The translations under genes were made by a program, and so were the position numbers. Positions 1-64,000 of a stretch of 64,000 nt of DNA are shown here, one piece after another. This stretch comes from Tribonema minus. Its lineage: Eukaryota > Sar > Xanthophyceae > Tribonematales > Tribonemataceae. Location of the stretch: positions 310,001 to 374,000 of the forward strand of contig JAFCMP010000434.1 in assembly GCA_017506865.1 (NCBI GenBank), in the 5' to 3' direction. Every line of letters begins with the position of its first letter. Position 1 is the stretch's first letter. The notes below the pieces were generated by a model that saw nothing but the letters and a program-made list of their open reading frames with translations, was not told the DNA's origin and did no database searches.

Positions 1-805
1 AGTTGAGGGGGGGGATGATGCGTGTCCCCGACAGCAGGTCCTCGGGCACGCCGTGGCCCTTGACAAGCACCATCCACTCCTTTGCAGTAAGCGGGCGTAT
101 CGCACTGAGAGGGTGGGGCTCGCGCCCGAGCACCACACATGCCGTCCACAAGGACCTAACAAAGGTGCTGGCCACACCGCGAATGGATTGCGTAGATGTG
201 CCACCTGCCTCGGCAGAGTCGCCCTCAATCGAAAAATCACGGTCGAGGAAATACCTGAGCCGCTCGTCATCTGGTGTGAGGTTCCAGTCATAGTGATCCA
301 GGAGGAGGACGTCTGCAGGTGCTCGCTTTACAAAGTCTGACGCCATAGCTGCCTTGAGGACCGTGTATGCCTGCATGCGTTCCTTGCGCAATGTCGCATC
401 AGGTTCAAGGGGGCGCCAGTGGTGGGATCTGTTGCCCATTTTCGACCTCTCTGCAACATAGTATGGCACGAGTATCGTCCACAGCGCATATGCCATAGCT
501 GCATGCATTGTGCCAAGGTGTGTGCACCATTTGTCCTTCACGCCCTCACCTAGGTTGTTGAATGTCTCGCTGCCCTGTGCAGATGTTGGGGGTGGTGTTT
601 CTGCAGCAATTACCTCTCTTATCACGTTGCACCAGTATGCCTCCCGGACCATGGCCTTGTGACGCTCTTCGTGTATGCGTAGGTGCCGCTCCCCACCCAT
701 GATGTCAGCTCGGTGACGGAGCAGGGGCTGAAGCGGTTGCTTTTTTTTATCAAGGCTTCGGCAGCGGCGGCAGCTGACCTTAGCCTTGGCCGGAAGCGGA
801 GTCAT
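1..805 (-). CDS. N-terminal part of an unrecognised gene, cut by the window edge
   Basis: From an ATG whose complement lies at 803-805, the minus strand stays open for 268 codons and runs off the left edge, so the gene is partial. The start is supported because the decayed paralogue at 9617-10813 has its ATG at the matching place. A Cys pair (SCRRC) lies near residue 11. The middle has the segments LGEGVKDKWCTHLG and AYALWTILVPYY, and further on VLLLDHYDWNLTPDDE. I do not recognise the family from this half. In the paralogue, a tyrosine-recombinase-like region follows the equivalent sequence, so a Crypton- or DIRS-like recombinase gene is possible. That is inference. No internal stop is seen, so this copy may be intact. 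Confidence 0.5.
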   Translation of the reverse strand, partial: MTPLPAKAKVSCRRCRSLDKKKQPLQPLLRHRADIMGGERHLRIHEERHKAMVREAYWCNVIREVIAAETPPPTSAQGSETFNNLGEGVKDKWCTHLGTMHAAMAYALWTILVPYYVAERSKMGNRSHHWRPLEPDATLRKERMQAYTVLKAAMASDFVKRAPADVLLLDHYDWNLTPDDERLRYFLDRDFSIEGDSAEAGGTSTQSIRGVASTFVRSLWTACVVLGREPHPLSAIRPLTAKEWMVLVKGHGVPEDLLSGTRIIPPLN

Positions 806-1079
806 TGGCCAAACAGGTGATCCCAGAGTTCTTGGACATGGTGTGCTTGACTGCTGTTGTCAGTGTGCTTGCGGGGTTGATTGTGAATGTGATCACAGGA
901 AATGAGCATGCTAAAATTCGGGGGTTATTTAGCAGTCTGTTTTAATTGTGCGATTCAGCATTTATTGCTGAATCTTGGTGCCGAATCTCCATAGTTACAC
1001 CTCCTGAACTTCAAGAGCATCCAACAAGTAGAACTTCAACCGCATACATCCAGTCTAACGCATCTAAGGCTGAACATGG

Positions 1080-3062
1080 TGAGTACGCAAATGCAGGAGA
1101 ACCTGAGCCTCTCGCAACCTGACCTCACATACTAATTCGGTTTGGTACGATAATTGTTTGCCGTTCAACAAACAAGTGACGAGCATCGAACCAGCCTCAT
1201 ATAGGGTCAGCCTTCTTCGACAGAACCAGGCTCAGTGTCCCTAAAATATTACCTGCACACAGTGAGGCTTGGTGTGGGAGCACTCATGTGGGGGCCGTAG
1301 CCACCATACTTTCGATCCTGAGCCATAACTATTTGCACCTCATGAACACATTTCTCGACAGGCCCACTTCAATTTCAACACAAGTTCAACTTTTTGCTTT
1401 AAGGCTTAGTATGGCCTCTGCTAATACTGGGGATGCTTGAAGCTCTCCGACACTGATCTCACCTACACTTCTGATCAGGAGTCCTATTTATTTGCAGGTT
1501 ACGAAATCTAGCGAGCGCCGTTCCAAGCCCAGTTAGGGTCAGCCTCTGCAGAATACTTTTTCCGACAGGCCCAGCCTCAGGAACTTCAAGTGTGCTCAAA
1601 AGTTCAAGTGTGTGCTGTAAGGCCGAGTATGGTGACTGCTCATGTAGGGATGGATTGAACGTCACTTAGCCTGACCTCCCCCTCACTTTCGATCATGAGC
1701 CACAATTATTTACACTTTATGAACTCTTCTCTCGATGGGCCCACCTCAATTTCAACACAAGTTCAACTTTGTGCTCTAAGTCTTAGCATGGCCTCTGCTA
1801 GTGCTGGGGATGCTTGAACCTCTCTTACGCTGATCTCACCTACACTTCTGATCAGGAGCCCTATTTATTTGCAGGTTACGAAAATCCAGCGAGCGTCGTA
1901 CCAAGCCCATTTAGGGTCAGCCTCTGAAGAATGCTTTTTTTGACAGGCCCAGACTGCGGAACTTAAAGTGTGCTCAAAAGTTCAAGTGTGTGCTGTAAGG
2001 CTGAGTATGGTGACTGCTCATGTAGGGATAGATTGAACCTCTCTCAGCCTGACCTCACCCACACTTTCGATCATGAGCCACAATTATTTACACTTTAGTG
2101 AACTCTTTTCTCGACAGGCCCACGTCAATTTCAATATAAGTTCAACTTTGTGCTCCAAGGCTCAGTATGGCCTCTGCTAGTGCTGGGGGTGCTTGAACCT
2201 CTCTTACACTGATCTCACCTACCTCTGGTCAGGAGCCCTATTAAATTGCAGGTTACGAAAATCTAGCGAGCGTCGTACCAAGCCCATTTAGGATCAGCCT
2301 CTGAAGAATACTTTTTTCGACAGGCCCAGCCTGAGGGACTTCAAGTGTGCTCAAAAGTTCAAGTGTGTGCTTTAAGGCTGAGTATGGTGACTGCTCATGT
2401 AGGGATAGATTGAACCTCTCTTAGCCTGACCTCACCCACACTTTCGATCCTGAGCCACAATTATTTACACTTTATGGACTCTTTTCTCGACAGGCCCACT
2501 TCAATTTCAACACAAGTTCAACTTTGTGCTCTAAGGCTTAGTATGGCCTCTGTTAATGCCGGGGATGCTTGAAGCTCTCTGACACTGATCTCACCTACAC
2601 TTCTGATCAGGAGCCCTATTAAATTTGCAGGTTACGAAAATCTAGCGAGCGTCGTACCAAGCCCATTTAGGGTCAGCCTCTGAAGAATACTTTTTTCGAC
2701 AGGCCCAGCCTGAGGAACTTAAGTGTGCTCAAAAGTGCAAGTGTGTGCTGTAAGGCTGAGTATGGTGACTGCTCATGTAAAGATAGATTGAACCTCTCTC
2801 AGCCTGACCTCACCCACACTTTCGATCATGAGCCACAATTATTTACACTTTAGTGAACTCTTTTCTCGACAGGCCCACTTCAATTTCAACACAAGTTCAA
2901 CTTTGTGCTCTAAGGCTCAGTATGGCCTCTGCTGATGCTGGGGATGCTTGAAGCTCTCTGACACTGATCTCACCTACACTTCGGATCAGGAGCCCTATTT
3001 ATTTGCAGGTTACGAAAGTCTAGCGAGCGTCGTACCAAGCCCATTTAGGGTCAGCGGCTGAA
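1080..3062 (+). repeat. Satellite array, about five units of ~375 bp (two ~187-bp monomers each)
   Basis: The block GGTCAGCCTCTGAAGAATAC recurs near 1537, 1917, 2290, 2672 and, degenerate, 3051, giving a period of about 375-380 bp. Each unit holds two related half-units. One carries CACTTTCGATCATGAGCCAC and the other CTTCTGATCAGGAGCCCTAT, and each is followed by an AT-rich stretch and then GACAGGCCCA or a GCGAGCGTCGTACC block. The unit ends abruptly at about 3062. The minus-strand open frame inside the array is incidental. The same family in reverse orientation fills 53135-56880. Confidence 0.85.
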
Positions 3063-5340
3063 CAATACTGCCAGGCAACGCTTGCAGTGACAGAGACACA
3101 CCCACGCTCCTATGAACAGTTTCTTGCAGAACACTGCTGTTTTAGTTATGTTGCCCCCAGTGCTCACATGTGCGGACATGCTTGAGGTGGAGGGCACACT
3201 TCGTGGGGTGGACACTTCTTTGTGGCACGCACACGGTTTGAGGGGTCCATATCGGTTAGGATGGGCATCTGCATTTGGTGCACCTCAGACATGCTCCACT
3301 ACAATGCAAGCAGAAGCACACTGCAAACTGCAAAGTCTAATGCTACAATGCGTGCCAACCAACATTGCTTTTCACACTAACCAGTGCTGCTCCGTGTGCA
3401 GGTGCGGAGAACCACAATGCAAGGCAACAGGGGGCAGAAGACACAAGCGTGAAGGTGTCGGCATCACATGGACCAATGGGCCTCCAATGCGTCTCAAGAG
3501 CAGCGTTTACCACATGAAGAAATGAGCAATTTGTGCACCGCACTCCTACGTGCTTGAGCTTGCAGTTCCGGCGCTGAGGAGCGTAACCGTAGTGGTGCCA
3601 GCAGCAGCGCACAGCGCCTGGGTGTCTTGGGTCGGGGCCTGGGTCGGAGCCTGGGTGTAGAGTGTGGGTTCGGGTTTCACGGGTTAGGGTGTCAGGGTTC
3701 GGGTTGAGTCTTTGTATTGGTTCGGGTTGTCTGGGTTCGGGCGTCTGGGATCGGGGGCTCCGGCCCCAGCAGCAGCACCAGCACTGCTCCAGCAGCAGCA
3801 GCAGCACGCTCTGGATGTCCTGCTTCGGGGCCTGGGTATTATGGTCCTGGGTATGACCCGCGTCTGGCGCGGCAGCAGCAGACACATCAAGCAGTAGAAG
3901 CGCAGTACAAGCACAGGGTGGACCCGTAGGGCGCAGCAGTAGAAGCTAGCCGCAGTAAAAGCGCAGCAGTGCAGACAGCAGCAGCACAGCAGAGCACCAG
4001 CAGTAACTCTCAGCAGCACAAACCGCAGCACATTCAGCACACAGTGCAGCAGCAGCAGCAGCACACTCACAGAGCAGCAACACACAGTTGCGCAGAAGTA
4101 CACTGCAGCACAGTAATATGTATGCAAATTTGCAGGCTGAAGGTCCTACCACGCCACTACCAACTGCATGTGGTTGATGCATCCCCTGCAACACTACAGG
4201 CAGATCTGCAAGCACAAGCTGGGCAAGTGCCTTGAGGCGCCTACAGGGCGCCAAGCAGACATCAAAACTTAGGCAGACAGGTGAGTACACGCTGGTTGTG
4301 CACTGCAGAAGGAAGCGCGCCAAGCAGCGCATCTGATTGAACTCAATTGCTGCCTTGCATACCATTTCGCTGGCTTTGCGCACCGTTTCTGCTATGGATG
4401 CTGGCTTTGCGCACTGTTTCTGCTATGGATGCGCTGCTCATGGTAGAGGTGGAGGTTCCGTTCAGTCTCGCGCATGCGCTGCCGTTGCTGTACAGGCACG
4501 GCGCGTGCAGTTCACTTGACGAAAATGCAGGATGTTTTATGTTCTCACGGCTGCGACAGTGATGTGGACGGCTCCAAGTTGGGGCACATGAAGAGCCCAG
4601 GTGGTACAGGGGATGGCATTGGAACCGCGCCGCCAACCGTGCCTCAGTGGAGTCATCAACACCTAAGCCTTATGTGGATGGAAATGGCGCGCTACTTGCC
4701 GACGGCGATGGCGCTGCAGGCGAGCTTTCAAGGCACCTCCACTTGTTCATCACTGAGTTAAAACAAGGTAGACACTGTGCCTCGGTGACTTCGTGCCTCG
4801 GTGAAATGTGACCATTGCTGCCTTGTGTTGATCAAAATGGAGCGCTACTTGCCGAGGGCGGTGGCACTGCAGGCAAGCTCTCAGCCTCCGAATTCTTCTC
4901 GCTGGATTGATCCGAGCTGAAAATTGCCTCGCTAAGGTGTTTGATGACGAAGTGCTGGACTTATGGCGTCCATCCTCATGATGCCAAGTAGCCTACCTGT
5001 GTAAGGCTGAGAACAGTTTGAGATTCCCCTACAATGAGTACTCACCATGTCCATCCACATGAGTAGCCTACCTGTGTATGGTTCAAGTGCTCAAAACAAA
5101 AATGAAGTCATGTGGCCTCTACATCTGTGGGGGGAGGTTCCTTTCCAATCACTGCAGCCAAGTGTGTCAGCGGGCACAATTGCCAACATTGCGTGCAATT
5201 AAGCAGGGCATGGGGCTGCGCCATGTTGTTAGCGGCAGCCGGTGAAGACACTACGCCCAAGCGTCCAGCAGCACCCTGCTGAAGACCTAGTGTTAAGCGC
5301 CAAGATGGGGAGAGTCTAATTGCACATCAGCAGGATGCGC
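3063..5340. other. Unassigned stretch with short CAG-rich tracts
   Basis: I see no gene I can support here. Several open frames exist on both strands, but none shows a recognisable motif. Most come from CAG/CTG-rich sequence at about 3765-3810 and 4045-4065. A 31-bp tandem duplication lies at about 4371-4432, where two copies begin CTGGCTTTGCGCAC. A G-rich stretch at 3655-3755 repeats GGGTTCGGGTT-like words. The end of the stretch grades into degenerate satellite sequence. Confidence 0.5.
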
Positions 5341-6119
5341 GAGAGTGCTGCACCTTACACAGGTAGCTACTTTACCCTGTAAGGCGGAACATGGTGAGTA
5401 CTCATGTAGGGGAAGTTTGAACCTCTCTGAGCCTGTTCTCAACCTACTGTTTCGATTTCGTTACAATATTGATTGCATATTACAAAAATCCAGCGAGCGT
5501 TGTACCACCCCATGTATGGTCAGCCTCTGAAAAGTACTTTATTTGGCTGGCACAGACGCAGGAACTTCAGTATACATGGAAGTTCAACCTGCACACAGTA
5601 CAGCTGAACATGGTGGCCACTCATGGAGGGGAAGGTTGAACCTGCATCAACTGCATCCGCCTTACTAGTTCATTTGAGCAGACACATCACCTCAAGTTCT
5701 CTCAAAGTACTTGCACATTACACAGGTACGCTAGTGTACACTGTGTAGCTCCACTTGGTGATACTCATCTAGGGAAAGCTTGAAACTCTCTCAGGTTGGT
5801 CTCAGCCTACTTGTTCGATTTTCTACAATGATAATTGATTGCAAGTAGCGAATGTCGTACCGGACCCATGTAGGGTCAGCCTCTGAAACATACTCGATAA
5901 GCACAGACTCATGGACTGCAAGTATGCGTGAACGTTCAGCTATGCACAGTCAGGCTGAACAGGATGCCTGAAAGTGCTCGCACGTTAAAAAATACAGATT
6001 ACCTCACACACTAAAGCTGCACATGGTGTACTCATGTAGGTTACTTTACACAGTACGCTGAACAAGGTGAGTACTCGTTTAGGGAAAGCTTGAACCTCTC
6101 TCAGGCCGCATTAGTCCTA
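5341..6119. repeat. Degenerate dispersed copies of the ~185-bp satellite monomer
   Basis: Fragments of the satellite block recur, for example GGTCAGCCTCTGAAA near 5519 and 5876, and CCAGCGAGCGTTGTACC near 5490. They alternate with lines resembling 'GAACATGGTGAGTACTCATGTAGGGGAAG'-type sequence that also occurs at 8880-9130 and 11500-11900. The copies are too diverged to define a clean period. No gene is visible. Confidence 0.6.
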
Positions 6120-8700
6120 CCAATGGTTAGACCTAGCCAGGCTCAGATGTAAGGGGGCGAGTGTGCACTAAACTTGCGCCTAGTCGTAGGCGCAAAAGGT
6201 GCCAGGTGAATTGTGATAGTGATGGTGTTGGCAGCTAGAAGCGGTATTCCTAGCCAGGATCAGATGTATGGTGGCAAGTTTGCGCTAATCTTGCGCCTAG
6301 TCGCTAGACACAGTAGGCCTAGAAGTTAAACTTTCGTGCCTATTGAAGAGGCGCGACTTTCACAGCCTGTGTGTCTGCCAGAAAAAGTATATTCCAGAGG
6401 CTGACCCTGAATGGGGCAGGTACGACGCTTGCTATATTTTCGTAACTTGTAATTTAAATTGCAGAAAACTCAATGAGGAAGGCGAGATCAGACTTAAAGA
6501 GGTAGAAGCTTCCTCTACATGATTCGATCTCAATGTTTGTTGTTGTTCAAATCGAGCTTTCATGTGGACTGCGCAAACTTGCAATCAATTACTGCAGAAT
6601 CACAAGATCGAGACCAGCTGAGAGTCAAGCTTCCCCTATGTGAGTACTTATGATCTTGTATTTATAGCAGCCCCAAGGTGGGCTTGATGCGTTGGATAAG
6701 AATGCAAAAAACTAAAATCGGACGGGCCCTTAGAGCCCTGCGTTGCAGGCTTGTACTAGACTCATGGGGGGCAGACACAGCGGCACCCAGTCTGAGCCAC
6801 ACCTATCGTAGCCGATGTCTCCATCTCTTGAGCGAAAACGCCGGAGGACCGCGGTTATGCCTCTAGTATACATTTGGGCCAGAGGCGCCCGGTCCTCGAT
6901 TCCTTGCCTAAGCACGCCGCTGACGTGCCTGGCCGAGGTTCTCTTTCTTGCGTGTTCAAGCAAACGATCTACAGTGTGCCCTGATGCTATCCGTATCCCC
7001 ATGTTCCAATATCCCCTGCTGCTGCCCAAAGCCGTATCCTCACCACACGCGACTCCGCAGCTCCTGCTCACAGCCAGCATCTCCCATCCCCTTGCTGCCT
7101 GATGCACCCTCGCCACCATCAGCGCCACCGCGAGTGCTGCCGCACCTCTCGGTGCTAACGAGCAGTATGTGAGTACTCATTATGTACTGGCTTTCTATCT
7201 TAATTCATATTCAAGGGGGCAAGTGTGTGCGAAACTTGCGCCTAGTCGTTAGGCGCAGTAGGCGTTGGGTGATATGCAACAGTGATGATGTTGGCAGGTG
7301 GAAGTGTAGGCCATAGCCGGTTTAAGATGTAAAAGGGGTCGTGAGGCGCAGGAGGTGTTGGTGATATGTGATGGCAGCTGAAAGTGTTAGGCCTAGCCAG
7401 GTTAAGATGCAAGGGGGTGACTGTGCACTAAACCGGCGCCTAGTCCTTAGGCGCAGTAGGTGATATGTGACAGTGATGGTGTTTGGCTGCAAAGAGTGTT
7501 AGACCTGGCCAGGTTCAGATGTAAGGGGGCGAGTGTGAACTAAACTTGCGCCTAGTCGTTAGGCGCAGTAGGTGCCAGGTGAAATCGTGATAGTGATGGT
7601 GTTGGCAGCTGAAAGTGGTATTCCTAGCCAGGTTCAGATGTATGGTGGCAAGTGCGCACTAATCTTGCGCCTCGTGGCAGGCACAGTAGGCCTAGAAGTT
7701 GAACTTTCGTGCCTATTGAAGAAGGCGCGACGTTCTCAGCCTGTGTGTCTTGCCAGAAAAAGTACATTTCAGAGGCTGGCCCTGAATGGGGCAGGTACGG
7801 CGCTCGCTAGAGTTTCGTAACTTGTAATTAATTATTGCAGAAAACTACATGAGGAAGGCGAGATCAGACTCAGAGAGGTAGAAGCTTCCCCTACATGATT
7901 CGATCTCAATGTTTGTTGTTGTTCAAATCGAGGTTTCATTGAACTCATTGTGCAAACTTGCAATCAATTCCTGCAGAATCACAAGATCGAGACCGGCTGA
8001 GAGTCAAGCTTCCCGTATGTGAGTACTCATTGCGTACTGGCTTCCTATCGTTATCATATTGAGGGGGGGCGAGTGTGTGCGAAACTTGCGCCTAGTCGTT
8101 AGGCGGGTGATATGCAACAGTGATGATGTTGGCAGGTGGAAGTGTTAGGCCATAGCTGGTTGAAGATGTAAGGGGGGTCGTTAGGCGCAGTAGGTGTTAG
8201 GTGATATGTGATGGCAGCTGAAAGAGCTAGGCTTATCCAGGTTAAGATGTAAGGGGGTAATAGTGCACTAAACTTGCGCCAAGTCGTTAGGCGCAGTGGG
8301 TTGTAGGTGATATGTGACAGTGGTGGTGTTTGCTGCTTAGAGTGTTAGACCCAGCCAGGTTTAGATGTAAGGGGGCGAGTGTGCACTAAACTTGCGCCTA
8401 GTCGTAGGCGCAGTAGGTGCCAGGTGAATTGTGAGAGTCATGGTATTGGCAGCTGAAAGTTGTATGCGTAGCCAGGTTCAGATGTAAGATGGCAACTGCG
8501 TACTAATCTTGCGCCTTGCGGCTAGGCACAGTAGGCCTACTTTCTTCCCTGCTGAAGAAGGCGCGAATTTCTCAGCCTGTGTGTCTGCCACAAAAGGTAT
8601 ATTTCAGAGGCTGACCCCAAATGGAGCAGGTACGACACTCGCTAGATTTTTGTAACTTGTAATTAATTATTGATGAAAACTACATGAGGAAGGCGAGATC
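6120..8700. repeat. ~0.86-kb tandem repeat containing GCGCCTA...TAGGCGC hairpins
   Basis: A perfect or near-perfect 7-bp inverted repeat with a ~5-nt loop (GCGCCTAGTCGTTAGGCGC) occurs near 6176, 7239, 7437, 7549, 8089 and 8394, mostly followed by AGTAGGTG-like sequence. Larger blocks repeat too. The words GTGAGTACTCATT plus a GTACTGGCTT-type tail occur at about 7169 and 8020, and the block starting GAAAAAGTA and containing CAGAGGCTG occurs near 6382, 7755 and 8590. The long unit is therefore about 860 bp. The first unit is interrupted by the 6649-7165 insertion. Confidence 0.7.
6649..7165. mobile_element. 517-bp insertion in the repeat, flanked by a 12-bp direct repeat
   Basis: TATGTGAGTACT occurs at 6637-6648 and again at 7166-7177. 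In the neighbouring intact unit (about 8013-8030) the same word occurs once and runs straight on into the repeat. The 517 bp between the copies is absent there and has a different, GC-richer composition. This is what an insertion with a 12-bp target-site duplication looks like. The minus strand holds an open frame over much of it (6730-7128), with a segment reading YWNMGIRIASGHTVDRLLEH. I do not recognise it. No terminal inverted repeats or poly-A tail are obvious, so the mechanism is unknown. Confidence 0.5.
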
Positions 8701-9400
8701 TGACTAAGTCACGAAAGTCTAGCGAGCGCCGTACCTGGTCCATTTAGGGTCAGCGTCTAAGATATTACTCCTATTGTTTGTCAGACACAGACTTAGGAAC
8801 TTCCAGTACACATAATATTTCAACTCTATACGGTAAGGCTGTACAGGATGCGTGAAAGTGCTTGCACCTCACACTGGTAGATTACTTTACATTGTTAGGC
8901 TGAACATGGTGAGTACTGACGTAGGGGAAGTTTGAACCTCTCTCGGGCTGCGTTAATCCAACTAATTTGAGCGGGCACATGACTTCAAACCCAAATTCTT
9001 GCACCTTACACAGGTAGGCTACTTTAGACAGTAAGGCTAAGCATGGTAAGTACTCTTGTCCGGGAAGCTTGAACATCTCTCAGGCTGATCTCAACCAACT
9101 GATTTGATCTTCTATGACAACTGATTGCAAGCTACGAAATCTAATGAGCGCCGTACCAGCCGCATTTCGGGCCACCCTCTGAATTTTATTTTTTTTTACC
9201 AACACAGAGTCAGGAACTTAAAGAACACATCATGGTTGAACCTTGTACAAAAAGCTGAACAGGACGCGCGAAAGTGCTTGCTCCTTGCACAGGTAGGCTA
9301 CTTTACATCAATAAGCAGTAATGGAAGGAAGAGCTCTGGGAACGTCACAAAACAATGCCATTTACAACGGCACTATTATATCATGCAGCTTTTCCTTAAA
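8701..9400. repeat. Decayed satellite monomers
   Basis: The block TCTAGCGAGCGCCGTACC followed by a GGTCAGCG word starts near 8718. Degenerate matches continue to about 9330, including CTAATGAGCGCCGTACC near 9141. An open frame on the plus strand from 9125 begins inside this repeat and has no recognisable motif, so I do not call it a gene. Confidence 0.5.
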
Positions 9401-9616
9401 CACAAGGAGGTCAGTGCCTCTGAACAACGTGACATCATATCAAAACCACTGCTTTTGAGCGCTGAGCTGGCCAAGGTGGCGTGTGGTGACAAGCGTGTCA
9501 AATGCGCACTTCACATCGTCGCCATGTGCTTGCACCGCGACCACGATGTTGTCTCTGTAAACCTTGCGCTTAAGGCCCGATGCCTTTTTTTTACGGTATC
9601 TTGGCGCAGTCAGGTT

Positions 9617-10813
9617 CTAGAATGTCTGCCGTGTCGGACGCAGCAGCTGTTGATGCTGTGTCTGCGCTAGAAGTATTGCACTCGCCGTCCTCTGCTCCGT
9701 GCAAATATCAGCACCCTTTGCAGGTGCTGGAGGCGAGGGGACGAGAGTGTTAACCCCTCCGTCTCGCAACATCTTACCGACGCGCTTTGCAGGCCCATTG
9801 TGACTAGGTGTTATGTAACTCTCCAACAACGAGCACCTTGAAACCTGAACATATGCCGCCACACTGTCGAGGTCTGCTTCTTGTCACCCGTCCCCTGTTC
9901 CCATTCACTGTTCACCATCCACGAGAGCCACAGGCAGAGAGCGTGCGGTCCTACTCTTGGAACTCCTAACCATTCCTCTCCGAGCTGTGCGATCTTGGTT
10001 TCAATCCAGCGCTGTGCGACAGGAGCTCCAGAAGCATCGAGAAACGCGAGTGCCGTGCTCTTGGCGCCTCTGACGAGCACCGGCCTGCACAACAGTATTA
10101 CGCAGTGCACAATTGTGCTCTCGGTCTCGGACAGCTCCCATTTTGCGAGATGTGGAAGCCCGTCGTCTTCGCATGGGGCCGTATTGAAAGCTCGCGTTAT
10201 GTAAAGCGTGTCAAACACCTTATCTTCGCATTAGCCAAGTTTGTACTCCTCTATGACGCCACACCTGTGACCCGAGGCATGAGAAGTGAAGCACCAGCAG
10301 GGGCTGAACTCTCTCTGCATTGTACCTTGTGCATGACTTGCTGTCTGCAAACGTGACGATTCCCCCCTCGTCCGCTGCTGTCGCATTGATCATCAGGAAC
10401 GACTGTGCTTGCTGTGGTATGCCATGAATACTCAGCCTAGTTGCATGAAATGGTCACAGTTTTACACGCACCGTCCAAAGTGCATATGCCACAGCTGCAT
10501 GAAGGGAAGCAACCCGCGTGCACCACATATCCTTCGCCTCCTCACCTAGATTTGTGAACATGTCGCTGCGCTGTGCCCTTGTTGGTCACACATCCGCAGC
10601 CACCGCCTGTCTTACAATATCGCAGATGTATACCTCCTTGACCATGCTGTTGTGACGCTCGTCTTGATCATTTCAGGCGTAGGTCGTGCCACTTGGAACC
10701 CAAGATGCCAGCTCATTGACAGAGCTGGGCCTGAAGCGGCTACTCGTCTTCATGGTGGCTTCAGCAGCGGCAGCTATCAACCTGAGCCCCCACTTGGCCT
10801 GAAGGTGAGTCAT
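9617..10813 (-). pseudogene. Decayed paralogue of the gene at 1-805, with a tyrosine-recombinase-like C-terminal region
   Basis: The minus strand from an ATG at 10813 resembles the 1-805 gene in order and wording. It reads LGEEAKDMWCTRVASLHAA against LGEGVKDKWCTHLGTMHAA, but in-frame stops interrupt it at least twice, so it is broken. An open segment at 9811-10218 follows. It reads LLCRPVLVRGAKSTALAFLD, then SGAPVAQRWIETKIAQLG, then GVPRVGPHALCLW. The spacing and wording recall the catalytic half of tyrosine recombinases (Crypton/DIRS type), where HxLR is expected; here the Arg reads Cys. That family call is inference. The true 3' end is uncertain and open frame may extend to about 9400. Confidence 0.4.
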
Positions 10814-10979
10814 TGACCACAGATGTTATTCCTGAGTTCTTGAACATGCTAGCCGCTTGCCTGATTGCTGTATGCTCATGAAACAGCTCTTGCAGATTTC
10901 TTTATGACTGTGATCACTGGCAATGACCGTGCTGAAGTTCGAGGTTACTAATTGAATTGTTTTAGTTGCGCGAATCAAT

Positions 10980-12240
10980 ACTTGGCCACGAGTCTCCAGG
11001 GCCGAATCTCCATTTAGTTGTGGGGAAGCAAACCTGACTGAACTGCAGGTGCACCACAACTTCAACCGTGTACAGTCAGGCTATCTTGTAAAGTAAGCCA
11101 GCACATGGGGAGCTCTCATGTGGTATCAATCTCAGGCCGCTTTGAACCTATAGATTTGATGTAGCATTCGCACAACATGTACTATGGGCAGACACAGGTT
11201 CCGGAACTTGAACAATCGAAACACAAAATTTCAATTGTATAAAGTAATGTTTAATAATGTGAAGTTGGCGTGGTAAGATTGACAGAGAGTCAGAAACTCT
11301 AAAATATACAAGAGTTCAACTTTGTTTCAGCAGGGCTGCACATGATGATTGCTCGTGTAAGGGAAGGTTGAATTTGGCTGAGTGCTCAACTTCAAAATGA
11401 GTGCATAAGTAAGACTCATCTTGCTTAGTCCCTACTGATCTTCTTGGACACATATCTTAACAATGATCAGAAACACTTAACATTGTACAGCCAGGCTGCC
11501 TTGTACAGTAAGTAAGGCTGCACATGGTGAGCACTCGTGGTGGGGAAGCTTGAACCTTTCTCAGGCCACTCGTTTTGGGTCAGCCTCTGAAATTACTTTC
11601 TCTGGCAGACACACGACTCTAAAACGTCAAGTATAGGCGCCAAGCTAGCTATAACTTGAAGTCGTCAGAGACACTTCAACCATGTACAGTCAGGCTACTG
11701 TTGTTTAGTAAGGCTTGACACGGTGTGCATTCAATGTAGAGACAGCTTGAACCTCACACCGATCTTGTGCTGTGCAACATGTACTTTGGCTGGACACACC
11801 TTCAGAAACTTCAGCTATCGAAGCACACGGTCTCATTTGTATGAAGTAACGCAAAACAAAGTGAATTGGCGAGTACTCATGTAGGGGAAGCTGGAACCTC
11901 TCTGAGGCTACTGATTTGATTTCCTATAACACTTAATTGCAAGTTAAGAAAATCTAGCGAGCGTCGTACCCGCCCCATTTCGAGTCATCCTCTGAAAAAT
12001 ACCTTTCTGACAGACACACGACTCTACAACTTCAATATAGGCGCCTCGACGCCAGCTATAACTTCAAGTCATCAACCAGCATTTATTGACAAAGTTGTGC
12101 TGCTCCATGCACAGGTGCAAGTGACGCAACAGCACAGCGAGAGGGTGGCGGCAGCGGACACATGGCGTGTGAAGGCATCAGCAGCAATGCAGCGGAGTGC
12201 CGACACAGACGAACTTTCGATGATGGAGATGCATTCTTAG
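10980..12240. repeat. Dispersed, strongly decayed satellite monomers
   Basis: Recognisable remnants include a TCTAGCGAGCGTCGTACC block near 11954, followed by CATCCTCTGAAAAATACC, and GGGTCAGCCTCTGAAATTAC near 11577. Between them lie repeated lines around 'CTCATGTAGGGGAAGCT'. The region has no supportable gene. 12080-12240 is unassigned. Confidence 0.5.
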
Positions 12241-13255
12241 GACATTATGCAGCACATAACGAGATGACCGCACACGCGGGCACGGGGGGGTTGTAGGGGG
12301 GTTTCAAAGGGTTAGGGAGGGCACTTGCACAATGTACACTCGCATACCATACTTCGAGGGGTTGTAAGGTCTGAGGTAGCACAGGGCCCAGCACGGGGGA
12401 GCTGTGAACGCTGTGCAGGGTTGATCATGAAGCACACTGAGCAAGGTATACGAGCATACAAGGCCTACAGCATGACACCGTGTGGCACGCCGCACAGGGC
12501 CTATGTGTGCACACAGGCAAGGCAGTGGAGACCATGTACTACGTGAAAGGCCGCAGAGGCGCAGCGTATGCACATGGGCAATGATAAGCATATGAGGATG
12601 CGCGCACGCATGCAAAGACACGCGTACACCATGAATGCCATGAACATATTTGGGTGTATTGCTGTGGTGCCCGCGCTTCTCTCTTGACTGCTCGCACACT
12701 GACTTTGAAATCTATGGTGCTTGCGCTGCATGTGCGTTCACATCTGGTGCATTTACAGATATGTGCTGCATCTGCGTATATGACAGTTATGCACATCAAC
12801 TGTGTAACACCTCTAAAAGTACTATCTGCACACCCCAAAAGTCCTGCCCCCCCACCCCTCCTATCCCAATGTCATCACATCGGACATCAACCTGTCGGTC
12901 CTGAAGCAGTCCCCAATTGGCTGCTGAACCAGCATAGGAAACAGTGTCCCGCTCAATCCTCCCACTCCCTTCGTGCGTGCTGTGCCCCATATCCAATTCG
13001 GCTCGTGCTACAGCACTGCCTGTACACCGGATGCGCTCCTTTCGATTACTTGTTGAGCGCATGCTGCAGGTACCCTGTCAGCAAGGGTCGCGTCAGCAAG
13101 TGCACAAACACTGATTAGTCATCACAGCTACATTGCTCCAAACATGCACACTATAGGTGGTGACCGAGCATTCTTGAAAATGTGGTGGCGGGATGCAAAC
13201 TACGGGTGGCAACAGCACCATCCACAAGCTACAAGATATGTGCGGCAATACACAC
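12241..13255. other. Unassigned stretch without a supportable gene
   Basis: Overlapping open frames occur on both strands (for example 12654-13118 plus and 12304-12699 minus). They are rich in Cys, His and Arg and have no motif I know, which is typical of chance frames in GC-moderate DNA. A G-rich patch lies at 12276-12315. Confidence 0.4.
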
Positions 13256-13895
13256 TTGATAGTACGATACACTGGTCCATAATCGGATCACATGCACAAC
13301 GCAGAGCCTGCTCCATCAGTACCTGAGGGTGCGAGCTGAGGACGAGACCGCACGCCCTTCATCGCGTCGACGCAACCAGACCTGCGGATGGACATAGTGC
13401 TGCCTGCTCATGCCTTCCCACTCACAGACTACAATGGGCCTGCATGCCAGCTTCCACTTATGGCAGACGTTACATGCTTCGAAGCGCATTGCATGTCCAA
13501 TGCGCGAAAGGCCATACGCAATCCAGAGCAATGCTGCAAGGACCGGGAGGAAACGAAGCGCACCCACTATTCTGGTCATTTATTACCAGAATTGCTACAA
13601 ACGTGCCACTTTGGCAATCGGGTCATTCGGAAACCTTGGCGATGAGGGACGGAAGCTGCTGGGGGCTATGGCAGAGTGGTCCGCCAGGGAGGCAGCGCCA
13701 GGCTCAGCACGGCCACGGGCACTGCAGGGCATCGCCACATCGCGCATAAGAGCGGCCTTGTCAGCCTCATTGCAGATGGCGCGTTCCGCACGTGTGATGG
13801 GCCACATGGCTGCCACACGGGCCACAGGGGGCTTTGGGGACTATGTGGGGGAGGGCTTTGGAGGAGGGGAGGAGCTAGATTGGGATGGGATGTAG
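13256..13895 (+). pseudogene. 5'-truncated LINE fragment: C-terminal restriction-like endonuclease end
   Basis: The plus strand matches the C-terminal part of the LINE at 57652-62523. It reads MDIVLPAHAFPLTDY and then LPLMADVTCFEAH, against MDIVLPADAFPVTGY and LPLMVDVTCFEAQ in the larger copy. Further shared segments are THYSGH and, in a shifted frame, the block around IGSFG. At least one frameshift occurs near 13580. The sequence ends at a TAG at 13893-13895 after a Gly/Glu-rich tail like the larger copy. Loss of everything upstream is the usual result of incomplete target-primed reverse transcription. Confidence 0.75.
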
Positions 13896-15290
13896 ATGCT
13901 TTAGCCAGATTTGGATGTGGTGCTTTTTTGTTGCTGACTGCGAAAGTTCGCAATTCATTGTTGGCTGCTCGGACCGAGGGGTTGTGGACCTACACATGTT
14001 AATAAAAATACTTAAGCTTCAACTGTGAGCACCACGTCTGACATCAAATGCAAAATCTTAGACATTTGTCTCTTCAGATGGTAAGAACCTGCATTTGAGC
14101 TGTCAGAGCACGTATTCAAGAGCACATGTTTGTACAGGCATGTTACCATCAATGACTGTTGCAGTTGCGACGCGGACCCTCAATACGCTGCTCTAGAAAT
14201 GTTACATATCATCATGGACGAAGCGAAACATGCACAAGTGGCAAAACACCGAATAATGCACAGAACCCATTGCCCTGCACAATCAAGAGTGCTTCGCCAA
14301 GCTTGTTGAGTTTGTAAATGGAGTGATGAGGGCAGTACGTATGGGACGTTCACGCATTGCGCGGTGATTAATTGATGTAGGCACGTTTGCAGTTTCGATA
14401 TGAAGTAGAGCATATTCATAAAGCGTGGGGTCAGGGTAAAGGTCAACACATTTATGTTACAAGGACGATGGGTCAACACACCCAACTATTAGAGCGTTGA
14501 GGTGACCGAGTTGGGTTTGAGCTATAAGCTCCTGGGGTATCCTTGGGGCAAGAGTGTACCTGAAGCCTGTTAACCCTAACCAAGCCCTACTTAAAGTTTC
14601 GCTGCTGGTCAGTGCACATCTGCATTGAAAACTCTCGCCAGTTATCAGCGGCCACCAGGCTGGGGTGCGTGTCTGCCGTACATGCCTGCGCAGTGTGTCT
14701 GCGGAATGTGTGCTGTGCAGCTGCTGTGTGAGTAGCTGCTGCTGTTGATGTTTGTACCAAGCCTGAGTCATCAGGGGTATGACAGGTTGATGCACGGTCC
14801 AAGCTTCCCTTACATCAGCAGTCTTATTGCTCCGCCTGATGGTCGGAAGTAGCCTACCCTACTGAGAAAGATGAAAGTGGTGTAAGGTACAGTCAGTAGG
14901 GCTAGTGCAGGTTGCTGCAGGCCCAGCACTTCACTGTGACTTCCAATTTATCAAATGCCTGCTAAGTTTCTGAGTGAATAGTATTTTTCAAATAGCTTGC
15001 AGGTCAGGGACTGAGGCACAACTTGCTTGCATTGCTCTTCTGCAACACGTCCATCCAACACGGGTGGCTCGCACGCTTTGGCTGCAGGTCAGGCATCGAG
15101 GGCACAACTTGCTGCACTACTCTCATTGACACATCCTTACAACACGGGTGGCTTGCGGGCTTGCAGCTGCAGGTCAACACATTGAGGTCAAGATACCGCA
15201 CTGCTTTCATTAACAAGGCCAATAACAACAACGATCATGTGATAGTTGCGACCGCGAGCCGCGAGCAGTGACCGGTAAACTGCAAATAAT
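13896..15290. other. Unassigned stretch with one short tandem duplication
   Basis: No gene is supported. A ~107-bp tandem duplication lies at about 15020-15180, where ACACGGGTGGCT recurs near 15059 and 15139. It resembles sequence near 38200, so it is part of a dispersed repeat. Minus-strand frames at 14180-14485 and 14457-14795 have no recognisable motif. Confidence 0.4.
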
Positions 15291-15620
15291 TATAACTCAA
15301 GATCGAAAGTGTAGGCGAGATCAGGCTGAGTAAGGTTCTTGCTGTCCCCACATGAGTGCTCGCCATACTAAGCCTTACGGCACAAACTTGAACTTTATTG
15401 TACATTTGAAGTTCCTGAGGCTGGGCCTGTCGAGAAAAGTATTTGCAAACTGCAAATAATTATGGCTCAAGATCCAAAGTGTAGGTGAGGTCAGGCTAAG
15501 AGAGGTTCAAGCTTACCCTACATTAAGAGTCACCATACTGGCCCTACAACACAAACTTGACTTTGGTGTACACTTGATGAGGCTGGGCCTTTCAAGAAAA
15601 GTATTCGTAACTTCCACTGC
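15291..15620 (-). repeat. About two satellite monomers in right-array orientation
   Basis: CTGAGGCTGGGCCTGTCGAG near 15413 and TGCAAATAATTATGGCTCAA near 15448, followed by GTGTAGGTGAGGTCAGGCT, match the 53135-56880 array in the same orientation. They are therefore reversed with respect to the 1080-3062 array. Confidence 0.7.
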
Positions 15621-15826
15621 CTGAGGGCGCAACATTTCCAGCCTCAAACACGTAGGTTACTATTGTAAGATGAAGGAATCAAAGAGAGTAAGCCGCCATG
15701 TCTAATAAGGATTGAGCTTGCTCTACATCAGGGCTCTCCAGATTCATGATCACAAACCGCAAACTGCACACAGCAAATGGATTTACGCTGTTCGTCTACA
15801 TAACGTGGTACATGTGATAGTGATAG

Positions 15827-15950
15827 CTGTCAGTTATTTCATACAGACATCATATTGTTGTACAGGCTGTCGCAATGACGGCGCAGTGATGCTGTCAGTT
15901 ATTTCATACAGACATCATATTGTTGTACAGGCTGTCGCGATGACGGCGCA
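15827..15950. repeat. Tandem duplication of ~62 bp
   Basis: GCTGTCAGTTATTTCATACA with the following ~42 bases occurs twice in a row, starting near 15827 and 15890. The copies differ by one base in CGCAATGACGG versus CGCGATGACGG. Words like AACTGCAAACAGCAAA recur nearby (15760-16205). No gene is visible. Confidence 0.75.
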
Positions 15951-16249
15951 TTTGCTGTTTGCTGTTTGCAGTTTACTGTTTCTGTTGTTTGCCAAGTACA
16001 CTATAGAGCTAAGCTACTTGTTCAAAAAAAAGCGGACCAAGAGGTATATAAATATCATATCAACAAACTGCAAACTCCAAACAGCAAATGGGTTATTGCT
16101 GTTCAGCTGTATACAGTAATGTCTGTGATAGTTCAGCTGTCGACTATAGTCTTCAGTGTATATAGACTCTCATTTTCACAAACAGCAAACTGCAAACAGC
16201 AAAGTGGGCTATTACTTTTCAGCTGTGTAAGGTTATGTCTGTGATAACA

Positions 16250-18150
16250 GCTGCTTCCATGCAGATATTGGGTGATTGCATGCTAGGTGCACCTTCTGCG
16301 CTGCAATATGCCACGCAATCAAATAAAGTATGCCATGGTTGTGTGTGATGCAGTGCATGACATTGCAGCACAAACAAACTGATTGCATGCCAAATTGAAA
16401 TCACGTGCACCAGCACCAGTCAAAGAAGAAAATACCGCCACTGCACTTCCAGTTGTGAAACCCGATCAGTGTGTATCGAATTAAACCCACTCGAACCCGC
16501 AAAACGTCGATCGCGCCGACACTGCGCATTATGTGACTGCAACTGCATATCGCTCCAACCAACAGCCACCAGCAGTGTAGTGTGCTACACCGACTAACAC
16601 TTGCTACACAGCGGCTGGCCCAGCGGGGGTAAGTACAGCGTCGCCAACTTACACGTCGAATTCTGCACGCCCGATGCCCCCTGTCTTTCCGCAGCCTGTC
16701 CTGCAGTGCAGCCTCCATAGTCGCGCTGAAGGACGCATCCTCTTGAGCAAGCTTGTCATCAGCTGCGAGCGTAGCGTCGTTCACTAGTGTGGCGTCGTAT
16801 GCAACAATGTGTGGCGACGCCAGCAGTGGCAAGCATGCGTGGTCAGCATGTAGATGGCCGCAAATCCCGCAAGCATGCATATATTGAGTCTGAGGACATG
16901 TGCTCATGATGCACTAGGTGAGAGGCTAAGTATTAGCGTGATGTTTTGTATAGAAGTTCACAGTGATGCGCGCAGCGCCAAAATGGTTGAGCTCAAAGCA
17001 CTTGTGGCTGGGCTCGAGGACCGCGGCGGCCTTGCCAGGGCGCTTGAACGGGGTGAGCTCGGAGCTGGAGGGTTATCATGGCGTGCTACTAGTAGTTGCA
17101 GTTGCATTAAGGATTTAGTTTAAGCGTCATGCGGCTGATGTTGGTGCGCGCGACGTCGGACTGGGGTGAGCTCAAAGTACTTGTGGCTGGGGACGAGGAC
17201 CGCCTGCACTTGCAAGTAGGGGTGGGGATTTCAGGATTATCAAAGGATTAGAGTTGCATGTGGTTGACAGGGATGATGAGTGTGCACGGCGTCGAACTGC
17301 TTGAGCTCAATATTCCCAGTGACACTGGCTGGGGACGAGAACCGCACACAACGAAGCCATTGTGTGAGTACGTTCGCATGGTTGAGCCTTATAAATTCAC
17401 ATCTATTAGGCTCGACCAACAGCATACGAATGCCACGGTACCCCGATCGTACCCCTGCTGACGCCGATCAGCACCGTTCAATGAGGACAGGCATATGACA
17501 GGCAGTTGGGTTGCCCGCAGTTCCTGAAACGCTCGCGCACCTCTGCCTTATGCGCTCCGCCCCCACACCGTTGACGCACCAGCTGCATGGGCAGAAGTTC
17601 GGCTCTCCTGCTGCTGGGAACTCCACCTCCTTGCAGAAAGTTGTATGAAGAACTCCATGTTTGTGCGTATCTTGCAGACGTAGTTGGGCAACATGGTGAT
17701 TATGAGAAGGTTGAGCGCCGGCATGAAGATGAGTCAATATACTACTACAGTAGTAGTAAATGTGCGTTCCTTGTATGTCGATGCATAGAGAATTCAGTTG
17801 TGGTCGTCGAGAAAGGCCAGCGCTTGCGTACTTGACCAGTGCACCACGCCCCGTGCCTTAGAACTCTCTCATAGCAGTTTGTGGCACAACGATAATGCAT
17901 GCAGCGCAGTCCGAACTTCTCGTGCAACAAAAACATCAGCATTAATTACACAACGCGTCGCCGCCAGCATTACGCGTATTGCGCACATCATTCCCATACA
18001 AGCTAGGCGGCACAAAGCAAGCATGCACATTTATAAAGCAGAGCAGGTTGAGTGAGAGTCACCACACCAAATAAGCAATGTAACAAAGTTGTCTTATAGA
18101 TGCGTGATATTTTATGTGTAGTTGTGTACTCGCTGACTTCAAGTACTCTG
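16250..18150. other. Unassigned stretch; weak coding hints only
   Basis: A minus-strand frame around 16700-16890 contains ATLVNDATLAADDKLAQEDA, which reads like real protein, but I see no family and no clear gene ends. At 16989, 17165 and 17285 a degenerate word GAGCTCAAAG...CTTGTGGCTGG...GAGGACCGC recurs. I see nothing else I can support. Confidence 0.3.
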
Positions 18151-18156
18151 CGTCGT

Positions 18157-18666
18157 TCAGCCCGTGATAGCGGCATCACATCTACTGCTGAAACTACAAT
18201 CTCTAGTGCTCACCTGGCCAATGCACCAGCGCGTGTGTAGCTGAAACACAGTGTAAGACACTTCCCTCCCGCCTCTCCACCCCTCCGCCTTCCTAGCAGC
18301 CTGATAGTTTGATGACTCCAGGAATAAGCCGTACGCCTCTGCAGCGGTGCGGATCTGCACCTGTGCAGGATGCTGGGCTGCATCCAGGTGCTTGCTGGCC
18401 TTCTGGACGTCGCTGGTGTTTCCGTTCCCGCGGGTGACCTCCTCGCTGTGCCTAAACTCTATGATGACCGCAACCATCGTCTCGCTAAGCTTGTTGGATC
18501 TAGTCTGCCGCTGCAAAAAGAGGAACTGGTCAGCTTCTAGTGCACCATTCGCCGAGATGCCATCTGCACGCGCAGCTAGAGCAGCTGTACGCCGCTCATG
18601 CGCATCTGCGACAGCCGTGCTGTTGTTGCCAATGTGGCGCGCGCACCACGCATTGGGCACGTTCAT
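18157..18666 (-). CDS. Hypothetical protein, unrecognised
   Basis: The minus strand is open from an ATG at 18664-18666 for about 169 codons. The composition reads like a true protein, with segments ALEADQFLFLQRQTRSNKLS, ETMVAVIIEFRH and AAEAYGLFLESSNYQAARKA. A GT-rich sequence just upstream of the ATG could be a splice site, so this may be an exon of a larger gene that includes the fragments at 19000-19530. I recognise no domain, signal peptide or membrane segment. Confidence 0.35.
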   Translation of the reverse strand: MNVPNAWCARHIGNNSTAVADAHERRTAALAARADGISANGALEADQFLFLQRQTRSNKLSETMVAVIIEFRHSEEVTRGNGNTSDVQKASKHLDAAQHPAQVQIRTAAEAYGLFLESSNYQAARKAEGWRGGREVSYTVFQLHTRWCIGQVSTRDCSFSSRCDAAITG

Positions 18667-18989
18667 TTTGCTCACCTCCCCCTCCCCCAGCCATGACTGT
18701 CACAAGCACGTGCCATCCAAGCTCTGAGTCCTTCCCCGCCTTCAGCATTGGCATTGTTCCAGTGACATTGCCAAGCACGCTGACTGCCGTCTCGACCAGC
18801 TCTGCCAGCTGCAAGCCCAGTTCGGCACGCCAGTCGTCGTCGGCGAGGCAGCTTGCATCGCTCCTGCACCAAACAGCCAGGCAATAGTTGTGTCAACGCT
18901 GATGCGTACGTATTGGCAATGGTACTGCGGCACACAATACAAAGCGATACACGCCAGACATAGCAACGCACCGCAAGTCAAGACTGATA

Positions 18990-19473
18990 ATAGTGACAGT
19001 GATGGCATCGTAGAGATCAACTTGCTGGTACGGAGACGGGGCACTTGCCAGGTGAAGCTGCAAGGTCATGTTTTCTTACCTGGCACCCGCCAATGTTAAC
19101 CATAGGGATCAAAATAGCTGCCGGCGGCGGTGTCGCGCTGCTCTGTAGCGTCGGAAGCTGGCTGCCTTCCAAGAAAGTGGCTTGGAGCAGCACCACATCG
19201 AAGCGGCGGCCTCCCTCAGGCCTGTCGCGGCGTTTCCGGCTCGCCAACAGCTGCTGGCAAATCATATCCCGCCGGGAAGAGTGTAAGAGTCTATTGCGTC
19301 GTGAGTGCCGTCGACGGTCCTTGAAGAAGGGTCGCCTTTCGTGCCGTTCGTGCCGATGAAGTGCCACTTGACGCACACCCTGGCGTCGGCGCATGCAGCT
19401 TCTGGAACTTGATGCGTTGAACCACAGGGAGATCATCCTCGAAGTAGCGCTCGGCCGGCAGCCCAGGCCTGCG

Positions 19474-19526
<53 letters not shown>

Positions 19527-19527
19527 T
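18990..19527 (-). pseudogene. Broken hypothetical gene with an N-terminal poly-Ala run
   Basis: The minus strand begins with an ATG near 19527 and about 17 alanines encoded by the GCT/AGC run at 19475-19523. It continues as RYFEDDLPVVQRIKFQKLHA. The coding sense then shifts frame (DARVCVKWHFIGTNGTKGDP) and shifts again (GGRRFDVVLLQATFLEGSQL). At least two frameshifts therefore separate segments that look like one protein, unless short introns or sequence errors explain them. The family is unknown. Confidence 0.35.
19475..19523. repeat. Trinucleotide run (GCT)16
   Basis: An uninterrupted GCT/CTG run of about 49 nt. It codes alanine on the minus strand. Confidence 0.95.
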
Positions 19528-20667
19528 GCTGATTACAAAGAAACAAAAGCTCAACTCAAACTTCACACGCTGGGGCCGGCATCAGCCACAGCAGCGCAGC
19601 AACCTTGCCACTTTCAGAGACAGCGGCACAACAGCACAGGACCTGGTACCATAGCATCGAGAGCAGGGCTTGGACCAACGCACGAGCACGTAATCTATCC
19701 GCTAGCTGGTGCTGTGCTGGTCCAGCATATAGGAAGCCGAAGTTCTGGAGCATTCGGACACCTACCGGCAGGTGGCAGGTGAGTTGATCATAAAGTGGCT
19801 GCTCCCTTACTGTCGGAGGCCATGTGTTTCGGCGTCAAAGTGCAGCCGCTGTTGCTGCTCATAATCACAAAACATCTAGCGAAGCTCACCCACACCACCA
19901 CCCGCAACCTCCTGCGCTGTTGCCAGGTTGGCAGCAGCAGCGCTCACGTCCCGGCGGCTTCAGGTCAGGCTGGTCGAAGCTGCTTCGCTGAAAGAGCTGG
20001 CCGACTTGGACGACGGCAGGTGAGGTGCTCCAGAACCACCAGAGCTGCGACAGGCACTCAAACTTTGTTCGGATACATGTGCTTGGTGTGCTGTTGACGC
20101 TATAGACTCTGAGAGCGAAGTGGGAGTGCAGCTGTCAGATACCCCACTGCGTCGCTGCAACGACGCGGTGTTATCGCAGCCCGCTCCAGTCATGCGATAT
20201 CATCAGCTTATATCTACAATACTGAGGCACGCAGGATTTTGTGCGGCGTGCTGTGCTGAGGGAATCTTGCAAGTTCTTTCAGATTTGGGGTTGTCACTCT
20301 TGCACCATTTTACGGGGCAATGCCTGCAGGGCTCGTAGAACCCGATATGTATCTTAACTTATCGACCCTTCTGAGTCAGTGAGCTTCAAGAGAGTGTTAC
20401 GTTCCAGTATGGCCGTGTCGCTGTGGCGATGAGGTGTCATTGCAGCAGCAGCGCCCGCATCAGTCATGCTCAACATTGCCGCAGTCGCTCTCGCTTCGGT
20501 GCAGTGCCAGAGGACGGCTGTGCCAGTGCGCGGCACATCAGGGCTCATGTATACGCTCCGTGCTGTTTGCCGACCACTTGCAGTGCTTGGCCAAACCTGC
20601 TTCTGCCGTACACATCCTCGATCTGTGCTCCGTTCCGCTTATGGCCTGTTGCTCCTGTCCGACAGAC

Positions 20668-23600
20668 ATGGACCCCAAGCAAGCTGCGCTTGAGGAGCTG
20701 TTGGCTCCGTTGTCTGCATGGCCCAGACAGCTGTTCACTGAGCCGGTGCGGGCAGCTCTTGTGGCCCGGGACCTCGTTTGTGCTGAGGCGTTCACAGGCT
20801 TCGACCTAGCGAGACTGCAGGAGCTGGAGGGCTTCACCGATGGTGTGTTAGGAGCGCTGAGGAATGTCATCAGCCATGCAGGTGATCGAGTTTTCCAGCT
20901 TCATGGCACGTCTCTTTGTTCAATGCGCAGAATTTCGGCTGCTGCTGCCGCAAAGTTCTCTGTTCAGTAACTTCAACATGAAGATGAAACTCCTTCAAGT
21001 GGCCCTGGGCGTGCTGTTTGGACACCTGCACATGGGTGTGATAATCTCCTGGCATGTACATCTGGGTTGCGTTTCCTGCTTAATTGCAGACCCTCGATCA
21101 CTTTATGGAAATGCACAAGGAGTACGTGAGGCTCTCAGTTATCTCATACAGAGGGGTGCAAGCTTCTCCTTACCATCTGTATACTATGTGTTTTGTGTAC
21201 GTTAACACTGAACGGGTCAGTGTTGCATGACTCTACGTATCTGTGGGTAAGATGTGATGTTGTTGAGTTGCGAATACCTGTGGAGCGTCATCCGTCGCCC
21301 AAAACGCTTTTCCGCTGTAGATACTATACTTGATTAAAGATTCGTGGACGCGTGGTGTAGCAGTGTGGTGGACTCTTGATGGTTTGGTCACTCGTTTGTG
21401 GTCAGATGTATTTTTTTGCAGTCACAAATACCTGAGCAGAGTCATGTTTTGCTGAAACGCTAGTGCGCTTTAGAGTCTAGCCATCACCATCACTAGAGTA
21501 CGGTCAGGTTTAGTCCGGTAACCTTGTGAAGTTCATGGTGACTCAGGAACGTGTACGGTCAGGTTTAGTCTGGTAACCTTGTGAATTTCATGGTGACTGA
21601 GGAACGCCAGCGCTGACCTGCTGGTAACCTTGTGAATTTCATGGTGACTGAGGAACGCCAGCGCTGACCTGTTGTTTCATAAGAAAAACTGCATATTTGG
21701 GCTGCCACCATGCTGGCCATCGTATTTTGGTCTGAAGCAGAGGGCGCTTTGTGTAACCCATGCATGTCAGCTTGTCTCGCATGTTGAGTCAATGGCACTA
21801 CAGGCCTGCTCACATTAACTTTATTCACCTTAGATTCCGAAACATATAATGCTCACATGAGATGAGTGGGTCAGGTGTGATTTTATTTAGCTGCAAATAT
21901 GTGAGGATCGTTCGTCATGGTAGCATAAACTGCAAGCGTTGCAGAACAGGCAACAGCACGGAACACGGAATCTAAACAAGCGCTGTTGCAGTTGTGGAGG
22001 CCTGCCACGTGGCAGCTGCGCAGCAGTAGCAGCAGCGGCTACATGTATGTTTCAGTCGTTTATCACCATCAGCTGGTCTGCCGATATCCCTTGCGCAAGA
22101 CAACCTGAACCCAAAGGCCGCCATACTGGGTAGTATACACGTTACACTATGAGGTGGAGAACGCGTCAAAAACCTGAGTGCAGCATGAATCAAAATGCAT
22201 AGAGTTCATAAGCTTTGTACCTATAAGCGTATATATAATGAATGCTGAATGCCGTATCGAAACGCATATATACCTTATACTCTCGGCACAACCCTAGCTG
22301 TAAGCGGCACAATTGCTAACATGATGTCATAATTCTTGGGTGGCTCATGCGATTTGGTAATTGCTGTGCACTAGATTTCGGCATGCGTAGGCTAGCGCTG
22401 GTCACTGGCTTGATTTGCTGCATGCTGCCAAGTTGTCGTCAACTGTCGAGGTCCCTACCTCATGTGCACCTGGTCACCACAATGTTGCATCATTTGCTGC
22501 TGTCGTGTGAGCGCGCCTGAACCTTGTTTCTGAGCTTGTGTGTTGCGTAGCATCATGTGGCTACTGGCACATTGGGGCCCGCTTTCCCACCTGCTGCTGG
22601 CTTGCCCCTCATATTGCAGCTCTCTTCTGCAAACGCTGGTGTATGTGTGCTGTTTTACGCAGAGTCATCAAGGTTTGTTGTGCTGTTGCTTGCAAGCTCT
22701 TGTTGCACATACACACCATGCGCATAAATTGCTTATCCATGCCTTGCCTTCTCCTTGTGCCTCTTGCCTTGACTGTCTTTACCCTCAGGTGCTGCGCAAG
22801 CCGGAGCTGGCGCTGGTAGTGGCGCTGGCGGTGCCGCAGCTGCAGGTGAGATGGTTGTTGTGTGCGCAGCAGATGTTCTTGTGTTTCCGTGCAGAGGTTG
22901 CAGGTGGTGCAGTGACCGTCACCTGTGCCCTAGAAGTCTTGCTCTATGGGCAGCGTAATTTTATAGGGGCACATCATACGCACGTTCACAAAGATGTATT
23001 CCATGCACTCTTGCTGCGTCCTGGGTGCATGCTTGCAGTGTATATCTGCTGAGGGCGTGCCTGGTCCAGTAACTTCCTCAGGTGGGGATATCTGACGAGC
23101 ATCATCCCTCGCCCAATCGCTTCTACCATTGTAGTGATTATGCTTGGCGAATGTCTCATGGACGCAGCATCGCAATTCGTGGACTTTTGATGGTTCGGTT
23201 ACATGTTGTGGTCAGCTGTTCTGTCTTTTCGGTTGCAGGAGTGTTGTCTTTGGCCCAATCCTCTTCTGTCACTGTAGAAACTGAAGTTGTGCAACGATTC
23301 GTGTGTTCAGTTGTTAAGTTTTTGAAATGAAGAGCAGACTGTGGGTTCATCACTTGAGTTTGCGAAATTGAGAAGTGAAAAAGACGACAAACTGCCAGCA
23401 AAGGATGAGGTAGGCTTAGTGTAGAGTTGCCGCATCAATCCTATACCAAACCAAATGCGATCAACACCACATACAGTCAGCGTCAGCCTCCGTTCAACAT
23501 CAAAGTTTTCTTATTGTCTGGCTTGCAAACTTGTACTGAGGACTGGCGGAAAATCTGGGGAGCGTCGTTCCTCACTCAAACACGCTTTGCCACGGTAGAA

Positions 23601-26600
23601 AGCTTTGCCGATTGTTGTGTTTTGCCTATTGAGCGATAATGTCATTGTCGGACAACAGATGTAGTTGCGGTGGTCAGTAAAAGAGCCCGCCATGATTGAT
23701 GGCTGCAACTGTAACACCTGCGGCTCTGCGCATCAGTCAAAGTGAATGAACGGGCCCTTCTGGATGCAGCAGGATTGACACATAAGTTTGCACAACTCTG
23801 GTTCAAGGAACCATGCAAGTGGCCGCAGGTGAGAGTTGTGTACCTTCGCTGCCACAAACACACACACTGCTCTTACTTGCTCTTGCCGGTTGTAGAGTGT
23901 CAATGTGCCGACGCAGGCAGAAGACTAGTGCATAGTCGTGGCTGAGGTGTCACATCACCGACTTGCACTTGCTCTGTGTTGAAATGTATTACATTTATTA
24001 GAGTTCGCTTCAGGGCTGAAAACCTGTACAGCACAACACAATACAGGTTCGGCGTCCAACAGAGCTGAACAGGGGTGCTCAAGAAATAGGTGCGTTAGCG
24101 TTGCCAGTCCTGTTGTTTTGCTTCAGAGCTTGCAAAATAGTGCATGGCGCAGCACACCACTGTCTCCTGGGTCGTGCAGGGCTTTAATTTGATGGTAACA
24201 AGTCGGAAAGACGTGAACATAGATCTACAGTTTCTTGCACCCTTGGTGTTTTCCATACACCAAAAGCAAGAATGACAACCAAGCATGGTAGATACGGCCT
24301 TACCAGGTTTTTCTTCCAGTAAAGCCAATTAGGAGCCCCCAAAACAAGTGTGAGGGAGATGTTGCTCGACAAAAATTTGGAAGCTTCCCGTCGCTTCGCT
24401 CCTGCTCACGGAGGCACATGCCCACGGCTTCAATTGTGCTGTGTCTTTGTGGGCAGCTGAATGTTTGCCTGCATCCCTAGATCATGTTGGACAGCAACAT
24501 CCAAGGACCTCAAACAATCGGTTCAGATCGCAGGTTGCAGCGCCTTCGGTTCACATTGGCAGTTTTAGCTCTTGACGAGTTGCCGTCTGCAACACGCAAT
24601 AAGCGGAAAGCCTACGATGCGCAAACCATGCTATAGCCCTCGTGGGTCCCCAGCACCTGATGGCGCATGATGGCCACGTCAAGGTCTGCGCAAAAGGCAA
24701 GCTTATATTTACGTTCGGACGTCAAACAGTATGCTACGTTGCTGGTGGCATGGAGCTTGATCATGCATAGGCCATATATAGCTGTATGTCCGTGACATTC
24801 GTTGCTCCTTGTTGCAATGCCACTGCTGGCATTGGTACAGAAGCAGCAGTGCCACCATTGTCATCTGTAGAGTTTGGGCCAAGAGCTTTGCCGAGCCCCC
24901 TTCAACGCAACTGATGGGTTTTTGATGACTGCCTGCAGCCTTATGCCCGTTCCTGTGGTTTGCACGATTCGCTTGCAGGTATATCAGACACCACGAGCTC
25001 CTGGTTCAACAGCCTCGACCTGCCCGCCTGCGTCCCGACTCTCGGGGAGCTCCAATCGATGTTCGCTGGTAACGTGTGTTTGCGCCATCGCGACGGCAAC
25101 GCGGCGCTGCTGCCAGTTAGCGATCCACTGTTCATCAGCCTGACTATGAGCGATTCCGAACTCAAAGCGCGCATCCAAGCAGAATCCTTGAGTCATGCCA
25201 GAGGCTTGGGTGACTGCCTTAGCACTGCGCTGCGCCGTGCCCCTCTGGTGGAGCCCACGGATGAAATCACTTTGGCAGGCAAGTGGATGACACCTTTGCC
25301 GCTGTGTGATGCCCACGTACATGGCCGATGGACATTGCGAACGCACTGCATGCTGTTGATGCAGTAAGTCACGTGCTTTCTGGTACATAGCATTGTTGCC
25401 GGCTTATTTGCAAGGGGTGGCCATTTCAGCCGTCATTGGTCAGGACACTGCTGCATGGGGCCTGACGCAGCTGAGCGCCAGCATGCTTGTGGCATCATAA
25501 CACCTGCGGCAAAACTGCCTACGGGTCTCTCTGGCAACGATGCTAAAGCCTGCTTGTGCTCAGTTGACCCCACAGCGCCTTGTTTTCTTGAAAGGTATTC
25601 TGTATAGACATGTACAAGTGTCGTTGAAAAGCAGGCGCCATCTCTAGCTCCTCAAGCCATATCTTCTTAGATATATACACGGAAACGCACAAGGAGTGCG
25701 CAAGGCTCTCAGTTACCTCGCTAGCTACTGGTCGCTGTGAGGAGAACCCCAACAGATTGCTCAAGTAACCAAACCGAGTAAACTGTTCTCAAGCACATCG
25801 CTGTGCTTAACAAGCCTTAAAGCGCGCACCACAAGGTGATCAATGTAAAGTTTGGAAAGCTCTCACGTGCGTCAGCGCTCCTTCAGTTCCCTGGCCAAGC
25901 ACGCGAGTTCCAGCAGCAATGGTCTTGATATCGCAGGTGAGCAAACCACGACAGCTCCAGTCAAGGCTGTGGTTGCATATGCAGTGTAGTTCCTCTCCTA
26001 CTGCGGTCCAGTCCTCCTCACCTACGGCAGCAGCAGTTGGTAGAAGTGGTGTCAGGGGTCGTTCTGCACCACAGCTCGTTGACCGGAACTGTGAGCAGAA
26101 CGCCCTGCTACACAAGTGTCATTTGAGATTATGCTGTTGGCGTCAGGGATTGCGTTGCGAGTGCATGCTCAAAGCAGAAATGTACGCTGCCACTGTGACT
26201 CACACTTGACATGGAAAAGCAGATGGACCAAAGATGGACCAAACACTGCGGCCGGATATCTTGGTATTCATAATTTGTGGCACACATGTCCAAGTAGCAC
26301 AAAAGCGGTTGTCTTCGCATAAGAACCGCCAATTTAACACAAGCAATATTCGCATCACCCCAATGTTTGTGCTGTTTATTACTCTGGTGGGGCTGTTCCA
26401 CAACTATTATGTCCGACTCCAACGGCTTTTGGCTGGGCCTCTGATGCACAGACGCCTTGGCAAGCTGTTATGACGACAGTAACTGTTACAGTAGTTAGTT
26501 GGCACTGATGCTGCGTGTGATCGGTGTCAGCCCTGCAGCTTACCCTATGCTGTACATACAAGCATGTCGCCATCATCTGATTAGCATCATCTGATTAGCT

Positions 26601-29600
26601 TCATTGCAGATAGCTGTGTTCCTTCTACGACTGTGGCTCTCAGCGTCCAAACGCGAACATAGACTCTGCTCAAGTGGGTGTTGTATCGGCTCTGAGATTG
26701 AACTGGCCAGTGTGGCTCCCAGTGTGCAAGTTGAAGATGTCCAGTGCCTGGCTTGCAGTAGCGGTCAGCGCCATGTGTGTGAATGTGTTGGCGGATGGTA
26801 TACAGCTGCACTGTTCTTGTGCAATCAGCACACAAGTTACACATACTTGACTGAAACCGCTTTAGCGCTGCACCTTTTGAATGCGCCACTCAGTTATCTG
26901 TCTACGGGGTGTGTATATGAGTGTGGGTGCTGATGAATAAGCGTGCAGCCGTGTTCGATTCCGTCAAATGAAATCAGAGTGCGCTTGGCACCACCGGCTT
27001 ACCGACATACTTCGCTATCACCAGTTGCCATCTCACAAGATAGAGATGTACCATTACAACAAAGTCAAGGCGCAGCGCGTAGAAAGAAGGGTTCGTGCTT
27101 CATACATAACCTTTACATTGCAGTATGTATATGTATGACGAAGTCCGCAATTCTGTGCTTCCTTGCTTGCTGCCTGCTGCAGGGTTCCTTGACAGCCTCA
27201 TAGTCCCTATCAGTGACTGGGTTGCGCGGCGCTTTGACACTTCCCTGAAGCGCAAGCGGAACTGTCATGAGGACTCCCTCACAACGGGCAATGACCGGCC
27301 TGACGTTGTGTGGTCTGTCAACGGCGCTATGCTGCTCAAGGGCGAGGATAAGAAGTTATACAAAGAAATGAGGATAGCTTTGGGAGAGCTAGTCAGCCAG
27401 CTGGCGGAGTGGAGCAACAACTATCATGGCAAGGTAAGACGTAACGATGACATTACACTAAACACCCCTCTGAAATCAGATATAGTTTCCATGGAGCATG
27501 CCAGCAGCAGCAGCAGCAGCAGTGACCTATCATGCTCTATTACTTTTGGTTTCATCTAGCATTGTAATGATTATCACTCAAGGTGATCAACAGCGCCGTT
27601 TTTGTGTGACCTGCCACTGGCTTTACCCAATTAGTTTGCAGTAATTCAATGAAGTGACAGCTTCTAGGCTCGTTTGGGAAATACCAGACAGCATCTTGCC
27701 AGCATACCAGACAGCGTCTTGCCTGCGAAAACCTTACATGGTCTAGCGTGAACGCAAGTGGCTCGAAGCAGAGTGCTTGCTAACGATGAGGAGAGGTTGC
27801 CATTCTACAACACACAGCAGCACACCCACATATGCAACTCGACAGTGTACTAGCGGTTCACTGTTGGACTGCTGATCGTGACAAAATTTGTGGTGCACTC
27901 CGTGGCTGTGCTGCCAGGCAGACACGTGCGGGAGCCCATGACGGTTGGTGGATGTGGCTGCCAACATCAGACCTCGAAGTATCTTTCATCGATTGTGCAG
28001 CGAGCAGTGCTGCATCTCTCGTGGTGCGGGCAGGTGGCTCTGCAGCACAGTAGGCTCGTTCTGCGGTGGATGGCATGCATACTGCGAAGCCATGCGAATG
28101 TTTACATTTGCATCGCGTATTTCGTGGGTACGAACATGTGTATGTGCACCGGTGCCGCCAAAGATAACGCCCCACTAGCAGCTCTGCCCGCGTTCGTGTC
28201 TTAGCAGTGTGGCATTTAATACGCACACACTGCTAGAGTAGGACGTGGCTCTGCCACAAATGTGCTCACATCTACTGGAACCACATGCGTAGGTCACGAG
28301 CGGTGCTTTGTGAAGATGCACACCAGTCGCATCATCATGAGGACGTCATATGATGCCTGTGACGCTCATTGTCATTTTTGGTTGACTGAAGTTGGGAACC
28401 ATTCAGAGTAAACATAGATAATCGGCATTTGGCGAAAACGGTTTATGAACGTGGTTGTGTCATTGACCCACACCAGACAGGCTGAGCAAGTCGATCATTT
28501 GTGCAACCAAACAGGTCCTGTTCTTTCCGTCATACTGAGGTACCCCATCCCTGTTTAATTTGAGAAGCCATGGCTATTCCTGATGGCCACAAAAGGGCAT
28601 GCGCACCTTGTGAAGTACCTTGACACTGGGCAGACATGTTTTCTGGCCAAAGATTGTACTTTTATTTTTATAAGGCTTCGGTCCACAACCCCTTGGCTCT
28701 GACCAGCAAGCTACAAATCCAGACAGACCTTGCACAACAAACATCACTGCAGCAAATTGGCTATACAATCTACAACTTGTCTCAGTCTAGCTCATCCCCA
28801 CCGCCAGGGGCCTCCCCGCTATTGTCTCCGTAGCCCCCTCCCTGCCGCGTTGCAGGCATGTGAACAATCATACGCGCAGAATGAGGCTGACAGCGCCGCT
28901 CTGATGCGCGACATCCCGATGCCCTTGAGCGCATGTGGCCGGGCTGGACACGGCGCTGCCTCTCTCGTAGACCACTCCTCTGCCATAGCGCCCTGTAGTT
29001 TCCACCCCTCGTCGCCAAGGTTGCCGAACAACCCAATTGCCTTGGTGGCAAGTTTGTAGCAATTCTGATCATTGCACTCGTGTGCTTATGGATGTTGCTC
29101 TAACCGTAACAAGCCATTTTTTTACATGAGCATCCGAGATGAGGCAGCAACACAGGACACAAGACTCTCGTTCATCATCCACGCAAAACCTGGCCCAGGA
29201 TACTTGTGTGTCTGCTGAGCGAAGGAACCAGGCACAGGGCCTGCCTGCAGATCCACAGACGATGTCAAGCAGCTTGCAGTGAAGTCACATGTAGGCACAT
29301 AAACAGAAAGCATGGCCACTTGTCATGAGGCTGTTGGTAAGATCTGGCATGCCGTGCTCCACACTCGGTGCTTGGCCGCAGTTTCGAGATTGTGATTGTC
29401 GGCCCTTAATCACCCCGGGCTGCTGTCGGACCCACAACATAATCATTATATGGAGAACTCTGCAAGCGCTCCAGCTGTACATCCCCAACAGCGACCTCTT
29501 TTTGCCTACATGTATCCTGTACTATGCTCCGTGCTCACTGCAAGTGGCAGCAGCTGTCATTGTGGCCCATATCCGCCTTGCAACTCTTTCTGCATCAGGC

Positions 29601-32600
29601 GGTTTCATCAAGCAGTTGAAGATGCCCTGTTTGCCCCACAATGGCTGAGGTATTCATGTATGCCTGGCAGCACAGCTCTAACCAATCATGACTGCACCAG
29701 TTGTGATCCCGGCGGTGTGCATCCTTCTCACAGGTGACCGTGGCGCGACGTGTCTGTTCATGCAACCTCAAACTGCGCCTTGCGCTTGCCTGCCATGTGC
29801 CAGCATATTCGCAGGCCCTATGAAGATGCACCTGATGCAGCGCCTTGTCGGCACAAGCTTGTACCGCTGCATTTTTTGGAGATCCAGCACACTTTTATAT
29901 ATTGGGCTATGCGTTTGCTCCTTTTACTTTCTATGACGAGGATCCGCTCCGCTCATCCGCGACCCTGAAAGCCAAGAAGCAACCGAGGCGCTTGTCCAGT
30001 AGTAAAGTCTCCAGGACAGAACTGGTATTGAAGTTGGGTTATGGCATGCTGTAGCCCTATGTCAGGGGCATCTGCCGACTACTCGCTTGTTGAAGTTGAT
30101 ATTGATCCTGATGTGGTATTGAACTTCAACGGTGATATTCAAACTTCAACTTCATGCTAACTTCAACTGTCATATCACTGCTCAACGTGCAATAGCATGG
30201 CTCCACCAATCTCAACTTCAACAACCAAGAGCTCTTCTGGTGCGTCTGAGTGAGGCCAACAACCTTCTATTATCTAACTTCAACAGTTTGAGGGTCTTGA
30301 CTGACCTCACTATAGCATAAGTGCTCGGTTGCTTTTTGGGTTTCAGGGTCGCGGATGGGCGGAGCGGATCCTGACGATGGTAGAATTGCACAACAGCATC
30401 GTGTTCAGCAGAATGGCTCTGGTACCCCATCTTTGCTGCACTGTAAACTTGCATCGATCACGCATTCGAAGTCCTATCTGAGCTGTGTTGCTCTACTTTG
30501 TGCAGGTGGAATACCTTGTGTGCTACGCTCTAGCCGCAAACATGGTCCAGTTCTGTGCAGTTCCTCGAACGGCCAAGGAGGGGGGCAACAGCGGTGGTGC
30601 ACCGGCCGCCGCAATCAAACTGGGTCCGGAGCTGAACCTGCAGACGACCAGCGGCATACTGAGCTGCGTGCACCACATCATCCTGCTGACCAGCATTATA
30701 TGCCTACAGTCCAAGCAGCTACCAGCGTCCTTCATCCCCATAGGCGTCTCGTTTTGCAAATCGGCTGGTACAACCATTACCTTCAACAACCTTCATGTCG
30801 TCAAGAGCGTCGCCCTGACGGAGGAGGCCCCAATGACCAATCAGAAGGTATCCTTCCTGGAGCGGGTGTATGAATCCGTCAAGGGCCACCCATGCATCGT
30901 CCAGGCCATCAAGGGACCACAGGTCAAAGCAGGGAAGCGTCACAATCCTGCACGGGTGTATGAGGTGGCTCTTTCGCCAGTAGAAGCAGTCCTCAGCAGC
31001 GCACCAACTGAGCTGTCGGAGCTGTACAACGCCGTCAGGTGAGACACTGTCGTCGTAAAACCCTTTGCGTTCCAGCCTTAATATGACAGGAAGACGATTG
31101 GACATTTACCCAGTTTCCGCATTCGAAAGCGCAATTAGTTATGGCTTCACAGTGCGGAAGAAATCCCTGCAATGAAATTGGCAGAGGCACCAATGGAAAC
31201 AACAGTTACACTACTCGGGTACTACATACTAGACTAGAGCATATGGTGGAAGTTGTCAATTACACTCCTTTGCAATATTGTATCCGACGGACCACTTGGC
31301 CAGTTGCAGATTGGTGTGTTTGAAGCCTGCAGTGGTGTCTACAATAGTTGGCAGGGCGCCAGCCATCGCCACAAAGCTGGTACATTGGTGTCAATTTGCT
31401 GCTTTGAACGCACTTGGTGTATTTCTTGTTTTGCAAAACCAGCAATGTAGCAGCAGTAGTGATTGACAGCATCGGAGAAAGCATGACGCCGAGAGCGGGC
31501 TGTCAACTTGTCTTGATAGGTCAATGAGCGGCGTAATGTCAGCTAACACTCGTCTTCAGGGAGCAACGCTTTGGCGCGCAGTGCGCATGGCAGAACTGCG
31601 TCAAGTGCACCACTCGGGTGTGTGTTTTGTTGCAATTTACCAAGGAACTCAGCACCATACATAACGCACGCCAACAGAGGTAGCTCATATCAACAGAGAT
31701 CACTCACATGGTGATGCGACACACTTAGTAATGCAATGTACCAATACAGTCCTAAGCACTTGAAACCAAGTACGACTCTGCACAAGGCGGTTGGTGAGTC
31801 GATGGCAGGAGCCCAGCTGTGCCCCCTTTGAGAGCAGCTTGGCCATCATTCATGACCATGGCCTCGACAGCTGCTGGCCTAGGAGACCGGTACTGTAACA
31901 GCGTAGCAGCTCTACCATTTTGCATATTTGCCCAGTGCCCAGCTCACTTAGTAGTGAGCGCTACGCTACCCTTCCACCTCTGATGGCGCGCATCTGAATA
32001 AATTGCAATATACATGGAGTACCTAAAAAGAAGTCCCCAAGCAGCACATCCAGAATTTGCCTGTTATCATCGAGCAACATGAGCATGCCTGTTTGATGTT
32101 CATGAAAGCTTCTGACAATGGAAAATAATAGTAATCATAGCGTTGCCCCAATGGCCGATAACGCATGCCTGTCTACGGCGCTGCTTTCCTCTGGAGTATT
32201 GCTCTTGCATTCCATTTCACTGCATCATGCTCGTCCTTCTGTGCATCAGTACCGTGCCACTGATGTTCCCTCATTCTGCACTCTGTGCTTGCAACATATG
32301 TGTGGCAAGTGGAGGGTTTGAGCATCGCATGGCTGTCAAAGCTGCAATGGCTTTTTCTGTGTGCTGCAGATTACCATGCTGTCTAATGTGATCAGGATGG
32401 CAAAAAAGCAAGGCATGCCCCTTTCTCTGACCCAAGACCCTAACAGAGCAGGCCTGGGCGGTGGACTGGACGTGCTGTGCAAAGTGGGTGACACTCCACT
32501 GGTAGATGAGGCTTGTACCCCAGGGTAAAACCTGCACACATGATGGAATTCTGCTCCTCAAGCTCACAATAATCAAGGCACACAAAAATAATCGACACAT

Positions 32601-33026
32601 GCTGAATATGTGCGATTACAAATGAGCCACTGATCTTTCGGCGGCTGTCTCACGTCGCTTGCCTTTCTTCGCAGATGCGTACTCCAGGGTCTCGAAGCAC
32701 TGCACAGAGCAGGCTTTGGCCATGGCGACCTGCGCTGGCCAAATGTGATTTCGACGACCGCATCTCAGTTTGTGCTAATTGATCTGGAAGGAGCGATGCA
32801 GCTGGGCAGTGTTGTAGCCCTGGGAGAAAATGTGCCGAGAGCGTGGGAGAATGGTGCCGTGCTGGAGGACGGCCGCTACACTGCCAAATCTGACCTTCGT
32901 CAACTCGCGAACATGGTCAAGGGCTGTGCCGCGGCAGGTAGCGTGGTGACGGCTTTGCAGGATGCAGACACTGCGCGAGAAGCTTTGGAGCGAATTGACG
33001 AGCAGCAGCAGCAGCAGCAGTCGTGA
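20668..33026 (+). CDS. Six-exon gene: PD-(D/E)xK nuclease-like motif plus protein-kinase-like domain
   Basis: Exons: 20668-20881, 22789-22845, 24979-25278, 27183-27433, 30506-31038 and 32675-33026. All junctions agree in phase (1,1,1,0,2) and sum to 1,707 nt, a 568-residue protein ending TGA. All introns are GT-AG except intron 3, which starts GC (CAG|GCAAGT). Exon 2 codes an Ala/Gly linker (about residues 72-90). Residues 229-247 read RPDVVWSVNGAMLLKGEDK, the spacing of a PD-(D/E)xK nuclease site. Residues 275 onward (YLVCYALAANMVQF) lead into a kinase-like half, with LHRAGFGHGDLRWPN at 461-475 (HxD loop with Asp470 and Asn475) and LIDLEG at 486-491 in the place of DFG. A glutamine run precedes the stop. 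The order recalls the nuclease-plus-kinase proteins of the Crinkler-like effector class; that match is inferred from motifs. An in-frame ATG nine codons earlier (20641) is an alternative start. Cellular role unknown. Confidence 0.75.
21499..21672. repeat. Short tandem duplications in intron 1
   Basis: GTACGGTCAGGTTTAGTC recurs near 21499 and 21552. GGTAACCTTGTGAATTTCAT, continuing GGTGACTGAGGAACGCCAGC, recurs near 21571 and 21622. These are direct repeats of about 50 bp inside the first intron. Confidence 0.75.
28790..29075 (-). pseudogene. LINE 3' scrap inside intron 4
   Basis: The minus strand resembles the very end of the LINE at 57652-62523. In different frames it reads NLPPRQLGCSATLATRG and then FGNLGDEGWKLQGAMAEEWS, corresponding to IGSFGSIGEQGRKLLEAVAT in the larger copy. 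It ends with a Gly/Glu-Asp tail. Frames are mixed, so it is dead. It lies antisense within the intron between exons 4 and 5 of the nuclease/kinase gene. Confidence 0.65.
29940..30371. mobile_element. 432-bp MITE-like element with ~48-bp terminal inverted repeats
   Basis: The first ~48 bases (GGATCCGCTCCGCTCATCCG...) match the reverse complement of the last ~48 bases (GGATCCGCTCCGCCCATCCG...) with about four mismatches. TGACGA flanks both ends, at 29934-29939 and 30372-30377, as a 6-bp target-site duplication. The interior has no transposase frame and is rich in the word AACTTCAAC. It sits in intron 4 of the nuclease/kinase gene, so it need not damage the product. The transposase superfamily is not clear from a 6-bp duplication. 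Confidence 0.85.
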
Positions 33027-33049
33027 CTTGCTCACAAACACCACGCAAC

Positions 33050-33557
33050 AAGTATATGAGTTTGGCATACTATCAAGGACTATTTGGACGCCAAAGCACT
33101 GTGGTGCGAGTTGTAGCTTCAAGATGTAGCCGCCCCACTGCTGCCGCTGGCGCTGCTCCACATACTGATGCATGCGGTTCTCCGAAAAAGCGCTGGCGAT
33201 CTCTTGGTCCATATGAAGGGTCGCCTGCCTCTGAGCTGCAGCTGGCACGATTGCTGTGGACGTCGCTACTGGAACAGAGAGAGGTGGCTTCGGCGCAGGT
33301 ATTGGAGTGGCCCTGGTGCACTGGATTGATGTGACGCCCATAGCGGTCAGTGCCTGTATCATCAGCCGACAGTGGGTCTCGCAGCTTCTTTGTTGCTTTA
33401 GCCTAATGACCACAGACCTGCCCTCACCTGCTGCTGCAGTATCCGTGCTATCTAGACTGCACGCGGCTGTTATGAGTTGCGATTGAGCATCTGGGTTAGG
33501 GCCTCTCAGCTCGTACTCCAGCTTGTAGTACGTAGTTCTCTTCCTGCTGTCCTCCAT
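33050..33557 (-). pseudogene. Truncated copy of the 'QQWGGYI' gene family, convergent with the kinase gene
   Basis: From an ATG at 33557 the minus strand reads YYKLEYELRGPNPDAQSQ, later HQYVEQRQRQQWGGYILKLQ. The gene at 38560-40237 has the parallel segment QFVASQQQRLPKQWGGYIIQ. The shared sequence stops near 33060. The frame then runs antisense through the last exon of the nuclease/kinase gene, where it is surely a shadow. The copy is therefore cut short. Function unknown. Confidence 0.45.
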
Positions 33558-33599
33558 ACTTGTTATTTATTGTTCTGAGCCGCTCTGTCACTCACTATC

Positions 33600-36500
33600 T
33601 TCTGAGCCTACGCCTAGCGCCGAGGTTGAGCACCTGGTAAAGTAGCTGTATTCACCGTCACAGCCGGCAAAGAACCGTTATCGGTTCAGAAGCAAATAGC
33701 ACACGAATCGTGCCGACTTAGACGTCAGGCGTGACGTGCTAGGCGACTGCGGTGATGTCTGCTGCTGGACGTGAGACGGTGAGGCGCGTTCTGCTGTCAA
33801 GCCGCTAAGGGCTGACAGGTGTATACTACATGCTTAGAAAAAAATTCTTACGCCTTAGACGCGCCTAGTAGCGCAACCGGGTGGGCCGACCTGCTGCCTA
33901 TGTTTTCTTAGACCACACAGGAAGGCTTCATCAGATCACTTCTCATCATGAGATCTCTTCCACGAAAAATATTTGGCGAGCTAGTCGAGGCGCGAAGAAA
34001 ACGTCGGACGCTAGGCGCAGGCGCTTCAGTTGGTGCTACAGCTTGAAGTATGTAGTTCACGCCTGCTTTCGGCGCCGCTTTGCCCCTACGCCTACGCCTA
34101 GCGCCTAGGCGGTGTTGAGCACCTGGTAGAGGAGCTACACTAACGCATGGGCTTTTCGATACTGGATAGGAAGCAAGGGGGCACACAACGCGCGCCTAGC
34201 TGGCCTTGAGGCGTTAGGTGCCAAGCGACTGCGGTGATGTCTGCAGCTGCAACTGACATGGAGAGGCGTGGTCTGCTGTGATTACGGAGGCTGGAACTAC
34301 TGCGGAGCTGGTTACTGATTGTATGTTGTAAGAAAACGCTTACGCCTACGTGCCTACTGGCTAGGCGCCACCGCTGCCGTGTAGGCTGACTGTTTCTTTT
34401 TCATGTCATTGAGAGCAATCAAGAAGGCTTCTGATCACGACCTCTTATGAGATCTTTTTCACTGAAAAAAATTTGGCAGTAAGTCAAGGCTTTTTTCTGG
34501 CCCACCTAGTCGTTAGGGGCAGGCGAACAGTGATATCCGCAGCTGAAGTTAAGCGATTTCTACTGTGATTACGAAGGCTGAAACCACCCATGGGCTGACT
34601 GCGCCTGTGCCTAGGCGCTACCGCTGCCATGTAGCCTGACCTTGTTGTTTCGTCGAGAGCAAACAAGAAGGCTTCAGATCACGACAATCGTTACGACAGC
34701 CCTTTCACTGAAGATACTGGCTGAAGATATTTGGCAGCAAGTCAAGGCCTTATCGCGCCCGCCTAGTCATCAAGCGCTAGGGACCGGTGATATCTGCAGC
34801 TAAAATAGACATGATCTGCGGCTAAAGTTGAGATGGATGGGCATATTCTGCTGGGATTATGGAGGCTGAAACCACTGAGGGGCTGCCTGATGGTACGTAA
34901 ACCAGAAGAATGCCTGCGCCTACGCCTAGCGCCTAGCGCCTAGGCGCCGCCGCTGCCATGTACTACTAGGCTGACCTGTGTTTTTTTTAAAGCAAACTTT
35001 GAACCAGAACCAGAAGGCTACAGATCAGGATTTCCTATGAGTTCCCTTTGAAAAATAAATTTGGCGGTAAGTCAAGGCCTCGCCTGGCGCGCCTAGTCGT
35101 TAGGCGCAGGCGAACGGTGATATCTGCAGCTAAAGTTGATCGATTTCTGCAGCAATTATGGAGGCTGAAACCACCCAGGGGCTGACTGCGCCTGCGCCTA
35201 GGCGCTACTGCTGCCAAATACTACTAGGCTGACCTGTTTCTTTCTTCGAGAGCAAACAAGAAGGCTTCAGATCACGATGCCTTTATGAGAGCTCTTCACT
35301 GAAGATATTTGGCTGAAGATACTTGGCAGTAAGTCACGGCGTTATCGGGCCCACCTAGTCGTTGAGCGCTAGGCGACCGGTGATATCTGCAGCTAAAGTT
35401 GAGATGATCTGCGGCTAAAGTTGAGATGGGTGGGCATATTCTGCTAGGATGATGGAGGCTAAAACCACTGAGGGGCTGACTGATGGTACGTAATCCAAAA
35501 GAATGCCTGCGCCTACGCCTAGCGCCTAGCGCCTAGGCGCCGCCGCTGCCATTTAGGCTGACCTGTGTGCTTTTTTAGAGCAAACCACAAGGCTACAGAT
35601 CAGGAATTCCTATGAGACTCAGAGTTCTGTTTGAAAATAAATGTGACAGTAAGTCAAGGCCTTGCCTGGCGCGCCTAGTCGTTAGGCGCAGGCGAACGGT
35701 GATATCTGCAGCTGAAGTTGAGCGATTTCTGCTGTATTTACGGAGGCTGACACCACCCAGGGGCGGACTGCGCCTGCGCCTAGGCGCTACCGCTGCCATG
35801 TAAGATGACCTGTTTCTTTCTTCGAGAGCAAACAAGAAGGCTTCAGATCACGATACCTTCATGAGAGCTCTCCACTGAAGATATTTGGCTGAAGATACTT
35901 GGCAGTAAGTCAAGGCCTTATCGGGCCCGCCTAGTCGTTGAGCGCTAGGCGACCGGTGATATTTGCAGCTAAAATTGTGATGATCTGCGGCTAAAGTTGA
36001 GATGGGTGGACATATTCTGCTAGGATTATGGATGCTAAAACCACTGAAGGGCTGACTGATGGTACGTAATCCAAAAGAATGTCCTGCGCCTACGCCTAGC
36101 GCCTAGCGCCTAGGCGCCGCCGCTGCCATTTAGGCTGACCTGTGTGTTTTTTTAGAGCAAACCAGAAGGCTACAGATCAGGATTTCCTATGAGTTCTGTT
36201 TGAAATTAAATGTGGCAGTAAGTCAAGGCCTTGCCTGGCGCGCCTAGTCGTTAGGCGCAGGCGAACGGTGATATCTGCAGCTAAAGGTGAGATAGAGGCG
36301 CGTGTTCTGCTGTAGATATGGAGACTCAGTCTGGAAACACTCGGGGGGCTGAGGGGCTGACTGATGGTACGTACAAAAGTGCTTGCGCCTACGCCAAGCG
36401 CCTAGGCGCCACTGTTTTGTTTTTGAGAGCGAACAAAAAGGCTTCACGTCACGATCTCCTATGAGTTCTGTTGCACTGAAATCACATTTGCCAATAAGTC

Positions 36501-36640
36501 AAAGCCTTGGCTGGCGCACCTAATCGTTAGGCGCTAGGCGACCGGGATATCTGCAGCTAAAGTTGACATGGAGGGGCATGTTCTGCTGTGATTATGGAGG
36601 CTGGAACCATTGGGGGGCTGACGGGCTGACTGTGCAGGGG
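33600..36640. repeat. Hairpin satellite: ~583-bp dimers of ~290-bp monomers
   Basis: The block CGCGCCTAGTCGTTAGGCGC with CAGGCGAACGGTGATATCTG recurs near 35089, 35670 and 36238, with a diverged copy near 34504, giving about 583 bp. Midway between lie variant monomers with GCCTAGTCGTTGAGCGCTAG and ACCGGTGATATCTGCAGC (near 35350 and 35929). Each monomer also carries a GC-rich palindromic patch, CCTAGCGCCTAGCGCCTAGG at about 34926, 35517 and 36096. All copies share CAAGAAGGCT/CAGAAGGCT words. Open frames within it are incidental. The hairpin core is the one seen at 6120-8700. Confidence 0.85.
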
Positions 36641-37428
36641 GGTGTCCCTCACACAGTCACTCAGTGGTGTCTTGCAATTGCTGTTGAATTTCCAGCTTAA
36701 ACAAGTCCTCCTCAAGAGCGTGTAACTGCCTGCCTTTGTGCCTTGAGGGAAGAGATGAACCACTCCCTCCAGATGTCTACCGCTCGGTAGAACAAACGTG
36801 GCGTGCAAAAGCAAGAGCAGAAAAGCCTCCTTTAGGTTGGTGTTGAATCGTGAATGATTAAATCAAATCAGATGATGGTGTGAGGCTGCACCAATCCTGC
36901 ACTGTGTAGGAGAGTAGCGCACCAGCGCAAGCTAAAGGAACCGCAAGAGGGTAAGCTTTAAGCTATCAGCAGGGTATCAGTTTGATGGAGGTCGGAGCAT
37001 CCCCTACATGAGGGCTCAACATGTTTCAGCCTCAAGACAGAGAAGAGTAGGCCACCATGTATTAACGGTGGTGTCAGGCTTCTCCTGCACATGTCTGCAT
37101 GCTGACTTGCTGCATTTCATCAAGGATGGTGCGCACACTTCTTGCCCTTGCCTGCATTGTTGCGCCTCCGTCGCCAATTTCGAGGCAGGCTATAGCTCTG
37201 CCACCACCGGTAGTTCTGCAACGCCTTCTTGGCTGCAAGTAGGGCAGTGAGCCATCTTTGTCAATCTTGCACGCCCGCTCCTGTAGTATCATCTGCATCT
37301 TGCGCCTTAAGTCCTCTAATGCAACAGGTAACGACAGCTACAACCACCGGTGCAGGGTGCCCAAAAGAACTTGAAGTATAACCATCTACAAAGGTATGGA
37401 TCGCAGCAGTCACAAAACATCACCACTG
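36641..37428. other. Unassigned stretch
   Basis: I see no supported gene. Minus-strand frames at 36557-36814 and 37074-37298 have no recognisable motif. Part of it resembles the 15020-15180 dispersed repeat. Confidence 0.4.
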
Positions 37429-38230
37429 CTGGTCGCCTTGACGAGGCCAACAACGACAAAGGTCATGCCTTAGAAACCCGCCAGCAGCAGCCGACACCCG
37501 AGATCCGCGAGCTCATCTTCACGCTCTCGGGTCCAGACAACTTCTTTGTAGACACACCCTTTGTTACAGTTTGAAAGAAGGCGTCAGAGGCCTGGGAAAA
37601 GAAGTTTGCGTTGTGAGAGCTCGCGGCGAACACCGAGCTCGCGGCGCAGCTCTCGGGCCTCCCTTTGTGACGCTTGAAGATGCTATGGCATCACCGATGC
37701 TGGTCGCCTTGACGAGGCCAACAACAACAAAGGTCATGCCTTAGAAACCCGCCGGCAGCAGCCCGCACCCGAGACCCGCGAGCTCATCTTCAGCTCTCGG
37801 GTCCAGAAAACTTTTTTGTAGACACACCCTTTGTGACAGCTTGAAAGAATGCGTCAGAGGCCTGGGAAAAGAAGTTTGTGTTGTGAGAGCTCGCGGCGAA
37901 CCGAACTCGCGGCGCAGCTCTCGGGCCTCCTTGTGACGCTTGAAGATGCTATGGTACCACCGATGCTGGTCGCCTTGACGAGGCCAATAACAACAAAGGT
38001 CATGCTTTAGAAACCCGCCAGCAGCAGCCGACACCCGAGACCCGCGAGCTCATCGTCAGCTCTCGGGTCCAGACAACTTTATTGTAGACGCACCCTTTGT
38101 GACAATTTGAAAGAATGCGTCAGAGGCCTGGGAAAAGAAGTTTGTGTTGTGAGAGCTCGCGGCGACACCGAGCTCGCGGCGCAGCTCTCGGGCTCGCAGC
38201 TGCAGGTCAGCGACTGAGAACACAACTTGC
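37429..38230. repeat. Three tandem copies of a ~270-bp unit
   Basis: CTGGTCGCCTTGACGAGGCC starts units near 37429, 37699 and 37965. Each unit continues with AAAGGTCATGC, CCGCCAGCAGCAGCC-like, TCTCGGGTCCAGA and AGCTCGCGGCGCAGCTCTCG words. Copies differ by small indels. Overlapping minus-strand frames follow from the repeat and I do not call a gene. Confidence 0.85.
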
Positions 38231-38291
38231 TGCACTCCCCTCCTTGAGGAGACCAATTATAACAACGGTCATGTCGTTTCACAGCCGCCAC

Positions 38292-38301
38292 CAGCAGCAG
38301 C

Positions 38302-38335
<34 letters not shown>

Positions 38336-38340
38336 GCAGC
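38292..38340. repeat. Trinucleotide run (CAG)n with one TAG interruption
   Basis: A CAG/CTG run of about 49 nt with a single TAG near the middle. Confidence 0.95.
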
Positions 38341-38559
38341 CGACACCCCGGACACAGCGCGTTCCAGAACAATTTGCAGACACCCCTTGCGACGTTTTCG
38401 AAACTAGGCGGCAGCAGTGGGCTGATGAACAAAGTTGCTCTTGAGATTGAGATGAATGCTTGCGGTACAACTGTCAGGGTAGCGGTTGAGGACAGAGCAC
38501 ACCATCACCGGCTCTACTGCTGCTGCTGACACCGCTGCAAGCACCATGTCGTCCAACAA

Positions 38560-40237
38560 GGATCCGTACAAGCGCAGCGCTACCGGCTGGAGCACAGTAA
38601 TGTACCAGCAGCAGCAGCGGAACTGGTGATGCAAGCTGCACGCGGATTGCCCTCCACCAAGGCCGTTGTGCCTGGGCCATATCGATCGGTGTACATCAGC
38701 ATGACAAACCGCAGCTGCCGTGCCCACTAGCAGCTGCGTTGAGGCAGCAACAGCTCGGCGACACCATCACCCTCGTGCAGCCGGAGGCCAGCAGCATAAT
38801 TGCGGCGCAGAACGAGATACGACGCTAGTTTCCACCGGCTTGTCGCTGGTACCGGCACCGGTGACGGCTGCCGGTACACTGGTTCCGTTCGCTCAAGGAA
38901 CTGTCGCAACCGTCGCTCGCATTTTGGTGGATGCAGACGTGTTCCGGGCCTTCAGCAACGGGTACCCACGCCTGCAGCAGTTCGTGGCGAGCCAGCAGCA
39001 GCGGCTGCCAAAGCAGTGGGGCGGCTACATCATCCAGATCAATTATAGCCCCCTGCTGTTCCAGAAGCGACTGCCCGACAACAGCCTCCACGACGTTGCG
39101 TACGTCAAGACGGCACAGACTTCATCTTCACCGAACACCGCCCCACTGATCTCCGCCACCAGGAAGAGGAGGGCTGGTCTGTTACGGAAGCTGAGGACGC
39201 ACGGAACCCCTCATGGCAGCTGTTTCCACGCGCCGATACGCAGGCAATCTGTGCACGCACACGCACCACGGCGCTGCTGTGCAATGTGGTGGATGCTGCG
39301 GCGGTCGTCATGGCTACGCGCAGCGGAGCTTTAGCCCCGTCCCTCTTCCTGTTCGTGCACCTCGGAGGCGGATGCAAACCAACTCGCGACGGTCTGAAGT
39401 CAACCCTCAGCACAATGGGGCAAATGAGCAGCTCTTTCTGCGTGCGGCACTTCCACACGTCGCTGCCGCGCGCTTCCACCGTATACCGCATGAGTCTACC
39501 GAAGGACTACTCCGGCAATGTGTACACTGATCGGTGGACCATAGTAACAAACAATGCGGGCCCCGGGGGTGCGTACGCTGCGGCCGGTGGTATCAGACAT
39601 TGAACTGCCCGGTCCTGTCGTCCAAGGGGGCTTTGGCCTTAACAGTGCCATGCTGTCCCACATCATGGAGGCAGCTGCGACGCACGTCGCATACGCGACA
39701 ACACATGGCGGTGAGCAGCAGGTGCGCCGCATCGTCAGCACACTCGCCTCTGGCGCCCCGCAGCAGGCGCTGGCGACGATGCAGCTAATCTACACTCAGT
39801 ATGGCACGGACGTGCTGCAGAAGGTGCTAGACAGGCGTGCGCGCGAGGCAGCAGCGGAGGACACAGAACGCCTGCGCGCCAGCATAGAAGCTGCGGAGGC
39901 GACGGCGAAGGAGCTGCAGGCTGTGCAGGCTTACAAGACTGGAGGACATGAGAGCGGAGCATCTAGAGGAGAGTTGGGCGCTAAGGGAGGATGAGCAGCG
40001 TTTGAGGGAGGAGGTTGCAGCGCTGAAATCACATGCGATGCCTTGGCCAACGAGAGGTACGAGCTGTGGGCAGAGGCTACAAGCAAGTGTAGAGCAAGCG
40101 GCATTTCTGTCAAAAAGTACAGCAGTGAGAGTGATGCACAGTTCTATCTAGCCGAGCACAACGACCACCTTCGTGGTCGTCTGCAGCAGCTCCAAAAGGA
40201 GAACCATGAGCTGCGGGCAAGTATGATGATGAGCTAG
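38560..40237 (+). pseudogene. Unknown gene with coiled-coil C-terminus, broken by frameshifts
   Basis: Protein-like segments follow one another in different plus frames: FVASQQQRLPKQWGGYIIQI (about 38975-39045), TDFIFTEHRPTDLRHQEEEG (from about 39116), CKPTRDGLKSTLSTMGQMSS (from about 39376), then VSDIELPGPVVQGGFGLNSA (from about 39590). A Glu/Arg/Leu-rich coiled coil runs from about 39830 to the stop at 40235-40237, ending NHELRASMMMS. At least four frame changes occur (about 39110, 39560, 39945, 40035), one at a G/C homopolymer. Sequence errors or decay are possible; introns fit poorly. ATGAAATAAAC at about 40270 could be a processing signal. A paralogue lies at 33050-33557. I do not recognise the family. 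Confidence 0.4.
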
Positions 40238-40359
40238 ATCATCGCGCAAACTTGCAGAAGCGCTGTGGCATGAAATAAACAGATGTCTCGGTTTCGATTT
40301 GCGTGTGTTTTTGCACATTCAACTTCCACTGGTATTTGATGGCCTGTTTGAGGTTCAAC

Positions 40360-41735
40360 TTGCACGCAATGTGTACTCTACTCCTGCTCTACACACGCTA
40401 CGCCTTATAAAACCTACTCTGCATGTCTACTGTAACACTTCTTTACACAGCAACGCTACACTGCACCTCTACACTCCCCTACACTCTACACAGCTAAACT
40501 GCGTGGACTGCGCTACACACTGGATACAACTCACTACATGCCTACAGCTCACGCCTCTACACAGCACCGCTACACTGCACCTCTACACTCCCCTACACTC
40601 TACACAGCTAAACTCCAAGGACTGCTCTACACACTGGACACATCTCACTGCATGCCTACAGCGCACGCAATGTGTGCTCTACTCTGCTCTACTCACGCTA
40701 CGCCTTATAAAACCTACACTGCATGTCTACACCCGTCTACACTCCTCTGCACAGCAGCTATACACTGCACCTCTACACTCCCCTACACTCTACACTGCTA
40801 AACTGCGTGGACTGCTCTACACACTGGTCACATCTCACTAGTAGTACATGCCTACAGCGCACGCAATGGATACTTTACTTCTGCTCTACACACGCTAAGC
40901 CTTATAAAACCTACTCTCCATGTCTACACTCCTCTACACAGCACCGCTACACTGCACCTCTACACTCCCCTCCACATTACACTGCTAAACTGCGTGCGTG
41001 GGCTGCACTACACACTGGACACATCTCACTACATACCTACAGCGCACGCAATGTGTACTCTAATCCTGCTCTACACACTCTACGCCTTATAAAACCTAGT
41101 CCATGTCTACACTCCTCTGCACAGCACCTCTACACTGCTGAACTGCGTGGGCTGCTCTGCGCTACGCCTTATGAAACCTGGTCTGCATGTCTACATCCTC
41201 TACACAGCACCTCTACACTGCTAAATACGTGGGCTGCTCTACACACTGGTCACATCTCACCTCATGCCTACAGCGCACGCAATGTGTACTCTACTCCTGC
41301 CCTACACACCCTACACTTGTAAAACCTACTCTGCACGTCTACACTCCTCTACTCAGCACCTCTGCACCGCTAAACTGCGTGGGCAGCTAATCAAACTGCG
41401 TGGGCTGCTAGCTTACACCAATGTAAACTGCTCTACGTTCCTCACTAGACCTTGCAAAGCTTACACTGTGACAGTACCTTCCCTATACGATACATTTCCC
41501 TGCACCCACCTGTCAGGCCTGAACAAGTGTACATTGGTCTACACTGATGCACTTGGCACATTGTTCTGTACACTATTCTCCTGTAACGCTCCTTGCACCA
41601 GCGGTGCCTATCAGGCCTGTGCAAGTGTACTTTCCTCTACGCTGCTGCACACCTTATTTTCTGGCCTACACTACACTAGTCTACACTGCTCTACACTGCC
41701 ACGCTATGCACCTTGCTTTCTGGCCTGTACTTTAT
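40360..41735. repeat. CTACAC-rich minisatellite, unit ~190 bp
   Basis: The block CGCACGCAATGTGTACTCTA, followed by CTCCTGCTCTACACACGCTA and CCTTATAAAACCTACTCTGC, recurs near 40363, 40662, 40858, 41044 and 41275 with variation. CACTGCTAAACTGCGTGG and CTCTACACACTGG recur between. The strand is pyrimidine-rich, so long plus-strand frames reading TLYTAKLRG-like words arise without being genes. The array decays towards 41735. Confidence 0.85.
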
Positions 41736-41740
41736 GCTGA

Positions 41741-42456
41741 TCATCGATCATATTGGAGCACACTCTGCCTGTAGAGTGAAATGCGATGGTCTTTGAGCCG
41801 GGCCAGTAGCCCACCTTTGGTGGGCGTGCCAATTGTAATCACTTGTGGAAACGATGCATAAGCACGAAAAGGTGGTAGGCCTGGGATGGGATCATTGCCA
41901 TTCTTTACCAGCAGCAGCCTGTCACCGAGACTCTGCAATATGCCTTCCACAAGTTCCTCATCCCCCAAGCGAGGTGTGCCAAAGCCGACCAAGGAGACAG
42001 CACTGTCATATTGTTGAGCAAGTTGATACGCAGTCAACGCGGCCAGCGCAGCGCCTGCAGAATGTCCTATGCATGTCAACAAAGCAGGTGATGAAAGGCG
42101 TTTGTGTAACTCCGGTTCGCACAGGCGCACTAGACGGCGCTGCTGAAGGTAAAACCCAGCATGCGCTCTACCAGGGCCATACATCGTAAGAGAAGCATGC
42201 GCATCAAGAATGAGATCCTTCAGGCCATCTGTGCCTCGAATACAAAACGCATGTTCAGTGTCACTCACCTGCATTAGCATTGCATGCGCACCACTGGTCT
42301 GGTCGGTAAGAAAGCAGGGGGTCTGGTAGCGCCGCTGAGCTCCTCAAACGCTGGCCCTGATTGTATGAGCTGTGCGGCCAGAATTTCAGCAGGTGCGCGA
42401 TACACACAGCTAGCAAAGTTTACAGCTTGCAGCAGCTTGGCAAAAGGCAGCAGCAT
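41741..42456 (-). CDS. Class-3 (fungal-type) lipase, one apparent frameshift
   Basis: The minus strand codes an alpha/beta-hydrolase of the Lipase_3 family, which cleaves acylglycerol esters. The oxyanion region reads AFCIRGTDGLKD. The nucleophile elbow is CIGHSAGAALAALTAYQLA (GxSxG). The acid is in NGNDPIPGLP and the histidine in LKDHRISLYRQSV, so the triad is present and the C-terminus complete. Upstream, 42320-42456 codes MLLPFAKLLQAVNFASC through FEELSGA. The sense then continues one frame over (YQTPCFLTDQTSGAHAM) into the main frame, so a single-base shift lies near 42340. It could be an error, decay or a small unrecognised intron. The gene lies head to head with the kelch gene. Confidence 0.75.
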
Positions 42457-42567
42457 TTACACCTTGCCTGCCATAATTACAGGTCAACACTCAAGTTCGA
42501 GCAGTCGTAACAGGTGACAGCATCATGCACATAAAGCTAATTTTGTTGGCATGCTTGTAGAGAAAGA
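42457..42567. promoter_or_regulatory. Short divergent spacer between lipase and kelch gene
   Basis: Only about 110 bp separate the first lipase codon I can see (42456, minus) from the kelch ATG (42568, plus). If both starts are right, this spacer must hold both promoters. An upstream lipase exon would change that. I see no clear TATA box. Confidence 0.25.
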
Positions 42568-42953
42568 ATGGGAGTCATGTGCTCCAGGTACATGTTGAAC
42601 CGACATCGAAAGTGGCTGCACCTCCATACCTTTGGTGACCGTCCGTGTGCAAGAAGTGGCCAGTCTTCAGTAGTCGTCAAGGATAAAATCTATGTGTTTG
42701 GCGGCTGCGATGGGGTCATAGTCTACAATGACTTGCATTGTTTTGATACAGCCACACATGAGTGGAGTGTGATCCATTCAGAGGGTGGACCGACGCCACG
42801 TGCTGCATTTGGCATGTGTGCTGGGCCTGGTGCGGAGGACTTTACAATTGCATGCGGTAGCAATACGCAATACATGAGCGCCTATTCAGATGTTTGGTCG
42901 TATGACACACGGCGCCGGCAGTGGACAGAGCTATTTGAGTCGCCAAAAGCTTT

Positions 42954-42957
42954 GTAT
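42954..42957. repeat. Target-site duplication GTAT (left copy)
   Basis: GTAT abuts the 5' LTR and recurs at 52429-52432 directly after the 3' LTR. Confidence 0.85.
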
Positions 42958-43319
42958 TGATACAAAGTCCATGTCACAGTGCAGTTCAAGTGCTGTGTAC
43001 ACCTTTGACTGTACTGTACAAGTGTACTTCAGGCCAGTTCACCTGAGGACCGTTCCTAGGAATTTGCTTGGACTGTTCCAGGAACTACTTGCACAGAATA
43101 ATCTGGGGCAGCATCTCTGTGGCTTGCTTGGGTACTAACTCTTGCTAGCCAGCTGCTGGACAGCAGGGACTCATTGGAGCTGAGCCATCACCGATACACC
43201 AGGTGTGTGGTCTTTTCTCCATGCAAGTGGTTAGCCTACATCCTGAGAGTGAGCTCCTGTTTCCCAGAAGGGCTTGGCCTGCTCATGGAGCATCCCCAGA
43301 GGCCTTTCCTTTCGGATCA
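42958..43319 (+). repeat. 5' LTR, 362 bp
   Basis: It begins TGATACAAAG and ends TTTCGGATCA. The only difference from the 3' LTR is T at 43099 against C at 52208. It contains the 15-nt segment (43174-43188) complementary to the primer-binding site. No clear TATA box is visible. Confidence 0.95.
43174..43188 (+). promoter_or_regulatory. Candidate self-primer segment within the LTR
   Basis: TTGGAGCTGAGCCAT is the exact reverse complement of 43319-43333. If transcription starts near 43173, this would be the 5' end of the RNA and could fold back as primer, as in Tf1/sushi-type elements. The start site is inferred only from this match. Confidence 0.6.
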
Positions 43320-43333
43320 TGGCTCAGCTCCAA
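43319..43333 (+). other. Primer-binding site at the 5' LTR edge
   Basis: ATGGCTCAGCTCCAA overlaps the last LTR base and starts with the TGG usual for a primer-binding site. I could not match it to a tRNA 3' end with confidence, whereas it pairs over 15 nt with the LTR segment at 43174-43188. Confidence 0.7.
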
Positions 43334-43987
43334 CTCTCGGGATAACACCAGCGTAGCGCGGAATCACTTTTAGCGCGCCGTATACCCAATGTGACGTCCT
43401 CCCAGAGAAGTTGCATTGATGAGTTGCACACTACCATGCCAGGCTTGCTACTGCGCTTAGCCCGACGAGTAGCGGCACAGTGTTTGCAACGGAATAACTC
43501 AGATCTGCATGACATGCAACGCGGCGATCAAAGGCCGAGCTCAGAACGTTGCACCTGGAGCCGCGACATGCATGCTCGTAGCAACATCGCATGTGCGCTC
43601 AACCCTCTTACGACTGGACACTGTCGAACGGGTGCTACAGCGGTAGTCCTCATGGCAAGGAAGGCACGCGGTAGTACTGATCACACTGCCGCGTACAGGC
43701 CTGGACGACGCCGGGAACGTCGTTGCTACCCAGCCCTGACTGCTAGGCATTTTACATAGCCGATGCAGGCCCAGCAATACACCCACTGAAGATTCAGCGT
43801 CTTCTGCAAAGAGGGGGTGTTGACAGCTGGATTTAATCATGGGCAAAGTGTCTTGGCAATCATGTCAAACATGCTGTATCCGAGGGGCGAGAGCCTGCCT
43901 GACGTACGCATGCACGGGACATGTTGTCATTGCTATGCCATGCAGAGCGACCTGCAACAAGCGTAACGGGAGTACATAAGGAGAATC
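43334..43987 (+). other. Leader between primer-binding site and polyprotein start
   Basis: About 650 bp with no frame that looks like a gag gene. It ends in an A/G-rich stretch, AAGGAGAATC, just before the ATG. Confidence 0.6.
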
Positions 43988-46900
43988 ATGGCGGATAGCG
44001 TATCAAGATCGGCGACGGACAGCTCCGGGGAGGCTGGAACGACCCCGGGAGGCGAGGGGAACGGTGGCGGTGTGCAGCAGCAAGCGCTCGTGCCCCCCGA
44101 GCAGCAGCCGGCGACGCAACCCTTCACGTCGTCGGCCGGTCTAACCTCATCAGCGACGTCGAGCGCCGCCCCCTCGACCGTCGCAGTGACGGCGACCACC
44201 ACCGCCCCCGCAACCGGAGCCGCCCCGGTGTCGCTCCCTGCTTCCACGGACCCCTCCGGCGCGGGTCTTGGCGTCCCGCCTACGACCTCCGCTCCTCAAC
44301 CCGACTTCAACGAGATACTGCAAGGGCTGCGTCGCGCCCTGCCGCTGATGCCAGAGGGCGCCCTGGCTCAGCTCGCGGGACGCGCCGTCGAGGAGGCGGC
44401 CGAGATGACGTCCCCCGTCTCATTTCTCGGCACTCGTCCGCCGGCCTCATCAGCGCGCCCCTCCTTCACGCCAGGCTTCGCGCCCTTCTACCACGCACCA
44501 GACCCTTTCGCCACGCGCACGACTCTGCCTCCTTCCCTCACTGCGGTGCCCACCGCGGCAGAGCTGGAAGCGACGGTCCAGGAGCTTGAGCGCGCGCTGG
44601 ATCAACGCATCAACACCACCGTCGAGAGCAGCAAAGTGGCCGGTGATGCAACTGCTCAGGTGAACCCAGAGGCTGATCCCGCAGCCTGCGAAGTCACTGG
44701 CACGCGTAACCATTTGCTAAGCCGTGAGGTCGGTACTCGCGTGCTAGCAGCTATCATGTGCGCCTGTTGCGTGGCTAGGTGCAATGACCATGACACCGAC
44801 GCCAGAGCTGACGCAAAGCGCAAACGCAGCGTGCCGTGCGCGGCGTCTACAGCGGTAAGTGGGAATGCCGATCTCACTGACCTTGCTTCCGATCTGTGCG
44901 CCACCCCCCGTGACACTTTCGTGCACTTGCAGACTAGGAAGGGGGATGCGTGCGCTCACGACGGAGAACCCGACGTGACGGCCAGACCACTGCGAGTGGC
45001 AGAGCTTTGTTGCGGGGTGGGGGGTGTACATAGGGGGTTAGAGGACTTTGCCAGACACACAGGTGTCAAGGCTGAAGTGGTCCTTGCTGTAGATAGGGCC
45101 GAATACACATGCGAGGCGTACAAGCACCAGTTCCCTGGCACAGAAGTTCTATGTGCAGACATCGCCAGTCCAGCAGTGCTCAAGCGCCTCAAGCAGCTGG
45201 AACCCGATGCATTCTGGGTCACTGCCCCATGTGTTGACTTCTCGCCCTCGGGCAAGGGCGTTGAAGGCGAAGCGGCCAGCGTGTTGCCCTCCGTTGCACA
45301 GCTTGCTGTAAATGTACGGCCAAAATTGGTCTTTCACGAGAATGTGCCTCGAATGCTGTTGTCTGGGGCATGGGGCTGCGCCGACGGCCACATGCGTCAG
45401 GCGGGGTATTCGACCTTTGAGGTGCAATTTCGTGGCACTGATGTTGATGGTGGAAGTTCACGCGAGCGCATCTATACTGTGTCTGCGTGCAACACCCAGG
45501 CCACCCCTGCACGTTTTGCCCGCCTGAATGCCCTGTTGAATGAGCGCTTTCGCAGCAGTACTCCAAAGACTGTGCGCGATTGCACTGGTTGCATGGAGGA
45601 CACATTTTACTGGGATCCTCGTCAACCGCACCGTGCTGGCGTGCTTTCTACTGACATGCCACTGCCTAGCCCTGTGACTCGCCAACCTGGCAAGGGTCCC
45701 ACAAGGTACGTACAGAGAGCCAAGGATGCCGGTCCTACAAAGGACGCATTGATACTCTCGCCTGAACAGGTGATGGAGTGCCTGGGCTACCATGAGCCCT
45801 ACCCTGAAGGCACACTCACCCAGAGACGCAAGTGGGCCGCTGACCTAGTACAGCCCGCGGCTGTAAGCGCCCTGATGCAGTGTGTTCATGCCGTTGCCTC
45901 TCTGCCCAATTGTTGGGAGAGACCTGCCCCCGCTGGCCCTGACGTAACTCCTGGAGAGGTAACAGTGCATGATCACACGGCGCCGCCGCCGGAGTGGGTC
46001 GTGGACGCATCGCAGCCAGCACTACTGAGGATCGCCGGGACCTGCTCAAGCGCGCTAGGGAGTGCTGCGAACTGGTGTTGGGAGAAAGGGAGAGCGTTTC
46101 TTGCTTCGCTGCGCCAAGGTGAGCCAGTGCAATTAAATGAAGTACAGTGGCAACGCGGTGACGACGAGTCTGACTCTGATTCTGACTCACCAAGAGTAAC
46201 CGTTGAGCCAGCAGTGCCTCAGTCGACTGCAACACCCAAGACGCCGATGGTAGAAGAGAGCGCTAACCCTGACTCTGACTCAGCGACACCACTGCAGACT
46301 CGCATAACACTGCACGAGTTGAAACCTAGGTGGGCAGCAAGAGGCAAAGCGCCCATGCCACTCCACAGAGTCACCCCGGTAGGGAGGCCACGCAAGAATG
46401 GCTTTGTGCACATGACCATGCGCACACAGGTGGGCGATGCCGTGCAAGAGTTTGGTCTGGATACACTGGTGGATTGCGGCGCGGAGGCTGAGTTCATCAA
46501 CAAAGATTCAGCGCACAAGCTGCCGCCGGGCACCATCTGCCCTCTGGCTGATGGGGACTTCACTACGGTGGAGCTCGCTGACGCCAAGAAGTCGGTACCT
46601 GTAGAAGGGGTGGTGCACGCTCAGGTGCGCTTCAAAGACCACCTGCTGACGCACCGATTCTACGTCGTGGACCTGCCTTACCAGGCAATCTTAGGGTCAA
46701 ACTTCTTTGGCAAGTACGGCTCCGTGATCTCCTACGAGCACGGGATGAAATTCTATCCCGCTGGCTCGTCAGGCCCCGCTGTGCCCATGCGTGAACGTGC
46801 GCGCGTTGGAGCCTTGGAGCCCCCCGAAGCAAACTCCATCAAGATAGGCTCAGCAAGGGTACACACCAAGGACAAGCCTGTACTGCCAGAACGCAAATAT

Positions 46901-49900
46901 CTTCTCAGAGCAGCCTCAAACCAGGTCATTGACGCTGACACCGCGCACACGCTGGAAGTGGTGTCTCACCCGCCACTGCAGTGCACAGGTCCTGTAGAGG
47001 TGCTGCTAACCCCAGACGTCCCAGAAGCGGTGACGGCCGTGAACAAGTTGGCCGAGCAAGGCGTTGTGTTGCTGGACTCAGTAGATACTGCCATGCCGAA
47101 CAAACCACTCAGGCTAATGGCTGAAAACACTTCCACAATGCCAGTGCTCATCCGTAAGGGAGCAATACTAGGCGCTGTTGAAGCACCGGAGATGGTGTGC
47201 GGTCTAGACGTTGACCAAGAGACGCTCACAGCTAACCTCACGCGCATAGCGCTCAGCCGACTTTCTAGCGACCCCCCAACCGTAAATCAGGTGAAGCCTA
47301 GCTCAAATCCCACAGCAACCACACAGGCTGAGGCGGAACGCACCGCTCACAGGCGTAAGGTAGCTGAGGAGCACAATGCCACCTTAGAGCTCTGCACGGA
47401 CGAGGAGCTGGCAGACGTGCTGAAGCGGGATGGTAAGGTGATACCTATGTTGGAAGAGCGCGACAAAGACGGTGTTAAGTACTACGATCGGGTCATGGAA
47501 GTGCTACGCCGCAGACGTGCTGCCTTTGCAAAAGACCCCAAAAACCCTAGGGTCACGGATCGCTTTGACGTGGACATTGATACCGGAGACGCGGCCCCCA
47601 TAGCCGACAAGGCGCGGCGTTGGGCCGAGCGCGAGGCCAAAATCATTTTTCAAGCGATTCAGGACGAAAGGAAGCGTGGGCAAATCAGACCTGCTAGTGG
47701 GCCATGGGCCAGCAACCCTGTGCTGGTGGCTCAAAAGGGCAAGATACGCTTCTGTGTTGACTACAGACCGCTTAATAAGGTCACAAGACGTGACGAATAC
47801 GGCTTAGGCAACATGGAGGACTTGATTCAAAAGGTGGCAAGTTCAAGAATTTTCTCAGCTCTGGACTTTGCCTCAGGCTATAGGCAAATTCCCATGACCA
47901 AAGAGTCCTCTTGCAAGACGGCTTTCCGAGGGCCCGATGGCTCCCTATGGGAGTACAAGGTCGCGCCGTTTGGACTAGTATGTCTGCCCAGCATTTTCAC
48001 GCGCTGCATGCACGAGCTGTTAGGCGCTGCCAGACAGACTCATGCGTGCGTGTATGTGGATGATGTGCTGGTTCACAGCAAAGGGCTTGAAGATCACATA
48101 GCTCACTTGGACGATGTGCTGCGTCGCGTGGAGGAGTATGGCATGAGTGTGTCAAGGCACAAGTGTCAACTCTTCGCCGAGGAAGTGACATACCTAGGTC
48201 ACAAAGTCGGCCGGTATGGCATTAGGCCGTGTGAAGACAAGGTCAAGGCCATGGTGGACATGATGCCCCCGCTCGGTAAGGACGGCAAGGTTGACAAACG
48301 TCTCATGCAAGTCTTGATGGGATGTTTCAACTACTACAGGCGCTACATTCACCGATTTGCGTCCATCGCGGCGCCATTGATGGAGTGTACCAGGGACGGT
48401 GCTGACATGATATGGAATAAACGCCGTCGAGATGCACTCGCAGAGCTCAAACGCGCGATGTCGAGCGCACCCGTTATCATGCACCCAGATTTTGACCTGC
48501 CATTCATAGTACACACAGATGCTAGCAAGTTGGCAGTCGCTGGAGTGCTATCCCAGTTTGTGCCACTTGAGAAGCTTCGAGAGCGGCACAAAGATTTTCC
48601 ATGGGCTCACACCCGCCGTGCCAAGACGGTGGATGGTAAGCCAGCCAGAGAGGTAGTTGTAGCATTTTACAGCAAAGTCAATTCAGTGCAAGACGCAAAG
48701 CTAGGTGCCACCGCGCTGGAATGCCTTGCTGTAGTGCTGGCCCTGAACAACTTCCGCTCATACGTGTGGGGTAGGCCAGTAACCGTCATTACAGATGCGT
48801 CGGCACTGCGCTGGTTGCTAAAACTGAATAACCATAATAGCAAACTCCTGCACTGGGCCATGCGCCTCCAGGAATATGACGTCATGGTCGTACACCGCCC
48901 TGGTAAGGACAATGGCAATGCAGACTGCCCCTCACGAATGCCTCAAATGACGGAAATCCTGGGCCCCAGAGAGTATGACCACGCTGATGAGCAGTGGCCA
49001 GACTGTACGGATGCAGGACCTGCTCCGCCTACTGGGGTACGCTTTGAGAGCGAAGAAGTCGTGGATTCCCCCGCGAATATAGGCAGGATTGGGGCTTATG
49101 CCTCATACCCAGATGGCCCTGGCATGCGCTTTAACAAAGTCGCACAGGTATCCCCAGACCTGAGCGAGGCCATGCTCAAACTTAACCCCGCACAAGTGCA
49201 AGATGCTTTGTTTGACACCTCGCTTGAAAGCAGCAGTGGGGACGCCGTGCTTTTCAAAGAAGAGGGAGGTGAGCAGCCGGAGCAGTCGGAGCCGGAGCTG
49301 CAGGAGCTGGCGCTGGCGTCAATGCTTTGCAATCTGCGCACCGGAGTGTACCCAGATGGCGTGTGGGATAGCTGCGCATCACTCTTGGCACAGCAAACGG
49401 GTGAGCGTACCGAAACCGAGAACTGTGAAAGCAGCAGCGAGCAGGAACCTCAACTTCAAGTAGACATGATGTCAATTGATAGCCCTGTTCAACCCCCCGC
49501 GCCAGCAACCTCGGAACACCCTGGGGACCTTGCAGGAGGAAGCTCAGGTCAGCCCGCAGTGCTTGAGCGCGATAAATTTGTGCAATGGCAAGGGCGTGAC
49601 TCTTTCTGCATGGCTGTGAGGAATTACCTAGAGGACCGCAATGAACCTTCTGATGCCAAGTTGGCAAAGTTCATACCCCAGAACCAAGAATTCTTCACGC
49701 TAGAGCCTGATGGCCTGTTGGTGCACTTCGCAGCCAGTCGCCCCAAGAGGGGAGCCCTGATCACACAGTGGGTCACCCCTGAGGCACTGAAGCCCCTGGT
49801 GCTACGCATGTGTCACGACGATGGCAGCGCTCAGCACCCATCGACCGCCGCCACGCACGCCAAGGTGTTTGAGAACTTCTACTGGCGCGGCATGGGAGCT

Positions 49901-51820
49901 GACATTCGCGACTACGTGCGCAGTTGCATAGCGTGCCAACAGACCAAACCTCAGACGACAGCTCAGTACAAGCAAGTGCTCATGCCCCCTCAGCGCATGT
50001 GGCAGCGTCTTCACGTAGACTTCACTGAGCCAGGAGTCATATCTCTTGAGGGGCACCGCTACCTACTCGTGATAGTGGAAGCCAGGTCTGGCTATTGCTG
50101 GATTTTCCCCACTAAAAAAAGATCCGCTGCTGAGGTAGCTCCCCTGCTTGCGAAGGTGCTGCTTGAATGTGGCACACTGGTGGAGGAGTTGTGCTCGGAC
50201 GGAGCCAAGGATTTTGTGGGTGCGTTGGTGACTAGCCTCTGCCGGGCCTTTGCTGTTCAGAAGGTAGAGACTAGCGCATACCACCCCCAGTCTAACGGTG
50301 TCGCTGAGAACTTGAACGGTCGTGTCAAGAGGGCCCTGGCCAGAGTGTGCTCGCACTACCAGAACCGTTGGCACGAACAAGTTGACATCGTACAGTTTGC
50401 ACTGAGGAACACTCCCAGGGAAGAGACAGGCCTTACGCCTTTCTTCTGTGTCTTCGGTCGCGAGGCCAGATTCCCCCTAGATGCCCTCATCTCTAAGCCA
50501 GAGTGCACGACAGATCTGCACATAGAGGTGAAGCGGTTACAAGAGAATCTGAAGCTGGCAGAGTCTGTCATAGGCGAGGCGTTAAGCTCCAGGGCTGAGC
50601 GCATCCAAGCTCGTAACGACAAGATTCAACGCACCCTGCATGTAAGTGAAGGCGACTATGTATGGGTCAAAATGCCGCCCTCTGAAGGACGCGCGAGTGG
50701 CCTGGAGGAGCGCTTCACCGGACCCTGGAGGCTGATAGCACCCTACGGTGACTCAGGGCTGTCATTTCAATGTCAACTCAATGGCGCGCGTGTGCGGCTC
50801 ACTGATGCACACGTGGAAAACATGAAGCCGTATCACCCTAGGCCTGCTAGACTGGTCAGCGACGGAGTACACGCCGCCGTAGACCCAGAGCAGCTGAAGG
50901 AACTGGACCTTGATCAGCGGTTACAGAGAATTCTAGACCGCAGGGCTAATGAGGACGGTAGCTGGTCATACAAGTGGCTGGCACGCGACGGTACCTCGTC
51001 TGAGTGGATTCATGAGAAGGAGTTTGCAGAGAGTTTCATAGTGCCGTCCTGGGTGCTAGACACTTTTCATGCCCTCTATGAGATCCAACACGAAGGTCAC
51101 ATGCCGTCGTACGCAGAACGCCCTAGCCCACGTGAGGACCGCTCACTACCTAAAGACGAAGCGTTGAAGCGCTACCCTTGTGGCACTCAGGTGGTAAGGC
51201 AAATTTCAGGTGCCGATCCCGAGACCACTGAGTACATTTGGGGCCAAGTGCGCGACTTCGTACGATTTAAGTGGCGAGTGCGTTACACGGATGGAATTTG
51301 GGAGGACCTGACATCGGCACAGGTACGCTCGGGGAAGTTGCTAGCAGAAGGTGTGCGAGACAGGCTACGCAGGCTGGCGCGTGAACGAGACAAGCCTGAC
51401 CCTGCTGAGCATGCTGCAGATATTACAGCTGACCCGCCCCCAGGCGTGCGAGTCACGGTGTGCCCCCACGTTCCCACCAACTTTGGGCCACTGTACGTCG
51501 GGCAAGTACTGCGCTACAGGTTCCCAACGGGCTGGAGCCGTGGCAAACTGCTAAGGCACATCTCATCGAACCGTGAGCGCGGGGAGCACGTATTTGATGT
51601 AGAGTTCCCCAATACGCGCGGAAACAGGCCGATGGCGAGGCGCCTGAAGCTCCGCCAAGAGTACTACCGCGACGATCGCAACGCTGAACCTTCCTCGTGG
51701 AACCTGCTATTGGCACAGGAAGTCATAGAGCAGCCTGAAACCCCCCACACTCCCATAGAACCTCAGGTTGCGTTGGGCCAGAATGACCTAGGACCGCGCA
51801 AACGCCCGCGTCGCCGTTGA
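43988..51820 (+). CDS. Retrotransposon polyprotein: C5-methyltransferase, protease, RT, RNase H, integrase, chromodomain-like
   Basis: 2,610 residues in one frame. 1-330: Ser/Thr/Pro/Ala-rich, no zinc knuckle, gag not recognisable. About 335-635: C5-cytosine methyltransferase with motif I AELCCGVGG (339-346), motif IV APCVDFSPSG with Cys415, motif VI ENV (451-453), motif VIII SSRERI (Arg492, Arg494), motif IX LSPEQVMECLGYH (~590-602) and a weak motif X (~620). About 800-930: retropepsin-like, DCGAEAEFI, Asp829. About 1170-1460: reverse transcriptase, Asp1293, YVDD 1356-1359. RNase H: Asp1511, Glu1578, Asp1603. Integrase: His/Cys finger (His1943 to CIAC 1980-1983), then Asp2011, Asp2071, Glu2107, exact D,D35E. 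About 2305-2358: degenerate chromodomain. Tail: two Tudor-like stretches (VRYTDGIWEDL). The products copy RNA to DNA, integrate it and could methylate cytosines. All key catalytic residues seen are intact. Confidence 0.95.
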   Translation: MADSVSRSATDSSGEAGTTPGGEGNGGGVQQQALVPPEQQPATQPFTSSAGLTSSATSSAAPSTVAVTATTTAPATGAAPVSLPASTDPSGAGLGVPPTTSAPQPDFNEILQGLRRALPLMPEGALAQLAGRAVEEAAEMTSPVSFLGTRPPASSARPSFTPGFAPFYHAPDPFATRTTLPPSLTAVPTAAELEATVQELERALDQRINTTVESSKVAGDATAQVNPEADPAACEVTGTRNHLLSREVGTRVLAAIMCACCVARCNDHDTDARADAKRKRSVPCAASTAVSGNADLTDLASDLCATPRDTFVHLQTRKGDACAHDGEPDVTARPLRVAELCCGVGGVHRGLEDFARHTGVKAEVVLAVDRAEYTCEAYKHQFPGTEVLCADIASPAVLKRLKQLEPDAFWVTAPCVDFSPSGKGVEGEAASVLPSVAQLAVNVRPKLVFHENVPRMLLSGAWGCADGHMRQAGYSTFEVQFRGTDVDGGSSRERIYTVSACNTQATPARFARLNALLNERFRSSTPKTVRDCTGCMEDTFYWDPRQPHRAGVLSTDMPLPSPVTRQPGKGPTRYVQRAKDAGPTKDALILSPEQVMECLGYHEPYPEGTLTQRRKWAADLVQPAAVSALMQCVHAVASLPNCWERPAPAGPDVTPGEVTVHDHTAPPPEWVVDASQPALLRIAGTCSSALGSAANWCWEKGRAFLASLRQGEPVQLNEVQWQRGDDESDSDSDSPRVTVEPAVPQSTATPKTPMVEESANPDSDSATPLQTRITLHELKPRWAARGKAPMPLHRVTPVGRPRKNGFVHMTMRTQVGDAVQEFGLDTLVDCGAEAEFINKDSAHKLPPGTICPLADGDFTTVELADAKKSVPVEGVVHAQVRFKDHLLTHRFYVVDLPYQAILGSNFFGKYGSVISYEHGMKFYPAGSSGPAVPMRERARVGALEPPEANSIKIGSARVHTKDKPVLPERKYLLRAASNQVIDADTAHTLEVVSHPPLQCTGPVEVLLTPDVPEAVTAVNKLAEQGVVLLDSVDTAMPNKPLRLMAENTSTMPVLIRKGAILGAVEAPEMVCGLDVDQETLTANLTRIALSRLSSDPPTVNQVKPSSNPTATTQAEAERTAHRRKVAEEHNATLELCTDEELADVLKRDGKVIPMLEERDKDGVKYYDRVMEVLRRRRAAFAKDPKNPRVTDRFDVDIDTGDAAPIADKARRWAEREAKIIFQAIQDERKRGQIRPASGPWASNPVLVAQKGKIRFCVDYRPLNKVTRRDEYGLGNMEDLIQKVASSRIFSALDFASGYRQIPMTKESSCKTAFRGPDGSLWEYKVAPFGLVCLPSIFTRCMHELLGAARQTHACVYVDDVLVHSKGLEDHIAHLDDVLRRVEEYGMSVSRHKCQLFAEEVTYLGHKVGRYGIRPCEDKVKAMVDMMPPLGKDGKVDKRLMQVLMGCFNYYRRYIHRFASIAAPLMECTRDGADMIWNKRRRDALAELKRAMSSAPVIMHPDFDLPFIVHTDASKLAVAGVLSQFVPLEKLRERHKDFPWAHTRRAKTVDGKPAREVVVAFYSKVNSVQDAKLGATALECLAVVLALNNFRSYVWGRPVTVITDASALRWLLKLNNHNSKLLHWAMRLQEYDVMVVHRPGKDNGNADCPSRMPQMTEILGPREYDHADEQWPDCTDAGPAPPTGVRFESEEVVDSPANIGRIGAYASYPDGPGMRFNKVAQVSPDLSEAMLKLNPAQVQDALFDTSLESSSGDAVLFKEEGGEQPEQSEPELQELALASMLCNLRTGVYPDGVWDSCASLLAQQTGERTETENCESSSEQEPQLQVDMMSIDSPVQPPAPATSEHPGDLAGGSSGQPAVLERDKFVQWQGRDSFCMAVRNYLEDRNEPSDAKLAKFIPQNQEFFTLEPDGLLVHFAASRPKRGALITQWVTPEALKPLVLRMCHDDGSAQHPSTAATHAKVFENFYWRGMGADIRDYVRSCIACQQTKPQTTAQYKQVLMPPQRMWQRLHVDFTEPGVISLEGHRYLLVIVEARSGYCWIFPTKKRSAAEVAPLLAKVLLECGTLVEELCSDGAKDFVGALVTSLCRAFAVQKVETSAYHPQSNGVAENLNGRVKRALARVCSHYQNRWHEQVDIVQFALRNTPREETGLTPFFCVFGREARFPLDALISKPECTTDLHIEVKRLQENLKLAESVIGEALSSRAERIQARNDKIQRTLHVSEGDYVWVKMPPSEGRASGLEERFTGPWRLIAPYGDSGLSFQCQLNGARVRLTDAHVENMKPYHPRPARLVSDGVHAAVDPEQLKELDLDQRLQRILDRRANEDGSWSYKWLARDGTSSEWIHEKEFAESFIVPSWVLDTFHALYEIQHEGHMPSYAERPSPREDRSLPKDEALKRYPCGTQVVRQISGADPETTEYIWGQVRDFVRFKWRVRYTDGIWEDLTSAQVRSGKLLAEGVRDRLRRLARERDKPDPAEHAADITADPPPGVRVTVCPHVPTNFGPLYVGQVLRYRFPTGWSRGKLLRHISSNRERGEHVFDVEFPNTRGNRPMARRLKLRQEYYRDDRNAEPSSWNLLLAQEVIEQPETPHTPIEPQVALGQNDLGPRKRPRRR

Positions 51821-52054
51821 AGCTGTGCTGACCCTGTGCGTTAGCACTGGAGAGCAGTGTCATCGTCACGCACCCGGTGCACGCCAGACCGCCTAGGGTT
51901 TGACACGCGCCGCGTAGCCGGCCAATGAGGGACTTGAGAGCGTGTACCGTGGTGGTGATGATGCGACAATGAACACCGATGCTGTCTTCTGCGTTTAACA
52001 AGTATCATAAAACGCCGTGCGTCTCATGGGCGCGCCGTGGACGGCGGCCCTTTC
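51821..52054 (+). other. 3' untranslated part of the retrotransposon
   Basis: About 234 bp between the polyprotein stop and the polypurine tract, with no open frame of note. Confidence 0.7.
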
Positions 52055-52066
52055 AAAGAAGAGGGA
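52055..52066 (+). other. Polypurine tract
   Basis: AAAGAAGAGGGA directly abuts the 3' LTR, the position expected for plus-strand DNA priming. Confidence 0.9.
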
Positions 52067-52428
52067 TGATACAAAGTCCATGTCACAGTGCAGTTCAAGT
52101 GCTGTGTACACCTTTGACTGTACTGTACAAGTGTACTTCAGGCCAGTTCACCTGAGGACCGTTCCTAGGAATTTGCTTGGACTGTTCCAGGAACTACTTG
52201 CACAGAACAATCTGGGGCAGCATCTCTGTGGCTTGCTTGGGTACTAACTCTTGCTAGCCAGCTGCTGGACAGCAGGGACTCATTGGAGCTGAGCCATCAC
52301 CGATACACCAGGTGTGTGGTCTTTTCTCCATGCAAGTGGTTAGCCTACATCCTGAGAGTGAGCTCCTGTTTCCCAGAAGGGCTTGGCCTGCTCATGGAGC
52401 ATCCCCAGAGGCCTTTCCTTTCGGATCA
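52067..52428 (+). repeat. 3' LTR, 362 bp
   Basis: Same length and ends as the 5' LTR, with one substitution (C at 52208). GTAT at 52429-52432 follows as the right target duplication. Confidence 0.95.
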
Positions 52429-52432
52429 GTAT
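52429..52432. repeat. Target-site duplication GTAT (right copy)
   Basis: Matches 42954-42957, after which the kelch frame resumes. Confidence 0.85.
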
Positions 52433-53134
52433 GGTGTTTCGATCTGCTGGCATGGTCATATACTGCTCATGTACGCAGGCACAACGGGGTCAGAGTACTC
52501 TAACCACTTGTATGCATTTGATTCAAGAACTGCTGGTGTTGTAAAGGTCAGTACATCAGGATCGTGCCCCTCTAGAAGATACAAGCATGAAAGCTTTATT
52601 GTAGATGACTGCATGTACATCCTAGGAGGTGGCTCCTTCGCACCTACTGAAAGTTGCATGTATATAAACCAACTCAATTTGAGATCACTGGTGTGGCAGC
52701 AGGTGAAAGTGCAAAATGACACTTCTACTCCGAGGACAGCCTTTAGCTGCTGCGTGGACCCGGGGACATTGAAAGTTTGGGTGTTTGGCGGCTTTGATGT
52801 TGATAACACTCGCTTACAAGCCTTTCAAAACTATGACTTGACATCAAATGAGTGGGAGGTTGTGCAGACTGTATGCAGTCCAGATGCCCGTGCCTTTCAT
52901 TCCATGATATACACCCAGGGTTCCTTGTACCTAATGCTCGGTGCAAACGGCAAGAGAAAATTCAATGATGTTTGGCAATATCGAATTCGAAGCACTCCAC
53001 CCATGCTGCAAATGCTGGCAGCGTACGCATACTTGAGGCTTCCATGCCCTGCACACCAACCAGCAATACCTGATGAGATGCGATCACTCATAGAGTCTGT
53101 GAGACTTACACACAAGCCCACATTGTCTGCATGA

Positions 53135-56100
53135 CACAAGGTTGAACTTGAGCTAAAAGTTGAAGTTCCTGTGGCTGGGCCTGTCGAAAAAAGTATTTTT
53201 CAGAGGGTGACCCTAAATGGGGTCGGTACGACGCTCGCCAGGTTTTCATAAAGTGCAAATAATTATGGCCCAGCATCAAAAGTGTAGGTGAGATCAGGCT
53301 GAGTGAGGTTTAAGCATCCCCAGCATTAGCAGTCACCATAGTAGGCCTTACGATACAAAGTTGAACTTGTGATAAAGTTGAAGTTCCTGAGGTTGGTCCT
53401 GTCGAAAACAGGGTTTATGAAATGCAAATAATTGTGGCTCAAGATCGAAAGCGTTGGTGAGGTCAGGCTAAGAGAGCTTCAATATTGCGCTACACTAGCA
53501 GTCACCGCTACTAAGCCTGATGACTCAAATTGAAGTTGTGCTACAACTTGAGGTTCCTGAGGCTGGCCTGTGTCGAGAAAAGAGTTCATAGAGTGCAAAT
53601 CAGTATGGTCCAGCATCCAAAGTGTAGGTGAGGTCAGGGTAAGAGAGGTTCAAACATCGCCAGCATTAGCAGTCGCCATACTCAGCCTCACAGCATACAC
53701 TTGAAATTTGGTGTAGACTTGAAGTTACTGAGGCTGGTCCTGTCGAAAAAAGTATTTTTCAGAGGCTGACCCTAAAAGGGGTCGATACGACGTACGCCAG
53801 GTTTTCGTAAAGTGCAAATAAATATGGTCCAGCATCAAAAGTGTAGGTGAGATCAGGCTAAGAGAGCTTCCAACATCCCCAGCATCAGCGGTCACCATAC
53901 TAAGCCTTACAGCGCAAAGTTGACCTTGTGATAAAGTTGAAGTTACTGAGGTTGGTCCTGTCGAAAACAGGGTTTATGCAAATAATTGTGGCTCAAGATC
54001 GAAAGTGTTGGTGAGGTCAGGCTAAGAGAGCCCAATCATGCGCTACACTAGCAGTCACCGCTACTAAGCCTCATGACTCAAAATTGAACTTGTGCTGCAA
54101 GTTGAGGTTCCTGAGGCTGGCCTGTCGAGAAAAGGGTTCATAAAGTGCAAATAATCATGGTCCAGCATCCAAAGTGTAGGTGAGGTCAGGGTAAGAGAGG
54201 TTCAAACATCGCCAGCATTAGCAGCTGCCTTACTCAGCCTCACAGCATGCACTTGAACTTTGGTGTAGACTTGAAGTTCCTGTGGCTGGGCCTGTCGGAA
54301 AAAGTATTTTTCAGAGGCTGACCCTGAAAGGGGTCGGTACGACGCTCGCCAGGTTTTCGTAAAGTGCAAATAATATGGTCCAGCATCAAAAGTGTAGGTG
54401 AGATCAGGCTAAGAGAGCTTCCAACATCCCCAGCATCAGCGGTCACCATACTAAGCCTTACAGCGCAAAGTTGAACTTATGCTGAAAGTTGAAGTTCTTG
54501 AGGTTGGTGCTGTCGAAAACAGGGTTCATAAAATGCAAATAATTGTGGCTCAAGATCGAAAGTGTTGGTGAGGTCAGGCTAAGAGAGCCCAATCTTGCGC
54601 TACACTAGCAGTCACCTCTACTAAGCCTCATGACTCAAATTGAACTTGTGCTGCAACTTGAGGTTCCTGAGGCTGGCCTGTGTGAGAAAAAGAGTTCATA
54701 GAGTGCAAACAACCATGGTCCAGCGTCAAAAGTGTAGGTGAGATCAGGCAAGGAGAGGTTCCAACGTCCCCAGCATTAGCAGTCACTATAGTAGGCCATA
54801 CGGTACAAAGTTGAACTTCTGCTAAAAGTTGAAGTTCCTGCGGCTGGGCCTGTCGAAAAAAGTATTTTTCAGAGGCTGACCCTAAATGGGGTTGGTACGA
54901 CGCTCGCCAGGTTTTCGTAAAGTGCAAATAATTATGGTCCAGCATCAAAAGTGTAGGTGAGATCAGGCTAAGGGAGGTTCCAACGTCCCCAGCATAAGCG
55001 GTCACCATAGTAGGCCATACGATACAAAGTTGAACTTGTGATAAAGTTGAAGTATCTGAGGTTGGTCCTGTCGAAAATAGGGTTCATAAAATGCAAATAA
55101 TTGTGGCTCAAGATCGAAAGTGTTGGTGAGGTCAGGCTAAGAGAGCTTCAATCTTGCGCTGCACTAGCAGTCACCATACTAAACCTTATGACCCAAAATT
55201 GAACTTGTGCTGCAACTTGAGGTTCCTGAGGCTGGCCTGTCTAGAAAAGGGTTCGTAGAGTGCAAATAATTATGGTCCAGCAATAAAAGTGTAGGTGAGA
55301 TCAGGCAAAGAGAGGTTCAAACATCGCCAGCATTAGCAGTCGCCATACTCAGCCTCACAGCATACACTTGAACTTTGGTGTAGACTTGAAGTTACTGAGG
55401 CTGGTCCTGTCGAAAAAAGTATTTTTCAGAGGCTGACCCTAAATGGGGTCGGTACGACGCTCGCCAGGTTTTCGTAAAGTGCAAATAATTATGGTCCAGC
55501 ATCAAAAGTGTAGGTGAGATCAGGCTGAGTGAGGTTTCAGCATCCTCAGCATTAGCAGTCACCATAGTAGGCCTTACGATACAAAGTTGAACTTATGCTG
55601 AAAGTTGAAGCTCTTGAGGTTGGTCCACTCGAAAATAGGGTTCATAAAATGCAAATAATTGTGGCTCACGATCGAAAGTGTTGGTGAGGTCAGGCTAAGA
55701 GAGCTTCAATCTTGCGCTGCACTAGCAGTCACCATACTAAACCTTATGACCCAAAATTGAACTTGTGCTGCAACTTGAGGTTCCTGAGGCTGGCCTGTCG
55801 AGAAAAGGGTTCGTAGAGTGCAAATAATTATGGTCCAGCATTAAAAGTGTAGGTGAGATCAGGCAAAGAGAGGTTCAAACATCGCCAGCATTAGCAGTCG
55901 CCATACTCAGCCTCACAGCATACACTTGAACTTTGGTGTAGACTTGAGGTTACTGAGGCTGGTCCTGTCGAAAAAAGTATTTTTCAGAGGCTGACCCTAC
56001 ATGGGGTCGGTACGACGCTCGCCAGGTTTTCGTAAAGTGCAAATAATTATGGTCCAGCATCAAAAGTGTAGGTGAGATCAGGCCAAGAGAGGTTCCAACT

Positions 56101-56880
56101 CCTCCACGTGGCACACACAAAACAACCGGCCTCCCTCGCGGCCTTTTTTAATACGAGAATATGAGTTCCAACGTCCCCAGCATAAGCGGTCACCATAGTA
56201 GGCCATGTGATACAAAGTTGAACTTGTGCTAGAAGTTGAAGTTCCTGAGTCTGGTCCTGTCGAAAATAGGGTTCATAAAATGCAAATAATTGTGGCTCAA
56301 GATCGAACGTGTTGGTGAGGTCAGGCTAAGAGAGCTTTAACCTTGCGCTACACTAGCAGTCACCGCTACTAAGCCTTATGACTCACAAATGTACTTGTGC
56401 TGCAATTTGAGGCTCCTGAGGCTGGCCTGTCGAGAAAAGGGTTCATTGAGTGCAAATAATCATGGTCCAGCATCCAAAGTGTAGGTGAGGTCAGGGTAAG
56501 CAAGGTTCAAACATCGCCAGCATTAGCAGTCGCCATGCTCAGCCTCACACCATACACTTGAACTTATGCTCAAACTTGAAGTTTCTGAGTCTGGTCCTGT
56601 CGAAAAAAGTATTTTTCAGAGGCTGACCCTAAATGGTGTTGGTACGACGCTCGCCAGGTTTTCGTAAAGTGCAAATAATTATGGTCCAGCATCAAAAGTG
56701 TAGGTGAGATCAGGCTGAGTGAGGTTTAAGCATCCCCAGCATTAGCAGTCACCATAGTAGGCCTTACGATACAAAGTCGAACTTATGCTGAAAGTTCAAG
56801 TTCCCGAGGTTGGTCCTGTCAAAAATAGGGTTCATAAAATGCAAATATTTGTGGCTCAAGATCGAAAGCGTTGGTGAGGT
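53135..56880 (-). repeat. Satellite array: ~557-bp higher-order units of three ~185-bp monomers, inverted to the left array
   Basis: GGTACGACGCTCGCCAGG recurs near 53224, 53784 (variant), 54334, 54894, 55451, 56009 and 56640, a spacing of about 557 bp; the last step is lengthened by the 66-bp insertion. Within each unit three related monomers alternate. One has GTGCAAATAATTATGGTCCA, one ATGCAAATAATTGTGGCTCA with GATCGAAAGTGTTGG, and one GGTTCATAGAGTGCAAAT-like sequence with TCGCCAGCATTAGCAGTC. Monomer types resemble their counterparts in other units more than their neighbours, the hallmark of a higher-order repeat. The sequence is the reverse complement of the family at 1080-3062. The array starts immediately after the kelch stop codon. 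Confidence 0.9.
56100..56165. mobile_element. 66-bp insertion in a satellite unit, flanked by TTCCAAC
   Basis: TTCCAAC occurs at 56093-56099 and 56166-56172. Other units carry it once and run through. The insert holds a GGCC...GGCC inverted repeat followed by a T-run (CGCGGCCTTTTTTA). Origin unknown. Confidence 0.5.
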
Positions 56881-56889
56881 CATCGCAAC

Positions 56890-57250
56890 AGTTGGGTCAC
56901 TTAGGACACGATGAGGTTGATGCAAGTCTGCAGATGTACCTGCCCCTGAGCATCCGTAGTACACAGGACTTTACAAATAGTTGGCACATCTGAGGACATG
57001 CTCAGGTTGATGCAAGTCTGCAGGTTTACCTGTGCATGAGCACCTGTAGTACTGAGACTGTACAAACAGTTGGCACATCTTGGGATATGATGTGGTTGAT
57101 GCAAATGTCTGCAGATGTACCTGCCCCTGAGCATCCGTAGTACTGAGACTGTACAAGCAGTTGGCTCACCTGAAGACATGATGAGGTTGATGCAAGTCTG
57201 CAGACTTCGCAGACAGCTGGAACTACTGACGACATGATGAGATTGATGCA
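56890..57250. repeat. Four tandem copies of a ~90-bp unit
   Basis: GGTTGATGCAAGTCTGCAG (once with a 2-bp insert) recurs near 56915, 57004, 57092 and 57185, followed by CCTGAGCATCCGTAGTAC-type sequence and AGTTGGCACATC words. Minus-strand frames reading LQTCINLIMSS arise from the repeat and are not called genes. Confidence 0.85.
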
Positions 57251-57651
57251 CATCAGCAAACTATCTGCCCCCTGAGAAAGCTGATTTGATGACCGCATGC
57301 AAGTATGTGCAGAGTGTCAAGCCCTCAACATTGACGAGCGAGGTGACTATGGGGGCGGGGGCGCATCATGGCTACTGCACTATAAGAACAGTCGCGTGCC
57401 GGGAGTGTCACCAGGGCAGATAATTGTGGGGCTGGTGGAGGCACGCAAGCATTGCTCCCTATGAGCATGTGTGGCAGCGAGTGCATGCATCCACGTAGGC
57501 GGAGTGCCAGAATGCTGCAAACATGGCCAGCGTGCTACGTGTACTTTTTATTAATTCTCGCTCAGGGCGCGAAAAGCCCAGATGATTGGCATCTAGCTGT
57601 AAGGAATCTACATGTCGTATGACAGTCTGAGAGTGTCGCAACGACAACCAC
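57251..57651 (-). other. Probable 3' flank of the LINE
   Basis: No gene is visible. The part next to 57652 would be the 3' untranslated region of the minus-strand LINE, but I cannot place its end. Confidence 0.35.
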
Positions 57652-58360
57652 TCAAACGCCGCCGCCGCCAAATGGCATCTCGGGGTCTTCCCCTACGTCC
57701 TCCTCCATGTGCCCCCCCCCCCTGGATTCTGCCATGTGTGCCATGACACGGCCAGAGTACGCCATGTGGAGCGCTGCCGACAGTGCCGAGCGTAAGCGCG
57801 CCAGGGCGATGCCCTTGAGAGCTTTAGGGCGCGCTCCTCCGGGCACTGACATCCTGCTGGCATACTCCGTCGCCACAGCCTCCAGCAGCTTCCGCCCCTG
57901 CTCCCCGATGCTGCCAAATGACCCTATTGCCAAAGTGGCAAGTTTGTAGCAATTCTGATCATAATGACCAGAATAGTGGGTAGTCTTGGCGGCCTCTTGG
58001 TCGCGGCAGCATCGCTCGGGGTCTGCTGCAGTCTTCGCCGCCCGCGACGCCACCTGTGCCTCGAAGCAGGTAACGTCCACCATGAGCGGTAGGTGGCGTG
58101 TCGGGTCGTCGTAGCCGGTCACCGGGAAGGCGTCGGCAGGCAGCACGATGTCCATCCTGCGACTCCCCGGCGGCCCGGCGGACCCCAGAAACGGCGTGTA
58201 GTCCTCGTCCACCAGTCCCGTTTTGAGGTATTGCCGCAGGAGGCGCTGCGTGGCCCTCTTGACGCTATTGTGGACAATGGTGTCGTGCGCCTTGACGCGT
58301 GGCGCTTGACACAGCCGTGCATGCAGGGTGCCGCCCGGCGACTTCTCTACAGCTTGCAGC
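57652..58360 (-). pseudogene. LINE C-terminal region: restriction-like endonuclease
   Basis: Open minus-strand frame ending at 57652. It reads QRLLRQYLKTGLVDEDYTPF, then SRRMDIVLPADAF, LPLMVDVTCFEAQ, TTHYSGHYDQNCYKLA and LAIGSFGSIGEQGRKLLEA. The order (x)D..., DVT, a Lys/Tyr-rich helix and IGSFG is that of the restriction-like endonucleases at the C-terminus of R2/NeSL-type LINEs, which nick the target for reverse transcription. The usual PD is MD here. A zinc knuckle expected just upstream is not clear. The frame differs from the RT frame, so frameshifts separate them. Truncated copies lie at 13256-13895 and 28790-29075. Confidence 0.7.
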
Positions 58361-58871
58361 CTGCCGTCTGCTCCTTTACTCCGATGGCGCGTTTGACGGC
58401 CAGCTGCCAGGATAGGCCATCGAACGAAGCCGTTATGGAGTACATGGGCTCGTTGAGGAATGCCATGCCGATCGAGTGCATGTGGCGCTGCGACCGGAAT
58501 CGAGCAAGTGCTTGCGTGCGTTGCGTGCCCTGCGGCAGCTGTTGCAGGTCCGCCTCCACCTTTAAGTTATCTGCAAGCTCGGTAGCGACGGCATCTGCAA
58601 GCGCACTCTGATTGGGGCGCTTCAGGCTACACTGCAACTGCAGAGCACTGGCGTCAAGTACGCAAGCAGCATCCGCACCAGTGCCACCACCTGCTGTTGG
58701 CCGCAGCGGCGGCTGCTGCGTAGGTGGTTGCTGCTGCAGTGGCGTTAGCGCTGGTGGCAGTATATGTTCCAGCTTGTCACCTGTTGCTGCACGTAGAGAT
58801 GTGGCAGCTGTGGCGATCGTCCGCATGAGGGGCAGGCGCGCCACCTCTGCTGCTGCTGCGCCTTGTAGCAT
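58347..58871 (-). pseudogene. LINE linker between reverse transcriptase and endonuclease
   Basis: A minus-strand frame continues the LINE after a frame change near 58870. It runs from AAEVARLPLMRTIATAATSL to SFDGLSWQLAVKRAIGV. No family motif is seen. Its stop overlaps the start of the endonuclease region in another frame. Confidence 0.55.
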
Positions 58872-61140
58872 TGCTGGTGTGGAACGCGCAGCGCCTGCAT
58901 TGACGGCTGCCGCTGCTGCGTGCGCTGGTGCTGCAGCTGTGCCGCCTGCCGTTGCTGCTGCTGCCAGTGGTGTTGCTGCTGCCGCAGGTGTGCAGCACCT
59001 GCCGCATTGGCCGCTGCCACCGCCATTGCCGCTGTCGCAGCCGGCACAATTGCGGCGCCGCCTGCCGACGCTGCTCCTGTTGCAGGTGCTGCAGCAGCCC
59101 TTAGGCTAGTAGGGCCTGTAGCAGCTGTGTTGCCTATGCCCGCAGCCGCTGCTGTTGATGCTGCAGTTAGTGATGCCGCCGAGGCCACTTGCGGTGCAAC
59201 ATGTGCTGCCGCTGCTGCAGCAGCCTCTGATGCTGGAGCAGCTGCTGCTGCCGCCGCTGCTGCTGCCGCCGGAGTAGTTGCGCCGTGCGCCGCCGCTGCT
59301 ACTGCTGCCGCTGGTGCCGCCTGTGCTGCCGCCGCGGCCCCTGATCCAGCGGCAGCTGCGTCGTGTGTTGCCGGAATGGCTGCGCCATAAGCGCGGCCAG
59401 CCGCTGACGCAGTTGCCGCTGCCGGAGCGGTCGCGCCTCCACTGGCAACCGCCGCTGCCGCTGTAACAGTTGCCGCTGCTGATGCTGCTGGTGCTGGTGC
59501 TGCTGCCGCTGCTGCCGGTGCCGCTTGTGTTGCCGCATCCTCAGCAGCGTTGTCTGCAGCCGCTTGAGGAGCCGCCTGCTGCAGCACCCCCGCCCATCCA
59601 GAGAGTGCTGGTTGCAGCGCTTGCAACGTGCCCGCCACATACGCAGCATCAGCGATGTCGCAGGCGCTGGTAATGCCAAGGCCGCCATGCCGTGTTGGGA
59701 GTCGCGCTTGCTGTAAGGCTGGGCCGTGCGCTGCCAGATGGAAGTGGGCCCCACTTTGCTCAAACTGGCGCCAGGTCTGGCCTGGTGGCTGCAGGCCCAT
59801 TGAGTGCTCAAGCACCCACTGCGTGACCCGATCCCACTCCTTGGCGGCTGGCGCTGTCTGCGTAGTGGGAATGGTGCGCAGGCAGTACGTCATGGGAGGC
59901 ACCACGCAGTAGCGCAGTAACCTGAACATAGCCCTCGGAGATGTCAGGCGCGCGCATCGCTCTGCAAATCGAGCCCCTGCCCCGCCTGCACCCGCTTCCC
60001 TGCGCAGCCATGCGTCCACAAAGCTGCTGTGGCCCACCGGCACCCCCAGCAACACAGCTCCACGGTTCTGATTTTCATCCGTATCCCCCACTAGCTGAAC
60101 GCCCAGCTGCTGCAGCAGTTGCCGCTCGTGGTCTGTCACCACATGCCCCCTGCCAGGCAGCGCGCGTGACTTGGTGAGGTTTAGCTCCAGCCCCACCTCC
60201 GCAAAGTGTTGTTTGAGCTGCGCCACCGCCTGTATGTCATCCTGAGTCAGCGTGCAAGCGCCTGTTCGGACGTTGGCATCGTCCATGTAGGCGCCCATCC
60301 GCCTCCGCGCGCGCTGCGCGGCCGCCGCCTCATTGAACCGTTTCAAGCACTGAGCAATGGCGCCGCAGAAGAGCATCGGTGCCGCGGGGTCCCCCTGCTT
60401 AAACCCGCGCTGAGACATGATGATGCGCATGGAGCCGTCGACGTGCTGGAACAGCAGGCGTGGCCGAGTGCAAACGTATGTGCCGATGAAGTAGTCGAGG
60501 AAGTCCGGCAGCTGTGCTGCTACCCATTCCGCTGCCGCCAGGACGAACACCATGTTGAAGGCATTCTTGAGGTCCAGCATGAACTGCCAGTGAGTCAGAC
60601 CGAGCTCATACGCGAGTTTGCCGGCCATGGCCGCTTTCTCCGCTCCTGCTGAGACGGCTACCCCATACTGCCCGTCTGGCTCAAGGAGCTCCGCCAGGAA
60701 GTCTTTGCGGTCTGCCACGTACACCGAAGTGCATAGTCGCTGCAGCACCTCGCCGCAAACGATGGGCCGCTGCTTAGCTGTCCTGTTGTTCTGCAAGTGG
60801 CGTCAGGCGCCCCGCGCCATGCAACTGCCAGAAGGCATCCGGCAGCCGCGCAGCCTCCCGCATAACGGTCTGAAGCCACCGTGTGAGGACAGCAGCAAAC
60901 TCATGCCGTCCCCAGCTTGTGCGTAGCGCATCCTGCAGGTTGCTGTAGCGCAGCCCCGATGGGCCTGCTCCACTGTAAGGGCTTGCTCGCTGGATGAGCT
61001 TGGCAACCGTCTCTGGCTCAATTCCCTCCCCCTGTAACAGCCTGAGGCTGAGTTCTGCTGGCATGTCGGCTGCTTTCGCCACATTGTCAAGCTGATCAAC
61101 CATGCCGGGTAGCTCATTGGAGTTGTTCCCCTGGCGCAGC
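58745..61140 (-). pseudogene. LINE-type reverse transcriptase with a long Ala-rich insertion
   Basis: Read on the minus strand, the domain starts near 61140 (ASPYSGAGPSGLRYSNLQ). It shifts frame near 60790, then continues RPIVCGEVLQRLC, FMLDLKNAFNMVF (first catalytic Asp), QRGFKQGDPAAPMLF and GAYMDDANV (catalytic pair, about 60276-60302). QGDP and the overall order fit a non-LTR reverse transcriptase; YMDD replaces the more usual FADD or YADD. After the thumb (ARLPTRHGGLGITSA) comes an Ala-rich low-complexity tract of some 200 residues (about 58960-59560) coded by GCN triplets. The frameshift near 60790 and another near 58870 break it unless they are sequence errors. Confidence 0.8.
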
Positions 61141-62523
61141 GGGGGGGTGTTTGGACTGCATGGCGGCAAAGCAGTCATCATCAGGTATCGCCACCGTTTT
61201 GGGCTGAAGGAAACGCGCTGCCTGCTGTAGCCCCCCCCGTGTGCCCATGCACTGTAGGACGTAGGCGTTGATCGCTGCCTCCGTTTGCTGGCGCGCGCGC
61301 CAGCGCCGGTGCGCACGCGCGTGTGCGAGGAGCGCTGGCACCAACCGGTCAAGCTCACCGCGTGCCAACATTCTGATTCTGTCGGAGCGAGTGATGCCAG
61401 GTGCGCCATCGGTGGAGGTGATGAGTGATGGCATGAGGTGGTGTAGAATCGTGGATCTTTGCAGTCGCTGCACCCGCCCTGCGGAATCTGGCTCCCGCGC
61501 CGCATTGACAAACATCGTCATTGTGTGTGCCAACAGATGTGTTGCTGCGTTCTCCAGTGCAGCTCCCACATAGCGACGATTGCGTGGTCTAGCAAGGCTT
61601 CTAGTTGTCGCGAACTGCAGCTTGCACAGCTCATCGAGGCTGATGCTGTCAAGCACTGCTGCGACTGCAGGGGTTGAGATGGTCCACGTGAAAAGCCCAC
61701 CTGCCCCACCTGCTGCGCCTGCAGGGCCTGGCGCTGCCGCTGCTGTCGCCGCACCTGCCGCTCTGGAGCCCCCTCCGCCGCCGCCGCGGCCGCCACGACC
61801 ACAGCCTCATCCGCCGCTGTCGCTGCTGCGACCGCTGCCACGGCCACCGCGGCCGTTTTGAGTTCGCGCGCCACTGCCGCTGTTGCTAGCACCGCCGCTG
61901 CGGCTGCTGGCATCACTGCTGCGGTTGTTGCCAGCGCCGCTGTCCTTAGTACCGGCTGCACTGCCGCCGCTGGCACCGCTGCTGCTGCCGCCTCCGGTTC
62001 TGCTGCCGCTAGTCGCTCTGCTACTGCTGATGTCTGCATCATTGCTGCCGCTGCGAACGCGTCCTCCATTGCCACGTCCGCGCCCTCCACTGCGACCCCG
62101 ACCCCCTCGTGTAGCACTGCTGCCCCCGCGTTCCGGCCTCTTTGAGCTGCCGGAGGAGCTGCTGCCACCAGCCTGAGCAGCAGGTGCCTGCTGCGCGTGC
62201 GCTGGTCCCTTTGCGTAGGGGTTGCCGATGGGTGTGCACGCCGGTTGCTGCTGTGGCAGCGACGTGGTAGCTGTTGCCGTCGACGCATCAGGTGCTAGCG
62301 GTGCTGCTGATGCTGTTGTTGACAATGTTGCCGCCTCTGCAGCGGGTGAAGTGATAGGCCTGCAGTTGCGGCAGTGCTTGCCCGCGCTGGCATCGCTGCT
62401 GTCCACTCTGAATGTCTTGTTGGCATGAAACAGGTTTTTGCACAAGGCACACTCGGTGTAGATGGTGTACATGGAGTGAACAGCAGCCTGAGCCACTGAG
62501 GTGTCCTTTATGCACACTGGCAT
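61114..62523 (-). pseudogene. LINE N-terminal region: zinc ribbon and RGG-rich segment, one in-frame stop
   Basis: From an ATG at 62521-62523 (MPVCIKDTSVAQ) the frame carries ECALCKNLFHANKTF and later KHCRNCRP, a CxxC...CxxC zinc ribbon. A Gly/Arg/Ser-rich stretch (RGGRGRSGGRGRGNGG) of the kind that binds nucleic acid follows. A single TGA at 61807-61809 interrupts the frame. The same frame then runs on through LDSISLDELCKLQFATTRSL to MQSKHPP. Near 61140 a run of seven G shifts the frame into the reverse-transcriptase region. Both lesions could be decay or, for the homopolymer, a sequencing error. Confidence 0.6.
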
Positions 62524-62585
62524 TTTGGCAGCTTGGTCAGAAAGAGGACAGCAAACAGCGAGGCAAACTGTCAGCTGCGAGCCGC

Positions 62586-64000
62586 ATGGCACCGGTAGTG
62601 GCCCACTTCAACGGTGGTAGCTGCACGAGGTCGATGCTGAACCCTGAGGCGAGCACATCACACTGTCAGCAAAATCTGGCGGCAGCATACGCCAAGGGCA
62701 TCCGGCAGCAGGTTGATCACGACCCATCCGGTGACCGTGCCCCTTCAGGCAGCAGTACCTGCAACACTGGGGCACACCATGCCAAGCGTGTGCAGGAGAT
62801 GAGCACCATGTATGGTTGCACGGCAGAAGACTTCCTACGGGCGGTAAGGAAGCTGAGTGCATGCACAGGTGCCTGCGGTCTGGTCCATATGTCAGCCAGC
62901 GCGGGGCAGAGGCAATGCGCGCTGACCTCGCCATGCCACACGTGTCGACGGAATGGAAGCGCCCCCACGCGCGCACGCCCGGCAGTACCCCCGGGCCAGT
63001 CCGAGGGCGGGGGTGCGGGTAGCGACGGCGCGGCCGCGGCGGCGGGGGCTGCCGCAGCGACACCTCCAAAGCCACCGGCGGCGCCGGCTAGTGGCGCTGC
63101 CAACTCAAAGTCCAGCAAGAAACGCCCGGCGGCCACGGCAACCGGCGCGCAACGCCGGCGCCGAACGGCAGCTGCTGCGGCACCGCCTGGCAGCGCCGGC
63201 AGCCGCACTCAGTCTAACAGCCTAAGGCTGCAGGACAGCAGCCCCCCCCACGGGACGGCCGTGGGATGGGCGGACATGGACTTGGACCCGCCGGACGATG
63301 CCGCGTCACCGCCCCCCCCGACCACCACCACCAGTGGCAGGCCCTCAAAGCCCCAGTCACGAGCATCCCTGGCTTGGGACCTCTCGACGCCCTCGGTCGT
63401 CCACGCACTTGACCAGACCAATGAGGCGGATCTACTGCTGCTACGGTTCACCACGACTGCCAACCCCTTCCGCACTCAGCTGCAGTGCACCCAGTGGGCA
63501 CGGCTAGTGGAGCACGCCACACGACTACTGGCGGACGCCACAGACAGTGCACGTGAGGCGGCACGGGTGCGCCTCCACCATGGTGCCGGGGCGTTTGCTC
63601 ATCAGGTTTCTCAGACTCTAGTGCAGCGCGGCTACAGGCTGCTGCACCTGCTAGCAGCAATGGCCTTTGGTAGGCAACCGGAGGGAACCGGTATGCCGCC
63701 TGCGGCCCGGCTGGCAGCGTTGCTGTCTGGCGACTTTGCGGAGCTACTGAGAAAGACGCTGTCAGCAGCAGCGGCGCTGCGGGCCCCCAAACCAAACAAC
63801 GCAGCTACGGCGTCGGCACAAACGAACTTCGATGCCGACTGGACGGAGGCTGACTCCAGGCAGCAAACAGCATGCGCTGCCCTCTCAGGCAAGCGACGGG
63901 GGGTAGGCCTGGCTGCCGCACGACTAGAGGCGCGTGAAGCATGCGCCCCAGCAGACGAGGTCACGGCACAGGTGCTGGCAGCAAAGCACCCTGAAACTGG
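62586..64000 (+). CDS. Open frame running off the right edge; possible first half of another LINE-type element
   Basis: From the ATG at 62586-62588 the plus strand stays open for 471 codons to the window end. A Cys cluster (CTGACG, then CALTSPCHTC) lies near residues 95-125. An Ala/Pro/Arg-rich linker with KKRPAATATGAQRRRRT follows, and then a helical region with RLVEHATRLLADATDSAREA. The last residues, VTAQVLAAKHPETG, resemble the MQSKHPP region that precedes the reverse transcriptase in the neighbouring minus-strand LINE. So this may be the N-terminal half of a related element, which is inference. Its ATG is 62 bp from the ATG of the minus-strand LINE, head to head. Confidence 0.55.
   Translation, partial: MAPVVAHFNGGSCTRSMLNPEASTSHCQQNLAAAYAKGIRQQVDHDPSGDRAPSGSSTCNTGAHHAKRVQEMSTMYGCTAEDFLRAVRKLSACTGACGLVHMSASAGQRQCALTSPCHTCRRNGSAPTRARPAVPPGQSEGGGAGSDGAAAAAGAAAATPPKPPAAPASGAANSKSSKKRPAATATGAQRRRRTAAAAAPPGSAGSRTQSNSLRLQDSSPPHGTAVGWADMDLDPPDDAASPPPPTTTTSGRPSKPQSRASLAWDLSTPSVVHALDQTNEADLLLLRFTTTANPFRTQLQCTQWARLVEHATRLLADATDSAREAARVRLHHGAGAFAHQVSQTLVQRGYRLLHLLAAMAFGRQPEGTGMPPAARLAALLSGDFAELLRKTLSAAAALRAPKPNNAATASAQTNFDADWTEADSRQQTACAALSGKRRGVGLAAARLEAREACAPADEVTAQVLAAKHPET

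Follow-up and report, generated by a model that had tools for sequence, protein, structure and literature searches.

Cytosine-5 DNA methyltransferases (DNMTs) carried by retroelements have been described in Symbiodinium, where a DIRS element encodes a DNMT3 and a LINE encodes an orphan DNMT, and in Klebsormidium, where a Gypsy element encodes a DNMT3 (PMC5890265). In the yeast tests reported there, CG methylation was obtained only for SymbioDIRS-Dnmt3; the Klebsormidium Ty3 enzyme and SymbioLINE gave negative but inconclusive results. An earlier reading of the present locus, made from its letters alone (the sequence-only reading), had credited such enzymes with CG methylation in general, which in that paper is true of SymbioDIRS-Dnmt3 alone. 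A 2025 survey (PMC12344493) repeats the Symbiodinium and Klebsormidium cases and describes orphan DNMTs. A 2019 opinion article (PMC6338049) mentions Ty3 and DIRS elements with adenine or cytosine methylases in stramenopiles, red and green algae, and charophytes, and cases like the present one may already be hinted at there. A more remote counterpart is a brown-algal DNA transposon that encodes a methyltransferase of the N4C/N6A type (PMC12477816). In the open-licence papers searched, no Ty3 element was found described as carrying a cytosine methyltransferase of a type other than DNMT3.

The window, that is, the whole 64,000-nucleotide stretch analysed (G000:C434:310001-374000, from a 158-Mb Tribonema minus genome in 554 contigs), holds a young Ty3-type LTR retrotransposon with an LTR pair, TG...CA ends and a target-site duplication (TSD). 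The element spans 42958-52428, its LTRs start with TGATAC and finish with GGATCA, and its parts are listed in Table 1. Reverse transcriptase (RT), RNase H and integrase follow one another in one frame, as in Ty3-type elements; the rve match is below the Pfam cut-off in the window copy and above it in family C. The left flank, by eye, continues the kelch frame of the right flank, and in the C290 paralogue both flanks meet without the element (right flank 95% identical, left flank 90% over 300 bp). The paralogue thus verifies the insertion and its 4-bp duplication. This empty site and at least 131 matches to the methyltransferase domain in the genome rule out a misassembly or a one-off insertion.

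Table 1. Features of the window element and its insertion site (window coordinates)
Feature	Position	Strand	Remarks
Target-site duplication, GTAT, 4 bp	left 42954..42957, right 52429-52432	.	
5' LTR	42958..43319	+	362 bp, TG...CA; 3 CpG vs 24 GpC (o/e 0.13)
Primer-binding-site position, TGGCTCAGCTCC...	43320..43337	+	TGG after 5' LTR; by position only
Polyprotein, one frame	43988..51820	+	2610 aa
Junction of in-frame gag deletion	44625..44642	+	18-bp alignment overlap vs C442 sister
C5-cytosine methyltransferase domain	44987..45907	+	307 aa, residues 334-640
Catalytic Cys codon	45230..45232	+	within APCVDFS
Aspartic protease-like region	46460..46711	+	weak Pfam match, E 0.14; motif DCG
Reverse transcriptase (RVT_1)	47735..48208	+	Pfam
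RNase H (RT_RNaseH)	48488..48877	+	Pfam
Integrase zinc-binding H2C2 (Integrase_H2C2)	49778..49954	+	Pfam
Integrase core (rve)	49997..50287	+	28.1 bits, under cut-off 32.6
Polypurine-tract-like CCTTTCAAAGAAGAGGGA	52049..52066	+	directly before 3' LTR
3' LTR	52067..52428	+	362 bp, 1 mismatch vs 5' LTR
Kelch-domain exon, right part	52433..53131	+	split by element; element-free paralogue on C290

The sequence-only reading had described a full-length Ty3/gypsy element with near-identical LTRs and its own C5-cytosine methyltransferase, placed in the single polyprotein frame ahead of protease and RT. Pfam, the AlphaFold model, fold matches, the LTR pair and the TSD all agree with the element and its enzyme, and the LTRs are near-identical indeed. 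The domain order is true of the window; a second Ty3 group, described below, has the DNMT between protease and RT. The term full-length is right from LTR to LTR and wrong for the coding content, from which most of gag has been lost. Around the element, a lipase class 3 exon (64.5 bits; 41744-42343, minus strand) lies just upstream, a 115-nt direct repeat occurs seven times downstream of the kelch exon (53262-54486), and a second, unrelated RT frame, probably LINE-type, is found at 58748-60802 on the minus strand (RVT_1, 44 bits). The genome gave 92 exon-wise chlorophyll-binding matches, so the host is a phototroph; its 18S looks like that of a stramenopile or of some other SAR-type organism.

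The gag deletion was read against sister copies of the window's family, A. Sisters on C442 and C4 are 99.5-99.6% identical to the window over the LTR and 5' region and diverge at the junction. When read on both sides, the C442 copy proved to have about 1.67 kb extra there, equal to about 553 residues in the gag position; the region is called gag by position, family A/B homology and a Cys/His finger seen by eye, with no Pfam match. The window frame stays open across the gap, and the overlap at the junction would fit a template switch. Five of the 17 family A copies share the junction (window, C531, C81, C156 and C75) and the other 12, C4 and C442 included, depart from the window sequence at it; the rearranged copy L026 was excluded. 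One family B copy carries a different internal gag deletion (L039 compared with L055). The DNMT is retained in the amplified gag-deleted copies, and the sole DNMT deletion seen is a single locus. Since dispersed copies have the lesion in common and the window LTRs are young, the window copy is probably a gag-deleted passenger, mobilised in trans with the Gag of gag-carrying sisters.

Residues 336-521 of the window polyprotein match DNA_methylase PF00145 at 60.8 bits (Pfam cut-off 22). Motif I (AELCCGVGG), the catalytic Cys (C82 of the domain), ENV (118-120) and RER (159-161) were all found as the sequence-only reading had listed them, and its PCV in place of the usual PCQ in motif IV is correct. 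The target-recognition region, which it had called short, is so to a modest degree; the whole domain is slightly shorter than M.HhaI (307 vs 327 aa). The AlphaFold model has a pLDDT of 88 and matches the folds of M.HaeIII and M.HhaI, with VIA-align Z-scores of 26.4 and 26.3, against 25.1 for Schizosaccharomyces pombe Dnmt2 and 24.4 for human Dnmt2. Foldseek ranks DNMT2 first, and DNMT2 chains are the best solved relatives by sequence. By profile, motifs I, IV, VI and VIII, and predicted fold, the domain is a complete C5-cytosine methyltransferase with putative catalytic activity.

Affinity to DNMT3 was examined by profile searches with A1 and A2, in which no chain named DNMT3 or DRM was among the 33 and 34 distinct chains at E<=10. 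The library used holds 44 distinct DNMT3/DRM-type sequences as found with a DNMT3A control, two of them named only 'DNA methyltransferase'. The 50 VIA-align matches listed also contain no DNMT3 chain, and this list was not used as a test. As judged from sequence, the window enzyme is not DNMT3-like and resembles bacterial, phage and DNMT2-type enzymes, the tree described below having a single, long-branch DNMT3. M.HindV-like plasmid enzymes share 26.6-28.6% identity over 74% of the domain (seven of the eight matches listed, 30 records), and a phage record shares 24% over 97%. For each of four domains, the best phage family (PHROG 116/363) scores 70-118 bits. The nearest bacterial relatives include a restriction-modification enzyme adjoining its endonuclease. 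Identity to prokaryotic and phage enzymes is too low for a donor to be named. Seed-pattern scans of IMG/VR and GTDB genomes, which have limited sensitivity, gave 79, 42 and 145 stretches that fit the pattern, with no close relative confirmed among them.

The at least 131 genome matches to the window domain comprise 12 with internal stops and 119 without. At least 115 cover 280 or more of the 307 residues, including 110 that are stop-free; the counts come from the best 129 of 384 candidates scored and are lower bounds biased to good copies. The domains fall in about ten families. Seventeen full-domain copies, including the window's, are 98-100% identical to it in protein and one further copy spans residues 1-299; a second set has about 58-66% identity and a third 33-37%. 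A DNMT match lies on the same strand within 6 kb at 50 of the 51 loci whose RT is at least 82% identical (52 rows, two of which are one locus). The sole A/B-type RT locus without a match, L077 on C257, is a family B copy in which an internal deletion removes the domain. Distant RT families on C117 and C201 had no DNMT row in the genome searches, yet a DNMT was present when they were read. With at least 131 related domains, most of them stop-free, the enzyme appears to be a working component that the elements have retained for a long time, and not an accident. Copies on C216, C427 and C521 have the RT about 5.3 kb from the DNMT, compared with about 2.7 kb, which suggests a shared nested insertion. 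On C340 (L042, L075, L076), family E sequence is repeated around a 212-bp LTR, apparently as two tandem copies.

Two architectures were found. Families A, B, C, D, I and J have the order DNMT, protease-like region, RT; the protease-like region was detected weakly by Pfam in A, D and J and by eye in B, C and I. Family F instead reads protease (18.9 bits, cut-off 28.2), DNMT, RT, an order that family E also shows by eye. The second group (E and F) looks like chromoviruses because both families have a C-terminal chromodomain (L042, L043), at 28.9 bits in E, over the cut-off of 25.1, and at 24.0 bits in F, just under it. Pfam found no chromodomain in first-group frames, of which those of I and J end before the relevant part. 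At the shorter loci G (L006) and H (L007) the DNMT is the only Pfam match; G was assigned to the first group because of its DNMT and because RT matches about 2.6 kb downstream, and H to the second on the strength of its DNMT and of what looks by eye like a protease. The protease motif, also by eye, reads DCG, DNG or DPG in the DNMT-first group and DTG or DSG in E and F (window 46460-46711, L039-L043 and L051 viewed).

The DNMTs of the two groups are about 25% identical, and each forms a clan in the domain tree (SH-aLRT/UFBoot 96.9/98 and 97.4/99; 164 columns, small sampling). A single clan of all retroelement domains has mixed support (96.4/79, or 95.9/77 without DNMT3A), so the tree proposed in the sequence-only reading yielded two supported retroelement clans and an ambiguous union. 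A host DNMT2 exon clusters with DNMT2 (98.7/100) and virus-like DNMTs cluster with a Streptomyces phage enzyme (97.5/99), both apart from the retroelement domains. The tree gives no support to a derivation of the retroelement DNMT from either the DNMT2 of the host or the virus-like enzymes. Loci L001-L003 (C223, C181) are stand-alone DNMT genes that look like endogenous giant-virus genes; two are in the tree, and L001 adjoins a deoxynucleotide monophosphate kinase domain.

Selection was measured as dN/dS by the Nei-Gojobori method in four family pairs, for the domain and for RT or RT with RNase H. Domain values were 0.21 for A-B (dS 1.6, near saturation), 0.147 for C-J (dS 0.93), 0.26 for E-F (dS 1.1) and 0.076 for F-f (dS 0.40), against 0.02-0.13 for RT in the same pairs. 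The DNMT is therefore constrained and evolves faster than RT; between A and B it is 64% identical whereas RT is 90% identical. At all 29 A- and B-type loci read, the domain frame is open and retains the SAM motif, the catalytic Cys, ENV and RxR. Cys, ENV, RxR and the SAM-site glycines are conserved even across the two distant groups. The catalytic PC is replaced by SC in all 12 B-type copies read and by LC in family I (one copy), and activity there may be weaker or changed. The spread of the domain over families and its dN/dS support a reading in which the element lineage gained it long ago and keeps it by selection. The sequence-only reading had judged the module likely functional; selection and copy retention speak for this, with activity predicted from them.

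The window LTR, at 51% G+C, is far poorer in CpG than its surroundings. No host window is as CpG-poor (0/2691 overlapping, 0/149 non-overlapping; 64 kb), and no element-body window is either. The family B LTR (first 311 bp) has a CpG o/e of 0.15, equalled in 1/2697 host windows, and similarity between the A and B LTRs was not detectable. Family C and D LTRs, located on other copies than those first searched, have o/e 0.46 and 0.47, unremarkable values within the lowest 13-14% of host windows; the family E LTR has 0.43, and LTRs of family F were searched for and not found. Among the 17 A copies, the odds ratio for transitions at CpG sites is 4.8 (38 of about 361, against 58 of about 2417 other sites). 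When one old copy is left out the excess is 8 vs 23 (odds ratio 2.4, p 0.05). Since this older copy carries most of the excess, the methylation footprint is only suggestive. In eight B-type copies, CpG transitions account for 482 of the 2692 transition differences counted between pairs. The element may plausibly carry CpG methylation.

Taken together, the data lead us to favour, with some reserve, a young Ty3 element whose anciently acquired and selected DNMT most likely methylates the element's own double-stranded DNA before or at integration, the gag-less window copy being moved by its sisters. The putative enzyme would be made as part of Gag-Pol and packaged in the particle. There it would methylate the element's double-stranded DNA copy, and the new copy would thereby join the genome already marked. 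Such methylation of the DNA copy has been suggested for other retroelement DNMTs (PMC5890265). In families A and B the near CpG-free LTR would leave the promoter beyond a CpG mark, so that it could work while the body is marked. The window copy itself would owe its movement to gag-carrying sisters, as its shared lesion suggests. More tentatively, and as something we think possible but would not expect, all of these domains could go back to one ancient capture of a prokaryote-type DNMT by Ty3, which became a stable module in about ten families and two polyprotein positions, one with a chromodomain. The window's branch would then have added CpG-free LTRs, placing a methyl mark on its own body and exempting its own promoter.

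The enzyme could instead act mainly on the host genome, methylating it around integration sites or genome-wide and changing chromatin, as proposed for Symbiodinium. The great number of copies in only 158 Mb would suit this role. DNMT1-RFD and SRA searches of the genome gave no match, and neither did their controls, so both domains may yet be present. Host CpG o/e is about 0.70 and TpG and CpA stand at 1.4; GpC, however, is raised nearly as much (1.34), so host dinucleotides carry no clear methylation signature, and the element body (CpG 0.8) is no CpG-poorer than the host (0.7). We regard a main role on the host as unlikely. Somewhat less likely again is a DNMT2-like RNA methyltransferase acting on primer tRNA or element RNA. 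The sequence and Foldseek rankings of DNMT2 point that way, but the DNMT2 motif CFT is absent from the retroelement domains, which have DFS, DYA, KFS, RYS and the like instead. The host DNMT2 exon groups with DNMT2 and not with these domains, the VIA-align Z-scores to M.HaeIII and M.HhaI exceed those to Dnmt2, and phage DNA-methyltransferase profiles score well on four domains.

A catalytically dead domain, with no role beyond nucleic-acid binding or the structure of the polyprotein, would agree with the departures from the canonical catalytic site in families B and I and with evolution faster than that of RT. The retention of Cys, ENV, RxR and the SAM-site glycines across groups as distant as these argues against it and makes it improbable. 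Least probable of all, and by our estimate very doubtful, is an enzyme that shields cDNA from viral or restriction-like nucleases in algae exposed to giant viruses, with no part in epigenetic control. Giant-virus-like stand-alone DNMT loci occur in the same genome and a restriction-modification enzyme next to its endonuclease is among the nearest bacterial relatives, but a nuclease partner was not seen in the element. Self-methylation of the DNA copy is preferred to each of these readings.

Among described systems, KnitGypsy-Dnmt3 of Klebsormidium nitens (PMC5890265) shares with the window element its Gypsy domains, a cytosine DNMT in the polyprotein frame, copies free of introns and purifying selection (Ka/Ks <0.2 there). 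It differs in carrying a DNMT3-type enzyme where the enzyme here is like bacterial, phage and DNMT2 enzymes, and in its DIRS-like repeats, as described in that paper, where ordinary LTR pairs and a TSD are found here. The Tribonema elements also show two DNMT positions and apparently live in another kind of host. SymbioDIRS-Dnmt3 and SymbioLINE-Dnmt are likewise retroelement DNMTs at very high copy number, and the SymbioLINE enzyme is likewise an orphan and not a DNMT3 (PMC5890265). The Symbiodinium elements have a DIRS tyrosine recombinase or a LINE endonuclease, in contrast to the Ty3 element of the window with its H2C2/rve integrase; neither is among the nine Pfam families found at E<=1 in the window polyprotein. 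M.HindV-like and phage (PHROG 116/363) C5 methyltransferases are the nearest sequence relatives of the domain, but they are free-standing proteins that belong to restriction-modification systems or phages. As lineage-restricted DNMTs outside the main eukaryotic families, the retroelement domains fit the orphan eukaryotic DNMTs of PMC12344493, although no orphan DNMT in a Ty3 element is described in section 5 of that survey. The Tribonema elements thus add capture of a non-DNMT3 methyltransferase by Ty3, in a host that seems unlike those of the charophyte and dinoflagellate cases. With at least 110 stop-free, near-complete domains in 158 Mb, they make the question of why a parasite carries a silencing enzyme directly testable.
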